Shown here piece after piece: positions 1 to 51,407 of a stretch of 51,407 nt of DNA (positions are counted from its first letter, which is position 1; each line of letters starts with the position of its first letter). The position numbers were made by a program, and so were the translations under genes. The notes under the pieces were generated by a model, which ran no database searches, was not told where the DNA came from, and worked only from the letters and a program-made list of their open reading frames with translations. Where the stretch lies: contig CALXBE010000016.1 of assembly GCA_944386495.1 (NCBI GenBank), positions 1 to 51,407 on the forward strand, read 5' to 3'. This DNA is from an uncultured Gemmiger sp. Its GTDB lineage: Bacteria > Bacillota > Clostridia > Oscillospirales > Ruminococcaceae.

Positions 1-160
1 GCCCCTCTTGCGGTGCCCGGCTCCGGGCCGGTTCTTGGGGCGAACCGTCCCGTCACCGACCGCTGCGCCAATTTTTTTTCCCTGCACCTGCCGCTGGCAG
101 CGGTCAAAAAAATTGCCCGGCACGCTGCGTGCCTCGGGTTCGAATCAGGCCGGGCAAAAA
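1..160. repeat. Palindrome-dense intergenic patch
   Basis: No credible gene is visible. Seen directly: a T-run/A-run pair (about 69-78 with 106-115) that can enclose a CCGCTG/CAGCGG hairpin, and a 7-bp pair GCCCGGC (115-121) with GCCGGGC (149-155). The latter encloses a GGCACG/CGTGCC hairpin and a GGGTTCGAATC stretch that resembles a tRNA T-loop. No complete tRNA cloverleaf can be folded. It may be a palindromic repeat, a decayed tRNA-like sequence or part of a feature cut by the window edge. Confidence 0.35.
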
Positions 161-162
161 AG

Positions 163-191
163 AAAAGCACCGCCGTTTGCGGTGCTTTTTT
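163..191 (-). terminator. Intrinsic terminator of tRNA-Trp
   Basis: An 11-bp perfect stem (163-173 with 179-189, core GCACCGC/GCGGTGC) with a short loop lies directly after the CCA end of tRNA-Trp. Because the arms are A-rich and T-rich, a U-tract forms on the minus-strand transcript. Confidence 0.75.
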
Positions 192-266
192 GGCAGGGGC
201 AGAAGGATTCGAACCCTCGGCACGCGGTTTTGGAGACCGCTGCTCTACCAGCTGAGCTATACCCCT
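191..266 (-). tRNA. tRNA-Trp (CCA anticodon)
   Basis: On the minus strand, 76 bases fold into a standard cloverleaf: acceptor AGGGGTA pairs with TGCCCCT, the discriminator is G, the 3' CCA is encoded, the T-loop is TTCGAAT and the anticodon loop reads CTCCAAA, giving anticodon CCA for tryptophan. An intrinsic terminator follows at once. Reading frames over this stretch give the familiar false tRNA peptides and were ignored. Confidence 0.95.
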
Positions 267-365
267 ATGTCACTGGAACGAAATCTAGTATACATGACAA
301 TTTTCTAAATGTCAATCCTTTTTTTAAAATCCCACTTTACTGCTTTACAAAATAATTTTACCGCC

Positions 366-404
366 TTGACTTCGTGTATTGCGTGTATTACAATAAATAA
401 TACA
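366..404 (+). promoter_or_regulatory. Promoter with overlapping palindromic operator of the GntR operon
   Basis: A -35 TTGACT (366-371) and a -10 TACAAT (389-394) are 17 bases apart. An inverted repeat TGTATTA-N7-TAATACA (384-404) covers the -10 box, and another TGTATT half-site lies just upstream. YtrA-type GntR repressors commonly autoregulate through such sites, so this is probably the operator for the GntR protein encoded right behind it. The promoter is seen directly; the regulator assignment is inference. Confidence 0.7.
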
Positions 405-422
405 ATAAAGGGGGAGTGTCCC

Positions 423-797
423 GTGCTGCTGCATCTGGATTTTTCGCTGGAAATCCCGATTTATCAACAAATACGAAATGAGATTGTGCGGGGGATTGCC
501 TCGGGAAAGCTGTCCCCAGGGGAACAAATGCCTTCGGTCCGGGCTCTGGCCGAGATCTTGGGCGTCAATATGATGACGGTCCACAAAGCCTACGGTCTAT
601 TGCGGCAGGAGGGGTATCTCACCGCTGACCGCCGTACCGGAACCGTAGTGGCACAGCGGGAGAATGCCGGGATGTCAGCTTCTGTGAAAAGGGGACTGGA
701 ACTTGCTCTGTCCGAAGCACGGGCGGCCGGGGTTCCCCTGGAAGAGGTTTTACAGCTTTGCCATACCCTCTATGGGGAAGGGGAGGAGAAAAAATGA
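423..797 (+). CDS. GntR-family (YtrA-like) transcriptional regulator
   Basis: A 124-residue DNA-binding protein. Residues about 8-75 form the GntR winged helix-turn-helix (IPIYQQIRNEIVRG, then PSVRALAEILGVNMMTVHKAY and a GYLTADRRTGTVV wing). The short C-terminal helix with no large effector domain is typical of the YtrA subfamily. The GTG start at 423 was chosen because GGGGGAG lies 6 bases upstream; longer in-frame extensions would run into the promoter. The stop overlaps the next start as ATGA, so both genes are one operon. It probably represses the operon, including itself, through the palindrome over the -10 box. The inducing signal cannot be read; in relatives it is often cell-envelope stress. 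Confidence 0.88.
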   Translation: MLLHLDFSLEIPIYQQIRNEIVRGIASGKLSPGEQMPSVRALAEILGVNMMTVHKAYGLLRQEGYLTADRRTGTVVAQRENAGMSASVKRGLELALSEARAAGVPLEEVLQLCHTLYGEGEEKK

Positions 798-2149
798 TTG
801 TCAATCTGATAGTAGTGCTGGCCATGTATATCTCGCTGCCCCTTATCTGGTGGATACTCCGCAGCGCTTCTTTTGAACGCAACAACCTGATTTTGTCGGT
901 GACTCTGCCTCCGGAAGGCCGGAAAGACCCCCAGGTGCTGGAGCTGGCAGCCCGGTTCCGGAAACAGATGAAAATCTTTTTCTGGGTCATGACTTTGATT
1001 ATCCTTCCGGCGGTGATTGTGCCCTGGGTCTCGGTCTGTACCATGTACAGCATGATTTGGCTGATTGCAGTGATTTTTGTTCCCTATATCTTCTTTGCAA
1101 AAGCCAACATGGCCCTGAAAAAAGTGAAGAGGGAACGGGGCTGGGTCAATGAAACAAGCCGTAAGACAGTGGCGGCACTTCCTCCGGCACAGCAGCCGGA
1201 ACGGTTGTCGGTGTCCTGGTTTCTGCCTCCGGTCATTTTCTCGGCAGTGCCGGTCATATCGGTTTTTGGGGACAGCTGGCCGGATAGCTGGAATATGGTT
1301 TTGCTGGTCACTGTAGGCTGCTGCCTGCTGGTCACCTTAATGAGCCTGGTCATTTATCCTTTGGTATTCCGTCAGAAACTGGATGCCCTGGATGAGGACG
1401 ATACCCTCACCGCGGCTCTCACCCGGGTGCGGCGGTATAACTGGACCAAGTGCTGGATGGGAATGTCCTGGATAACCGCCATCTATTCGCTGGTGGTCTG
1501 GGGATGCCGGGGCAATATGGCCTGGTATCTTCTCTGGACAGCGGGCTACTCCCTGATAATTCTGGGAATTTCACTCCAAACCGAGTTCACCGCCCGGCGG
1601 GCTCAGCGCACCCTTACCATGAACCGGGAGGAATCTCCCCAGGTGGACGAGGACGACCACTGGCTTTGGGGGCTGGTGTATTATAACCCGGATGATAACC
1701 ATAACTTCGTAAATGAGCGGGTGGGAATGGGCATGTCCATGAATCTAGCCCGCCCGGCAGGGAAGTGGATAATGGGGATCAGCCTGGCGATACTTCTGGC
1801 CATGCCTTTGCTGGGGGTCTGGCTCATGGTGGAGGAATTTTCGCCCATCCAGCTTTCTCTGCAAGGGAACACCGTTGTTTCCCAGCAGGCGTTTACTACC
1901 TATGAAATACCTCTGGATCAGATAGAGAATACAGAACTATTGGAAATTATGCCTTCCGCCTCCCGGATAGCAGGGACAGGAATGAAGAATCTTCTCAAAG
2001 GCAGCTTTGTGGTGGAGGGCTATGGGAATGCCTCTCTCTGCCTTGATCCCAATAAACCTCCCTTTATCTTTTTAGAAACCGATGAACGGACTTACATTCT
2101 GGGCGGAGACAATACTGCTGAAATATACCGTCTGATACAGGAAAACTAA
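794..2149 (+). CDS. DUF5808/PH-like polytopic membrane protein
   Basis: A 451-residue integral membrane protein with roughly eight hydrophobic segments (for example residues 3-22, 60-105, 140-200, 230-270 and 335-355). Around residue 290-325 it has the motif WGLVYYNPDDNHNF followed by GMGMSMNLARP, matching the DUF5808 signature. The last ~100 residues form a soluble tail that looks like a bacterial PH-type beta domain. The function is unknown. Its tight coupling to a YtrA-like GntR repressor fits the common Firmicutes pairing of small regulators with membrane proteins that respond to envelope stress or peptide antibiotics. The start is the ATG overlapping the regulator stop, with GGGAGGAGA just upstream. 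Confidence 0.75.
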   Translation: MIVNLIVVLAMYISLPLIWWILRSASFERNNLILSVTLPPEGRKDPQVLELAARFRKQMKIFFWVMTLIILPAVIVPWVSVCTMYSMIWLIAVIFVPYIFFAKANMALKKVKRERGWVNETSRKTVAALPPAQQPERLSVSWFLPPVIFSAVPVISVFGDSWPDSWNMVLLVTVGCCLLVTLMSLVIYPLVFRQKLDALDEDDTLTAALTRVRRYNWTKCWMGMSWITAIYSLVVWGCRGNMAWYLLWTAGYSLIILGISLQTEFTARRAQRTLTMNREESPQVDEDDHWLWGLVYYNPDDNHNFVNERVGMGMSMNLARPAGKWIMGISLAILLAMPLLGVWLMVEEFSPIQLSLQGNTVVSQQAFTTYEIPLDQIENTELLEIMPSASRIAGTGMKNLLKGSFVVEGYGNASLCLDPNKPPFIFLETDERTYILGGDNTAEIYRLIQEN

Positions 2150-2155
2150 GGATTC

Positions 2156-2192
2156 TTTTCCCCCGTTCCAAAGGCCTGGAAACGGGGGAAAA
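2156..2192 (+). terminator. Hairpin after the membrane-protein gene
   Basis: TTTTCCCCCGTT (2156-2167) pairs with AACGGGGGAAAA (2181-2192). No clear U-tract follows on the plus strand, so termination strength is uncertain, but the hairpin separates the operon from the tRNA promoter. Confidence 0.4.
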
Positions 2193-2223
2193 GAAATTAA
2201 ATAAAAAAACTTGAAAAAAGGTG

Positions 2224-2252
2224 TTGACTTTTTCAAAACCATGCGATATAAT
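2224..2252 (+). promoter_or_regulatory. Promoter of the tRNA-Asp/tRNA-Thr unit
   Basis: TTGACT (2224-2229), 17 bases, then consensus TATAAT (2247-2252). This is a near-ideal sigma-A promoter starting transcription about 28 bases before tRNA-Asp, as expected for stable RNA. Confidence 0.85.
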
Positions 2253-2286
2253 CAATAGCGTTGCAGAGATGCGGCGCTGAAAAAGT

Positions 2287-2363
2287 GGCCCGGTAGTTCA
2301 GTTGGTTAGAACGCTAGCCTGTCACGCTAGAGGTCGTCAGTTCGAGCCTGATTCGGGTCGCCA
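2287..2363 (+). tRNA. tRNA-Asp (GTC anticodon)
   Basis: Acceptor GGCCCGG pairs with TCGGGTC, the discriminator is G and CCA is encoded. The anticodon loop CTGTCAC gives GTC for aspartate. It is co-transcribed with the tRNA-Thr that starts two bases downstream. Confidence 0.95.
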
Positions 2364-2365
2364 AT

Positions 2366-2441
2366 GCTGTCTTAGCTCAGTAGGTAGAGCACATCCTTGG
2401 TAAGGATGAGGTCGTGCGTTCGAATCGCATAGACAGCTCCA
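2366..2441 (+). tRNA. tRNA-Thr (GGT anticodon)
   Basis: Acceptor GCTGTCT pairs perfectly with AGACAGC, the discriminator is T and CCA is encoded. The anticodon loop TTGGTAA gives GGT for threonine. It is the second and last gene of the tRNA unit. Confidence 0.95.
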
Positions 2442-2443
2442 AC

Positions 2444-2484
2444 AAAAACCCTTGAAGCTTTTTGGCTTCAGGGGTTTTTCTTTT
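2444..2484 (+). terminator. Intrinsic terminator of the tRNA unit
   Basis: A long stem (2444-2458 with 2465-2479, arms AAAAACCCTTGAAGC and its near complement) is followed by TTTTTCTTTT. It lies three bases after tRNA-Thr. Confidence 0.9.
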
Positions 2485-2550
2485 GTCTGAAACTTCTCCT
2501 TTTAAATATGTAAATAAAATCAGTTGTGAAAAAAATATTGAACTATCCAC

Positions 2551-2579
2551 TTGTGTGGCAAGGAAAAATGCTTTATAAT
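2551..2579 (+). promoter_or_regulatory. Promoter of lysA
   Basis: TTGTGT (2551-2556), 17 bases, then TATAAT (2574-2579). Only about 30 bases separate it from the lysA start, so no lysine riboswitch or other leader fits here. Confidence 0.65.
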
Positions 2580-2616
2580 AAATGCGTTATTTTAATTCCA
2601 TAAGAGGGGAAGAACC

Positions 2617-3882
2617 ATGGAAAAGAAACCGTTTTTGACACTGGAGCAAGCCCGGGAAATCATGCAGGATATCCCTACACCTTTTCATGTTTACGATGAG
2701 AAAGCCATCCGGGAAAAAGCCCGGGCTGTAAACAAGGCTTTCAGCTGGAACAAGGGATTCAAGGAGTACTTTGCCGTTAAAGCCACTCCCAACCCCTACC
2801 TGATGAAGATCCTTCATGAGGAAGGCTGCGGCATGGACTGCTCCAGCTATACCGAGCTGCTGCTCTGCGAAGCCTGCGGCATTACCGGCAGCGACATTAT
2901 GTTCAGCTCCAATGTAACTCCTGTGGAGGATATGCAGAAGGCTTACCAGCTGGGCGCTTACATCAACCTGGACGATGTGACCCATGTTCCTTTTATCGAG
3001 AAGGTTTGCGGTGTGCCTGAGACCATCTGCTGCCGGTTCAACCCCGGCGGACTGTTCAGCATGGGCAACCAGATCATGGATAACCCCGGAGACAGCAAGT
3101 ACGGCATGACCGAGGACCAGATGGTGGAAGCCTACAAAAAGCTGATGGCAGACGGCGCCAAGGAGTTCGGTATCCATGCGTTCCTGGCCTCCAACACGGT
3201 CACCAATGGTTACTATCCGGAACTGGCCGGCATTCTGTTCCGTCTGGCTGTACGGCTCCATGAGAAGACCGGAGCCCATATCAAGTTCATCAACCTGTCC
3301 GGTGGTATCGGCGTGGACTATCGCCCCGACCAGCCTGCCAACGACATTATGGCCATTGGCGAAGGTGTCCGCAAGCAGTTTGAAGCCATCCTGACTCCTG
3401 CCGGTATGGGGGATGTGGCTATCTTCACCGAGCTGGGCCGTTACATGCTGGCTCCCCACGGTGCACTGGTGGCTACCTGCATTCATCAGAAGCACATCTA
3501 CAAGGAGTATGTGGGTCTGGATGCCTGCGCAGCCAACCTGATGCGTCCTGCCATGTACGGCGCTTACCATCACATCACCGTTCTGGGCAAGGAGAACGAG
3601 ATGTGCGACCATGTGTATGATGTCACCGGCGGTCTGTGCGAGAACAACGACAAGTTCGCCGTAAACCGGGTGCTGCCCAAAATCGATATCGGCGATGTGA
3701 TTTATATCCACGATACCGGCGCCCACGGTTTCAGCATGGGTTATAACTATAATGGCAAACTCCGCAGTGCTGAGGTTCTCCTCTGCGAGGATGGCAGCCA
3801 TAAGCTGATTCGCCGGGCTGAGACCCCTGCCGATTACTTTGCAACCTTTGATTTCAGCCCCTTCTGGGATAAACTGAAGTGA
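2617..3882 (+). CDS. lysA: Diaminopimelate decarboxylase
   Basis: A 421-residue PLP enzyme of the alanine-racemase-fold decarboxylases, normal length for LysA. It removes CO2 from meso-diaminopimelate to give L-lysine in the cytoplasm. Lys55 in YFAVKATPNP is the expected PLP lysine. GGIGVDYRP is the phosphate-binding glycine loop, and GGLCENNDKFA holds the C-E-x-x-D active-site motif donated across the dimer. Related ornithine or carboxynorspermidine decarboxylases are possible but fit less well. GAGGGG stands upstream of the ATG. A small membrane-protein gene follows after 28 bases and shares the terminator at 4302. Confidence 0.88.
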   Translation: MEKKPFLTLEQAREIMQDIPTPFHVYDEKAIREKARAVNKAFSWNKGFKEYFAVKATPNPYLMKILHEEGCGMDCSSYTELLLCEACGITGSDIMFSSNVTPVEDMQKAYQLGAYINLDDVTHVPFIEKVCGVPETICCRFNPGGLFSMGNQIMDNPGDSKYGMTEDQMVEAYKKLMADGAKEFGIHAFLASNTVTNGYYPELAGILFRLAVRLHEKTGAHIKFINLSGGIGVDYRPDQPANDIMAIGEGVRKQFEAILTPAGMGDVAIFTELGRYMLAPHGALVATCIHQKHIYKEYVGLDACAANLMRPAMYGAYHHITVLGKENEMCDHVYDVTGGLCENNDKFAVNRVLPKIDIGDVIYIHDTGAHGFSMGYNYNGKLRSAEVLLCEDGSHKLIRRAETPADYFATFDFSPFWDKLK

Positions 3883-3910
3883 TTCGTTCCGCTTAAAGGA
3901 GGACCGTCCA

Positions 3911-4294
3911 ATGTTCCAGTTTCAGGTAGTGGTGGGACTTATCCTGCTTTGCTACGGCTATTCTGTCACAAAAAATCCCTACGCCTGGGGAGAACAGGGG
4001 CGGAATGACATCCAGCCCGAAAACTGGAAGGCGTATGTCATGCAGAACGCCCGGTTCCTCATTTTTGCAGGACTGACCATTATGACCATTGGGGTGGCGG
4101 ACACCCTCTTTGATCTTTCCTTGTTCTGGTACATTGCTTTCTACTGTATTGGTCTGGGATATGCCTTTTATCCTTTCAGCAGATGGATGCAGGAGCATGA
4201 GGGGACCTGGTGGCCCTGGCGGCATGTGGAAACCGAAAAGGAGAAGCGGAAGCGGCAGGCCAGAGAAGAGAAGAAAAAGAATAAAAATAAGTAA
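3911..4294 (+). CDS. Small membrane protein of unknown function
   Basis: A 127-residue protein that I do not recognise. It has a hydrophobic N-terminus (about 4-20), two further membrane segments (about 46-66 and 71-92), a WxWR stretch, and a strongly basic lysine/arginine/glutamate tail of ~25 residues likely to lie in the cytoplasm. The ribosome site AAAGGAGG sits 8 bases before the ATG, so translation should be efficient. It probably shares the lysA transcript. Nothing ties it to lysine synthesis beyond position. Confidence 0.65.
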   Translation: MFQFQVVVGLILLCYGYSVTKNPYAWGEQGRNDIQPENWKAYVMQNARFLIFAGLTIMTIGVADTLFDLSLFWYIAFYCIGLGYAFYPFSRWMQEHEGTWWPWRHVETEKEKRKRQAREEKKKNKNK

Positions 4295-4301
4295 AAAAGA
4301 T

Positions 4302-4333
4302 GCCCTCGGATCTCAGGACCCGAGGGCGTTTTT
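4302..4333. terminator. Bidirectional terminator between converging genes
   Basis: GCCCTCGG (4302-4309) pairs with CCGAGGGC (4320-4327). T-runs flank the stem on both strands (GTTTTTT on plus, ATCTTTTTT on minus), so it can end both the lysA unit and the rnhA-mnmA unit. Confidence 0.9.
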
Positions 4334-4342
4334 TGTGGATGT

Positions 4343-5410
4343 TCAGAAAATTTCAGAGATGACTCCGCCGCCCATGACATAGCCGTCTTTGTAAAAGACT
4401 GCGCTCTGCCCCGGGGCAGGAGCCCGCACCGGCTGGGGGAAACTTACTTTACCGTCACCCTCGTAAAGACAGGGGACCGGCTTGGCGGCGCTGCGGATTT
4501 TCACGGTATATTCTCCGGGGGCAAGAGGCGCTCCGTCCGGAGTGGTCATTTCTTCCAGGGTCAGGCCGGTAAAATATTCCTGCCCGGCCCAGGCCAGCTG
4601 AATGTCCCCGTTTTCCTTGATTTCCCGTACAAAGACCGGCTGCCCCAGAGCAAGGCCCAGGCCTTTCCGCTGACCAATGGTGTAATGCCATACGCCCTGG
4701 TGAGGGCCCAGGTCGGCGCCTTCCGGGGAGATGAAATGCCCCTCCTTGGGCTGACCGCCCCGGGCACGGATATATCCCACATAATCCCCGTCGGGAATAA
4801 AGCAGATTTCCATGCTGTCGGGGGCATCCGCACAGGAAAGTTCCAGGTCCCGGGCAATCTGCCGCACATCCTCCTTCTCGAACTCTCCCAGGGGAAGGAT
4901 AAGCCGGTCCAGGATTTCCCGGGGCAGGCGGTAGAGCATATAAGTCTGGTCCCGTGCAGCGCTCAAGGGAGGTGCGATTCTGCATACACCGTCCTGGCAA
5001 AGCTCCACCCGGGCATAGTGTCCGGTGGCCAGGAACCGGATGCCCAGCTGGTCCGCCTTTTCTGCAAGAAGCCGGAATTTGACCAGGGGATTGCAGAAAA
5101 TGCAGGGGTTGGGGGTGATTCCCTTGCAATAGCTGCGGCAGAAGGGCTCCACCACATTGGCCTCAAAATCCGCCTGAGCATCAATAACATGAAGGGGAAC
5201 ACCCAGAGACTGGGCGGTGGCCTGGGCAGCCTGAACGGCAGGCTCGTGCTCCGGGCTGAACCGGATGACGGCGCCGAATACCTGGAACCCCTGTTCCTGG
5301 AGGATTCGAACCACCACGCTGCTGTCCACTCCGCCGCTCATTCCAACCAGGACCTTGTCCTGCTCCTCGTAGGTGCTGAAGCCCTGTCCGGGCAAAATTT
5401 CTCCGCTCAT
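4343..5410 (-). CDS. mnmA: tRNA-specific 2-thiouridylase MnmA
   Basis: A 355-residue tRNA-modifying enzyme that places sulfur on U34 of Lys, Glu and Gln tRNAs, using ATP to adenylate the base. The N-terminal PP-loop SGGVDSS binds ATP. NPCIFCNPLVKF carries the first catalytic cysteine and the tRNA-recognition loop, and SMEICFIPDGDYVGY carries the second cysteine. The C-terminal beta-barrel follows. The ATG at 5410 was chosen because AAGGAG lies just upstream; longer starts would overlap rnhA. It is the second gene of a two-gene minus-strand operon, 11 bases after the rnhA stop. Confidence 0.93.
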   Translation of the reverse strand: MSGEILPGQGFSTYEEQDKVLVGMSGGVDSSVVVRILQEQGFQVFGAVIRFSPEHEPAVQAAQATAQSLGVPLHVIDAQADFEANVVEPFCRSYCKGITPNPCIFCNPLVKFRLLAEKADQLGIRFLATGHYARVELCQDGVCRIAPPLSAARDQTYMLYRLPREILDRLILPLGEFEKEDVRQIARDLELSCADAPDSMEICFIPDGDYVGYIRARGGQPKEGHFISPEGADLGPHQGVWHYTIGQRKGLGLALGQPVFVREIKENGDIQLAWAGQEYFTGLTLEEMTTPDGAPLAPGEYTVKIRSAAKPVPCLYEGDGKVSFPQPVRAPAPGQSAVFYKDGYVMGGGVISEIF

Positions 5411-5421
5411 TAATTTTCTCC

Positions 5422-5871
5422 TTACTTCTGGCGGCCGCCGTATTTTACGCTCTGGGCCACGGCCAGAGCATCGCACCGCTCGTTTTCCGGGTGTCCCGTA
5501 TGACCTTTCAGCCAGTGATAATGGATGGTGTGCTGTTCAGCCAGGAGCAGCAGCTGCCCCCATAAATCAGGGTTCAGGGCAGGGGACTTGTCGGCTTTTT
5601 TCCAACCTCTGGCCCGCCAGCTTTTTGCCCAGCCTTTTTCCAGTCCGTTGATCACATACTGGCTGTCGCTGTACAGGTCCACCTCGCAGGGCTCTTTCAA
5701 AGCGGCCAGCCCATTGATGACCGCCAGCAGCTCCATCCGGTTGTTGGTGGTGCTGGCTTCGCCGCCGCTCATCTCTTTTTCCACTCCTTTATATCGGAGG
5801 ATGGTTCCCCAGCCTCCGGGACCGGGGTTGCCGCTGCAGGCACCGTCGGTAAAAAGTTCAATTCGTTTCAT
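5422..5871 (-). CDS. rnhA: Ribonuclease HI
   Basis: A 149-residue RNase H of normal length that cuts the RNA strand of RNA:DNA hybrids, for example R-loops and Okazaki primers. The full acidic set is visible: Asp in [15 protein letters not shown], Glu in NNRMELLAV, Asp in LYSDSQYV and Asp in NERCDALA. A basic handle region ([17 protein letters not shown]) and the HTGHPEN loop are present, so it should be active. It is first in the operon with mnmA, driven by the promoter at 5901-5929. Confidence 0.95.
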
Positions 5872-5900
5872 AATCCCTCACAAAAATTTATTCTGGTTCC

Positions 5901-5929
5901 ATTATAATGCCAAGGGAGGGTTTGTACAA
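5901..5929 (-). promoter_or_regulatory. Promoter of rnhA-mnmA
   Basis: On the minus strand TTGTAC (5924-5929), 17 bases, TATAAT (5901-5906). Transcription should start about 20 bases before rnhA. Confidence 0.75.
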
Positions 5930-5960
5930 GCATAGAATCTCCCGTGGGGCCAATACTTAT

Positions 5961-5990
5961 TTGACAAACAACAAAATACTGGGGTATAAT
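5961..5990 (+). promoter_or_regulatory. Strong promoter of the rnj transcript
   Basis: Consensus TTGACA (5961-5966), 18 bases, consensus TATAAT (5985-5990). It places the start near 5997, leaving an unusually long leader of about 155 bases before rnj. Confidence 0.85.
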
Positions 5991-5996
5991 AACAAC

Positions 5997-6150
5997 AACT
6001 GTTTAGTATCGTGGCAAGCCATACCTATGGGGCCCGGTTGCGCCGAACAAGCGAACCTTTCAGAGCCCAGGAAACAACACCATTGGTAACTAAAATACGC
6101 TGTCTGAGAAGTGGACGGCGTCCATTCTATTGAGATTATTAGGAGGATCT
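5997..6150 (+). ncRNA. Structured 5' leader of rnj (unclassified)
   Basis: The leader folds by eye into a coherent branched structure. A long closing stem joins 6003-6014 with 6080-6093 (UUAGU/ACUAA, AUCG/UGGU, UGG/CCA with single bulges). Inside it are a hairpin at 6019-6030 and a GGGC/GCCC stem (6030-6033 with 6065-6068) enclosing GGUU-CG/CG-AACC. A separate perfect 7-bp hairpin CGCUGUC/GACGGCG lies at 6098-6120, just before the ribosome site. It matches no riboswitch class I can recognise. It could be an autoregulatory leader for RNase J or an independent small RNA. Confidence 0.5.
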
Positions 6151-8004
6151 ATGGAAGAAAAAAAGAAGATTACCCGTCCCCGTGCGCCCAAGACCGGCGA
6201 TAAGGAAAAGTCCGGCGGAAAGGGGAAAGCTGCAGCGGCAAAGCAGCAGGGAACCCGGCAGGGCCAGGGCGGCGTGAAGTATGCCCGGCGGCAGACAGGG
6301 TTCCGTGCCCCCCGCCAGAGCCAGAAGGAGACCGCTCCCGCTGTGCCCCTGCACATTATCCCCCTGGGCGGCCTGGGAGAAGTGGGCAAGAATATTACCT
6401 ACTATGAATGCAACGGCGATGCCCTTATTGTGGATTGCGGCATCGTGTTCCCGGACAGCGATATGTTCGGCATTGACCTGGTCATCCCCGATTTTGCCTA
6501 TGTGGAGCAGAATGTCCAGAAAATCAAGGGCATCATTATCACCCATGGTCACGAGGACCATATCGGCGGACTGCCTTACCTGCTCAAGCGGGTGAACCTG
6601 CCTATCTACGCAACCAAACTGACCATCGGCCTGATCAAGAATAAACTGGAGGAACACAACCTGCTGGGACAGACCAAGTTTGTGGAGATCACTCCCCGCC
6701 GTTCCTTCAAGCTGGGCTGTTTCTCTGTGGAGCCCATCCATGTGAACCACTCCATTCCCGATGCGGTGGCCTTTGCCATCGCCAGCCCGGCAGGCGTGGT
6801 CATCCAGACCGGTGACTTCAAAATCGACTACACCCCTCTGCGGGATGACTGTACCGACCTGGATACCTTTGCAGAGTACGGCAAGAAGGGGGTATTGGCT
6901 CTCCTCAGCGACTCCACCAACTCGGAACGCCCCGGCTATACCGCCACCGAACAGAAGGTGGCCTCCGGTGTCCGGAACCTGTTCCATCAGGCGGAGGACA
7001 AGCGAATCATCATCGCCACCTTTGCTTCCAACATTTACCGGATTCAGCAGATCATTGACCTGGCAGTGGAAAATGGCCGGAAGGTGGCTGTCAGCGGCCG
7101 GAGCATGATTGGAAATACCGAGATGGCCCAGGAACTGGGATATCTCCATGTGCCGGACGGCACCATGATCGACATTGACCAGATCAATAAATACCCCCCC
7201 GAGAAGGTGGTGCTGATTACCACCGGCAGCCAGGGCGAGACCCTTTCGGCTCTGGCCCGGATGGCCTCCAACAGCCACCGGAATGTGAAGGTGGGCCCCG
7301 GAGACTTTATCATTATCTCTGCAACCCCCATCCCCGGCAACGAAAAGACGGTGACCAAGGTGGTCAACGGACTGCTCCAGCTGGGCGCAGATGTGATTTA
7401 TGAAAATATGTACGATGTCCATGTTTCGGGTCACGCCTGCCAGGAGGAGCAGAAGATGATGCTCACCCTTACCCGGCCTCAGTATTTCCTGCCGGTCCAC
7501 GGAGAGTACAAGCAGCTGAAACGCCATGCAGATACTGCGGCATCCCTGCGGATCATTCCTCCCAAGAACATTCATATCGGAGAAATCGGCCAGGATATCA
7601 TCCTCAGCCGGGACAGCCTGAAACTGGGCAGCCCGGTCCAGGCAGGCGCCGTTATGGTGGATGGCCTGGGTGTAGGCGATGTAGGGAATGTAGTTCTTCG
7701 TGACCGCCGTCATCTGAGCGAGGACGGACTGGTCATTGCAGTTTGTACCGTGGACGGAACCACTGGTCAGGTGCTGGCCGGTCCCGACCTGGTAAGCCGG
7801 GGCTTTGTATATGTGCGGGAAAACGAGGAGCTGATGAACGGTGCCCGAATTGCCGCCGAACAGGCCCTGGACCATGCTTTGGCCCGGAGCAACCGGTATG
7901 ACTGGACCAGTGTAAAGGCCGCCATGCGGGAGAGCCTGTCCAGCTATATTTACCGGAAAACCAAGCGCAGTCCCATGATACTGCCTATTATTATGGAAGT
8001 TTGA
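6151..8004 (+). CDS. rnj: Ribonuclease J
   Basis: A 617-residue metallo-beta-lactamase RNase with 5'-to-3' exonuclease and endonuclease activity, central to mRNA decay and rRNA maturation in Firmicutes. Residues 1-60 are a lysine/arginine/glutamine-rich extension. HGHEDH (residues 132-137) binds the two zinc ions, TGDFKID and the later SGHACQEE and PVHGEYKQL segments complete the active site, and beta-CASP and C-terminal dimerisation regions follow. The ATG at 6151 has AGGAGG 4 bases upstream; a TTG seven codons earlier has no ribosome site. Only one RNase J is seen here, so J1 and J2 cannot be told apart. Confidence 0.94.
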   Translation: MEEKKKITRPRAPKTGDKEKSGGKGKAAAAKQQGTRQGQGGVKYARRQTGFRAPRQSQKETAPAVPLHIIPLGGLGEVGKNITYYECNGDALIVDCGIVFPDSDMFGIDLVIPDFAYVEQNVQKIKGIIITHGHEDHIGGLPYLLKRVNLPIYATKLTIGLIKNKLEEHNLLGQTKFVEITPRRSFKLGCFSVEPIHVNHSIPDAVAFAIASPAGVVIQTGDFKIDYTPLRDDCTDLDTFAEYGKKGVLALLSDSTNSERPGYTATEQKVASGVRNLFHQAEDKRIIIATFASNIYRIQQIIDLAVENGRKVAVSGRSMIGNTEMAQELGYLHVPDGTMIDIDQINKYPPEKVVLITTGSQGETLSALARMASNSHRNVKVGPGDFIIISATPIPGNEKTVTKVVNGLLQLGADVIYENMYDVHVSGHACQEEQKMMLTLTRPQYFLPVHGEYKQLKRHADTAASLRIIPPKNIHIGEIGQDIILSRDSLKLGSPVQAGAVMVDGLGVGDVGNVVLRDRRHLSEDGLVIAVCTVDGTTGQVLAGPDLVSRGFVYVRENEELMNGARIAAEQALDHALARSNRYDWTSVKAAMRESLSSYIYRKTKRSPMILPIIMEV

Positions 8005-8030
8005 CCCTTCCCAGAGAGGAGATTATCAAG

Positions 8031-8477
8031 ATGAAAGTATTGTTGCTTCAGGATGTAAAGACCATTGGCAAGAAGGATGAGATCCACGAGGTATCTGACG
8101 GATACGCCCGGAACTTCCTTCTGCCCCGGAAGATGGCAGTGGCCGCTGATGCAGGCGCTTTGAATGTGGCCAAAACCAAGAGCGATGCAAAGGCTCACCA
8201 CGCCGCTGAGGCCCTGGCCGCAGCCCAGGCTCTGGCCGAAAAAATCAAGGACCAGACCGTGGAACTGAAGGCCAAGGGCGGCGCAGCCGGCAAGCTGTAC
8301 GGCAAGATCACTTCCAAGGATGTGGCCGCTGCTCTCAGCCAGAAAATCGGCACTGAGATCGACAAGCGGAAGGTGGAGCTGAGCCGGGACATTAAGGACT
8401 TCGGCACCACCGAATGCACCGTCCGGCTCCATCCCGGCGTGGTGGCTCCCTTCAAAGTCAAGGTAGAAGAACTTTAA
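8031..8477 (+). CDS. rplI: 50S ribosomal protein L9
   Basis: A 148-residue L9, standard length, binding 23S rRNA at the base of the L1 stalk. The N-terminal domain has the hallmark MKVLLLQDVKTIGKKDEIHEVSDGYARNFLLPRKMA. A long alanine/lysine-rich connecting helix leads to the C-terminal domain ending in VAPFKVKVEEL. The ATG at 8031 follows GAGAGGAG. It lies 26 bases after rnj and 35 before dnaB; rplI-dnaB adjacency is widely conserved. Confidence 0.96.
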   Translation: MKVLLLQDVKTIGKKDEIHEVSDGYARNFLLPRKMAVAADAGALNVAKTKSDAKAHHAAEALAAAQALAEKIKDQTVELKAKGGAAGKLYGKITSKDVAAALSQKIGTEIDKRKVELSRDIKDFGTTECTVRLHPGVVAPFKVKVEEL

Positions 8478-8512
8478 TTCAGGACATCTAGGAAAACAGA
8501 GGGGGTACCCTT

Positions 8513-9913
8513 TTGAAGAAGGAACATTCCATCCAGCTGGAAAGCCTGGGAGTGGAAATGCCCTACAGCATGATTGCCGAACAGGCAGTGCTGGGAGCGG
8601 CTATCGCCGACCAGGAGCAGCTTTCGGTCGTGTCCCAGCTGCTCCGCCCGGAGTATTTCTACTCTGAAAAAAACCAGGCGGTTTTTGAAGAGATCCAGCG
8701 CCTCAGTGCCGACGGCACCGGGGTGGATGCGGTGACCCTGGTGGAGGCCTTGTCCCAAAGCAAGGAGTTTTCAGGCCAGGACGAGGCATTCCTTTATATT
8801 GAAAATCTGGTGGCTACGGTCCCCTCCGTAAGCAACGCCAAATCCTACGCTGAGATCGTGGCGGAGAAAGCCCGGCTTCGCCAGCTTATCTCCGCCGCCC
8901 GCCAGACCCTGGAAAACAGTGCCGAGGCGGACAGCAAAACCCTGTTGGAGCATGCAGAACAAAACCTGTATGCCCTCCACAATGAGGACCAGGGAAACGA
9001 TGTGGTGGTTCTCCACGATTCCCTGCGGGAGAGCATTCTCCAGCTTCATAACCTGGCCAATGATACCGATGGCCAGTATAAGGGAATCCCCACCGGGTTT
9101 ACCTATCTGGACGATGCATTGGCCGGGGGACTGGGCCGAAGCGACCTGATCATTCTGGCCGCCCGTCCCGGTATGGGCAAAACCTCTTTTGCCCTGAACA
9201 TTGCCACCAATGTGGCCAAGGACCGGAATATTCCCACTGTAGTGTTCAGTTTGGAAATGACCCGGGACCAGCTGACCAACCGCATTCTGTCCAGTGAGGC
9301 CGGGGTGGAAAGCAAAGCCTTCCGTACCGGCCAGTTGGAGGACTCCGACTGGGAAGACCTGGCCTTTGTCACCGAAAAGCTCTCCTCGGCCCCTCTTTAC
9401 CTGAACGATACCTCCGGTATCTCCATCGGGGAAATGCGGGCAAAGCTCCGGATTCTCAACCAGAAGCTGAGCCCCAACCGGCTGGGACTTATTGTGGTGG
9501 ACTATCTCCAGCTTATGAGCAGCGGCCGGAACATTGATAACCGTGTTCAGGAGGTCAGTGAAATCACCCGGAACCTGAAAATCATTGCCAAGGAGTTCAA
9601 CGCTCCGGTGCTGGCCCTTTCCCAGTTGTCCCGTGCAGTGGAAAAGAACAGCGGGGGAAACAAGCGTCCCCAGCTTAGTGACCTGCGTGACTCCGGTTCT
9701 ATCGAACAGGACGCCGACATCGTTCTCTTCCTCTACCGGGAAGCCTACTATGAAAGCACCGGCAGCAAGAGCGAGGACTCCGGACCTGTAAACCAGAACA
9801 TTGCGGAATGTATCGTGGCGAAGAACCGCCACGGCGAGGTCCGCACCGTCAAGATTGGCTGGGATGGTTCCCATACCCGGTTCACCAATGTGGACTTTAC
9901 CCATGAAGGCTAA
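8513..9913 (+). CDS. dnaB: Replicative DNA helicase DnaB
   Basis: A 466-residue ring helicase that unwinds DNA ahead of the replisome. The N-terminal helical domain (MPYSMIAEQAVLGAAIAD) is followed by a linker and a RecA-like domain with Walker A ARPGMGKTS (about residues 216-224), Walker B LIVVDYLQLM, and the LSQLSRAVE and DIVLFLYREAYY motifs. It lacks an intein. The start is TTG at 8513, supported by GAGGGGG 8 bases before; the next ATG would lose 14 residues. The last 11 bases overlap tilS, indicating translational coupling. Confidence 0.95.
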   Translation: MKKEHSIQLESLGVEMPYSMIAEQAVLGAAIADQEQLSVVSQLLRPEYFYSEKNQAVFEEIQRLSADGTGVDAVTLVEALSQSKEFSGQDEAFLYIENLVATVPSVSNAKSYAEIVAEKARLRQLISAARQTLENSAEADSKTLLEHAEQNLYALHNEDQGNDVVVLHDSLRESILQLHNLANDTDGQYKGIPTGFTYLDDALAGGLGRSDLIILAARPGMGKTSFALNIATNVAKDRNIPTVVFSLEMTRDQLTNRILSSEAGVESKAFRTGQLEDSDWEDLAFVTEKLSSAPLYLNDTSGISIGEMRAKLRILNQKLSPNRLGLIVVDYLQLMSSGRNIDNRVQEVSEITRNLKIIAKEFNAPVLALSQLSRAVEKNSGGNKRPQLSDLRDSGSIEQDADIVLFLYREAYYESTGSKSEDSGPVNQNIAECIVAKNRHGEVRTVKIGWDGSHTRFTNVDFTHEG

Positions 9914-11264
9914 TTTGGACGCCTGGCAGCAGGCCCTGGAGCATTGCCGTCAACTGATTCCCCCGGGAACACGGGTGACTGTAGCCTGCTCCGGAGGAGC
10001 GGATTCTCTGGCACTGCTGCTTTTTCTGAATCATAACAAGGATGCTCTGGGCATTGCCCTGGAAGCAGTACATATTGATCATGACTTTCGCCCTTCTTCC
10101 GCCCAGGAAGGGGAGTATGTGGCCCGAATCTGCAAGGAACTGGGCCTGCCTTTCCACCTGGTAAAACTCCGGGAGGAGCGGGCGGACTGGAAACAGTCGG
10201 CCAGCGAGGAGTGGGCCAGAAATGCCCGGTATGAAGTTTATGGAAGATTTATCGGTCCAGGACGGATGGTGGCTACGGCCCACACCCTCAGCGACCAGGC
10301 CGAGACCATTCTTCTCAGAATGGCCCGGGGAACGGGACTTCATGGACTGGCAGGAATCCCGGCAAAGAGCCGGGGGGTGGTCCGGCCACTTCTGGGGGTC
10401 ACCCGTGCTCAGACCGAGGAATACTGTCGGGCCATGGGCAGAGAGTGGGTCACGGATGAATCCAACCACACTGACCAGTATGCCCGGAACCGAGTCCGCC
10501 GTCAGGTGATTCCCGGGTTGGAAACCGTCAATCCTCAGGCCCAGCAGGCCCTGGCCGCTCTGGCCGGACAGATGAGGGAACTGGACGAATATTTCCGGGA
10601 AAAGGCTGGAATTCTTCTGAATCAGGCCAAAATTCCGGGAGGATACCGGGCAGAGGTATTAAAGGAAGCGGACCTACCTATATTAAAGGAAGCAGTTCGT
10701 CAAATCATCAGCCAATACCGGGACCCTAACCGGGAGCTGGTGGAACGGGCCTGTACCGCCGTGAAAAACGGGGGAGGGGTCCAGCTTACCGCACATGATC
10801 TTTTGGAGGTGCGGCAGAATAAACTGTCGGTGTGGGACCCCAACAGGGCTCCGCTGCCGGTATTTTTTCTGAAAAAAGAGGAACTGGGAGAGAAAACCAC
10901 CTACCAGGTGGGGGAATATCTCGTCAGTTTGGAAGTATTGAATTGTGAAAAAACTCTGAAAGATGTCTTTGTTCACAAAAAGGACTACATTTTTTTGGCA
11001 GACTATGCTAAAATACCATGTGACTTGGTCCTGCGGACCCGGCAACCGGGGGACCATTACTGCCATCCCCATCGAAAACAGACCAAATCCCTGAAAAAAT
11101 GGGACAATGAACTGGGACTTACTCCCGCCCAGCGGTTAAGGCCGCTTCTGGCAGGGAAGGAACACCAGGTGGTCTGGCTTTGGAATGAGGGGACGGCAAA
11201 GGAATTTCTGCCGGATGAACAGACCGGAACGGTGCTGGTCATCAGCCAGGAAAAGAAAGGATAA
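9903..11264 (+). CDS. tilS: tRNA(Ile)-lysidine synthase
   Basis: A 453-residue ATP-dependent enzyme that attaches lysine to C34 of tRNA-Ile(CAU), switching its identity from methionine to isoleucine; it is essential in most bacteria. The PP-loop CSGGADSLAL (about residues 30-39) binds ATP. HIDHDFRPSS, TAHTLSDQAETILLRMARGTGLHGLAG and DESNHTDQYARNRVRRQVIP are the conserved TilS blocks. The C-terminal domain carries RTRQPGDHY. The ATG lies inside the dnaB end. The tilS-hpt-ftsH order is a classic Firmicutes cluster. Confidence 0.94.
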   Translation: MKANLDAWQQALEHCRQLIPPGTRVTVACSGGADSLALLLFLNHNKDALGIALEAVHIDHDFRPSSAQEGEYVARICKELGLPFHLVKLREERADWKQSASEEWARNARYEVYGRFIGPGRMVATAHTLSDQAETILLRMARGTGLHGLAGIPAKSRGVVRPLLGVTRAQTEEYCRAMGREWVTDESNHTDQYARNRVRRQVIPGLETVNPQAQQALAALAGQMRELDEYFREKAGILLNQAKIPGGYRAEVLKEADLPILKEAVRQIISQYRDPNRELVERACTAVKNGGGVQLTAHDLLEVRQNKLSVWDPNRAPLPVFFLKKEELGEKTTYQVGEYLVSLEVLNCEKTLKDVFVHKKDYIFLADYAKIPCDLVLRTRQPGDHYCHPHRKQTKSLKKWDNELGLTPAQRLRPLLAGKEHQVVWLWNEGTAKEFLPDEQTGTVLVISQEKKG

Positions 11265-11269
11265 TCCAG

Positions 11270-11815
11270 ATGAGCATGCATGACGATATTCAGGAAATTT
11301 TGGTCAGTGAAGCAGAACTGAAAGAAAAGGTGACTCAGCTGGGAGAACAGATCAGCCGAGATTATGCAGGCAAAAATCTGCTCCTTGTTTCCATTCTCAA
11401 GGGTTCGGTGGTGTTTATGGCCGACCTTATGCGGGCCATTACCATCCCTGCATCCATTGATTTTATGGTGGTGTCCAGTTACGGGGCAGGTACCAACACC
11501 AGCGGTCTGGTCAAGATCGTCAAGGACCTGGACCAGAACCTGGCCGGGAAGGATGTGCTCATTGTGGAGGACATTCTGGATACCGGTGTTACTCTCTCCA
11601 AGCTGAAACCCATGCTGGAGCTGCGTAATCCCAACAGTATCCGGATCTGCACCATCCTGGATAAGCCTTCCCGCCGGAAAGCAGATATCACCGCAGATTA
11701 TCAGGGCTTTGCAGTCCCGGATGAGTTTGTGGTGGGGTACGGTCTGGACTATGATGAAAAGTACCGCAACCTTCCCTTTGTGGGGGTCCTCAAACCCCAG
11801 GTTTACCAGAAGTGA
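11270..11815 (+). CDS. hpt: Hypoxanthine phosphoribosyltransferase
   Basis: A 181-residue purine-salvage enzyme converting hypoxanthine (and guanine) plus PRPP to IMP (GMP) in the cytoplasm. The PRPP-binding motif VLIVEDILDTGVTL is intact. The first loop LLVSILKGSVVF and the C-terminal DEFVVGYGLDYDEKYRNLPFVGVL, which contacts the base, are typical. The length is normal. It starts five bases after the tilS stop, so the two are one transcript, and ftsH follows after 50 bases. Confidence 0.95.
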   Translation: MSMHDDIQEILVSEAELKEKVTQLGEQISRDYAGKNLLLVSILKGSVVFMADLMRAITIPASIDFMVVSSYGAGTNTSGLVKIVKDLDQNLAGKDVLIVEDILDTGVTLSKLKPMLELRNPNSIRICTILDKPSRRKADITADYQGFAVPDEFVVGYGLDYDEKYRNLPFVGVLKPQVYQK

Positions 11816-11865
11816 CCAGGGGCATTCCCTCTGAAAAGGGAGACAAAGACAGGAGTTGAGATTCT

Positions 11866-13956
11866 TTGCAGAAAAAACCATTTAATATTTTTCCGCTGAT
11901 CCTGGCTATGGTCCTGGCAGTGGCGGTGTTCAGCTGGATGGGTACCAGCGATACCGTCAGCACCCTGGGCTATTCCAAGGTCATCAGCTATTTTGAGAAT
12001 AATCAGGTTACCCGGTTTGACCTGGACCTGAACAACTATACCATTGACCTGTATCTGAAGGAGGGCGCTGTGCCGCTGCCTGAGGATGCAGTTTCCCTGG
12101 ACCAGAAGCAGACAGATGCTGCCGGCGGGCTGCTCAGCGCTCAGCTGCAGCAGCAGTCCAAGCCCAAGGACTACAATGGTGCGACCGCTTATATTTCTTA
12201 TAAGCTGCCCTTGATCAATTACTTCCTGGAAGATGTGCGGGGATATATTGAGGCTTACGATGAAGCCAACCCGGATGCTCCCATGATTTATGACTACCTG
12301 CCCGCCAAGGCTACCATTCCCTGGCTGGAGGTAGGCTTCTATGCCATCCTTATGGGCGGCATGGTCTTTATGCTCTTCTTCATGTACCGTGGCGGCGGAG
12401 CCGGCGGTAACATTATGAATGTGGGCAAGGCCAAGGTGAAGGACCAGCAGGAGGGTCAGCGGAGAGCAACCTTCCAGGATGTGGCCGGTGCGGATGAGGA
12501 AAAGCAGGAACTGAGCGAAATAGTGGAGTTCCTGAAAGACCCCAGCAAGTTCAACAGCCTGGGCGCCCGGATTCCCCACGGCGTGCTGCTGGTAGGCCCT
12601 CCGGGTACCGGTAAGACTTTGCTGGCCCGGGCCTGCGCCGGAGAAGCAGGGGTGCCTTTCTACTCCATCTCCGGTTCCGACTTTGTGGAAATGTATGTTG
12701 GCGTGGGCGCATCCCGTGTGCGTGACCTGTTTGACAAGGCAAAAAAAACCATGCCCAGCATTATCTTTATCGACGAGATCGACGCAGTGGGCCGCCAGCG
12801 TGGCGCAGGTCTGGGCGGCGGTCACGATGAACGGGAACAGACCCTGAACCAGCTGCTGGTAGAGATGGACGGCTTTGATGCCAACGATGGCGTAATTGTT
12901 ATGGCTGCTACCAACCGGGCAGACATCCTGGATAAGGCTCTGCTCCGCCCCGGCCGTTTTGACCGTCAGGTCTATGTTGGCCTGCCCGATGTAAAGGGCC
13001 GTGAGGAAATTCTCCAGGTCCATACCCGGAACAAGCCTTTGGGCCCTGATGTAAATCTGAAAAAGATTGCCCAGCAGACCGCAGGCTTTGCAGGCGCTGA
13101 CCTGGAAAACCTGGTAAACGAGGCCGCTCTTCTGGCCGCCCGCCGGAACAAGAAGGCCATTACTCATGTAGAAATCGAGGAAGCCAGCATCAAGGTGGTG
13201 GCCGGCCCCGAGAAGAGAAGCCGTGTGGTCACCGATAAGGAAAAGCGGCTTACCGCTTATCATGAGGGCGGTCACGCCATTACCGGTTATTTCAGCCCCA
13301 CCCATGACCCCGTTCACCAGATCAGCATTATTCCCCGTGGTCAGGCCGGCGGCTATACCATGTATCTGCCTGATAAGGACGCCAGCTATGTGACCCGTAC
13401 TGCCATGTGGGAGAATATTGTCTGCCTGCTGGGCGGCCGTGTGGCCGAGGACCTGGTGCTGGATGATATTTCCACCGGCGCTTCCAATGACCTGGAGCGT
13501 GCTACCGCCACTGCCCGGAGTATGGTTACCCGGTACGGCTTCTCCGAGAAGCTGGGCCCTGTGGTATACGGCAATGATCCCGGTCAGACCTTCCTGGGCC
13601 GTGACCTGAACAGCGGCAAGGGCTACTCCGAAGAGGTGGCCAGCGAGATCGACCATGAGATTCGCCGTATTGTGGACCAGGCATATGTTCAGGCCAAAGA
13701 GATCCTCTCTGCCCATATGCCCGAGCTGCATAAGCTGGCAGCCGCTTTGATGGAGCGGGAAAAGCTGTCCGGGGATGAGTTCCGGATCATTATGGAGGGG
13801 GGAGACCTGCCTGAGGAAAATCAGGAGGAAACCCAGGTGACTGTGGAATGGGCAGAACCTGCGGAAACCGCCCAGCCGGCGGAGAGTGCCCAGAACGCTC
13901 AGGAGCCTACAGATCCTCAGCCCCTGTTCGGGGACGAAGATCTGCCCCAGGAATAA
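11866..13956 (+). CDS. ftsH: ATP-dependent zinc metalloprotease FtsH
   Basis: A 696-residue membrane-anchored AAA protease that degrades misfolded membrane proteins and short-lived regulators. Two membrane segments (about 7-22 and 150-172) flank a ~125-residue extracytoplasmic domain. The AAA module has Walker A GPPGTGKT (near residue 244), Walker [12 protein letters not shown] and the second region of homology [19 protein letters not shown]. The zinc site is HEGGH at 466-470 (more often HEAGH; zinc ligands intact), with a later acidic ligand in NDLERAT. The C-terminus is glutamate/proline/alanine-rich. The TTG start at 11866 follows AGGAG by about 10 bases. Confidence 0.95.
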
Positions 13957-13979
13957 TTCCGGTAGAGGAGGAATCTGTT

Positions 13980-14939
13980 GTGGAACAAAATTATAATCTG
14001 TTGGCACAGTCTCGGGCCAACTATTATACCCAGGGCAGTCCCATCCAGTTTGTCCGGGTGGAATTGCTGAAAGGGGATGTGACCGGGGAAATTGCTGTCT
14101 GCCTCACTTTCAAGAATATCAGTCAGTTCCCTGTGACCGGACTTGTGATTCGGTTCAAGTGCAAAAGCCCTGCCGGAGAGGTACTCTGTGAGGACCAGTT
14201 CTATTATGAGGGAATGCATGTGGGCCAGGGCGAACTGTTTGGCAGCGACGATGCCGTCTACATTGGCAATGACCCTGTAGGCAGCGTGGAAGTCACCCTG
14301 GACCGGGCATTCCTGGAGGATGGCAGTGCCCATTCTCTGGCCGGATATAAGCGGCAGCGGCTGCCCAGCCCCAAGCTGCTCCCTCCCAACCTGGCTCAGG
14401 CCATGGAGGAGCGGCTGGGGAAAAGTCCCATGAACACTGTACCTCAGGTTCTGGACGAGGGCTGGTATTGTGCCTGTGGCGCTTTCCATCCCAACGAGGA
14501 GGGAACTGTATACTGCAGTGAGTGTGGTTCTGACCGTATTATGCTCCAGAATCTGCTCACCAGCCTTATGCAGGACCGGCCTATGCAGCAGCCCAAGGAA
14601 GCAGAGCCTGTCCAGCCGGTTCAGGAGCCCGAGAAGCCCATGACCGACCAGGAACGGTTTGCCAGCCTCTACCACAAAGAGCGGGGAGACCTGGAAGAAA
14701 CCGATGAACTGGACGGAGCTACCCGCCAGATGGATCTGCCTCCCAAAGGGCGGATGCGGTCTGACTTGGAGGAAACCCTGGAGCAGCCTCCTATGGGCCA
14801 CTATGACGATGAGGAGGACGGTTACGCTGGTCCTTTCAGCGATGCGGTGGCCCAGCGAATCATCAGCCTGGCTCCTCCCATCACTGCGATCCTCTGCGCC
14901 ATTATCCTGGCAGTAGGAGCAGTGGCACACTTTGTGTAA
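13980..14939 (+). CDS. Zinc-ribbon, tail-anchored protein of unknown function
   Basis: A 319-residue protein with no named family that I can recognise. Residues 1-~125 look like a beta-rich domain (FVRVELLKGDVTGEIAVCLTFKNIS). A zinc ribbon at about 160-185 has the pattern CxCG then CxxCG (WYCACGAFHPNEEGTVYCSECGSD). A proline/glutamate-rich low-complexity stretch follows, and a single C-terminal membrane helix (LAPPITAILCAIILAVGAVAHFV) suggests tail anchoring with the body in the cytoplasm. The GTG at 13980 was chosen because GAGGAGG lies 8 bases upstream. It begins 23 bases after ftsH and ends at a terminator, so it is probably co-expressed with FtsH and could be a partner or substrate presenter (inference). 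Confidence 0.7.
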   Translation: MEQNYNLLAQSRANYYTQGSPIQFVRVELLKGDVTGEIAVCLTFKNISQFPVTGLVIRFKCKSPAGEVLCEDQFYYEGMHVGQGELFGSDDAVYIGNDPVGSVEVTLDRAFLEDGSAHSLAGYKRQRLPSPKLLPPNLAQAMEERLGKSPMNTVPQVLDEGWYCACGAFHPNEEGTVYCSECGSDRIMLQNLLTSLMQDRPMQQPKEAEPVQPVQEPEKPMTDQERFASLYHKERGDLEETDELDGATRQMDLPPKGRMRSDLEETLEQPPMGHYDDEEDGYAGPFSDAVAQRIISLAPPITAILCAIILAVGAVAHFV

Positions 14940-14948
14940 GTGAATATG

Positions 14949-14979
14949 AAAAGCGGCGGAATTGTTCCGCCGCTTTTTT
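14949..14979 (+). terminator. Terminator closing the rnj-to-ftsH block
   Basis: AAAAGCGGCGGAA (14949-14961) pairs with TTCCGCCGCTTTT, loop TTG, ending in six T. A strong intrinsic terminator just after the zinc-ribbon gene. Confidence 0.92.
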
Positions 14980-14994
14980 CTTCGACAAGGAATC

Positions 14995-15024
14995 TTGACT
15001 TTTTATTTGAAATCATGATTAAAT
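14995..15024 (+). promoter_or_regulatory. Weak promoter of the topoisomerase operon
   Basis: TTGACT (14995-15000) is a good -35 box, but the -10 is poor: GATTAA at 16 bases or TTAAAT at 18 bases. The region is AT-rich and contains the palindromic AATCATGATT. Supercoiling-sensitive promoters of topoisomerase genes often have weak elements, but that is inference. Confidence 0.4.
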
Positions 15025-15080
15025 AAATAGGTATGCAGTAAAAAATAGTAGTACCCTTTTGTGAGAGGAAGAACGCAGCT

Positions 15081-17066
15081 ATGGCAAAGAAGCAGGAATA
15101 CGGCAACGACAGTATTGTCAGCCTGAAAGGTGCAGACCGGGTCCGCCGCCGCCCCGCCGTTATCTTCGGATCGGACGGAGTGGAAGGGTGCGCCCATTCC
15201 ATTTTTGAGATATTGTCCAACTCCATCGACGAAGCCAAGGAAGGATACGGCGATAAGATCATTCTTACCCGGTTCAAGGACGGCTCTGTCCAGGTGGAGG
15301 ACTTTGGCCGGGGTATGCCGGTAGACTATAACAAAGCCGAGGGCCGGTATAACTGGGAACTGCTCTTCTGCGAAATGTACGCAGGAGGCAAATACGGGGA
15401 CGGGGAGGATAACTACTCCTTCAGCCTGGGCCTGAACGGTCTGGGCCTTTGCGCCACCCAGTACGCCAGCCGGTGGATGAAAGCAGATATCTACCGGGAC
15501 GGTACCCACTACCACCTGGAATTTGAGCGGGGTGAAAATGTGGGCGGCCTGAAAACCGAGCCGGTCAAGGGAAAGAGGACCGGCACCGTCATCCGGTGGA
15601 TGCCGGACACCGAGGTATTCACCGACATCAATGTGCCCCGGGAATACTACCTGGATGTGCTCCGCCGTCAGGCCGTGGTCAATGGGGGAATCTCCCTGAT
15701 TTTCCGGGACGAGCTGACCCCTGACCAGCCCGAGGTGACCTTCTGCTACCAGAACGGAATCAAGGACTATGTGGAGGAGTTTGTGGGCCTGGACGGCCTG
15801 ACCCCCGTGGTGTACGGGGAATCTTCCGCCCGCGGCAGGGACCGGGAGGACCAGCCTGAGTACAATGTGAAGATGAGCGCCGCTTTCTGCTTCTCCAATA
15901 AAAAGCAGCTGCTGGAGTATTATCATAACTCCTCCTGGCTGGAGCATGGCGGCAGCCCGGACAGGGCGGTCAAACTGGCTTTTGTCCAGCAGATCAACCA
16001 GTATCTGAAATCCAAGAATATGTACAAAAAAGGGGAGAGTGCGGTCACCTTCACCGATGTCCAGGACTGTCTGGTGTATGTGTCCTCCACCTTCTCCACC
16101 GCCAACTACACCAGCTACGAGAACCAGACCAAGAAGGCCATCACCAATAAGTTTGTGGCCACTGCCATTACTGAGTTTTTGAAGCGGACCCTGGAAACCT
16201 ACTTCCTGGAAAAACCGGAGGAAGCCCAGAAAATCTGCCAGCAGGTCCTCATCAACAAGCAGAGCCGGGAACAGGCGGAAAAGACCCGTGTAGGCATCAA
16301 GGCCACCCTCACCAATAAGATGGACATGGCCAACCGGGTCCAGAAGTTTGTGGACTGCCGCACCAAGGACCCCAGCCGCCGGGAACTCTATATCGTGGAG
16401 GGTGACTCCGCTATGGGCGCCGTCAAGACCAGCCGGGACAGTGAGTACCAAGCCATTATGCCTATCCGTGGCAAAATCCTCAACTGCCTCAAGGCTGACT
16501 ATTCCCGTATCTTCAAGAGCGATATCATCACCGACCTGATTCGGGTCATGGGCTGCGGGGTAGAACTGGGCGGCAAACAGAAGAGCAAGGATCTGGCTAC
16601 CTTTGATTTAGGGAATCTGCGGTTTAACAAAATCATTATCTGTACCGACGCCGATGTGGACGGCTACCAGATCCGCACCCTGGTGCTGACCATGCTTTAC
16701 CGGCTTACCCCCACCCTTATTAAGGAGGGGTATGTGTATATTGCTGAATCTCCCCTTTACGAAATCACCACCAAGAACCGCACCTACTTTGCCTACAACG
16801 AACCGGAGAAGACTGATATTCTGGCCCGGATCGGAAAGGAAAAGTATACCATCCAGCGAAGCAAAGGTCTGGGTGAAAACGACCCCGAGATGATGTGGCT
16901 CACCACCATGAACCCGGAAAGCCGCCGTCTCATCAAGGTCCAGCCCACCGATGCAGACCACACCGCCCAGGTGTTTGACCTGCTGCTGGGGGACAACCTG
17001 GCAGGCCGTAAGCAGTATATTGCAGACCACGGCAGCGAGTATATGGATGACCTGGATGTAAGCTGA
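15081..17066 (+). CDS. Type IIA topoisomerase subunit B (ParE-like, divergent)
   Basis: A 661-residue ATPase subunit. The GHKL fold shows EILSNSIDEAKEG (catalytic Glu and Asn), DFGRGMPVD, and LGLNGLGLCATQ where canonical proteins have GGLHGVGAS. The TOPRIM domain has VEGDSA (Glu440), MPIRGKILN and CTDADVDGYQIR. All key acidic residues are kept, but the glycine loop and surrounding blocks differ from mainstream GyrB. With the ParC-like partner 16 bases downstream it should form a heterotetramer that passes DNA duplexes, decatenating or relaxing DNA. It is either topoisomerase IV or a clade-specific second type IIA enzyme. Confidence 0.85.
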   Translation: MAKKQEYGNDSIVSLKGADRVRRRPAVIFGSDGVEGCAHSIFEILSNSIDEAKEGYGDKIILTRFKDGSVQVEDFGRGMPVDYNKAEGRYNWELLFCEMYAGGKYGDGEDNYSFSLGLNGLGLCATQYASRWMKADIYRDGTHYHLEFERGENVGGLKTEPVKGKRTGTVIRWMPDTEVFTDINVPREYYLDVLRRQAVVNGGISLIFRDELTPDQPEVTFCYQNGIKDYVEEFVGLDGLTPVVYGESSARGRDREDQPEYNVKMSAAFCFSNKKQLLEYYHNSSWLEHGGSPDRAVKLAFVQQINQYLKSKNMYKKGESAVTFTDVQDCLVYVSSTFSTANYTSYENQTKKAITNKFVATAITEFLKRTLETYFLEKPEEAQKICQQVLINKQSREQAEKTRVGIKATLTNKMDMANRVQKFVDCRTKDPSRRELYIVEGDSAMGAVKTSRDSEYQAIMPIRGKILNCLKADYSRIFKSDIITDLIRVMGCGVELGGKQKSKDLATFDLGNLRFNKIIICTDADVDGYQIRTLVLTMLYRLTPTLIKEGYVYIAESPLYEITTKNRTYFAYNEPEKTDILARIGKEKYTIQRSKGLGENDPEMMWLTTMNPESRRLIKVQPTDADHTAQVFDLLLGDNLAGRKQYIADHGSEYMDDLDVS

Positions 17067-17082
17067 GAAAGGAGAGGAAAGA

Positions 17083-19326
17083 ATGGCAAGAAAAAAAGAA
17101 AAGAAAACTGCCCCTGTCCGTCCTCAGCTGGGAGAAGGGGTAGAAATTCTCAACGCGGGTACGGTGCTGGAGGACCCTATCACCAACACTCTGGAATCCA
17201 ACTATATGCCCTACGCCATGAGCGTTATCGTCTCCCGGGCCCTGCCTGAGATTGACGGATTCAAGCCTGCCCACCGGAAGCTCCTTTACACCATGTACGG
17301 GATGAAGCTGCTGGGGCCCACCCGTACCAAGAGCGCCAACATCGTGGGCAGCACCATGCACCTGAACCCTCACGGCGATGCTGCCATTTACGAAACCATG
17401 GTCCGTATGGGCCGGGGAAACGAAAGCCTGCTGGTTCCCTATGTGGACAGCAAGGGTAACTTTGGTAAGGCATACAGCCGGGACATGGCCTACGCCGCCG
17501 CCCGGTATACCGAAGCCAAGCTGGAGCCTGTCTGTGAGGAGCTGTTCCGGGACATTGACAAGGACACGGTGGATTTTATCCCCAACTATGACGGTACCAC
17601 CACCGAGCCCACCATGCTTCCCGTAACTTTCCCCACCATCCTGGCCAACAATACCCTGGGTATTGCGGTAGGTATGGCCAGCAACATCTGTTCCTTCAAC
17701 CTGACCGAGCTGTGTGAGACCACCGTGGCCCTGATGAAGGACCCGGACCATGACCTGTCCACCACTCTGCCTGCTCCCGACTTTGTGGGAGGCGGCCAGA
17801 TTCTCTACGACCAGGCCGAGATGGAATCGGTTTATAACCAGGGCCGGGGCTCTATCCGGGTCCGGGCTTCCTGGGAATATGTTCCCGAGGGGAACATGAT
17901 TGAGATTCGGCAGATTCCCCCCACCACCACGGTGGAAGCCATTATGGACAAAATCACCGACCTGGTCAAGCAGGGAAAGGTAAAGGAAATCAGCGATATG
18001 CGGGATGAGACCGACCTGAACGGTCTCAAGCTCACCCTGGACCTGAAACGGGGCCAGGACCCGGAAAAACTGATGGCCAAGCTGTTCAAGGCCACCCCCC
18101 TGGAGGACCCCTTCAGCTGCAACTTCAATGTGCTGGTGGCAGGTCAGCCCCGGGTCATGGGGGTGCGGGAAATCCTCAACGAGTGGGTGGCGTTCCGGAC
18201 CGAGTGTGTCCGCCGCCGCACCTACTTTGATTTGAAGGGGAAGGAAAAGCGGCTCCACCTGCTTCGTGGTCTGGAAGCCATCCTGCTGGACATTGACAAG
18301 GCCATCAAAATCGTCCGGGAGACCCAGGAAGATGCAGAGGTCATCCCCAACCTGATGATTGGCTTTGGAATCGACCAGACCCAGGCAGAATATGTGGCGG
18401 AAATCAAGCTCCGCCATCTGAACCGGGAATACATCCTGAAACGGACCCAGGAAATCCAGGAACTGGAGGAGGAGATCCGCCAGCTCAAGGAGATTCTGGA
18501 TTCTCCCGCTAAAATCAAAAAGGTGATTATCGGGGAACTCCAGGGAGTTGCCAAGAAATATGGCAAACCCCGGCGGAGCCAGATTCTTTACCAGCTGCCC
18601 CAGGAGGAGGACGAGGAACCGGAGGACGAGACCCCCGACTACCCCTGCCACATCTTCTTCACCCGGGAGGGATATTTCAAGAAAATCATTCCTCAGTCCC
18701 TCCGGATGGCCAGCGAGCAGAAACTGAAAGAGGGAGACGAAATCATCTTTACCCAGGAAAGCCACAACACGGCCCAGCTCCTGGTCTTTACCAACAAGTG
18801 CCAGGTGTACAAGACCCGCCTGTCTGAGTTTGCGGACTGCCGGGCCAGCGCCATGGGCGATTACCTTCCCAGCAAGCTGTCCATGGAAGAAGGGGAGGTC
18901 CCTGTCTTCCGTGCTGTAACCGATGATTACCAGGGCTATCTCCTGTTCTTCTTCCAGAACGGAAAATGCGCCAAAGTCCCCCTGGAAAGCTACGCCACCA
19001 AGACCAACCGGAAAAAGCTGCTCAAAGCGTACAGCGATAAAGCCCCCCTGGCAGCAGCCATTCAGATCGTGGAGGAGACCGAGCTGGCCATCCGAACCTC
19101 CGCTGACCGTATGCTTCTGGTGGGTACCGCTCAGATTCCTGCCAAGGCAACCAAGGACACCGCAGGCGTTTCTGTGATTACCCTGAAAAAGAATCAGACC
19201 ATTCAGAGCGTTCAGCCTGCCCAGAATATGGAACTGTCCAACCCCCACCGGTACCGTGTCCGGACCCTTCCCGCAGCGGGAGCCCTGCTCCGGGAGGAAG
19301 ATCTGGTCCAGCAGCTGACTTTGTAA
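17083..19326 (+). CDS. Type IIA topoisomerase subunit A (ParC-like, divergent)
   Basis: A 747-residue DNA-cleaving subunit. The catalytic tyrosine is Tyr142 in AAARYTEAKL. The quinolone-binding region reads NPHGDAAIYE, with Asn95 for the usual His of HPHGD, Ala100 at the E. coli Ser83 position and Glu104 at the Asp87 position. EPTMLPVTFPTILANNTLGIAVGMASNI matches the family. The long coiled-coil gate is near residues 390-490. The C-terminal pinwheel has several blades (for example FFTREGYFKKII and LLVFTNKCQVYK) but no GyrA-box (QRRGGKG), which argues for topo IV-like activity rather than gyrase. It forms an operon with the B subunit. Confidence 0.87.
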   Translation: MARKKEKKTAPVRPQLGEGVEILNAGTVLEDPITNTLESNYMPYAMSVIVSRALPEIDGFKPAHRKLLYTMYGMKLLGPTRTKSANIVGSTMHLNPHGDAAIYETMVRMGRGNESLLVPYVDSKGNFGKAYSRDMAYAAARYTEAKLEPVCEELFRDIDKDTVDFIPNYDGTTTEPTMLPVTFPTILANNTLGIAVGMASNICSFNLTELCETTVALMKDPDHDLSTTLPAPDFVGGGQILYDQAEMESVYNQGRGSIRVRASWEYVPEGNMIEIRQIPPTTTVEAIMDKITDLVKQGKVKEISDMRDETDLNGLKLTLDLKRGQDPEKLMAKLFKATPLEDPFSCNFNVLVAGQPRVMGVREILNEWVAFRTECVRRRTYFDLKGKEKRLHLLRGLEAILLDIDKAIKIVRETQEDAEVIPNLMIGFGIDQTQAEYVAEIKLRHLNREYILKRTQEIQELEEEIRQLKEILDSPAKIKKVIIGELQGVAKKYGKPRRSQILYQLPQEEDEEPEDETPDYPCHIFFTREGYFKKIIPQSLRMASEQKLKEGDEIIFTQESHNTAQLLVFTNKCQVYKTRLSEFADCRASAMGDYLPSKLSMEEGEVPVFRAVTDDYQGYLLFFFQNGKCAKVPLESYATKTNRKKLLKAYSDKAPLAAAIQIVEETELAIRTSADRMLLVGTAQIPAKATKDTAGVSVITLKKNQTIQSVQPAQNMELSNPHRYRVRTLPAAGALLREEDLVQQLTL

Positions 19327-19409
19327 GGGAAAATGGGAAAATCCCTTGCAATTCCCGGTTTTCTGTGATAGTATATTATCCGTATTACACCCGAAGGAGC
19401 GTTTAAAAT

Positions 19410-19658
19410 ATGTCTATGATCGAGATTGTAAGCGGTGCTGTCCTCATTCTGGCCGCTGTTATCATTATTGCGTTCGTACTTCTCCAGGAGCCTAAGGGCC
19501 GGGGCCTGTCCGGTGCCATCATGGGCGGCTCTGCCGATATGATGGGTGCCCGGGGTGCAACCAATGAGGCTAAGATGGCTAACCTGACCAAGGTGTTTGG
19601 TGTTATCTTCGCCGTGGTTTGCCTGGCCGTCTGCATTATCAGCGGCAGACTGGGCTGA
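19410..19658 (+). CDS. secG: Protein-export translocase subunit SecG
   Basis: An 82-residue membrane protein, normal SecG size. Two hydrophobic helices (about 6-26 and 58-77) flank the hallmark LLQEPKGRGLSGAIMGG loop. It assists SecYE/SecA during preprotein export. The secG-rnr order is widely conserved in Firmicutes. An 83-base gap after the topoisomerase operon contains AT-rich promoter-like sequence (TTGCAA at 19346, TATATT at 19372, spacing too long to be convincing). Confidence 0.93.
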   Translation: MSMIEIVSGAVLILAAVIIIAFVLLQEPKGRGLSGAIMGGSADMMGARGATNEAKMANLTKVFGVIFAVVCLAVCIISGRLG

Positions 19659-19673
19659 TTTGATTTAACAACC

Positions 19674-19730
19674 GGACCCGCTGTGGGACCTTGGGCTGTG
19701 GAGCCTGGGGCCTGGGCGGGTCCTTTTTTT
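19674..19730 (+). terminator. Terminator or attenuator between secG and rnr
   Basis: GGACCCGC (19674-19681) pairs with GCGGGTCC (19716-19723), followed by seven T. The 34-base interior can fold further (GGCT/AGCC). Only 19 bases lie between it and rnr and no promoter is visible after it, so rnr expression may depend on read-through. Confidence 0.8.
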
Positions 19731-19749
19731 CAAAGGTAAAGAGAAATCC

Positions 19750-21873
19750 ATGTCCATTAAAAGTAAAGTGATTCAAGAGCTGTCCCGCCGCCCCCGACGG
19801 ATGGGAGAGCTGAAAAAGAAGCTGGGAAATGACCGGAAGGTCCTGGCCGCAGTAAATGAACTGGAAAAACAGGGCAAGCTGTCCCGGCGGGACGGGATGC
19901 TGGTCCTCACCGGTAAAAAGGAACTGATGGCTGAGCTGGAGGACGCCATTCCCTGCACCCTGGCCAAGCTGGGCGCTACCTTTGGCTTTGCCACTCGGGA
20001 TGATGGGGAAGGGGACATCTTTATCCCAGGACGGAGCCTGATGGGGGCCATGCCTCAGGACCAGGTGCTGGTCCGCCTTTTCCCCAACCCCCGGGTCCCC
20101 GGTAGTGTGGAAGGGGAAGTGGTGGCCATCACCAAGGAACAGAACCGTTTTGTTGGCGTGATTGCCGAAAACGAGAAGGGGCGGCTGGTCCTCATCCCTG
20201 ACCGGTGCCCGGATACCCCTCTCCTTATTCGGAAAAATGCAGACGGGGGAGCTACGCCCGGCGAAAAAGCTGCGGTGGAAATTCTGGAACGGGGCACCAG
20301 CCACAGCGACCACCGGGCAGGAGTGGCGGTCCGGTTCGGAAACAGCCAGAGTGCCGCCATCTGCATCAAGGGGCTCCTTTATGACCGGGGAATCCAGCGC
20401 CAGTTCCCTGACCTGGTAAAGAAGGAAGCCAAAAAGCTGGAGAATGTTCAGATCACCTCCAAAGACTGGGAGGGCCGCACTGACCTGCGGGACCTGCCCA
20501 TCTTTACCATTGACTCGGAGAGCACCCGGGATATTGACGATGCTGTCAGCTGCCGGGAAATCTCCGGAGGGTATGAGCTTGGGGTCCACATTGCCGATGT
20601 GAGCCATTATGTAACCCCGGGCAGTCAGCTGGACCAGGAAGCCTTCCATCGCGGAACCAGCATTTATTTTGGAGATAAGGTCATTCCCATGCTTCCCAAG
20701 CAGCTTTCCAACGGCATCTGCAGCCTGAATCCCGGAGAGGACCGGCTGGCCCTCAGCTGCCTTATCCGACTGGATTTGAAGGGGAATATCAAGGAATACC
20801 GTTTTGCCAAATCTGTCATTCACAGCCGGGTCAAGGGTGTATATGAGGAAATCAACGCCATCCTGGCAGGACAGGCTTCCCCGGAACTTTACGCAAAATA
20901 CGGGGAGGTATCGGGACAGTTTGACCCCATGCTCCAGCTTTATCATCTCCGAGAAAAACTCCGGGATGAGCGGGGCGGTATGCGGATCGAGAGCAACGAG
21001 TGCAAATTCCTTTTTGACGAGGAAGGGCGCTGCGTGGATATCCTGAAACGGGATCGGGGATTGTCGGAACAGATGATCGAGGAATTTATGCTCCTGGCCA
21101 ACGAATGCGCCGCCAACCTGGCCCGCACCGAGGAATTCCCCCTGGTCTACCGGGTCCATGAGGAACCGGACGCCCAGCGAATGGAGAAACTCCAGACCGT
21201 GCTGGAAGCCTGCGGCCTTCACCCTGTGTTTAAGAAGGCAGTCCCCACCCAGAAGGAACTGGGGGTACTGCTGGATGAGACCCGGGGCACCACCCTGGAA
21301 CGGGCGGTCCACACCGGTGTTCTCCGGAGCATGGCCAAGGCCCGGTATGAGGATAAGCCCCTGGGGCACTTTGGCCTGGCCCTGGAGGACTACGCCCACT
21401 TTACCAGTCCTATTCGCCGGTACCCTGACCTGGCGGTCCACCGGATTCTCACCGATTACCTGGATGGAATGCCCATCTCCCAGCTGAAACAGGAGTATGG
21501 GGAGTTTGTCCGGGAGGCAGGGCTTCAGTCCAGCCAGAAGGAAGGGGAGGCCATGCAGATGGAGCGGGATGCGGACGATCTGTATATGGCCGAGTATATG
21601 CAGTCCCACCTGGGCGAAAGCTATGAGGGAATCGTGTCGGGGGTAACCCGCCGGCGGATTTTTGTGGAGCTTTCCAACGGCGTGGAAGGCAGCCTGGCTG
21701 TGGAGGAACTGTGCAAGGGAGAGCCTGTAGTCCATGAGGGGGTACGGGTGTCCGACCCCATCTCGGGCAAGAGCTGGATGCTGGGCGACCCCATAATGGT
21801 CACCGTGGCTTCGGTTCAGGTGCCTATGGCCAGAATCGACCTGGTTCCCGCCAAGCCCCAGAAAGAAGAATAA
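19750..21873 (+). CDS. rnr: Ribonuclease R
   Basis: A 707-residue 3'-to-5' exoribonuclease that digests structured RNA. Order: an N-terminal winged helix (1-60), cold-shock domains (about 65-230), the RNB catalytic domain with TIDSESTRDIDDAVS (acidic metal ligands) and IADVSHYV, and a C-terminal S1 domain from about residue 615 (GESYEGIVSGVTRRRIFVELSNGVEG). The length is normal for Firmicutes. It sits downstream of secG; smpB, a frequent neighbour, is not in this window. Confidence 0.94.
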   Translation: MSIKSKVIQELSRRPRRMGELKKKLGNDRKVLAAVNELEKQGKLSRRDGMLVLTGKKELMAELEDAIPCTLAKLGATFGFATRDDGEGDIFIPGRSLMGAMPQDQVLVRLFPNPRVPGSVEGEVVAITKEQNRFVGVIAENEKGRLVLIPDRCPDTPLLIRKNADGGATPGEKAAVEILERGTSHSDHRAGVAVRFGNSQSAAICIKGLLYDRGIQRQFPDLVKKEAKKLENVQITSKDWEGRTDLRDLPIFTIDSESTRDIDDAVSCREISGGYELGVHIADVSHYVTPGSQLDQEAFHRGTSIYFGDKVIPMLPKQLSNGICSLNPGEDRLALSCLIRLDLKGNIKEYRFAKSVIHSRVKGVYEEINAILAGQASPELYAKYGEVSGQFDPMLQLYHLREKLRDERGGMRIESNECKFLFDEEGRCVDILKRDRGLSEQMIEEFMLLANECAANLARTEEFPLVYRVHEEPDAQRMEKLQTVLEACGLHPVFKKAVPTQKELGVLLDETRGTTLERAVHTGVLRSMAKARYEDKPLGHFGLALEDYAHFTSPIRRYPDLAVHRILTDYLDGMPISQLKQEYGEFVREAGLQSSQKEGEAMQMERDADDLYMAEYMQSHLGESYEGIVSGVTRRRIFVELSNGVEGSLAVEELCKGEPVVHEGVRVSDPISGKSWMLGDPIMVTVASVQVPMARIDLVPAKPQKEE

Positions 21874-21881
21874 GCATTGAA

Positions 21882-21922
21882 AATTCCCGGCAGACTTTTT
21901 CTTGTCTGCCGGGAATTTTTTC
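21882..21922 (+). terminator. Terminator of rnr
   Basis: AATTCCCGGCAGAC (21882-21895) pairs perfectly with GTCTGCCGGGAATT (21904-21917), then a T-run. Very strong. Confidence 0.93.
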
Positions 21923-21941
21923 TTTCTCTCCTGCATACAAT
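21913..21941 (+). promoter_or_regulatory. Candidate sigma-E (sporulation) promoter of DUF2508-bofA
   Basis: CATACAAT (21934-21941) matches the sigma-E -10 element. Thirteen bases upstream, GAATTTTT (21913-21920) matches the -35 pattern GHATANNT in all but one specified base. The -35 overlaps the rnr terminator. In B. subtilis, bofA belongs to the sigma-E regulon, which supports the reading. No sigma-A promoter is evident. The call rests on pattern matching by eye. Confidence 0.5.
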
Positions 21942-21978
21942 GTGAGCAGACCAAAACAGAAAGTGGGAGTAGGAAGAA

Positions 21979-22209
21979 ATGAAAGTCAGTCACTTGAAAT
22001 ATGATCCGGAGCTGCAGCGGTATCAACCGGACCTGGAGCAGGAACTGCGGGACTGTCTGCGCCAGCTGGAGTATAACCAGAACTGGTTTGATTTGGAGAC
22101 AGAGCCGGAATTGATTGAGCAGAGAATCTATGAACGGGAAGCCCTGCGGTGCCGGTATCGGTATCTGCTCCGGCGGGCCAGGGACCTGGGACTGCGGGCG
22201 GTGGTGTAA
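21979..22209 (+). CDS. DUF2508 (YaaL-like) protein
   Basis: A 76-residue acidic/basic helical protein. The block NWFDLETEPELIEQRIYEREALRCRYRYLLRRARDLG is the DUF2508 signature found in B. subtilis YaaL, which also precedes bofA. The function is unknown. The stop TAA overlaps the bofA start by one base, so translation is coupled. Likely expressed with bofA in the mother cell if the sigma-E-like promoter is real. Confidence 0.82.
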   Translation: MKVSHLKYDPELQRYQPDLEQELRDCLRQLEYNQNWFDLETEPELIEQRIYEREALRCRYRYLLRRARDLGLRAVV

Positions 22210-22451
22210 TGGGTTACTGGATGGCAGGAGGGGGCTGCCTGGCCCTGGTACTGGCGGCAGCCCGGCAGGAACCACACCCGTTTCGGGCAGTCATTACCAG
22301 CGCCATCGGAGGGATCGCCGCCCTGGCGGCGGTGAACGGCCTGGCTGCGGCCACCGGTGTCAGCCTGGCCTTGAACCCTTTATCAGTGCTGGTCAGCCTG
22401 GTGCTGGGAGCCCCCGGAGTGGTGGGAATGCTCCTTTTGAATCTTCTCTGA
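22209..22451 (+). CDS. bofA: BofA-family pro-sigma-K processing inhibitor
   Basis: An 80-residue, almost wholly hydrophobic protein with two to three membrane segments and the typical NPLSVLVSLVLGAPGVVGMLLLNLL end. In B. subtilis, BofA holds the SpoIVFB protease inactive in the outer forespore membrane and so times sigma-K activation. Family members also occur in lineages whose sporulation is incomplete. The ATG at 22209 overlaps the DUF2508 stop. It marks a spore-forming ancestry. Confidence 0.82.
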   Translation: MGYWMAGGGCLALVLAAARQEPHPFRAVITSAIGGIAALAAVNGLAAATGVSLALNPLSVLVSLVLGAPGVVGMLLLNLL

Positions 22452-22455
22452 AAAA

Positions 22456-22494
22456 CAGCCCTCTGCCGGATTTCCGGCGGGGGGCTGGTGGTTT
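22456..22494 (+). terminator. Probable terminator of bofA
   Basis: CAGCCC (22456-22461) with GGGCTG (22482-22487) encloses GCCGGA/TCCGGC (22465-22470 with 22473-22478). Only a short T-run (GGTTTT) follows. Confidence 0.55.
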
Positions 22495-22505
22495 TCCGGA
22501 GCAAA

Positions 22506-22534
22506 TTGACAGTGAAAATGCGGGATGATACAAT
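22506..22534 (+). promoter_or_regulatory. Promoter of the oxidoreductase pair
   Basis: Consensus TTGACA (22506-22511), 17 bases, TACAAT (22529-22534). AGAGGAGG follows 18 bases later as the ribosome site. Confidence 0.85.
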
Positions 22535-22567
22535 GAGCCTAATCAGAAAAAGAGGAGGCTCACCGCC

Positions 22568-23551
22568 ATGAAGCTGGGAATCATCGGAGCAGGAAAAATC
22601 GTAAAGGAATTTCTGCCTAGCCTGACAAAAATAGAAGGATTGGAAATCACGGGGATTATGAGCACCCCTAAAAGCCTGGACAAGGTAAAAGCCCTGGCCG
22701 CAGAATATGGCATCCCTCACGGGGTGGCAACCTTTGAGGAGCTCTGCGCCACCGGAATGGACACCGTTTATGTGGCTGTTCCCAACCATCTCCATTTTGA
22801 GTACGGAAAAAAGTCATTGGAGCGGGGGCTCCATGTGATTCTGGAAAAGCCCATCACCGCCAACATTAGGGAGGCGGAGGAACTGGCTGCCCTGGCCCGG
22901 GAAAAGAAGCTTTTCCTGTTTGAGGCCATCACCACTCCGCACCTGGGCAACTATCAGAAAATCCGGGAATGGCTGCCCCGGATCGGACCCATCAAGCTGG
23001 TCCAAAGCCAGTTCACCCAGTATTCTCCCCGGTATGATGATTTCCGGGAGAGGAAGACAGTGCCCGCCTTTGACCCGGCTCAGGCAGGGGGCGTGCTGAT
23101 GGATTTGGGGCTGTACACCCTTCATTTTATAATGGACCTTTTCGGGATGCCGCAGCAGGCCGTCTACTTTCCCAATATGGAACTGGGAAGCGACACCAGC
23201 GGCGTCATTCACCTGAACTATGGCAGTTTCCAGGGACTTTGCGTAGCTGCCAAGGATGGCCAGGGAATCACAGGGGGAATGATTCAGGGAACGGAAGGGT
23301 ATATCCAGTCCCTGGAACTGCCCAATTCCGTGGGGAAGGTAGTTCTCGCCATGCGGGATGGGACCCGGGAAGAGTACGACGACGGAATGTGCGAAACCAG
23401 AGCTATCCCCGAGTTTACTGCCTTTACGGAAGCCATCCGGGACAAGGACTATGAATTCGGGGAAAAGTGCCTGGAGGAAAGTCTGAATGTCTGCCGGGTT
23501 ATGACGGAGGTCCGTCTGGCAGCAGGGATCCGTTTCCCCGGGGAAATGTAA
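22568..23551 (+). CDS. Gfo/Idh/MocA-family oxidoreductase (first of pair)
   Basis: A 327-residue NAD(P)-dependent dehydrogenase of the sugar/inositol family. The N-terminal Rossmann fold begins LGIIGAGKIVKEF (GxGxxx), and the LEKPITAN motif (near residue 95) supplies the conserved lysine. The C-terminal alpha/beta domain contains GGVLMDLGLYTLHFIMDLFG. The substrate cannot be predicted; sugars, inositols and their derivatives are usual. It is followed after 17 bases by a second, distantly similar family member under the same promoter. Confidence 0.85.
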   Translation: MKLGIIGAGKIVKEFLPSLTKIEGLEITGIMSTPKSLDKVKALAAEYGIPHGVATFEELCATGMDTVYVAVPNHLHFEYGKKSLERGLHVILEKPITANIREAEELAALAREKKLFLFEAITTPHLGNYQKIREWLPRIGPIKLVQSQFTQYSPRYDDFRERKTVPAFDPAQAGGVLMDLGLYTLHFIMDLFGMPQQAVYFPNMELGSDTSGVIHLNYGSFQGLCVAAKDGQGITGGMIQGTEGYIQSLELPNSVGKVVLAMRDGTREEYDDGMCETRAIPEFTAFTEAIRDKDYEFGEKCLEESLNVCRVMTEVRLAAGIRFPGEM

Positions 23552-23568
23552 TGGGGGGAGAGGTCTGC

Positions 23569-24528
23569 ATGATTCAGTGGGGAATCCTGGGGGCGGGGAA
23601 TATCGCCCACCGCTTTGCCGCCAGCCTGGCCGGGGAACCGGACTGCCGGCTGGCAGCCATCAGCGGACGGAACCCGGAAAAGCTGAAAGCATTTTCCGCT
23701 CTTTTCGGAAACCCGGTTTGGTATACCGATCACCAAGCCCTTATAGACGACCCTCAGGTGGATGCCATTTATCTGGCTCTGCCTCATGGCCTGCACCGGG
23801 AATGGGCGGTAAAGGCGCTGGCCGCCGGAAAGGCTGTTCTCTGCGAAAAGCCTGCGGTCCTTCACCAGGAGGAGATGGCCCAGATTGCCCGGACCGCCCG
23901 GGAACATGATACCCTGTTTATGGAAGCCATGAAGACCCGGTTTGTCCCGGCTTATCCCAAAATCAGGGAAGTGCTGGCTTCGGGTGAAATCGGAACCATC
24001 ACCGGGATGACAGCCTCCATCTGCAATAACTCGCTGGACCATATCCCCGCCGGATGTTACCTTATTGACCCTGTCCAGGGAGGGATACTCTGGGACTGCG
24101 GCATTTATGCGGTCAGCTGGGCGGAGGATTTCGGAAAGGGAAACTTCCGGGTGACAGAGACTGAGACCCGGTTTCTGTACGGGGTGGACAGCTATGTCCG
24201 GGCCCGGCTGGAATTTGAAAATATCCCGGTGACGGTGGAGGCCGCTTTTGACGAGAAGAAACCCCGGGAGACTGTTTTTTACGGAACAAAAGGAGAGCTG
24301 CATGTCCATGAGCAGCACAGGAGCCAGGGCTTTACAGTGCTGCCCAGAGGAGGGAAGCCCTATACCGTGGAACTGCCCTATGAGGGAGACGACTTCTCCG
24401 GACAGATCCGGCATTTTGTGTCCTGCCTGAAAGAAGGCCGTACCGAAAGCCCGGTCATGCCTTTGGAGGCTTCTCTCCGGTGTGCCGAAATCATTGACCG
24501 AATCCGGGAACAATTTCCGCAGAAATAA
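23569..24528 (+). CDS. Gfo/Idh/MocA-family oxidoreductase (second of pair)
   Basis: A 319-residue member of the same family: the Rossmann start WGILGAGNIAHRFA, CEKPAV with the conserved lysine, and the C-terminal GGILWDCGIYAVSWA segment. The ATG at 23569 was chosen over an ATG at 23551 because GGAGAGG lies 6 bases before it. It may act on a related sugar or catalyse a consecutive oxidation and reduction with its neighbour (inference). No transporter or kinase accompanies the pair, so the pathway is unknown. Confidence 0.83.
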   Translation: MIQWGILGAGNIAHRFAASLAGEPDCRLAAISGRNPEKLKAFSALFGNPVWYTDHQALIDDPQVDAIYLALPHGLHREWAVKALAAGKAVLCEKPAVLHQEEMAQIARTAREHDTLFMEAMKTRFVPAYPKIREVLASGEIGTITGMTASICNNSLDHIPAGCYLIDPVQGGILWDCGIYAVSWAEDFGKGNFRVTETETRFLYGVDSYVRARLEFENIPVTVEAAFDEKKPRETVFYGTKGELHVHEQHRSQGFTVLPRGGKPYTVELPYEGDDFSGQIRHFVSCLKEGRTESPVMPLEASLRCAEIIDRIREQFPQK

Positions 24529-24554
24529 AAGTGTAAAGGATTTCGCCTTGACAA

Positions 24555-24592
24555 TAAAAAACAGCGCCGGGAAAATTCCTGGCGCTGTGATT
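24555..24592. terminator. Bidirectional terminator between the oxidoreductases and rnpB
   Basis: CAGCGCCGGGAA pairs with TTCCTGGCGCTG (24562-24588). On the minus strand six T follow, which suits rnpB; on the plus strand TGATTTCTTT follows. Confidence 0.8.
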
Positions 24593-24601
24593 TCTTTAAA
24601 T

Positions 24602-24961
24602 GGGAAAACGACTGAACCGTAAGCCGGGTTCTGTATTAAACGACGATCTATCTCGACTTGCTGTTGCCAGCAAGCTCAAGCCCTCTCCGGGGCGCGCGAA
24701 GCTCCGCCGGGACCAAAGGTCCCATGCCCCATACGGAGGTTGCTTCAGGTAGGGTTTACATAGCCGCTGTGTCACCACAGCGCTGGTGAGCTCTTACCTC
24801 GCCTTTCCATCCTTACCGCAAAAATGCGGCGGTTTCTTTCTGTTGCACTATCCCTGGGGTCACCCCCGGCTGCCGTTAGCAGTTACCATGCTTCTGAAAA
24901 GCCCGGACTTTCCTCAGAACGGACAAGCCGCCCCGCCGCCGTATGTTTCACTCGTTTTCCC
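24602..24961 (-). ncRNA. rnpB: RNase P RNA (bacterial)
   Basis: The minus strand carries the universal landmarks: GAGGAAAGTCCGGGCTT near the 5' side (P4) and ACAGAACCCGGCTTACGG near the 3' end. The ends were set by the P1 helix: GGGAAAACGA at the 5' end pairs perfectly with TCGTTTTCCC at the 3' end, extended by TGAA/TTCA. The resulting length is about 360 bases. It forms RNase P with RnpA and matures tRNA 5' ends. Confidence 0.95.
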
Positions 24962-24966
24962 TAGCT

Positions 24967-24995
24967 ACTGTACCATAGAAAGGGAATTTTTTCAA
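24967..24995 (-). promoter_or_regulatory. Promoter of rnpB
   Basis: On the minus strand TTGAAA (24990-24995), 17 bases, TACAGT (24967-24972), placing the start at about 24961, exactly where the P1 helix begins. Confidence 0.75.
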
Positions 24996-25047
24996 GGGGC
25001 CGGGGCATCCGGAAAGGGGAAAAGTCATATTTTATTTAACCCTCTAT

Positions 25048-25076
25048 TGCATTAAAGCGGGAAAAATGGTATTATT
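25048..25076 (+). promoter_or_regulatory. Promoter of gdhA
   Basis: TTGCAT (25048-25053), 17 bases, TATTAT (25071-25076). It lies 68 bases before the gdhA start. Confidence 0.7.
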
Positions 25077-25126
25077 ATCCTGTTCTCTTCCTATGGAGGG
25101 AAAAGGGTAAGTATATGAAAAAGTAA

Positions 25127-26494
<1,368 letters not shown>

Positions 26495-26514
26495 TATTTG
26501 GAATTGAACCCTTT

Positions 26515-26544
26515 ATGCCTGTCCTTCGGGACAGGCATTTTTTT
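26515..26544 (+). terminator. Terminator of gdhA (UUCG tetraloop)
   Basis: ATGCCTGTCC-TTCG-GGACAGGCAT followed by a T-run: a perfect 10-bp stem capped by an extra-stable UUCG loop. Confidence 0.95.
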
Positions 26545-26585
26545 GTGGCTTTCTGTGAAAGTTTTGTTACTCCCAGGAACTGGGT

Positions 26586-26613
26586 TTGCAAAATTCTGAG
26601 TTTATGGTATACT
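26586..26613 (+). promoter_or_regulatory. Promoter of the pseudouridine synthase/M23 unit
   Basis: TTGCAA (26586-26591), 16 bases, TATACT (26608-26613), followed by a second TATACA-like run. Confidence 0.6.
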
Positions 26614-26652
26614 ATACAAGTATATTGCCGTAAAAGGGGAGGGAGGCAGTCC

Positions 26653-27525
26653 ATGGAGATTCGGCTGGAGATTCCTGACCGGTTCCAGGGACATACTCTC
26701 CGGGATTTTCTCCGCACAGGAGGAATGAGCGCCGCTGCCATCAAATCTGTGAAATATCAGACCCAGGGCTTTTTCCTGGATGGACAGCCGGTGCACCTGA
26801 AGGTTCCGGTATCGCCGGGGCAGAAGGTTTTCTTTCAGCTCCCTCCGGAAAAGGATACCTCGGTGGAGGCTCAGCCATTGCCCCTTAAAGTGGCCTATGA
26901 GGATTCCTTTGCCATGGTGGTGGATAAGCCGGCAGGAATTGCCGTCCATCCCACTCTCAACCATCCGGGAAATACCCTGGCCAACGGCTATCGCTATTAT
27001 ATGGAATCAAAAGGCTGCCCGGCGGTGTTCCGTCCGGTCAACCGAATCGACAAAAATACCAGCGGACTGGTCCTCTGTGCCCAGAACAGTTTCAGCGCTC
27101 CTTTTCTTGCAGCCAGTGTTACCAAGGAATACCTGGCAGTGGTGGAAGGGGCTCTGCCTTTGGGGGAAGGAGAGATATCGGCTCCCATCGGGCGCAGGCC
27201 GGACAGTATTATTGGCCGGTGTGTGACCCCTCAGGGAAAAGCCAGTGTCACCCAGTACCAGGTGCTGGAAGTGCGGGGAGGATACTCCCTGGTAAAATGT
27301 ATCCCAATCACAGGCCGGACCCATCAGATTCGGGTCCACTTTTCCTGGCTGGGCCATCCTCTGGCAGGGGATGACCTGTACGGAGGAAGCCGCACTGTCA
27401 TAGGGCGGCATGCCCTCCACTGCGGATTGATGGAGTTTACCCTGCCCTTTACCCAGACCCGGGTAAAGGTGACCAGTCCGCTTCCGCAGGATATGGCCGA
27501 AATCCAAAAATGGGAGAGCAGATGA
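26653..27525 (+). CDS. RluA-family pseudouridine synthase
   Basis: A 290-residue enzyme that isomerises uridines in rRNA or tRNA. The catalytic motif appears as NRIDKNTSGLVLCAQ (usually HRLDxxTSG), with the essential Asp kept. VVDKPAGIAVHPT and ITGRTHQIRVHFSWLGHPLAGDDLYGG are the other conserved RluA blocks. The N-terminal ~80 residues resemble a degenerate S4-type RNA-binding domain. RluD, RluC and TruC-like activities cannot be separated from sequence. The ATG at 26653 has GGGGAGGGAGG upstream. The M23 gene follows after 39 bases and may share the promoter. Confidence 0.88.
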   Translation: MEIRLEIPDRFQGHTLRDFLRTGGMSAAAIKSVKYQTQGFFLDGQPVHLKVPVSPGQKVFFQLPPEKDTSVEAQPLPLKVAYEDSFAMVVDKPAGIAVHPTLNHPGNTLANGYRYYMESKGCPAVFRPVNRIDKNTSGLVLCAQNSFSAPFLAASVTKEYLAVVEGALPLGEGEISAPIGRRPDSIIGRCVTPQGKASVTQYQVLEVRGGYSLVKCIPITGRTHQIRVHFSWLGHPLAGDDLYGGSRTVIGRHALHCGLMEFTLPFTQTRVKVTSPLPQDMAEIQKWESR

Positions 27526-27564
27526 AAAAGTATAGAAACCATTCGGGAAAGGAGGGGGAAAGTC

Positions 27565-29565
27565 ATGGAAGAACCGAATAAGAAGCCGGTGGCCCTGGAA
27601 GAAAAAGGGCAGACTTCCGTAAAAAAAGCCCCCAAGCATTCCCTTTCAGGCAGCAGTTCCGGAAAAGACCGGGCAGAGGCTGCCCAGCAAAAGCAGCTGG
27701 AACGGCTGAAAAAAGGCTTTGACCTGAAAGCAGCTGCCCGCCGCAGCCGAATACAGTGCCGCTGGGTCGTATGGAAGCATAAGGTTCACCAGAAATGGAA
27801 GAGTAAAGCAACTCAACTTTACTATAAGATCCATGAGTTCCCTCTGCTGGCTCAGCTTACCAATAACCTGTATATGCTGGGCTTCTGGACCGAGTATGTA
27901 CTTCTCCAGGGCTACCGCATGGCAGAGCGGATTCTGGGCTTTGTGTGGCGGGAGGCGGCTCTGCTGCTTCAGCGGCTGATCCTGCCTGTTCTTCGGGGAA
28001 TCAAGGGAATCACTGCAGAGATAACAGCGCCCTTCCGCCGTCTGGCTCTGGGTCTGCATAATATCCGTGCCGAGCAGCTGGCCGCCCGTGCTCAGGGTGA
28101 AAAGAAGAATGTTAAGGAACATTTCATCCAGGGCGTGATTCGATATGCGCCCTTGGGGAAAAGGACCCTGGCGTATGTGGTCCCCACAGCCGCCTTTGTC
28201 CTTTTTGCAGTCACGGTGAGAAGTCTGATGGGCACCAGCTTTATTCTGGGTGTTGAGGTGAACGGACAGACCATCGGTTATGTTCAGAACCAGCAGGACT
28301 TTGAGGGCGCCAAGGAAGAGGTGAGCGCCCGTATTGACAGCGCAAAGGCGGGTCTGCTGGCCACCGGCAGTACCGTCAGCGACGAGGAATGGACCATTGA
28401 CCTGTCCTTCCACCTGGCTACCGAGGGTACCCAGGACGGTACTCTTATGACCCAGAACGCCATGACTGACGCCATCCTCCGGGCCAGCAGTGACCAGATT
28501 CAGAATGGTGTGGCTGTTTATGTGGATGGCGAGCTGGCCGGAATCCTCACTGAGGAAGACAACCAGAAACTGGCTGATCATATGGACCAGTTGAAAGCGG
28601 AGGCGGAGGAAAGCGCCACTTTCCAACAGCTGAAAGCCAACCCGGATGTGTCTGATGCCTATGTAGCCTTTGTACATACCATTGACCACGGAGAGGAACA
28701 AAGCGGCGTTTACTTCAACAGTTCTATCGTAGACTATGACGAGATGGTTTCTCTGCTGGAGGACACCACCCGGTATTATCGGGTACAGTCCTGGGATACC
28801 CTGGACACCATTGCGGCAACCAACGGTATCACCGTGGAGGAACTGTGCAGCCTAAACGGCTTTGACCAGAGCCATGAGCCGGTCACCGGAGAAAATCTGG
28901 TGGTAGGCCAGGAAGGCGGAGCTCTGGAACTGGTGGAGTGTGCCACTGTCACCTGGCAGGAACCTATCGCCTATGAGACCGAAAGCCGGAGCAACGATGA
29001 TATGGACTACGGCAAGAGCCGTACCATCCAGGAAGGCCAGGAAGGCGTCCGGGAGTATGTGGCTGAGATCACCTATGTGGATGGTGTAGAGACCGGCCGT
29101 CAGATCATCAGCGACCAGGTTCTCATCCAGCCTGTCACCGCCATTGTGGAGCGGGGCACCAAGCTGCCCAGCGGAATGCTTGCGGCTTACGGCGGCGGCA
29201 ACTGGCTCTGGCCTGTGCCTGCTTACACCTATGTCAGCCGTTGGATGCAGCCCAACCATACCGGCAGCGATATCTGCGCCCCCTACGGAAGCGACATTAT
29301 GGCCTGCGACAGCGGCGTGGTGGTAACCGCTACTTCCCATTGGAGTTATGGTAACTATATTATCATCGACCACGGCAATGGCTGGCAGACTCTGTATGCC
29401 CATGCTTCTCAGCTGTATGTAAGTGTGGGAGATGTGGTAAATGCAGGGCAGGTAATTGCAGCGGTAGGTTCTACCGGCGTGTCCACCGGTAACCACTGCC
29501 ACCTGGAGTTCCGTTACAACGGCACCCTCATCAGTGCCAAGAATATTTTTGGGTCGGCACCGTAA
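27565..29565 (+). CDS. Membrane-anchored LysM-G5-M23 metallopeptidase
   Basis: A 666-residue cell-wall enzyme. Residues 1-205 are a basic, partly amphipathic cytoplasmic region. One membrane helix lies at about 207-228 (LAYVVPTAAFVLFAV). Then come a ~165-residue extracellular linker, a LysM domain (about 400-435, YYRVQSWDTLDTIAATNGITVEELCSLN) and a G5 domain (about 455-525). A C-terminal M23 peptidase (about 540-666) has zinc ligands His565 and Asp569 (HTGSD) and the HCH pair at 644-646. All ligands are present, so it should cut peptidoglycan cross-bridges. The long cytoplasmic part is unusual. GGAGGGGG precedes the ATG. Confidence 0.9.
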   Translation: MEEPNKKPVALEEKGQTSVKKAPKHSLSGSSSGKDRAEAAQQKQLERLKKGFDLKAAARRSRIQCRWVVWKHKVHQKWKSKATQLYYKIHEFPLLAQLTNNLYMLGFWTEYVLLQGYRMAERILGFVWREAALLLQRLILPVLRGIKGITAEITAPFRRLALGLHNIRAEQLAARAQGEKKNVKEHFIQGVIRYAPLGKRTLAYVVPTAAFVLFAVTVRSLMGTSFILGVEVNGQTIGYVQNQQDFEGAKEEVSARIDSAKAGLLATGSTVSDEEWTIDLSFHLATEGTQDGTLMTQNAMTDAILRASSDQIQNGVAVYVDGELAGILTEEDNQKLADHMDQLKAEAEESATFQQLKANPDVSDAYVAFVHTIDHGEEQSGVYFNSSIVDYDEMVSLLEDTTRYYRVQSWDTLDTIAATNGITVEELCSLNGFDQSHEPVTGENLVVGQEGGALELVECATVTWQEPIAYETESRSNDDMDYGKSRTIQEGQEGVREYVAEITYVDGVETGRQIISDQVLIQPVTAIVERGTKLPSGMLAAYGGGNWLWPVPAYTYVSRWMQPNHTGSDICAPYGSDIMACDSGVVVTATSHWSYGNYIIIDHGNGWQTLYAHASQLYVSVGDVVNAGQVIAAVGSTGVSTGNHCHLEFRYNGTLISAKNIFGSAP

Positions 29566-29585
29566 TCCGATCTGTGACCCTTTGG

Positions 29586-29624
29586 GCCAGACCTCTGGAA
29601 AATCCTTCCGGGGTCTGGCTTTTT
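29586..29624 (+). terminator. Terminator of the M23 gene
   Basis: GCCAGACC (29586-29593) pairs with GGTCTGGC (29612-29619), then TTTTTC. Confidence 0.88.
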
Positions 29625-29700
29625 CTTTGGTGATTGTGGGAAAAATCCAAAGAAATCTTCATAATATTTTAACAGTTTGTGCAAATAATACGAATGTGTC

Positions 29701-29729
29701 TTTTCAAAATGGAAAATCTGATATATAAT
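29701..29729 (+). promoter_or_regulatory. Promoter of murA
   Basis: Consensus TATAAT (29724-29729) with a poor -35 TTTTCA 17 bases upstream (29701-29706). The surroundings are very AT-rich. Confidence 0.5.
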
Positions 29730-29796
29730 ACTTGAATGAAAAGTGCGCCCAATGTATGACCGTGCTTATACGAGTACTCAAAGGAGAGTCACTGTT

Positions 29797-31080
29797 TTGG
29801 AAAAATTTGTAATCAAAGGCGGCAAGGCCCTGCATGGAGAAGTAACCGTCAGCGGTGCCAAAAATGCAGCGGTGGCCATTCTGCCTGCCACCATTCTGGC
29901 AGCGGGCAAGTGTGTTATTGAAAACCTTCCTGCCATCAGTGATGTCATGGTTTCCCTTCAGATCCTCAGCGAGCTGGGGGCCAATGTGACTATGCTGGAT
30001 AAAAATACCTACGAAATTGATACCACCTATATTACCTCCACCCAGGTCCCCAATGAACTGAGCCGTCAGATGCGTGCCAGCTACTATTTCCTGGGTGCTC
30101 TGCTGGGCCGGTTCGGCACTGCCAAGGTGGCTATGCCCGGCGGATGCAACTTGGGCCCCCGCCCCATTGACCAGCACCTGAAGGCATTCACCGCCATGGG
30201 AGCAGAGGATACCGTAGAGTATGGGATGATCAAGGTGAGCGGTCAGGAGCTTCACGGAGCCCACATCTTCTTTGATGTGGTGTCTGTGGGTGCTACCATG
30301 AATGCCATGCTGGCAGCCTGCGCAACCCCCGGTATGACCATTCTGGAGAATGTGGCCAAGGAACCCCATGTGGTGGACCTGGCCAACTGTCTGAACATGA
30401 TGGGAGCAGAGATTCGGGGCGCCGGTACCGATGTCATTAAGATTCGGGGCGTCAACTATCTCCATGGCTGCGATTACAGCATTATTCCCGACCAGATCGA
30501 GGCCGGCAGTTACATGGTGGCCGCCGCCGCTACCCGGGGAGATGTGCTGGTAAGGAATGTGATTCCCAAGCACCTGGAGCCCATCAGCGCAAAGCTGCAG
30601 GCAGCCGGGGTCCTGGTGGAGGAGTTTGATGATTCCGTGCGGGTCTCCGCCACAGGGGAACTGCGGCCTCTCAAAATCAAGACCATGCCCCATCCCGGAT
30701 TCCCCACCGACATGCAGCCTCTCATGACGGTGCTTCTCAGCACTGCCACCGGCACTTCCATCATCAATGAGGGAATTTGGGAGAACCGGTTCCGTTATGT
30801 GGATGAGCTGCTTAAGATGGGCGCCAATATCCAGGTAGACGGACAGGTGGCAGTGGTGGAAGGAGTCAAAAGCCTTCACGCTGCACCCCTGCGGGCTTCC
30901 GACCTGCGGGCCGGCGCTGCCCTGGTGGTAGCTGCCCTTTCCGCCAACGGTGTCAGCGAAATCGATGAGACCGGCCACATTGAGCGTGGATACGAGAACA
31001 TTGTAGAAAAGTTCCAGGCTCTGGGCGCAGATATCCACCGGGCAGAAAAGCCCATGGCAGATCTGGTCCGGGCAAACTAA
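29797..31080 (+). CDS. murA: UDP-N-acetylglucosamine 1-carboxyvinyltransferase
   Basis: A 427-residue enzyme catalysing the first committed step of peptidoglycan synthesis: transfer of enolpyruvate from PEP to UDP-GlcNAc. The cytoplasmic protein shows the N-terminal SGAKNAAV motif and the flexible loop GGCNLGPRP, whose Cys117 is the fosfomycin target. The TTG at 29797 (giving MEKFVIKGGKALHG) was chosen because AAAGGAGAG lies 8 bases upstream and the length then fits the family; an upstream ATG would add 18 unlikely residues. Firmicutes often have two MurA copies; which paralogue this is cannot be told. Confidence 0.93.
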   Translation: MEKFVIKGGKALHGEVTVSGAKNAAVAILPATILAAGKCVIENLPAISDVMVSLQILSELGANVTMLDKNTYEIDTTYITSTQVPNELSRQMRASYYFLGALLGRFGTAKVAMPGGCNLGPRPIDQHLKAFTAMGAEDTVEYGMIKVSGQELHGAHIFFDVVSVGATMNAMLAACATPGMTILENVAKEPHVVDLANCLNMMGAEIRGAGTDVIKIRGVNYLHGCDYSIIPDQIEAGSYMVAAAATRGDVLVRNVIPKHLEPISAKLQAAGVLVEEFDDSVRVSATGELRPLKIKTMPHPGFPTDMQPLMTVLLSTATGTSIINEGIWENRFRYVDELLKMGANIQVDGQVAVVEGVKSLHAAPLRASDLRAGAALVVAALSANGVSEIDETGHIERGYENIVEKFQALGADIHRAEKPMADLVRAN

Positions 31081-31094
31081 AATCCGAAACAGGC

Positions 31095-31121
31095 AACAGG
31101 CGGCAGCTTGCCGCCTGTTTT
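31095..31121 (+). terminator. Short hairpin after murA
   Basis: AACAGGCGGCA pairs perfectly with TGCCGCCTGTT around a 3-base loop, followed by only two further T (TTTT including the stem end). Possibly partial termination, since walJ starts 32 bases later and no promoter is visible between. Confidence 0.6.
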
Positions 31122-31152
31122 GCTGTAACCCCCAGAACAGAACAGGAAAGCA

Positions 31153-31941
31153 ATGGCAGAATTTATCAGTTTATATTCCGGCTCCTCAGGCAACTGCAGC
31201 CTGGTGCGCTGGGAAGAAAAATACTTACTTATCGATATGGGAAAAAGCTGCCGTACTACGGTAACGGCGCTGAAACAGCTGGGGCTGAATATATCCGACT
31301 GCCAGGGAATCCTGGTCACCCATGAACACAGCGACCATGTAAAGGGCCTGCAGGTCTTTCTCAATAAACATCACATCCCGGTCTATGCCTCCGCCGCAAC
31401 TCTGGATGCGTTGGAGTGGAATGGAATTCTCAGCCCTGCTGCCGAGGCCATCGCCATTGAGGGCCGTACCGAGGAAGTGGGGGACTTTGTGGTCAAGGCT
31501 TTTCCCACCAGCCACGATGTGCCCTGCTGCGGATACCGCATCCGCACCCCGGACGGGAAATCCATGGCCATTGCCACCGACCTGGGATTCATCAGTCCCG
31601 TTGTACATGAACATCTTGAAGGCTGCTCCCTGGTGGCCCTGGAAAGCAACTACGACCTGACCAGCCTGATGAATGGCTCTTACCCCTACCATCTGAAAGT
31701 GCGGATTCGGAGCCAGCGGGGCCACCTGGATAACCGGGAATGTGCCGCCAAAGTGCTGGAACTGATGCAGAACGGCTGCGAGAAGATTGCCCTGTGCCAT
31801 CTCAGCCAGCAGAACAACACCCCCCAGCTGGCCCTGGGCGAGATTCACCGCACCCTGGAAGCCGCAGGCTACACTCTGCCCCCTCAGGCAGTGGTCCAGG
31901 TCCAGCTGCGAAACGAGGTAAGCCCTCCCTTGGAGTTTTGA
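31153..31941 (+). CDS. WalJ/YycJ-family MBL-fold hydrolase
   Basis: A 262-residue metallo-beta-lactamase-fold hydrolase. ILVTHEHSDHVKGL is the HxHxDH metal site, SHDVPCCGYRI and IATDLGF carry further ligands, and SSGNC at the N-terminus is typical of YycJ/WalJ. Relatives act as 5'-to-3' exonucleases or in DNA repair and wall homeostasis in Firmicutes. The rlmH start follows after one base, and yycJ is close to rlmH in B. subtilis too. No walKR genes are adjacent here. Confidence 0.87.
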   Translation: MAEFISLYSGSSGNCSLVRWEEKYLLIDMGKSCRTTVTALKQLGLNISDCQGILVTHEHSDHVKGLQVFLNKHHIPVYASAATLDALEWNGILSPAAEAIAIEGRTEEVGDFVVKAFPTSHDVPCCGYRIRTPDGKSMAIATDLGFISPVVHEHLEGCSLVALESNYDLTSLMNGSYPYHLKVRIRSQRGHLDNRECAAKVLELMQNGCEKIALCHLSQQNNTPQLALGEIHRTLEAAGYTLPPQAVVQVQLRNEVSPPLEF

Positions 31942-31942
31942 T

Positions 31943-32428
31943 ATGCAGAACATTGATTTGATTTGTCTCGGAAAACTGAATGCCGGTTACTATGCCGCTG
32001 GAGTAGCAGACTACCAGAAACGACTGGGCGCCTTCTGTAATTTCAGAATCATCGAGCTGCCCGAGGAGACCATCCATGAAAAGAACAGCAGCCAGGCAGT
32101 CATAGACAAAGCCCTGGAAGCGGAGGGAAAGAATATCCTTTCCCATCTGCGGAAAGGTTCGGCTCTGGTGGCTCTCTGTGTGGAGGGTAAACAGATGACC
32201 AGCCCTCAGCTGGCCTCTTTCCTGGAAGACAAAGCTCTTTCCGGGGCAGGGGATGTGACCTTTGTCATCGGCTCCTCCCACGGTCTTGCGCCTCAGGTCA
32301 AACAGGCGGCTGTCCTCAAGCTGAGCATGAGCGCCATGACCTTTCCTCACCAGCTGGCCCGCCTGATGCTGACAGAGCAGATTTACCGGGCTTTCACCAT
32401 TACGAAAGGGATCAAGTACCACAAATGA
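31943..32428 (+). CDS. rlmH: 23S rRNA pseudouridine-1915 N3-methyltransferase RlmH
   Basis: A 161-residue SPOUT methyltransferase of normal length that methylates the pseudouridine at 1915 of 23S rRNA in assembled 70S ribosomes. Signature blocks: FVIGSSHGLAPQVKQ (the SAM-binding knot), LSMSAMTFPHQLARLMLTEQIYRAFTITKGIKYHK (C-terminal knot and dimer region). The start lies one base after walJ; its stop overlaps the DUF1294 start as ATGA. Confidence 0.95.
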   Translation: MQNIDLICLGKLNAGYYAAGVADYQKRLGAFCNFRIIELPEETIHEKNSSQAVIDKALEAEGKNILSHLRKGSALVALCVEGKQMTSPQLASFLEDKALSGAGDVTFVIGSSHGLAPQVKQAAVLKLSMSAMTFPHQLARLMLTEQIYRAFTITKGIKYHK

Positions 32429-32685
32429 CCATCCTGCTTTATTATCTGGCGGTTATCAATGGAATTGCCCTGGTGGTCTGCGGCTGGGATAAATTCTGTG
32501 CCATCCGCCATCGGTGGCGGGTACCGGAGCGGACCCTCCTCCTGCTGGCAGCAGTGGGGGGAAGCGTGGGCATGCTGCTGGGAATGATTCTTTTCCACCA
32601 TAAGGTTTCCAAGAAAAAATTCATTCTGGGCGTTCCTCTGATTCTGGCTTTGCAGATTGCCGCCGCCTGGTTTCTTACAAGATAA
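32425..32685 (+). CDS. DUF1294 small membrane protein
   Basis: An 86-residue protein with three hydrophobic stretches (about 3-21, 37-58 and 65-84). The pattern GWDKFCAIRHRWRVPERTLLLLAAVGGSVGMLLGMILFHHKVSKKKF is the DUF1294 signature. The function is unknown. It is translationally coupled to rlmH (ATGA overlap) and ends the walJ-rlmH operon. Confidence 0.88.
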   Translation: MTILLYYLAVINGIALVVCGWDKFCAIRHRWRVPERTLLLLAAVGGSVGMLLGMILFHHKVSKKKFILGVPLILALQIAAAWFLTR

Positions 32686-32691
32686 CATTTC

Positions 32692-32722
32692 ACCCCCTGA
32701 AGATTCTTCTTCGGGGGTTTTT
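32692..32722 (+). terminator. Terminator of the walJ-rlmH-DUF1294 unit
   Basis: CCCCC-GAAGA (32693-32703, one bulged T) pairs with TCTTC-GGGGG ending at 32717, followed by TTTTTC. Confidence 0.85.
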
Positions 32723-32796
32723 CTTTGAAATGTTATATGGTACAATGGCATTAGAATTCTGTGTGGGAAGACCCGGAAAAGGAAGGAGACACTGCC

Positions 32797-33381
32797 ATGA
32801 CCGAACGGGAAAAAATGCTGGCCGGACAGCTTTACGACTGCGGAGACCCGGAACTGCTCACCCAATGGCATAAGGCCAAGGATCTGGCCCGGGAATACAA
32901 CAACCTTCCCTCGGCCCAGACCGGGGAAAAGGAAAAGATTCTCCGGCAGCTGCTGGGAGGAATGGGAGAACGGCTTTGGATCACCCCGCCCTTCTATGTG
33001 GATTACGGAAACAATATTTATTTCGGGAACAACTGCGAAGTAAACATGAACTGCATTTTCCTGGATGATAATGAAATCCGGATCGGGGATAATGCCCTCA
33101 TTGCGCCGGGAGTCCAGATTTATACTGCTTTTCACCCTCTGCGGGCGGAAGACCGGTTTGGCCCCCTGCAGCCGGATGGCTCCTTTGCTTTCTGCAAAAC
33201 CCAGACTGCTCCCGTGACCATTGGAAACAATGTCTGGATCGGGGGAGGGGTCATCATCCTGCCCGGAGTTACCATTGGAGACAATGTGGTCATAGGGGCG
33301 GGGAGCGTTGTTGCCAAGGATATCCCCAGCAACACGGTGGCGGTGGGAAATCCCTGCCGTGTAGTCCGGCCCAATTTGTAA
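32797..33381 (+). CDS. Sugar O-acetyltransferase (Maa/LacA/NodL family)
   Basis: A 194-residue left-handed beta-helix acetyltransferase that moves acetyl from acetyl-CoA to a sugar hydroxyl. The N-terminal cap (MLAGQLYDCGDPELLTQWHKAKDL) is typical of maltose/galactoside acetyltransferases. Hexapeptide repeats run from about residue 70 to the end (IGNNVWIGGGVIILPGVTIGDNVVIGAGSVVAKDIP). The catalytic His lies in YTAFHPL. The sugar cannot be specified; such enzymes detoxify excess sugars or decorate glycans. The ATG at 32797 follows GAAGGAGA. Confidence 0.92.
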   Translation: MTEREKMLAGQLYDCGDPELLTQWHKAKDLAREYNNLPSAQTGEKEKILRQLLGGMGERLWITPPFYVDYGNNIYFGNNCEVNMNCIFLDDNEIRIGDNALIAPGVQIYTAFHPLRAEDRFGPLQPDGSFAFCKTQTAPVTIGNNVWIGGGVIILPGVTIGDNVVIGAGSVVAKDIPSNTVAVGNPCRVVRPNL

Positions 33382-33384
33382 AAC

Positions 33385-33419
33385 CAAGAACCCCCTCCCG
33401 GAAAGGAAGGGGGTTCTTG
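33385..33419 (+). terminator. Strong hairpin after the acetyltransferase
   Basis: CAAGAACCCCCTCC (33385-33398) pairs with GGAAGGGGGTTCTTG (33405-33419). The stem is strong but no U-tract follows, so it may act as a weak terminator or a 3' stabiliser. Confidence 0.6.
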
Positions 33420-33457
33420 TACATCTATAAAGAGGAAACGGAAATGTCTTAACTTGT

Positions 33458-33492
33458 CTCGAGCGCAGTTCGCCTTTTGAACTGCGCTCGAG
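33458..33492. repeat. Perfect 14-bp inverted repeat
   Basis: CTCGAGCGCAGTTC (33458-33471) and its exact complement (33479-33492) flank the 7-base loop GCCTTTT. Neither strand has a T-run after it, so it is not a standard terminator. It stands at the left edge of the structured region and may be its first helix or a separate palindromic unit. Confidence 0.75.
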
Positions 33493-33499
33493 TGATCTA

Positions 33500-33675
33500 T
33501 TGAAACCACTGAACCGCCGAGAGAGGGAACCATTGCCGTAGGCATATCCGGAGCCTTTGCTCCGGCATCGGGGTGAGTTCCCGGCGGAAGATTCCGAGTT
33601 TTCCAGTGGATTGGAAAGGCCCTCCCAAAGTGACAGGCCGGACGAAGGGGGCCCGGAAAAATGCCCGCAGGGCAA
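33500..33675 (+). ncRNA. Candidate structured RNA in a gene-free region
   Basis: Nested, mutually compatible helices: CCACTG (33506-33511) with CAGTGG (33604-33609); CCGCC (33514-33518) with GGCGG (33583-33587); GGGAAC (33525-33530) with GTTCCC (33577-33582); inside these TGCC/GGCA (33534-33544) and CCGGAGC/GCTCCGG (33548-33565, loop CTTT). A second domain pairs GGCCCTC (33618-33624) with GGGGGCC (33647-33653), then TGCCC/GGGCA (33662-33674). Five nested or adjacent helices in 170 bases are hard to explain by chance. The strand is uncertain: plus is assumed from the orientation of neighbours. It could belong to a known large clostridial RNA class (for example raiA), which I cannot confirm. 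Confidence 0.5.
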
Positions 33676-33801
33676 AATCAAAAGCAAGGAAAATAGAATA
33701 GAGAAGAATAGAGATAAAAGAAAAATCAAAAACAACAGTCTTGGAAATGGTCTGTGATATAACCTCCTTTCTTGCCGGGGGTGCCGGCTTGCTATGGTTA
33801 T
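33676..33801. other. Purine-rich linker and anti-Shine-Dalgarno-like sequence
   Basis: A ~60-base stretch is almost free of pyrimidines on the plus strand (33680-33740). It is followed by ACCTCCTTTCT (33763-33773), which equals the anti-Shine-Dalgarno end of 16S rRNA. A small hairpin GCCGG/CCGGC (33774-33788) comes next. Read on the minus strand the same bases form AAAGGAGG, a ribosome site, but no ATG, GTG or TTG follows at a usable distance. I see no convincing gene on either strand. Confidence 0.4.
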
Positions 33802-33834
33802 AGGATAACAGCCATTCCTAAAGATGCACTAAAG
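33802..33834 (-). promoter_or_regulatory. Candidate minus-strand promoter with 11-bp TTTAG repeats
   Basis: On the minus strand two TTTAG boxes are offset by exactly 11 bases (plus-strand CTAAA at 33829-33833 and 33818-33822). TTTAGG is followed by 9 bases and then TATCCT (33802-33807), the same layout as the shared promoters at 36558-36589 and 45346-45388 but with a weaker -10. It would drive transcription leftwards into the structured region. Confidence 0.4.
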
Positions 33835-33882
33835 AAAAGTGTGAAGACTTTGTAAAACCCGCTGCCCACAGGGGTTCCTTTC

Positions 33883-33911
33883 TTGACAGCGGGAGGATGG
33901 TTTTTTAAACT
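33883..33911 (+). promoter_or_regulatory. Promoter of the first two-component system
   Basis: Consensus TTGACA (33883-33888), 17 bases, TAAACT (33906-33911). The -35 overlaps an inverted repeat CCCGCTG/CAGCGGG (33859-33865 with 33887-33893). Confidence 0.6.
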
Positions 33912-33942
33912 GAATAAAAGAAAAATAAGGCACGAAGAACCC

Positions 33943-33959
33943 TTTAGGCTGAATTTAGC
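33943..33959 (+). promoter_or_regulatory. TTTAG direct repeat before the response-regulator gene
   Basis: TTTAGG (33943) and TTTAGC (33954) are offset by 11 bases, one helical turn, the spacing used by OmpR-type regulators. It lies 45 bases before the regulator start and could be an autoregulatory site (inference). Confidence 0.35.
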
Positions 33960-34003
33960 TTTGAAGGGGATTCTGTTTTTACTGACAGAAGGGAGGCAGG
34001 AGT

Positions 34004-34678
34004 ATGAAGCTGCTGGTAGCGGAAGACAATCCCAAATTCCTCAAATCCTTGGTTCATATATTGGAAAACGGAAAATTCATGGTGGATGGAGTGGATAATG
34101 GGGAAGATGCTCTCCAATACGCCGCCACCGGAGAATATGACGGCCTGGTACTGGATATTATGATGCCCGGAAAGGACGGCCTGGAGGTGCTCCAGGAATT
34201 GCGCCGGAAGGGAATCAATACCCCCACTCTTTTCCTTACCGCCCGTACCGAGATTTCCCAGCGGGTGGAGGGGCTGGATGCGGGGGCAGATGACTACCTG
34301 CCCAAACCTTTCTCCACCGCAGAACTGCTTGCCCGGATACGGGCCATGCTGAGAAGGAAGGATACCTACCTTCCGGACCTGCTTTCCCTGAAAGGGGTGA
34401 CCCTGAACCGGTCCACCTATCAGCTTACCTGGGAAGGGAAAAGCCAGTCTCTCAGCGGAAAAGAGTTTCAAATCCTTGAAATGATGATGCAGGCGCCGGG
34501 GACCATCCTGCCCACAGAACGGTTTATTACTCACCTGTGGGGATGGGATGCCACGGTGGATACCAGTGTGGTCTGGGTCCATATTTCCAATCTGCGGAAA
34601 AAGATCACAGCACTGGGAGCCCCTCTGGAAATCCGGTTTGTACGGAATGCAGGATATATGCTGGAGGTGGGAGAATGA
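34004..34678 (+). CDS. OmpR-family response regulator
   Basis: A 224-residue two-component regulator. The receiver domain (1-~118) has the acidic pocket E7-D8, phospho-acceptor Asp51 in LVLDIMMPG, Thr in FLTART and Lys in LPKPFS. The C-terminal winged helix (about 128-220) ends in VDTSVVWVHISNLRKKI and RFVRNAGYML, typical of OmpR/PhoB DNA-binding domains that bind tandem direct repeats. The ATG at 34004 follows GGGAGGCAGG. Its stop overlaps the kinase start (ATGA). It is a candidate regulator for the TTAAGG/TTTAG boxes in this island. Confidence 0.93.
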   Translation: MKLLVAEDNPKFLKSLVHILENGKFMVDGVDNGEDALQYAATGEYDGLVLDIMMPGKDGLEVLQELRRKGINTPTLFLTARTEISQRVEGLDAGADDYLPKPFSTAELLARIRAMLRRKDTYLPDLLSLKGVTLNRSTYQLTWEGKSQSLSGKEFQILEMMMQAPGTILPTERFITHLWGWDATVDTSVVWVHISNLRKKITALGAPLEIRFVRNAGYMLEVGE

Positions 34679-35904
34679 TCAAAGCGCTGCGGAAACGGTT
34701 TATCACCATCTGCGGCTTGTCCATCCTGACGGTGTTTACCGGTATATTTATATTGCTCTGGGTGTTCAGCCGGGCGCAGATGAACCGGACCCTGGATATG
34801 CTCACGGACACCATCTCCTCCAATGAAGGGGTTTTCCCGGAGTTTGACCCGGATAACCGGGAACCGTTCCCTTTCCCGGGACTGGACGAAATCACCGAGG
34901 AAACCCGGTTCAGCACCCGCTTTTTTACGGTGTGGCTCAATAAAAGCCACCAGATAAAGCGGGTGAACATGAACTGGGTGGCCGCAGTGCTGGAAGAGGA
35001 TGTGGAGGACTATGTAAAGGAGGCTCTGGCGGACGGGGTAGACCGGGGCTGGGTAGGAAACTACCGGTACAAACAGGTGAACACCCTGGGAGGTTCCACC
35101 CTGGTATTCGTAAACGGGACCACCTATCAGAACACCACCAGCAGGATTTTGCTCACGGCATTTTTTGTTCTTCTGGGAAGCGGGATTTTGATATTGCTGT
35201 TGGTTATCGTTATCTCCAAGCGGGCAGTGGCACCCATCGCCCAAAGCTATGAGAAGCAGAAACAGTTTGTCACAGATGCCAACCACGAACTGAAAACCCC
35301 TCTTACCCTTATCCTGTCCAACCTGGATATACTGGAATCAGAGGTGGGCAAGAATGAATGGCTGGAGGACATCCGCTCCGAGGGGCAGCGGATGGGACTG
35401 CTGATCAACCAGATGGTCACCCTTTCCCGGATGGATGAAACCGAGACCCTTATAAGCCATGCTCCCTTTGACATAAGCGGGGTGGTGGAACAGACTGTGT
35501 CCGCCTTCCAGCCCCTGGCGGAGGAACAGGGTAAACATCTTACCGCAGAGATAACGCCCGACCTTACCCTGGAAGGGGACGAGTCCATGATTCGCCGGCT
35601 GGCGGCCATCCTTCTGGACAACAGCGTGAAATACTGTGACCAGGGAGGAGAGATACGGGTCAGACTATTCCGGCGCAGACACCTGATTTTCACGGTGGAG
35701 AATACCTATGCCGCAGTGAACCAGCTGGAACTGGACCGGCTGTTTGACCGCTTCTACCGGGCTGATAAAGCCCGTACCGCTTCCGGCAGCTTCGGGGTGG
35801 GCTTGTCCATAGCACAGTCCATTGTAAAAGTTCACAAGGGAAATATCTCCGCCTACAAAAAAGAGGGAGAAATCGGGTTCCGGGTAGAATTAAAGGAAAA
35901 ATAA
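34675..35904 (+). CDS. Sensor histidine kinase with non-canonical ATP lid
   Basis: A 409-residue membrane kinase. Membrane helices lie at about 8-30 and 160-182, with a ~130-residue extracellular sensor between. No clear HAMP domain is present; the helix leads straight to the H-box FVTDANHELKTPL, with His204 the phosphorylated residue. The N-box LLDNSVKYCDQGG and the G2-like SGSFGVGLSIAQSIV are present. The usual G1 motif DxGxG is replaced by VENTYAAVNQLELDRLF; similar N-for-D forms occur in other clostridial kinases, so activity is plausible. The partner is the regulator encoded just upstream. Confidence 0.9.
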   Translation: MIKALRKRFITICGLSILTVFTGIFILLWVFSRAQMNRTLDMLTDTISSNEGVFPEFDPDNREPFPFPGLDEITEETRFSTRFFTVWLNKSHQIKRVNMNWVAAVLEEDVEDYVKEALADGVDRGWVGNYRYKQVNTLGGSTLVFVNGTTYQNTTSRILLTAFFVLLGSGILILLLVIVISKRAVAPIAQSYEKQKQFVTDANHELKTPLTLILSNLDILESEVGKNEWLEDIRSEGQRMGLLINQMVTLSRMDETETLISHAPFDISGVVEQTVSAFQPLAEEQGKHLTAEITPDLTLEGDESMIRRLAAILLDNSVKYCDQGGEIRVRLFRRRHLIFTVENTYAAVNQLELDRLFDRFYRADKARTASGSFGVGLSIAQSIVKVHKGNISAYKKEGEIGFRVELKEK

Positions 35905-35944
35905 GAAATATAGCCCCCGAAACTGTGCGAATATCTTGAAAAAA

Positions 35945-35953
35945 TGTTATAAT
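35945..35953 (+). promoter_or_regulatory. Extended -10 promoter of the DUF3592-like gene
   Basis: TGTTATAAT is an extended -10 box (TG one base before consensus TATAAT, 35948-35953). No good -35 is seen, which suits extended -10 promoters. Confidence 0.55.
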
Positions 35954-36013
35954 TAACCCATCAGATAAAAGCGGTGCTGGAATCAGCAAGACCGGTTGAA
36001 GGGGGAAGATACC

Positions 36014-36418
36014 ATGCCCAGTGACGGAGTAATGATTTTGATTACATTTGGGTTGATAATATTTGTTCCACTGGCTGTTGTGATGCTTATACTGCTGATA
36101 GCCAGAAACAGCCGGGAGCGAAAGAAAAAGAACTACAAAGGCTTTGCACAGGGGACAGTGGAAAAGATACGCCCCGGAGGACCTGACCATCCGGATGTGC
36201 TCTATGTTTCCTATTCCGTAAAAGGGGTACAGTATCAGGTCAAGGAAACGCTGAAGTTGAAAAGTGAATTTATAAAGCTGGGCGGTATCCCCATAGGACA
36301 GCGTAAAACCTATAAAATGGGAAAACTGGCGAAAGGAGACATGGTTACCGTGCAGTATGATGAAAAGGAACCCAGCCGCGCCATCATACTGGGCAACGAT
36401 GGCATGGTAACTGGCTGA
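36014..36418 (+). CDS. DUF3592-like membrane protein
   Basis: A 134-residue protein with one strong N-terminal membrane helix (about 6-30, ILITFGLIIFVPLAVVMLILLIA), a basic cytoplasmic stretch, and a small beta domain (GTVEKIRPGGPDHPDVLYVSYSVKGVQYQVKE...GDMVTVQYDEKEPSRAII) resembling DUF3592, whose role is unknown. The ATG at 36014 was chosen because GGGGGAAG lies upstream. It has its own promoter and terminator between the first two-component system and the Gld-like operon; any functional link is inference. Confidence 0.72.
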   Translation: MPSDGVMILITFGLIIFVPLAVVMLILLIARNSRERKKKNYKGFAQGTVEKIRPGGPDHPDVLYVSYSVKGVQYQVKETLKLKSEFIKLGGIPIGQRKTYKMGKLAKGDMVTVQYDEKEPSRAIILGNDGMVTG

Positions 36419-36508
36419 GAGATTCTGCCTAAAGGCCCATTTGCCCCAGAAACTATCTTTTAAAAGGGAAAAAGCTTGAACGATTCCCCAGAATAGGAAT
36501 GCCTGTCA

Positions 36509-36541
36509 GGAAGGTCCGGAAAAACCGGGCCTTCCTTTTTT
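36509..36541 (+). terminator. Terminator of the DUF3592-like gene
   Basis: GGAAGG-CCGG (36509-36519) pairs with CCGG-CCTTCC (36525-36535), then six T. Confidence 0.9.
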
Positions 36542-36557
36542 GCGTTTATCTTGTTTC

Positions 36558-36589
36558 TTTAGGATGAATTAAGGCTGGGCTTCTATACT
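36558..36589 (+). promoter_or_regulatory. Regulated promoter of the Gld-like ABC operon
   Basis: TTTAGG (36558-36563) and TTAAGG (36569-36574) form a direct repeat with 11-base offset. Nine bases after the second box comes TATACT (36584-36589). The block TTAAGGCTGG-N5-TATACT is the same as in the MacB-like operon promoter at 45346. No consensus -35 is present, so the repeat probably binds an OmpR-type activator that replaces it. Confidence 0.6.
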
Positions 36590-36643
36590 GTATCCGAAGC
36601 GGCCAGGCAGCCGGCTGCAATAATCAGTAAAGGAGGCTCCTCC

Positions 36644-37621
36644 ATGATAAAAGTGGAGCACTTGACCAAATACTGCGGCGAGTTTTTGGCGGTGGACGAT
36701 CTGTCCTTTGAAATAGGAGAGGGACAGGTATACGGATTTCTGGGCCCCAACGGAGCGGGAAAAAGCACCACCATGAACATTATGACCGGGTGCCTGTCCG
36801 CTACCTCGGGCAAGGTGGAAATAGGGGGATTCGATATATTCGAAGACCCGGACCAGGCCAAACGGCTGATTGGGTATCTGCCGGAACAGCCGCCCCTCTA
36901 TATGAATGAGACCCCGCTGGAATACCTGCATTTTGTAGGCCAGGCCAAGGGTCTGCGGGGGCAGGCTTTGGAAGACCAGATTCAGAATGTAGTGGATAAG
37001 GTGGGAATCAGACCGGTGACCCACAAACGGATCTCGGCTCTGTCCAAAGGATACAAGCAGCGGGTGGGAATCGCCCAGGCCCTGCTGGGAGACCCCAAGG
37101 TGATCATTCTGGACGAACCCACCGTGGGTCTGGACCCCCTTCAAATCATCGAAATTCGGGATCTTATCAAGGACCTGGGAAAAAATCACACAGTCATTCT
37201 CAGTTCCCACATTCTGTCTGAAGTCCAGGCCATCTGCGAAAAGATCCTGATTATTGCCCATGGCAAGCTGGTGGCCTTTGACCGGGCGGAAAACCTGGAA
37301 AACACCCTTCTCTCAGACAGTGAGATTACCCTTTTGACCGGGGCAAAACCGGAACAGGTCACCAAGATTCTGGCCGGGGTAGAGGGGGTGGGGGATTATA
37401 CCCAAACCCCCGGGGAGGAAGGAATGCTGACAGTCAGCATCAAAACCGGGGACCGGGATTTGTACGGCCTTTCCTCCCGTGTGTTTGCCGCCTTTGCCAA
37501 GAGCGGCGGGACCCTGGCCGAGCTGCGGGTGAAGAAGGCAACTCTGGAAGATATATTTATCCAGCTTACCGAAACTCCAAAGGCTGCGGGAGCAGGAAAG
37601 AAGGAGGCTGAGGAAAAATGA
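36644..37621 (+). CDS. ABC transporter ATPase (GldA/ABC-2 type)
   Basis: A 325-residue ATPase. Walker A is GPNGAGKST, the Q-loop region is YLPEQPPLY, the signature LSKGYKQRVGIAQAL, Walker B VIILDEPTVGLDP, and the switch His lies in ILSSHIL. A ~90-residue C-terminal extension (from about 225) is typical of GldA/CcmA-like ATPases. It is the first gene of a four-gene operon: ATPase, permease, GldG-like, DUF4340. It powers export or envelope remodelling; the cargo is unknown. GGAGGCT precedes the ATG; the stop overlaps the permease start. Confidence 0.92.
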   Translation: MIKVEHLTKYCGEFLAVDDLSFEIGEGQVYGFLGPNGAGKSTTMNIMTGCLSATSGKVEIGGFDIFEDPDQAKRLIGYLPEQPPLYMNETPLEYLHFVGQAKGLRGQALEDQIQNVVDKVGIRPVTHKRISALSKGYKQRVGIAQALLGDPKVIILDEPTVGLDPLQIIEIRDLIKDLGKNHTVILSSHILSEVQAICEKILIIAHGKLVAFDRAENLENTLLSDSEITLLTGAKPEQVTKILAGVEGVGDYTQTPGEEGMLTVSIKTGDRDLYGLSSRVFAAFAKSGGTLAELRVKKATLEDIFIQLTETPKAAGAGKKEAEEK

Positions 37622-38481
37622 TTGCTGTATTGAGCCATGAGCTGCGAAGCTATTTCCATTCTTTTACCGCCTATGTGTTTGGAGCCTTTCTGCTGGCGGT
37701 GGTAGGCTTCGGGGCTATACTTTATAACCTCCAGGCGGCGGTAAGTAATTTTGAGTATGTGCTGGGATTCGGAACCATTATTTTTGTGATCATTGTTCCC
37801 ATCCTGACCATGCGGGTGATTGCGGAAGAAAGGCGACAGAAAACAGACCGGCTCCTTTACTCTCTCCCCATCAGCACCACCCAGATCGTGCTGGGCAAAT
37901 ACCTGGCCCTGTTGGCAGTCTACCTGATTCCTCTGGCCATTATCTCCATTTATCCCCTTATCTTTGCCCAGTTTGGTGAGGTGTACCTGCCCACCTCCTA
38001 TGGTTCTCTGGCGGCTATCTTTATTATGGGGGCCGCCCTGGTGGCGGTGGGGGTGTTCATCTCCTCCCTTACCGATAACCAGGGCCTGGCCGCAGGGGTA
38101 GGGATCGCCGTGATCCTTTTCAACTATTACAGTGTCAGCCTGTCGGAATATGTGTCCTCCACTGCTCTGGGCAGCGCCGTAGCCCTGGCTGTGCTGGTGC
38201 TGGCCCTGGGAATCCTCATCCGGTATCTTACCGGCAGCGAAATGCTGGCCTATGCGGTCTGCCTGGGAATCATGGCAGTCCTCTGCCTGATCAGTTTCCT
38301 GAATCCGGGCTCCCTGGAAGGGATACTTCCGGCCATTATGAAAAAGCTCTCCCTCTTTGACCGGTTCAATACCTTTGTCAACGGAGTGTTTGATTTGACC
38401 GCCATTGTCTACTATGTATCGGTCATTCTGCTTTTTCTCTTTCTCTCGGTTCAGTCTTTGGAAAAGAGGAGGTATAACTGA
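37618..38481 (+). CDS. ABC-2 type permease (GldF-like)
   Basis: A 287-residue permease with six to seven membrane helices. EERRQKTDRLLYSLPISTTQIVLGKYLA is the conserved cytoplasmic ABC-2 segment near residues 68-95. It should pair with the ATPase encoded just upstream (ATGA overlap). GldF is the nearest named relative by gene order; in Bacteroidetes it is linked to gliding, which is not expected here. The stop and the next start share TGATG. Confidence 0.88.
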   Translation: MIAVLSHELRSYFHSFTAYVFGAFLLAVVGFGAILYNLQAAVSNFEYVLGFGTIIFVIIVPILTMRVIAEERRQKTDRLLYSLPISTTQIVLGKYLALLAVYLIPLAIISIYPLIFAQFGEVYLPTSYGSLAAIFIMGAALVAVGVFISSLTDNQGLAAGVGIAVILFNYYSVSLSEYVSSTALGSAVALAVLVLALGILIRYLTGSEMLAYAVCLGIMAVLCLISFLNPGSLEGILPAIMKKLSLFDRFNTFVNGVFDLTAIVYYVSVILLFLFLSVQSLEKRRYN

Positions 38482-39926
38482 TGAAAAAAGAGAATCTCAC
38501 CTCCCTGACCAAGGGCAAGACCACAAAGACCATCGCCTTTCAGGGAGGTGCCTACTCTCTGGTAGCCACGGCTCTGGTGCTGGCCATCCTTATTCTTTGC
38601 AATGTGCTGGCGGAAGCCCTGCCGGCCAGCTTGACCCGGTATGATATCAGTGCCAGCAAGCTCTGCTCCATCACCAGCAACACCAAGGTGGTGGTCAACG
38701 CCCTGGAGGAGGATGTGACCATCTACTGGATCGTTCAGTCCGGGGAGGAGGACCAGGTCATTGAAACCCTCCTGAGCAAATATGATAGCCTCTCTGACCA
38801 CATTACGGTGGTCAAGAAGAACCCGGATGTATATCCCACCTTTGCAGAGCAGTACACCGATGAGACGGTGCAGAACAACAGCCTTGTGGTGGAATGCGGA
38901 GACCGGAGCCGGTTTATCGGGTATGATGACATTTATCTCCAGGAAACCGACCTGTACTCCTACACCTACACCACATCCTTCGATGGTGAGGGCGCCATTA
39001 CCTCGGCCATTGACTATGTGGTGACCGAGGACTTGCCCCGTCTGTATATTCTGGAAGGCCACGGGGAGCAGGAACTGCCCCAGAACTTCCAGGAACAGAT
39101 TGAGAAGGAAAACATTGAAACTGAATCCCTTTCTCTTCTGACGGTGGATGAAATCCCGGAAAATGCCGATGCCCTTCTGATTTACCAGCCTTCTTCCGAC
39201 CTGTCCCAGGAGGAAGTGGAAATGCTGGATGAATATACCCGCTCGGGAGGAAAGCTGCTGGTAATGGCCGGACCTACCCGGGAGAGCAGCCTGGAGAACC
39301 TGTACAGCCTGCTGGAACAGTACGGGGTGGAAACCAGCGAAGGAATCTTGGTGGAAGGGGACCGTACCCGGTACACCGGCTATCCCTATATCCTGCTCCC
39401 CGAAATGCAGGAGCATGACATTACCAGCTCCCTCATTGAGGAAAATTACTATCCCAATATGCCTATCTCCCAGGGAATGTGGCTGGAGGAAGAAAACGAT
39501 GCCGTTACTGTCCTTATGACCACCAGCGAGCAGTCCTTCAATAAGGCGGCAGGATATAACCTGACCACCTACGAAAAGGAGGATGGAGACCTGGAAGGCC
39601 CCTTTGCGGTAGCCCTTGCTGTGGACTGCGGCAACGAAGGCCAGATGGTCTGGTTCTCCTCTGCATCCTTCCTGGAGGATATGTACAACGCTTTGTCCTC
39701 CGGCTCCAACTCCGACCTGGCCATGAACAGCCTGTCCTACCTGCTTGGGGAGAGCGAAGCCATGGCCATCCGGAGCAAGTCTCTCAACTATAACTACCTG
39801 TCTATCACCGACTCCACCGCCTCTTTCCTGAAAGTCCTTATGATTGGGGTATTCCCCCTGGGCTACCTGGGTGTAGGTGTTTGGGTGATTCTCAGAAGAA
39901 GGAGGAACCAGAATGAAGCGTGCTAA
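38481..39926 (+). CDS. GldG-like auxiliary protein of an ABC transporter
   Basis: A 481-residue protein with one N-terminal (about 21-42) and one C-terminal membrane helix (about 452-474), leaving a ~410-residue extracytoplasmic domain. The segment ITSNTKVVVNALEEDVTIYWI, the LYILEGHGEQELPQNF block and the DALLIYQPSSDLSQEEVEMLDEYTRSGGKLLVMAGP block match the GldG/ABC_transp_aux family. It probably works as an extracytoplasmic partner of the ABC-2 complex. Translation is coupled to the genes on both sides. Confidence 0.87.
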   Translation: MKKENLTSLTKGKTTKTIAFQGGAYSLVATALVLAILILCNVLAEALPASLTRYDISASKLCSITSNTKVVVNALEEDVTIYWIVQSGEEDQVIETLLSKYDSLSDHITVVKKNPDVYPTFAEQYTDETVQNNSLVVECGDRSRFIGYDDIYLQETDLYSYTYTTSFDGEGAITSAIDYVVTEDLPRLYILEGHGEQELPQNFQEQIEKENIETESLSLLTVDEIPENADALLIYQPSSDLSQEEVEMLDEYTRSGGKLLVMAGPTRESSLENLYSLLEQYGVETSEGILVEGDRTRYTGYPYILLPEMQEHDITSSLIEENYYPNMPISQGMWLEEENDAVTVLMTTSEQSFNKAAGYNLTTYEKEDGDLEGPFAVALAVDCGNEGQMVWFSSASFLEDMYNALSSGSNSDLAMNSLSYLLGESEAMAIRSKSLNYNYLSITDSTASFLKVLMIGVFPLGYLGVGVWVILRRRRNQNEAC

Positions 39927-41292
39927 AAAGCTGTATGGACTGCTGGGAATCCTGGCTGTGATTTGTATTGCTACCTTCCTGGTGATGGGGTACCAGGAAA
40001 AGCAGGAGAAAATTCAGGAGAGCGGCCAGACAGTGCTGGAGCTTGACCCGGACCAGGTCCAGGCCATTTCCTGGGAATATGAAGGCCAGACCCTTTCTTT
40101 CCGGAAAGAGGAGGACACCTGGAAATACGAGGACGACGATGCCTTCCCGGTAAACCAGGAGGAGATAGCCCGGATGCTGGAACGGTTCCGGGAACTGGGA
40201 GCCGCCTTCATTATTGAAGATGTGACCGATTACGGCCAGTATGGCCTGGATGAGCCCATCTGCACCATCAAGATGGAGACCGGGGACCAGAATTACGAGA
40301 TCACCCTGGGAGATTACAGCACCATGGATTCCCAGAGATATCTTTCCCTGGGGGACGGAAATGTCTATCTGGTGGCAGATGACCCCCTGGAGGACTTTGA
40401 TGCAGTTCTTTCCGAGATGATTCAAAACGATGAAGTCCCGGATTTTGAGGAGGTCAGTGCCATCAGCTTCCAGGGCGAGGATTCCTACCAGGTGACCTAC
40501 CAGGAGTATACCGAGGACAGTCCCTACACCGTCTGTGAGGATGATGTATACTTCAAGGAGGACGGAGAGAATCTTCTGCCCCTGGATACCACCCGGGTGG
40601 AAAGTTATCTCAGCTCCATGACCGCTCTGGACCTGACCCAGTATGAAACCTACACCGCAGGGGAGGAGGACCTGGCCCAGTATGGCCTGGATGCTCCCCA
40701 GCTGACGGTCCAGGTAAGCTATACCCAGGAAGACCAGGAGGAAACCTTCACCCTCAACCTGAGCCGTGACCCGGAGCAGGAACCTCAGGAAGACGAGGAC
40801 CCTGAGTCCATCACTGCCTATGCACAGGTGGAAGGCTCTGCCCTGGTATATAAGATTACCGGGGAAGAGTACCAGACCCTTATGAAGGCAGGGTATGATG
40901 ATCTGCGCCACACCCGGCTCTTTACCGCAGACACGGAAAAGATCACAGGATTTGAAATCACCCTGGACGGGGAGAGCTACACCCTGACCGCCAAGGGAGA
41001 GGGCAACATTTTCCTGACCGGGGAAGAGGAGGAAGAACTGGAAGGAAATGACCTGATAACTGCCCTCACTGCTTTGAATCTGGACAGCTTTACCGACCAG
41101 ACCGCCGACGGACAGGAGGAAATTCGAATCAAGGTCCTTCTGGACAGCGAGGCACATCCCTCCATGGAAATTGTCCTTTATCGGTATGACGGGGAAAACT
41201 GCCTTGCCCAGGTAGACGGGCAGACCATCGGACTGCTGCCCCGGTCCCAGGCTGTTGACCTGATAGAAGCAGTCAACGCCCTGGTTCTGTAA
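39913..41292 (+). CDS. DUF4340 membrane-anchored protein
   Basis: A 459-residue protein with one N-terminal membrane anchor (about 7-26) and an acidic extracytoplasmic body with repeated beta units (ISWEYEGQTLSFRKEEDTWKYEDDDAFPVNQEEIARMLERF...YGLDEPICTIKM). This is the DUF4340 pattern, which commonly follows GldF/GldG genes. The repeats suggest a binding scaffold. The function is unknown. Its start lies 14 bases inside the previous gene. It ends the operon at the terminator near 41316. Confidence 0.87.
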   Translation: MKRAKKLYGLLGILAVICIATFLVMGYQEKQEKIQESGQTVLELDPDQVQAISWEYEGQTLSFRKEEDTWKYEDDDAFPVNQEEIARMLERFRELGAAFIIEDVTDYGQYGLDEPICTIKMETGDQNYEITLGDYSTMDSQRYLSLGDGNVYLVADDPLEDFDAVLSEMIQNDEVPDFEEVSAISFQGEDSYQVTYQEYTEDSPYTVCEDDVYFKEDGENLLPLDTTRVESYLSSMTALDLTQYETYTAGEEDLAQYGLDAPQLTVQVSYTQEDQEETFTLNLSRDPEQEPQEDEDPESITAYAQVEGSALVYKITGEEYQTLMKAGYDDLRHTRLFTADTEKITGFEITLDGESYTLTAKGEGNIFLTGEEEEELEGNDLITALTALNLDSFTDQTADGQEEIRIKVLLDSEAHPSMEIVLYRYDGENCLAQVDGQTIGLLPRSQAVDLIEAVNALVL

Positions 41293-41315
41293 CCGGTAAA
41301 GAAACCACAAAATAA

Positions 41316-41360
41316 GAAAAACCGGACCCGCTCCCGAAAGGGAAAAGGTCCGGTTCTTCT
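41316..41360. terminator. Bidirectional terminator between the two ABC operons
   Basis: ACCGGACC (41321-41328) pairs with GGTCCGGT (41347-41354), with an inner CCC/GGG. T-rich runs follow on both strands (TCTTCTTTT on plus, TTTTTCTTATTTT on minus), serving the converging operons. Confidence 0.88.
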
Positions 41361-41378
41361 TTTATTAAGGAGAGAGAA

Positions 41379-42725
41379 TCAGCTGGATTTAATGGCTTCC
41401 AGGGCAGATACCTGTACCGCCTTGTTGGCGGGGTAGTACCCGGAACCCAGGCCGATGGCTACGGAAAAGAGGATTCCGCCTGCCAAAAGCCAGGGGGGAA
41501 CGATACAGACACGGGTGATGCCTTCCCCTCCGAAAAGAGCCAACAGGAGAGAGGATGGCCCGAAGCCCGCTCCCAGGGAGACCAGGTTGATGATAAGGGC
41601 AATCAGCAGGCTGACCAGACAGCCTACGATTCCACCCATCAGCCCGATGGCTCCCGCTTCCGCCAGAAAGAGCATCCGAATATCTTTCAGATGGCAGCCC
41701 AGGGATTTCATGACTCCAATCTCCCGGGTCCGTTCCGAGATGGACATGATCATGGTGTTGGTGATGCCCAGAGCAGCCACAAAGAGGGAGATGGCTCCCA
41801 GACCGCCCAGCATCAGCTGCTTTTGACGGGCTTCCTTTTCCATGGGAGCCCGAATGCTCTCCATGGAGGAGGTGGAGAATCCCAGTTCCCGGATTTTCTT
41901 TTCCACCGAGGCCACCTGGGTAATGTCATCTGCCTTGACCAGAACGGTCTTGTAGGAAAGTTCCTTGCCGGTGCCCTTGGCCTCCTGAATCATGGCAGCC
42001 AGGTCGGTCATGCTGAGAAGAAGCCCCTCGGAAGTTTCGCCTCCCTTTACATAGTCTTCCTTCAGCATTCCCACGGGCTGGAAGGTTTTCCGCAGCTTTT
42101 TCCCGTTCACATCCAGTTCTATGGTGACGGGGGTGGTGGAAGCATCAAAGTAAGGGTCGGGGGGAGGGGAGGATTCCCCGTCCAGGGAAAAATCTCCGCC
42201 CCACCGGTTGACCATGTTGCTTCCCTCAGGCCGGAAGGAATCGGCAAAGCTGTAAGCCAGGTACTGCCCGGCCAGGAATTCCCCCGGCTTGAGGGAGGGA
42301 CTTCCGGAAACCAGTTTGTACCCCATCCCGTCCAGAGCGGCGGGGTCAATTCCGGCTACAGTGCTCCAATAGGCAGTGTACCGGTCATTGGTCCCGGCGT
42401 AGAGAGTGACGGTAAAATCGTAGTCATCCAAACCCACTTTGGGGGTGACAGCCGCCACATGGGGCAGGGAACGGAAGGAGGCAATGGCATGGTCATTGAG
42501 CGGGTCCTTGCCCTTCTTGCCCTGCCGGGAGGTGACGGTGATAATGCTCAGGTCACCCATCTCCGCCAGCAGCTTTTTCTGTGACTCTGCCATTCCGATT
42601 CCGATGGAGATCATAATTACAATGGAACAGCAGCCGATAAGAACGCCCAGCAGGGTGAGAAAGGTTCTGGATTTTCGCCGTTTGAGGTTTTGCAGACACA
42701 TTTTCAGAATGTCTTTCCGCTTCAT
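41379..42725 (-). CDS. MacB/FtsX-like ABC transporter permease
   Basis: A 448-residue permease. The N-terminal membrane helix with RRKSRTFLTLLGVLIGCCSIVIMISIG is typical of MacB-type proteins. A ~240-residue extracytoplasmic (MacB_PCD-like) domain follows, then an FtsX-like C-terminus with three helices and the segment SISERTREIGVMKSLGCHLKDIRMLFLAEA. These mechanotransmitting transporters usually expel peptides or lipids, or act in wall homeostasis. It is last in a minus-strand operon: ATPase, exported repeat protein, permease. Its start overlaps the upstream stop. Confidence 0.9.
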   Translation of the reverse strand: MKRKDILKMCLQNLKRRKSRTFLTLLGVLIGCCSIVIMISIGIGMAESQKKLLAEMGDLSIITVTSRQGKKGKDPLNDHAIASFRSLPHVAAVTPKVGLDDYDFTVTLYAGTNDRYTAYWSTVAGIDPAALDGMGYKLVSGSPSLKPGEFLAGQYLAYSFADSFRPEGSNMVNRWGGDFSLDGESSPPPDPYFDASTTPVTIELDVNGKKLRKTFQPVGMLKEDYVKGGETSEGLLLSMTDLAAMIQEAKGTGKELSYKTVLVKADDITQVASVEKKIRELGFSTSSMESIRAPMEKEARQKQLMLGGLGAISLFVAALGITNTMIMSISERTREIGVMKSLGCHLKDIRMLFLAEAGAIGLMGGIVGCLVSLLIALIINLVSLGAGFGPSSLLLALFGGEGITRVCIVPPWLLAGGILFSVAIGLGSGYYPANKAVQVSALEAIKSS

Positions 42726-44572
42726 TCCTCATCGCCCCTCTCATAAAGGTCCTGCTGCGGGGCATCGAACTCATCCCATTCATCCCAGGAATCGTCTGCT
42801 TCCTCCTGAGGAGCGGCAGCAGCCAGGGACTTTTTCCGGTGGAGGAAGAAGAGCCCGGCGCCTGCTCCGGCCAGAATAAGCCCGGCGGGGATGAGAAGTA
42901 AGACGGGGGGCTTTTTCTCCTGGTCAGGCAGGTCCATGTCATCGAAGGACAGATCCAGGGCTTCCTGCACCTCCAGCTTGAGGGGGAAAGTCAGGGTATG
43001 GACTTCCTGGTTGCCGTCCTCATAGTTGATTTTCAGGGTAAGGGGAAGCTGGCCGGGAGTGTTGGGGGTCATAACAAAGCCGATGCTTCCGCTTTTTCCG
43101 GATTCAAAATTGCCCAGATACTGGGTCTTGGCAGGAGAATCTACATTTCCTTCCAGGATGGCTTCCACATTGCTGGCTTCGCCTTTCCCCTTGTTCACAT
43201 AGTTCAGGGAGAGGGTAAGTTCCTCCCCAGCGTAGATGGTGTCAGGAATGACCGGAGGGCTGACCTGGAACCGGTCGGGCTGAATTACCGGGATGGAAAG
43301 GCGGATGTCGGCTGTGGCGGGGGAGCGCTTGCCGCCTTCGGAATACTCATAACGGCAGCTGATAGCCAGGGACTGAGCTCCGGTTTTGGCAGTGGAAAGG
43401 GCCTGAAGCCGGATGGTCTCGGTCTGCTTTCCGGAAGCGGAAAGCCGCCGGTGGTAAAGGGTGTTGCTTCCGCCGTCAATGGTAAAACTGTCTCCGCCGT
43501 CCACGGTGACCACAAGATTTTCCACCGGCAGGTTTCCGGTGTTCAGAAGGGTGAAAGAAAGGGGAAAATCACTTCCCGCAGCCACTGCATCTTTCCCGTA
43601 ATTATAGGTGTCTACAATGATGTTGGGAACGGAACCGGGGGCAGAGGTGGAGGGGGTGGCGGTAAGATTGATTTTCTCGGAGGTGCTGCCCTGAACAGTG
43701 CCCTCTCCGGAGGAATAGGAGTATTTCAAATCCAGGCCTACCGATTCCATGGTGGTGGCCAGGTCACTTTTGGCTTTCAGGTTCAGGGTGAGAATGGCAG
43801 ACTTGCCGGGACCGATGCTTCCCAGAGAGAAAGTGGAGTTGTCGTTTTGCAGAATGAGTCCGTCGGGGGCGGAGATGGTGGCCAGGGTGTTGTCCATGGC
43901 GGCATCTCCCACATTTTTTACGGTGATCACCAGAGAAAATTCCTGCCCCGGCTGGATGGCCTGGAGAGGAGTGCGGGTGATCTGGGGGGCAGGCTGGGTG
44001 GCCTTCTGAGGGGCCTTCACCTGGGCAGAGATGGGAATACGGTCGCTGACGGTGGCCTGCACCTGAGTGACATTGTTGTCATAGTTGAACCGAAGCTCCA
44101 CGCCCAGGCTCTGGGCAGGGGAGGAGATGGTTCCGGTCCCTTTGACTTTCAGGGTGACCGACTTGCTCTGCCCCTGAGGTACATTCTCCATGGAGAAGGA
44201 GGAACTGCCTCCCAGAATCATGAGGGAGTCGGAGGGGGTAACAGTGAGAATGGGGGAAATCAGTTCCTTGCCGTTTACATTTTCCACGGTAATGGTCACC
44301 TGGGCTTCCTGCCCGGCGGAGATGGAAGACGGGGACTGACTGCCCCGAATGACCACCAGAGGCTGGGGCGCCTCCTGGACTGCAGGGGGAACCGTCTCAG
44401 TTACGGGAGGAGGGGTGGTTTCCTCTGTCACAGTGCTGGAGCCGGGAAGAATGACTTCCTCGGAGATGACAGAGGTGGAGGAAGAACCCTCGCCTTCCAG
44501 GGCAAAAACCGGCAGGGCAGAGGAGAGGAAAACGAGCAGACAGCAGAGCGCTGCGATTCTTTTTATATACAT
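42722..44572 (-). CDS. Exported CARDB/NEW3-like repeat protein with C-terminal anchor
   Basis: A 616-residue surface protein. A signal peptide (about 1-24, YIKRIAALCCLLVFLSSALPVFA) is followed by a serine/threonine/proline-rich linker and about four Ig-like repeats with the pattern PGQEFSLVITVKNVGDAAMDNTLATIS (COG1361/CARDB type). A C-terminal membrane helix (about 555-578) and an acidic cytoplasmic tail end it. The ATG at 44572 was chosen because GAGG lies 8 bases upstream; the ATG at 44578 is too close to it. Placed between an ABC ATPase and a MacB-like permease, it may act as an extracellular adaptor (inference). Confidence 0.8.
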   Translation of the reverse strand: MYIKRIAALCCLLVFLSSALPVFALEGEGSSSTSVISEEVILPGSSTVTEETTPPPVTETVPPAVQEAPQPLVVIRGSQSPSSISAGQEAQVTITVENVNGKELISPILTVTPSDSLMILGGSSSFSMENVPQGQSKSVTLKVKGTGTISSPAQSLGVELRFNYDNNVTQVQATVSDRIPISAQVKAPQKATQPAPQITRTPLQAIQPGQEFSLVITVKNVGDAAMDNTLATISAPDGLILQNDNSTFSLGSIGPGKSAILTLNLKAKSDLATTMESVGLDLKYSYSSGEGTVQGSTSEKINLTATPSTSAPGSVPNIIVDTYNYGKDAVAAGSDFPLSFTLLNTGNLPVENLVVTVDGGDSFTIDGGSNTLYHRRLSASGKQTETIRLQALSTAKTGAQSLAISCRYEYSEGGKRSPATADIRLSIPVIQPDRFQVSPPVIPDTIYAGEELTLSLNYVNKGKGEASNVEAILEGNVDSPAKTQYLGNFESGKSGSIGFVMTPNTPGQLPLTLKINYEDGNQEVHTLTFPLKLEVQEALDLSFDDMDLPDQEKKPPVLLLIPAGLILAGAGAGLFFLHRKKSLAAAAPQEEADDSWDEWDEFDAPQQDLYERGDEE

Positions 44573-44582
44573 AGTCATTACC

Positions 44583-45320
44583 TCACATTCTTTCAGAGAA
44601 CATCTGTTTTCCACGGGGGGTGACGGTGTCGCTGATGATTTCTCCATCTATAAGTTTGACCACCCGGTCGGCATAAGATGCCATTTCCGGGTCGTGGGTC
44701 ACCAGGATGATGGTCTGGTTCAGCTTGCGGGAGAATCCGCAGATCATTTCCATGATTTCCACGGTGGTGGCGGAGTCCAGATTCCCGGTGGGCTCGTCGG
44801 CAAACACTACCTGGGGCCGGGTGACAAAGGCCCGGGCAATGCCGGTGCGCTGCTGCTGCCCCCCTGACATCTGGGATGGAAAGTGGTCCAGCCGGTGGGA
44901 GAGCCCTACCCGGCAGAGCATTTTCCGGGCGATGGCTTCCCGTTTTTCCTGGTCCATTCCCCGGAACATCAGGGGCAGGGCCACATTTTCGGTGGCGGTC
45001 AGGTTGGGAAGCAGGTTGTAAGCCTGGAATACAAAGCCGGTGTGTTTTTGCCGGAAGGTGGCCAGCTCCTCCTCTTTCAGCCGGGAGATGGGGACGCCAC
45101 CGATGTAGACGCAACCGCGGGTGGGCTTTTCCATTCCGGCCAGCTGGTTGAGCAGAGTGCTTTTTCCCGAACCGGAGGTGCCGAAAATGCAGCAGATCTC
45201 ACCGGGATATATATTCAGATTGATACGCTTCAGGGCCACCACTGTTTCATCTTCCAGGGGGTATTCCTTCCGCAGATTTTTTACCTGGATCAGAGGTTTC
45301 ATTCCGGGACGGGATGGCAT
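44583..45320 (-). CDS. MacB/LolD-type ABC transporter ATPase
   Basis: A 245-residue ATPase: Walker A GTSGSGKST, Q-loop FVFQAYNLLPNLTATENV, signature MSGGQQQR, Walker B VVFADEPTGNLD, H-loop VTHDPEMA. This set is the LolD/MacB/FtsE group and should pair with the FtsX-like permease of the operon. The start at 45320 has AAAGGAGG upstream. The promoter at 45346-45388 is nearly identical in its core to that of the Gld-like operon, suggesting common control. Confidence 0.93.
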   Translation of the reverse strand: MPSRPGMKPLIQVKNLRKEYPLEDETVVALKRINLNIYPGEICCIFGTSGSGKSTLLNQLAGMEKPTRGCVYIGGVPISRLKEEELATFRQKHTGFVFQAYNLLPNLTATENVALPLMFRGMDQEKREAIARKMLCRVGLSHRLDHFPSQMSGGQQQRTGIARAFVTRPQVVFADEPTGNLDSATTVEIMEMICGFSRKLNQTIILVTHDPEMASYADRVVKLIDGEIISDTVTPRGKQMFSERM

Positions 45321-45345
45321 AGAGCATTCCTCCTTTTCTGAAAAG

Positions 45346-45388
45346 AGTATACCCTGCCAGCCTTAAACGGATGTTTATGCAACCTTAA
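45346..45388 (-). promoter_or_regulatory. Regulated promoter of the MacB-like ABC operon
   Basis: On the minus strand: TTAAGG (45383-45388), a second TTAAGG exactly 22 bases downstream (45361-45366), then CTGG-N5 and TATACT (45346-45351). The block TTAAGGCTGG-N5-TATACT recurs at 36569-36589. The midpoint carries TAAACA, a weak third half-site. There is no consensus -35. This fits activation by an OmpR-type regulator, perhaps the one encoded just upstream or the one at 34004. Confidence 0.62.
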
Positions 45389-45403
45389 GAAACAGAAAGG
45401 TAG

Positions 45404-45435
45404 AAAAAAAGCAGCTGCCTTTTCAGGCAGCTGCT
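45404..45435 (-). terminator. Terminator of the second two-component system
   Basis: AGCAGCTGCC (45410-45419) pairs perfectly with GGCAGCTGCT (45426-45435), loop of 6. On the minus strand the T-run follows the stem (plus-strand A-run 45404-45410). Confidence 0.93.
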
Positions 45436-45446
45436 GAGATGTGGTG

Positions 45447-47024
45447 TCAGGTTAAAGGGATCCGGATCTTGAATACAGTTCCCGGAGTCTTGGGGGTGGA
45501 GGGGGCCAGCTGGATGGTCCAGCCATGGGCCCGGATGATTTTTTCCGAGATGGAAAGCCCCAGGCCGCTGCCTCCCTTGGAACGGGATTGGTCACCCACC
45601 GCAAAGGGGGTAAAAAGATTTTCCCGCAAGGAGACGGGGATTCCTTCTCCGGTGTCCCAGAGAGTCAGGGTGGCGGCTTCCCGGTTCCGGGAAAGAGAAA
45701 CGCCGATGGTGGTGCCGGGCGGGTTATACCGCAGGGCATTGGAAAGAATGTTGTCCAGGGCTCGGCCCAGCTGGAAGGGGTCCATAGAAAGGAAGAGGGT
45801 CTTCCCCTCCGGGATTTTTACATCCAGGGAGAATCCGGCCAGTTCGATCTCGTTGAACTTCTCGGCCAGATATTCCCGGAGAAATTCACAGAGGTCGGTG
45901 TTGGCCAGGGTCAGGTGAAAATCCGGGTGCTGGGTCTGACTGTACTCATAAAATTGCTGGATAAGACCGTTCAGCTTCTCGGTTTTCTGGGCAATGGTTT
46001 CCAGGTACTGATTCAGTTCCTGGGGCGGGATCTTCCCGTCTCGGATGGCATTGGCATACCCTGCTATAACCGTGATGGGGGTCTTGAGGTCGTGGGAAAT
46101 ATCTGTGAGCATCTGGACCCGCTGCTGTTCCAGTTTCAGGGCTTCGGCCTGACTTTCTGCCAGCTGCCGGGCCATCTGGTCAAAGGTGCGGCCCAGCTGT
46201 TCCACCTCGGCGGGGCCGCCGCAGTTTTGGGCACAGACCTCCTCGCCGGTCCCCAGCCGGCGGATGGCTTCCTCCAGTCTGGCCAGAGGCAGCCGGAACT
46301 GCCGGTCCAGCAGGACGATAAAGGCGAAAATGATTCCCACACAGAGAGGAATAGCCAGCAGCCAGAGCCGGCCGGCCTTTTGTGCTGCGGCGGAGTAGTT
46401 GAAGGACTGGGGAAGAAGCAATACCAAAGTCAGGGGCTGCCCCTGATTCCCGGTCAGTTTTATTCGGGCAAGCAGGTACTCGCTGGACCATTGGTTGGTC
46501 AGGTAGTCCAGTTCCAGCCGGGTGTAACCGGTTCTGCCAGGGTCTAGCTGCCCCATGATCAGCTGATACTCACTGTCCAGAATGGCTACCTGGGCTTGCA
46601 GTGACCCATCCTCCAGGTATACCTCCCGGGTAAGAAGCCAACGATTTTCTCCCTCGGGGGTGGTAAAGGGACTGAGAATGGTGTAATCGCTGCTGTCATA
46701 GAGGGGAATACATTCCAGTTCGGAGGGGGTGAACTCCGGAATCCTGGAGGAGGAAGAGTAAATCAAATTCGACTGTTCGTCATATACGGCAAAGCCGCTG
46801 TTTTCCCCCAGATACCGGGAAACATCCACCCCTTTATAGTCTCCCTCAAGAAATGCCGGGGCATCAAGAAGAGCCACCGGGTCCGGGGCAAACAAAAGCC
46901 GTTCAAAGTAGTAATCCCAGGACAGATACAGCCCCACGAAAATAAGAAGCAGCACCCCGGTAAAAGTGACGAAATACCGGGCCAGCAGGGCAGAAATGGA
47001 TTTGGTCAGTTTATTTCTTTTCAA
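45447..47024 (-). CDS. Sensor histidine kinase
   Basis: A 525-residue membrane kinase. Helices lie at about 16-36 and 220-242, enclosing a ~180-residue extracellular sensor. A HAMP-like linker (about 243-292) follows. The H-box is MLTDISHDLKTPITV with His311; the N-box ALDNILSNALRYNPPG, G1 LWDTGEGIP and G2 KGGSGLGLSISEKIIRAHG are all intact. It contrasts with the other kinase of the window, whose G1 box is missing. It begins 14 bases inside the end of the response-regulator gene and so is its partner. Confidence 0.94.
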   Translation of the reverse strand: MKRNKLTKSISALLARYFVTFTGVLLLIFVGLYLSWDYYFERLLFAPDPVALLDAPAFLEGDYKGVDVSRYLGENSGFAVYDEQSNLIYSSSSRIPEFTPSELECIPLYDSSDYTILSPFTTPEGENRWLLTREVYLEDGSLQAQVAILDSEYQLIMGQLDPGRTGYTRLELDYLTNQWSSEYLLARIKLTGNQGQPLTLVLLLPQSFNYSAAAQKAGRLWLLAIPLCVGIIFAFIVLLDRQFRLPLARLEEAIRRLGTGEEVCAQNCGGPAEVEQLGRTFDQMARQLAESQAEALKLEQQRVQMLTDISHDLKTPITVIAGYANAIRDGKIPPQELNQYLETIAQKTEKLNGLIQQFYEYSQTQHPDFHLTLANTDLCEFLREYLAEKFNEIELAGFSLDVKIPEGKTLFLSMDPFQLGRALDNILSNALRYNPPGTTIGVSLSRNREAATLTLWDTGEGIPVSLRENLFTPFAVGDQSRSKGGSGLGLSISEKIIRAHGWTIQLAPSTPKTPGTVFKIRIPLT

Positions 47025-47688
47025 AGCGATACCCCAGTCCTCTCACTGTTACCAGCCGTGCAGGCTTGCGTGGGTTGTCTTCGATTTTTTCCCGGAGCTT
47101 GGAGATATGAACCATGATGGTGTTGTCGTCCGTCTCGTAGTATTCTCCGTTGAGAAACTGGCTCAGCTGCACCTTGGTGAAAATCCGTCCGGGAGAACGC
47201 ATGAAGAGGGAGAGCAGCTTGTACTCGGTAGGGGTCAGGAAAACAGGCTCCCCCTCTTTCAGAACGGAACAGGTCTCGGTGTTAATGGAAAGTCCGTTCA
47301 GAACAATGGAAGAGGAGAAGGCACGGTCGCTCCGCCGGAGATGGGCTTTGACCCGGGCCACTACCTCCAGGGCATTGAAGGGCTTGACAATGTAATCATC
47401 TGCCCCCAGATTCAGTCCCAGGATTTTGTCATTGTCCTGCCCCTTGGCCGAGAGGATAAGGATGGGAATATCGCTCTGCTGCCGGAGCGCACGGGTCACC
47501 GCCAGCCCGTCCAGCTTGGGCATCATCACATCCAGAACGGCCAAGTCGGGAGAATGCTTCCGGGCGGCTGCCAGAGCCTGCTCACCGTCAGCGGCTTCCA
47601 CCACCTGATAGCCTTCGCCCTCCAGATAAAGCCGGAGAATGTTCCGGATATCGGCCTCGTCCTCTGCAATAAGTATGGTGCGTTTCAT
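47011..47688 (-). CDS. OmpR-family response regulator
   Basis: A 225-residue regulator. The receiver has E9-D10, Asp53 in AVLDVMMPKLDG, Ser in LILSAKG and Lys in IVKPFNALE. The winged-helix domain (about 130-222) has FLTPTEYKLLSLFMRSPGRIFTKVQL and DDNTIMVHISKLREKIEDNPRKPARLVTVRGLGYRF, typical of PhoB/VanR-like proteins. The ATG at 47688 was chosen because AAAGGAGGG lies 6 bases upstream; an in-frame ATG eight codons earlier overlaps that site. Probably regulates the ABC operon next to its kinase (inference). Confidence 0.94.
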   Translation of the reverse strand: MKRTILIAEDEADIRNILRLYLEGEGYQVVEAADGEQALAAARKHSPDLAVLDVMMPKLDGLAVTRALRQQSDIPILILSAKGQDNDKILGLNLGADDYIVKPFNALEVVARVKAHLRRSDRAFSSSIVLNGLSINTETCSVLKEGEPVFLTPTEYKLLSLFMRSPGRIFTKVQLSQFLNGEYYETDDNTIMVHISKLREKIEDNPRKPARLVTVRGLGYRFEKK

Positions 47689-47710
47689 GGATAACCCTCC
47701 TTTGCCCTCC

Positions 47711-47739
47711 ATTATACAGGGGGCGGTGTTTTAAGAAAA
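47711..47739 (-). promoter_or_regulatory. Promoter of the second two-component system
   Basis: On the minus strand TATAAT (47711-47716) with a weak -35 TTTTCT 17 bases upstream (47734-47739), which overlaps the T-run of the preceding terminator. Confidence 0.5.
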
Positions 47740-47770
47740 AACTCCCCGGCACCAGGTCCGGCCGGGGAGT
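47735..47770 (-). terminator. Terminator of the zinc-ribbon membrane gene
   Basis: ACTCCCCGGC (47741-47750) pairs with GCCGGGGAGT (47761-47770); on the minus strand a TTTTTTCTT run follows. Confidence 0.92.
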
Positions 47771-47780
47771 ATCTTGAATG

Positions 47781-48179
47781 TCAGGGCAGCTTTTTGCCGC
47801 AGGAATTGCAGAAGGCAAAATCCTCTCCTACGGGACTTCCACAGTAGGGGCAGTATTTGTGGGCACCTTCCTCAGAATGACCAGCCTGCTCCGGCATCTC
47901 ATATTCCTCCCGGGAAAAGCCGTACCGCTCATTGAAGGGGTCGGGCTCTTCCTGGGCATCGGTGATGTCGTACTCAGAGTAACGGTTTTTCCCGGTAGCG
48001 TTCTTGAAATTGTAGATGGTGGTTACCACGGCAATCCCGGTCCAGAACACACCAAACAGGGCAAAGAACCCGCCTGCCTGGGCAGCCAATACCGTCCAGA
48101 AAATGCCGAAGGCTATCATAAACAGGCCTACAATTCCACCCATCATGGACGGGCCTCTTCCCGGCTTAATGCTTTTCAT
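47781..48179 (-). CDS. Zinc-ribbon membrane protein of unknown function
   Basis: A 132-residue protein with two membrane helices (about 13-33 and 37-56) and a C-terminal zinc ribbon KYCPYCGSPVGEDFAFCNSCGKKLP (two CxxC pairs). An acidic linker joins them. Such zinc_ribbon_2 proteins are common in Clostridia and mostly uncharacterised. GGAGG lies 6 bases before the ATG. It is a single-gene unit with its own promoter and terminator, upstream of the second two-component system. Confidence 0.8.
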   Translation of the reverse strand: MKSIKPGRGPSMMGGIVGLFMIAFGIFWTVLAAQAGGFFALFGVFWTGIAVVTTIYNFKNATGKNRYSEYDITDAQEEPDPFNERYGFSREEYEMPEQAGHSEEGAHKYCPYCGSPVGEDFAFCNSCGKKLP

Positions 48180-48230
48180 GGTACACCTCCAGAGTGAAAT
48201 TTTGGGATAACTCCAACAGATTCTATTTTC

Positions 48231-48259
48231 ATTATACTATGTTTCCGGAGGCACTTCAA
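48231..48259 (-). promoter_or_regulatory. Promoter of the zinc-ribbon membrane gene
   Basis: On the minus strand TTGAAG (48254-48259), 17 bases, consensus TATAAT (48231-48236). Confidence 0.75.
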
Positions 48260-48307
48260 CTAAAGAAAAATTAAGGATGAACCAGGCAGTGTTCTGAGAA
48301 AAAACAG

Positions 48308-48358
48308 TTGTACTGGCTAGGAAAGTAGGGTATCATATAGTTGTTAGATAAATAACAA
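48308..48358 (+). promoter_or_regulatory. Promoter and palindromic operator of the redox pair
   Basis: TTGTAC (48308-48313), 17 bases, TATCAT (48331-48336). Just behind the -10 lies the inverted repeat TTGTTA-N6-TAACAA (48341-48358), well placed for a repressor. About 130 bases of leader follow before the gene; I see no further clear structure in it. Confidence 0.55.
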
Positions 48359-48475
48359 AATTGGCAGAATTACAGGCCTTAAACCACAGAAAATTCGGGC
48401 CGGGAACCTATATCAGCCTACGGTAATAAGACACTGTTACAGATATAAAATTCACTGAACAAAAGGAGGTAACCT

Positions 48476-50026
48476 ATGGAAAACAAAGGGAACAAAACCT
48501 ATGATGTGGTGGTCATAGGTGCAGGAAACGGGGGGCTGACTTCTGCCATCCGGGTGCTGCAGGGAGGATATTCCTGCCTGCTTCTGGAAAAGCACAATCT
48601 GCCCGGCGGCTTCGCCACCAGCTTCAAGCGGGGAAGGTTCGAGTTTGAGGCCAGCCTCCATGAACTGAACGATTTCGGCTCCCCTGAGGAACCGGGGGAC
48701 ATCCGCACTCTTTTCCGGAGCCTTGGGGTGGAAGAAAAGATTGATTGGGTCCGGATTCCGGAAGCCTATCACCTGATTACCACCGACAAGGAATACGACT
48801 GCGAAATGCCCTTCGGAATTGAAGCGTTTATCTCCAAAATGGAGGAATATGTGCCTGGTTCCCGTCCGTCCATGACCGCTTTCTTTGAACTGTGCAATGA
48901 GGTGCGGGATGCCCAGACCTACTCTAACTCGGTCAACGGCAATACAGACTCCGCCTATATGAAGGAGCATTTCCCCAACTTTATCCGGGCAGGAAGCTAC
49001 TCTGTCAACCAGGTGCTGGAATCCCTGAAAATGCCCAAGCGGGCTCAGGACATTCTGGGGGCTTACTGGTGCTATCTGGGGGTAGACCTGGACCGGATGA
49101 GCTTCCTTCACTACGGTTCCATGGTCATACGGTATATCACCCGGGATGCCTGGATGCCCAAAATGCGTTCCCACGAAATCAGCCTGGCCATGGACCAGCG
49201 GATTCGGGAACTGGGCGGCGACATCTGGTATCAGACCGAAGCAGAGAAGATCCTTACCGATGACAACGGAAAAATCACCGGGGTACAGATTTCCGGCGGG
49301 GAAGTGATTTCCACCCATCATGTGATCGCCAACTGCTCGCCCCATCTGGTGTTCGGCAAGATGCTGGAGGAAAAGGCTGTGACCGAGAAGATGGTCCGTG
49401 CCACCAATGCCCGTACCTTTGCGGGCCGTGGCTTCACGCTGTTCCTGGGCCTGAACAAGTCCGCTGAAGAACTGGGAATCAAGAGCCACAACTACTTCAT
49501 CTACGATACAGCAGATTCCGTCAAGCAGTACCATCTCATGGAGAAGGTGGATACCAACCATGTACAGGCTACCGTCTGCCTCAACAATGCCTGGCCGGAA
49601 TGTTCTCCCAAGGGAACCTGCATGATGTACTTTACTACCATGTTCATGTCGGATGACTGGGGCAATGTGACGGAGACCGAGTATTTCAAGGCAAAGGACC
49701 GGGTCGCAGAGGATATGATCCGGGTCTTTGAACGGGAGACCGGATGTAAGATTCGGGATGCCATCGAGGAAATCTCTGTGGCCTCTCCCACCACTTACGC
49801 CCGGTACTGCGGGCATCCCCAGGGAGTTATCTATGGCTACGAGACAGCGGACTGGGATAGTCTTATGCCCCGAATGATGATGATGAAGGAGGACGCAGAG
49901 CTGATGCCCGGCCTGCGGTTTGCCGGCGGCTATGCCATGCGTTCCAGCGGTTACTCCAGTTCCTATGTTTCCGGCGACCTTTCCGGCCGTCAGACTGTGG
50001 GCGACCTGAAAAAGGAGGTGGGTTAA
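48476..50026 (+). CDS. Phytoene-desaturase-like FAD oxidoreductase
   Basis: A 516-residue flavoenzyme of the CrtI/NAD(P)/FAD-dependent family. The N-terminal dinucleotide site is VVVIGAGNGGLTSAIRVLQGGYSCLLLEKHNLPGG. The C-terminal FAD segment is LMPGLRFAGGYAMRSSGYSSSYVSGDLSGR. The middle part is divergent, with no carotenoid-specific mark, and no carotenoid genes are near. Relatives desaturate, saturate or isomerise lipids and polyenes. AAAGGAGG precedes the ATG. The ferredoxin-type reductase gene starts one base after the stop, so this enzyme probably receives or gives electrons through it (inference). The substrate is unknown. Confidence 0.85.
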   Translation: MENKGNKTYDVVVIGAGNGGLTSAIRVLQGGYSCLLLEKHNLPGGFATSFKRGRFEFEASLHELNDFGSPEEPGDIRTLFRSLGVEEKIDWVRIPEAYHLITTDKEYDCEMPFGIEAFISKMEEYVPGSRPSMTAFFELCNEVRDAQTYSNSVNGNTDSAYMKEHFPNFIRAGSYSVNQVLESLKMPKRAQDILGAYWCYLGVDLDRMSFLHYGSMVIRYITRDAWMPKMRSHEISLAMDQRIRELGGDIWYQTEAEKILTDDNGKITGVQISGGEVISTHHVIANCSPHLVFGKMLEEKAVTEKMVRATNARTFAGRGFTLFLGLNKSAEELGIKSHNYFIYDTADSVKQYHLMEKVDTNHVQATVCLNNAWPECSPKGTCMMYFTTMFMSDDWGNVTETEYFKAKDRVAEDMIRVFERETGCKIRDAIEEISVASPTTYARYCGHPQGVIYGYETADWDSLMPRMMMMKEDAELMPGLRFAGGYAMRSSGYSSSYVSGDLSGRQTVGDLKKEVG

Positions 50027-50027
50027 A

Positions 50028-51191
50028 ATGAAGTTCAAAAGACAGATTTTCGGATTCATGGATATGCTTCGCTTCAAAGAGCTGGTGCCCAACCGCCGGG
50101 AAGCTCTGGCAAACGGAGCCAATACCCCTCTCCCCAAGGAGTACCGCACCAACCTTCTGGCAAAACGGCTTCATCCCGGTTATATGGAAGTGGAGCTGGC
50201 AGGAAAGCGGAACCTGACAGAAAAGATGGTGGAGCTGACCTTCCGCCGTCTGGATGGGGATGCCTTCCCCTTCTTCCGGGCGGGACAGTATGTGTCTCTC
50301 CAGGGAAAAGTAGGGGAGAGTCTTGTAAGCCGTCCCTACTCCATTGCATCCAGTCCCCGGGAAGCCTTGGAAAACCGGCTGGTGCTGGGGGTGGAGGAAG
50401 CAGGCTTTTTCTCAGAATATCTCTGCCGCCAGGCAAAGGAGGGAGACCGGTTTGTTATGACCGAACCTTCCGGGGAATTCCATTATGAGACCCTGCGGGA
50501 TAAAAAGCATATTGTCTGTATTGCAGGCGGAAGCGGAATCACTCCTTTCCTGTCCATGGCAAAGAGCACGGTAGAGGGGGATGAGGATTATCAGATGACC
50601 CTTTTCTACGGCACCAGAACCCAGGACAACATTGCCTTTAAGCCTGAATTGGATGCGTTGGTAGAAAAGGGCGTACAGGTGATTTATGTCCTCAGTGATG
50701 AAGAACGGGAGGGATATGAACAGGGCTTTGTCACTGCAGCTCTCATGGAAAAGTACCTGGACATCCGGGAAGTTACCTTCTTCCTCTGCGGCCCTCAGGC
50801 TATGTACGCATTCATTGCAAAGGAACTGGCGCCTTATGGTTTGCCGGTGAAGGCAATCCGGAAGGATGCCACTTTCTGCGGGGACCGGGCTGTTTCGGGA
50901 GAACCCAGGACATTCCAGTTAACGGTACGGATTCGGGGGGATGTTTACACCATCCCTGCCAAGGAAAATGAGACCCTGGTTACCGCTCTGGAGCGTGCAG
51001 CCCTGAATGTGCCCAACAAATGCCGGGCAGGCGGCTGCGGTTACTGCCACAGCAAATGGATCAGCGGGGAATATATGGTGGCAGAGGGAAGAGATGGCCG
51101 CCGGGAAGCAGACCGGAAATTTGGTTACATCCATCCTTGTGTGACCTATCCCCAGGGAAATATGGAAATCGAAATTCCGGCAGCATACTGA
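50028..51191 (+). CDS. NAD(P)H:2Fe-2S ferredoxin-type reductase
   Basis: A 387-residue modular electron-transfer protein. After ~50 unusual N-terminal residues, the flavin domain has RPYSIASSP (near residue 100) for FAD or FMN. The NAD domain has IAGGSGITPFLSMAKS and FFLCGPQAMYAFI. A C-terminal plant-type 2Fe-2S domain has Cys332, Cys337, Cys340 and Cys371, the full ligand set (CxxxxCxxC...C). This order (flavin, NAD, iron-sulfur) resembles reductases of oxygenases, yet the host lineage is anaerobic. It likely feeds electrons from NAD(P)H to the FAD enzyme encoded just upstream. Confidence 0.9.
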   Translation: MKFKRQIFGFMDMLRFKELVPNRREALANGANTPLPKEYRTNLLAKRLHPGYMEVELAGKRNLTEKMVELTFRRLDGDAFPFFRAGQYVSLQGKVGESLVSRPYSIASSPREALENRLVLGVEEAGFFSEYLCRQAKEGDRFVMTEPSGEFHYETLRDKKHIVCIAGGSGITPFLSMAKSTVEGDEDYQMTLFYGTRTQDNIAFKPELDALVEKGVQVIYVLSDEEREGYEQGFVTAALMEKYLDIREVTFFLCGPQAMYAFIAKELAPYGLPVKAIRKDATFCGDRAVSGEPRTFQLTVRIRGDVYTIPAKENETLVTALERAALNVPNKCRAGGCGYCHSKWISGEYMVAEGRDGRREADRKFGYIHPCVTYPQGNMEIEIPAAY

Positions 51192-51246
51192 CTGGCGGGG
51201 ATTACCGTTGAAAAAGGCTTTATTCTACTGAATATAAATGAATAAA

Positions 51247-51281
51247 AAAAGAAGCACCTGCAAAACAGGTGCTTCTTTTTT
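51247..51281. terminator. Bidirectional terminator (redox pair / tRNA-Ala remnant)
   Basis: GAAGCACCTG (51251-51260) pairs perfectly with CAGGTGCTTC (51266-51275). T-runs flank both sides. On the minus strand it directly follows the CCA of the tRNA-Ala fragment and must be that tRNA's original terminator. Confidence 0.93.
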
Positions 51282-51337
51282 GGTGGACTCGAAGGGGATC
51301 GAACCCTCGACCTCTGCGATGCGAACGCAGCGCTCTC
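51281..51337 (-). pseudogene. tRNA-Ala (CGC) 3' fragment, 5' part missing
   Basis: The minus strand keeps the last 57 bases of a tRNA: GAGAGCG of the D-arm, the anticodon arm CTGCG-TTCGCAT-CGCAG (anticodon CGC, alanine), the variable loop, the T-arm with TTCGATC, acceptor half CGAGTCC, discriminator A and encoded CCA. The matching 5' acceptor half GGACTCG and the rest of the D-arm are absent; the 20 bases upstream are unrelated. This is the form left at the far end when an integrase inserts an element into a tRNA 3' half. An artefactual sequence joint is the alternative. Confidence 0.75.
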
Positions 51338-51407
51338 GCAAGGTGGTAAGTTTTCTGCCCATGGACTGCGGTGTATGGTTTGATGAAAATGATAGACGAG
51401 GGGCTAT
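51338..51407. other. Sequence beyond the tRNA break, possibly the end of an integrated element
   Basis: Seventy bases replace the expected tRNA 5' half. I see no complete gene; a short open stretch starts with ATGAAAATGATAGACGAGG near 51383 and runs off the window. If the tRNA fragment is an attachment-site copy, this is the outer edge of a mobile element. Confidence 0.35.

What the first reader, a model, noticed from the sequence alone, without database searches (positions are those of the whole stretch)
33500..33790. Gene-free region with nested helices: candidate large structured RNA
Between the acetyltransferase and the response regulator lie about 600 bases with no credible gene. Within 33506-33674 at least six helices nest or follow each other without conflict, including perfect 6- and 7-bp stems. 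A purine-rich linker and an 11-base match to the 16S anti-Shine-Dalgarno sequence follow. This is what a functional RNA looks like rather than decayed coding DNA. Clostridia carry several large orphan RNAs (for example the raiA class), and this may be one of them or a new one.
Basis: partly seen in the sequence, partly recalled or inferred. Interest (0 to 1): 0.75.

Follow-up and report, generated by a model that had tools for sequence, protein, structure and literature searches.

The report
Sensor-switched structured RNA in gut Clostridia
Next to a two-component sensor system lies what looks like a gene for a conserved, folded, non-coding RNA that the sensor probably switches on; it matches no RNA family in the library searched, and relatives of it occur in other bacteria of the same order.

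Summary
A covariance search found five close homologs besides the window among 396 genomes of the family and more divergent ones in another family of the order. On the six-sequence MAFFT alignment 94.4% of pair cells are standard (31-38% with partners slid) and 15 of 42 pairs show two-sided changes, 0/500 shuffles. No Rfam family reaches its threshold. The promoter is a direct repeat TTTAG-N6-TTTAG with a -10 box 10 nt downstream. The exact repeat occurs twice in the held genome (1.89 Mb, 81% complete), both here: before this RNA and before the adjacent response-regulator gene. Period and spacing equal those of CiaR-driven csRNA promoters of streptococci, but the fold is unrelated and no Shine-Dalgarno-complementary stretch is enriched. 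Best reading: a new structured RNA class under response-regulator control. RNA: supported by covariation. Regulation: inferred. Target: unknown.

The parts
33451..33610 (-). conserved structured RNA (P1 to P5)
   Evidence: covariance model hit 149.6 bits (the window is one of the model's own seeds); fold z -5.61; two-sided changes
33802..33833 (-). promoter of the RNA: TTTAG-N6-TTTAG, 10 nt, -10 box TATCCT (33807-33802)
33841..33856 (-). further 11-bp direct repeat TTTACA-N5-TTCAC upstream of the box
33611..33795 (-). predicted 5' leader (differs from the other leaders), with Shine-Dalgarno-like AAGAAAGGAGG at 33773-33763 and a pyrimidine-rich tract
   Evidence: start site inferred from the -10 box, not measured
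33506..33609 (-). P1 CCACTG/CAGTGG enclosing P2 CCGCC/GGCGG, P3 GGGAAC/GTTCCC, P4 CCGGAGC/GCTCCGG and the core GATGCCG..CGGAT.NGCC
   Evidence: core also in homologs
33458..33492 (-). P5, perfect 14-bp 3' hairpin, loop AAAAGGC (likely 3' end)
   Evidence: 100% of cells paired in A4
33943..33974 (+). second TTTAG-N6-TTTAG box, before the response regulator gene (-10 GATTCT, weak)
34004..34678 (+). OmpR/PhoB-type response regulator, predicted activator
   Evidence: Pfam Response_reg and Trans_reg_C
34675..35904 (+). sensor histidine kinase
   Evidence: Pfam HisKA and HATPase_c
36558..36589 (+). third box of the window, TTTAG-N6-TTAAG with -10 TATACT, before the ABC transporter genes (36644 on; named from the sequence)

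Best explanation
A non-coding RNA gene on the minus strand, controlled by the neighbouring two-component system. The phosphorylated OmpR-type regulator binds the 11-bp direct repeat in place of a -35 box and activates transcription from about 33795. The transcript folds into a stem (P1-P4) with a conserved asymmetric core and ends in a 14-bp hairpin. It most likely acts in trans as a small regulatory RNA of an envelope-related regulon that also contains the regulator's own operon and an ABC exporter. Supported by computation: homologs, covariation, promoter conservation, absence of coding. Inferred: activation by this regulator, termination at P5. Guess: the regulon's role, the target and the mode of action (core or P5 loop as contact site).
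For: Homologs: blastn 81% over 70 nt in an orthologous locus; model R1 (3 seeds) gives 6 strong hits in 396 genomes, three of them its seeds, E <= 2.4e-26. Covariation: A4 (MAFFT, 6 rows) 94.4% cells paired, 15 of 42 pairs changed on both sides, 0/500 shuffles, slid 31-38%; A7 (11 rows) and A8 (25 rows) agree but are fitted to the model. Strand: 13 G-U against 4 A-C cells in A4, 67 against 20 in A8. Promoter: repeat (up to one mismatch) plus TANNNT at +10 in 8 of 22 RNA loci (of the 25 rows of A8, L252, L253 and L258 were left out) against 0 of 212 stretches of the same loci lying more than 450 nt away; exact repeat only twice in the genome, both here. In 5 of the 6 close homologs (window included) a box lies upstream of the RNA.
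Against: No transcript, start or end was measured. 14 of 22 RNA loci fail the promoter test, G084 among them; 6 of the 14 have an 11-bp repeat only. A looser score was less sharp: 7 loci reached 14 of 16 (of 28 given; 3 had no core and at least one core was misplaced), while 4.3% of 2000 random stretches of the same loci, true promoters not excluded, did so too. G001 has the regulator and its own box but no RNA was found there; G002 lacks the whole stretch; both assemblies are incomplete (77 and 84%). P5 has no good U-tract. In the window P2 sits one base off the register of the others. Distribution in the family is thin: 6 strong in 396 genomes.
Confidence: 0.8

Rival explanations
1. A cis-acting 5' leader that controls the gene downstream of it (lipoprotein, HtrA-like protease), not a trans-acting RNA.
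For: A lipoprotein-like frame follows in G342, G293, G245 (split in two frames in its assembly), G084 and G240 (named by eye, no Pfam family reached its cut-off in the three scanned); a gene with a Trypsin_2 domain follows in G886 and G932.
Against: In the window no gene follows on that strand; in G576 the next gene (DHHW) and in G049 a similar-looking one are convergent; in the five lipoprotein loci a second box promoter lies between RNA and gene; P5 looks like an end.
Confidence: 0.12
2. In this genome the RNA is an abandoned relic: the lipoprotein unit it belonged to has been lost and only promoter and RNA remain.
For: Lipoprotein and second box are missing here only, among the six close homologs; leader 185 nt against 23-63 in the four other close homologs with a box, with a stranded Shine-Dalgarno-like site; no RNA found in the two sister genomes.
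Against: Box, -10 and all helices intact, with two-sided changes peculiar to this sequence; z -5.61.
Confidence: 0.12
3. A small-peptide gene: the core holds an ATG that opens a 23-codon frame in the window, G245 and G084.
For: Similar frames (MP.Q..R...R and the like) start there in several rows.
Against: The ATG is ACG in G240 and G293; no Shine-Dalgarno site in the 20 nt before it in the close homologs shown; frames end at different lengths or stay open; variation follows base pairing rather than third codon positions (by eye).
Confidence: 0.03

Closest known systems
csRNAs (CiaR-dependent small RNAs, also Ccn) of streptococci
   Same: Promoter layout: 11-bp direct repeat followed by ten nt and a -10 box (search settings given in PMC3091779, passages seen; repeat also in PMC8186281, passages seen); control by a two-component response regulator; intergenic; followed by a hairpin.
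   Different: Other bacteria; box TTTAG-N6-TTTAG rather than TTTAAG-N5-TTTAAG; csRNAs 51-202 nt, here predicted transcripts of 156-345 nt; long multi-helix conserved fold; no enriched Shine-Dalgarno-complementary region.
raiA, ROOL, GOLLD, OLE, HEARO, 6S and other Rfam classes (names recalled)
   Same: Structured non-coding RNA of bacteria (recalled).
   Different: No match at gathering score for the window's stretch; in the loci of homologs only a sub-threshold STnc490 match by an IS200-type element near G084 and a weak sR28 match.
3161 candidate structured RNAs of human microbiomes (PMC8040213, passages seen)
   Same: Could contain this class.
   Different: Not checked: supplements could not be read; the main text has no hit for response regulator, two-component, Faecalibacterium or Oscillo.

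Membership tests
csRNA (CiaR regulon) | 11-bp direct repeat, 10 nt, -10 box | tested here: met
   met for the window and 8 of 22 loci; definition in passages of PMC3091779
csRNA (CiaR regulon) | exact motif TTTAAG-N5-TTTAAG | tested here: not met
   window box is TTTAG-N6-TTTAG; G342 has TTAAG-N6-TTAAG
csRNA (CiaR regulon) | region complementary to Shine-Dalgarno/AUG | tested here: not met
   longest match to the anti-SD string 0-5 nt in 8 predicted transcripts, not above shuffles
csRNA (CiaR regulon) | regulator is CiaR | tested here: inconclusive
   OmpR-type; below the cut-off of all 25 NCBIfam families shown, of 86; helix VVWVHISNLRKKI resembles VVEVYVSKVRKKL quoted, compared by eye
raiA RNA (Rfam) | match to the Rfam covariance model | tested here: not met
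   no such row; presence of raiA in the library is recalled
any Rfam 15 family | score at or above gathering threshold | tested here: not met
functional structured RNA | compensatory base changes | tested here: met
   on fitted alignments
trans-acting small RNA | discrete transcript and target | not testable with these tools
   no RNA data

The most novel reading that the evidence does not exclude
A previously undescribed structured RNA class of this order whose conserved asymmetric core (GAUGCCG..CGGAU.NGCC) and P5 loop (GGC) touch each other or a protein, making it a machine-like effector of a two-component system rather than a simple antisense RNA. Lead: all 14 A8 rows that have a GGC loop and a readable core have GCC in the core, against 5 of 9 rows with a core but no GGC (Fisher p 0.014, relatedness ignored); of the 25 rows two had no readable core, one of them with a GGC loop.
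Probability: 0.35. Interest if true: 0.8.

Novelty: new variant of a known kind. Interest (0 to 1): 0.62.

Why it matters
It joins a sensor system to a conserved RNA in little-studied bacteria of the gut-clostridia kind, outside streptococci where this promoter logic was described. Because the binding repeat is defined to the base and the exact form is so rare in this genome, the regulon can be read from genomes and tested. The RNA has specific models (R2, R3) that could become a database family.

Tried and rejected
Decayed gene: no coding signal in any frame. Homology of the leader to the genes found behind the same promoter in relatives: judged by eye only. Mobile element: no match in the plasmid or phage collections; the palindrome occurs once in its genome and not in the three others searched; viral-contig pattern scans gave 3 and 16 stretches with short exact matches, which blastn did not extend beyond about 16-24 nt, or none. 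Plain DNA searches: 61 genomes, only the window itself at E <= 1e-3; 396 genomes, the window and matches of about 17-37 nt. None of the five homologous places was matched, so that search was insensitive (its query left out P5). R3 on 31 of the 80 loci: 0 hits up to E = 1. Weak hits that cover only or mainly the 3' hairpin (G280, G480, G600 and others) and the other weak matches were not counted as members. Literature: six searches; of PMC3091779, PMC8186281, PMC8040213 and PMC11109978 I saw passages, of the rest the listing; nothing seen describes this RNA, and other papers or supplements may.

Full report
What was checked. The stretch lies between a maltose-type acetyltransferase gene (32797-33381, +) and an OmpR-type response regulator (34004-34678, +) with its histidine kinase (Pfam). 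No frame in 33490-33700 scores as coding. Rfam gives RNase P and three tRNAs in the window and nothing here; a permissive scan of 33380-34010 up to E = 10 gives ten sub-threshold rows, 6 of them on the terminator and palindrome around 33380-33509.

The promoter. Orthologs of the response regulator were fetched from the family (30 of 396 genomes at E <= 1e-70). A script located the regulator in 22 of the 30 loci (it failed in 8); 14 of the 22, the window included, carry a box of the form TTTAG-N6-TTTAG (up to one mismatch) on the divergent strand within 1400 nt upstream. In relatives such boxes precede what look like ECF-like/HlyD fusions, TauE-like proteins or lipoproteins (named by eye). The exact repeat occurs in the held genome once on each strand, both in this intergenic stretch; the backward control pattern occurs 11 times. 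In five fetched loci all 13 boxes found with up to one mismatch have a TA...T hexamer 10 nt downstream. In the window a tolerant scan finds three boxes: before the RNA (33833-33802, -, TATCCT), before the regulator (33943, +, GATTCT) and before the ABC transporter genes (36558, +, TATACT).

The RNA. Blasting 33420-33800 against all loci then held showed a homolog beside the orthologous regulator of G342 (81% over 70 nt, E 4e-12) and a weaker one in G293. Both, like the window, read leftwards from a box promoter (in G342 the box is TTAAG-N6-TTAAG). A model of these three (R1) found six strong hits in 396 genomes of the family: the three seeds plus G245, G084 and G240; 11 further genomes gave only weak matches, E 1e-5 to 9e-3. 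The genera of G342 and G293 give no more members (3 of 5 and 2 of 4 genomes). In G342, G293, G245 and G240 the order is box, RNA, P5, second box, lipoprotein-like frame, which in G245 is split in two in the assembly; G084 keeps RNA, second box and lipoprotein-like frame but has no box upstream of the RNA; an IS200/IS605-like transposase frame lies beyond its lipoprotein-like gene.

Structure. On a MAFFT alignment of the six (A4) six helices with 42 pairs fit: 94.4% of 252 cells are standard pairs and 15 pairs have changes on both sides, against 87.4% and 6.2 in shuffles and 31-38% and 0-5 with partners slid. I wrote the structure from these sequences, which favours it on percentage paired; the two-sided changes are the stronger evidence. 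Further pair types were less clear (27 against 22.7, 10 of 500 shuffles as high). Counting G-U against A-C cells (13 to 4) favours the minus strand. The window's conserved part folds at -70.3 kcal/mol, z -5.61.

Wider family. Model R2 (six sequences) in 394 genomes of the order: 11 genomes at E <= 1e-3, G000 included; 7 of the 10 others are in one other family. For G480, G513 and G600 the matches cover mainly the 3' hairpin. Model R3 (11 sequences) in 270 genomes of that family: 19 at E <= 1e-4, five of which had served to build it; the best new ones are G886 (7e-20), G905 (2e-19), G939 (2e-15) and G811 (3e-15). The core GAUGCCG..CGGAU.NGCC recurs with variations. Alignments A7 and A8 made with the models give 93.8% paired and covariation scores 0.647 and 0.664 against 0.23 and 0.19 shuffled, but they are fitted to the structure, and A8 includes weak or partial rows (for example L252, L253, L258). 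With a fixed definition of promoter, 8 of 22 RNA loci have it within about 260 nt upstream and 0 of 212 stretches of the same loci away from the RNA do; 6 others, L234, L245, L246, L248, L251 and L257, have an 11-bp repeat only. A looser score separated less well (7 loci against 4.3% of 2000 random stretches). Two RNAs lie before genes with a Trypsin_2 domain, one of them with PDZ and the other cut by the end of the locus, and one before a gene with HlyD-type matches (HlyD_3 above, HlyD_D23 below its cut-off).

Comparison. For streptococcal csRNAs the repeat TTTAAG-N5-TTTAAG and a distance of ten to the -10 region are stated in PMC3091779 (passages). Period 11 and spacing 10 are the same here. 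That is how it works like a csRNA; it is not filed as one, because the motif differs, no Shine-Dalgarno-complementary stretch is enriched in eight predicted transcripts and the fold is different. The kind of bacterium is inferred from names of loci with the closest regulators (Agathobaculum, Oscillospiraceae, Gallacutalibacter and others); the genomes themselves are unnamed, and 'gut' is inferred from those names.

Weighing. That a conserved structured RNA exists: about 0.95. That it is transcribed from the box by this regulator in the window: about 0.85. That it acts in trans: about 0.6. The mode of action is open.

Noticed in passing
window 32738-40714: A 93%-identical sister genome (G002) lacks this 8-kb stretch at this place, including the RNA and the two-component system; a 3' piece of the gene at 39913-41292 remains, which looks like a deletion.
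   Followed up: partly
window 33841-33856 and homologs: Upstream of the box lies a further 11-bp repeat of TTTACA/TTCACA type; some RNAs of the other family have only such a repeat, which recalls Pho-type boxes (recalled).
   Followed up: partly
window 36558-36589: A third regulator box with -10 TATACT precedes the ABC transporter genes; G245 and G342 have boxes with TATACT too, in G245 88 nt before the ATPase gene.
   Followed up: partly
L237 (G480) 1501-1578: The 3' hairpin alone (ACTCAAGCGCAGTTC..GAGACGATTT) recurs in another family behind an unrelated 5' part, so P5 may be a module of its own; similar hairpins in L231 and L215.
   Followed up: no
L210 590-702: Sub-threshold STnc490 match (48.6 bits, gathering 56) near an IS200/IS605-like transposase frame in G084.
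   Followed up: no
window 33765-33781 and 33876-33892: Two similar 17-nt stretches (82%) 111 nt apart, one overlapping the Shine-Dalgarno-like site of the leader.
   Followed up: no
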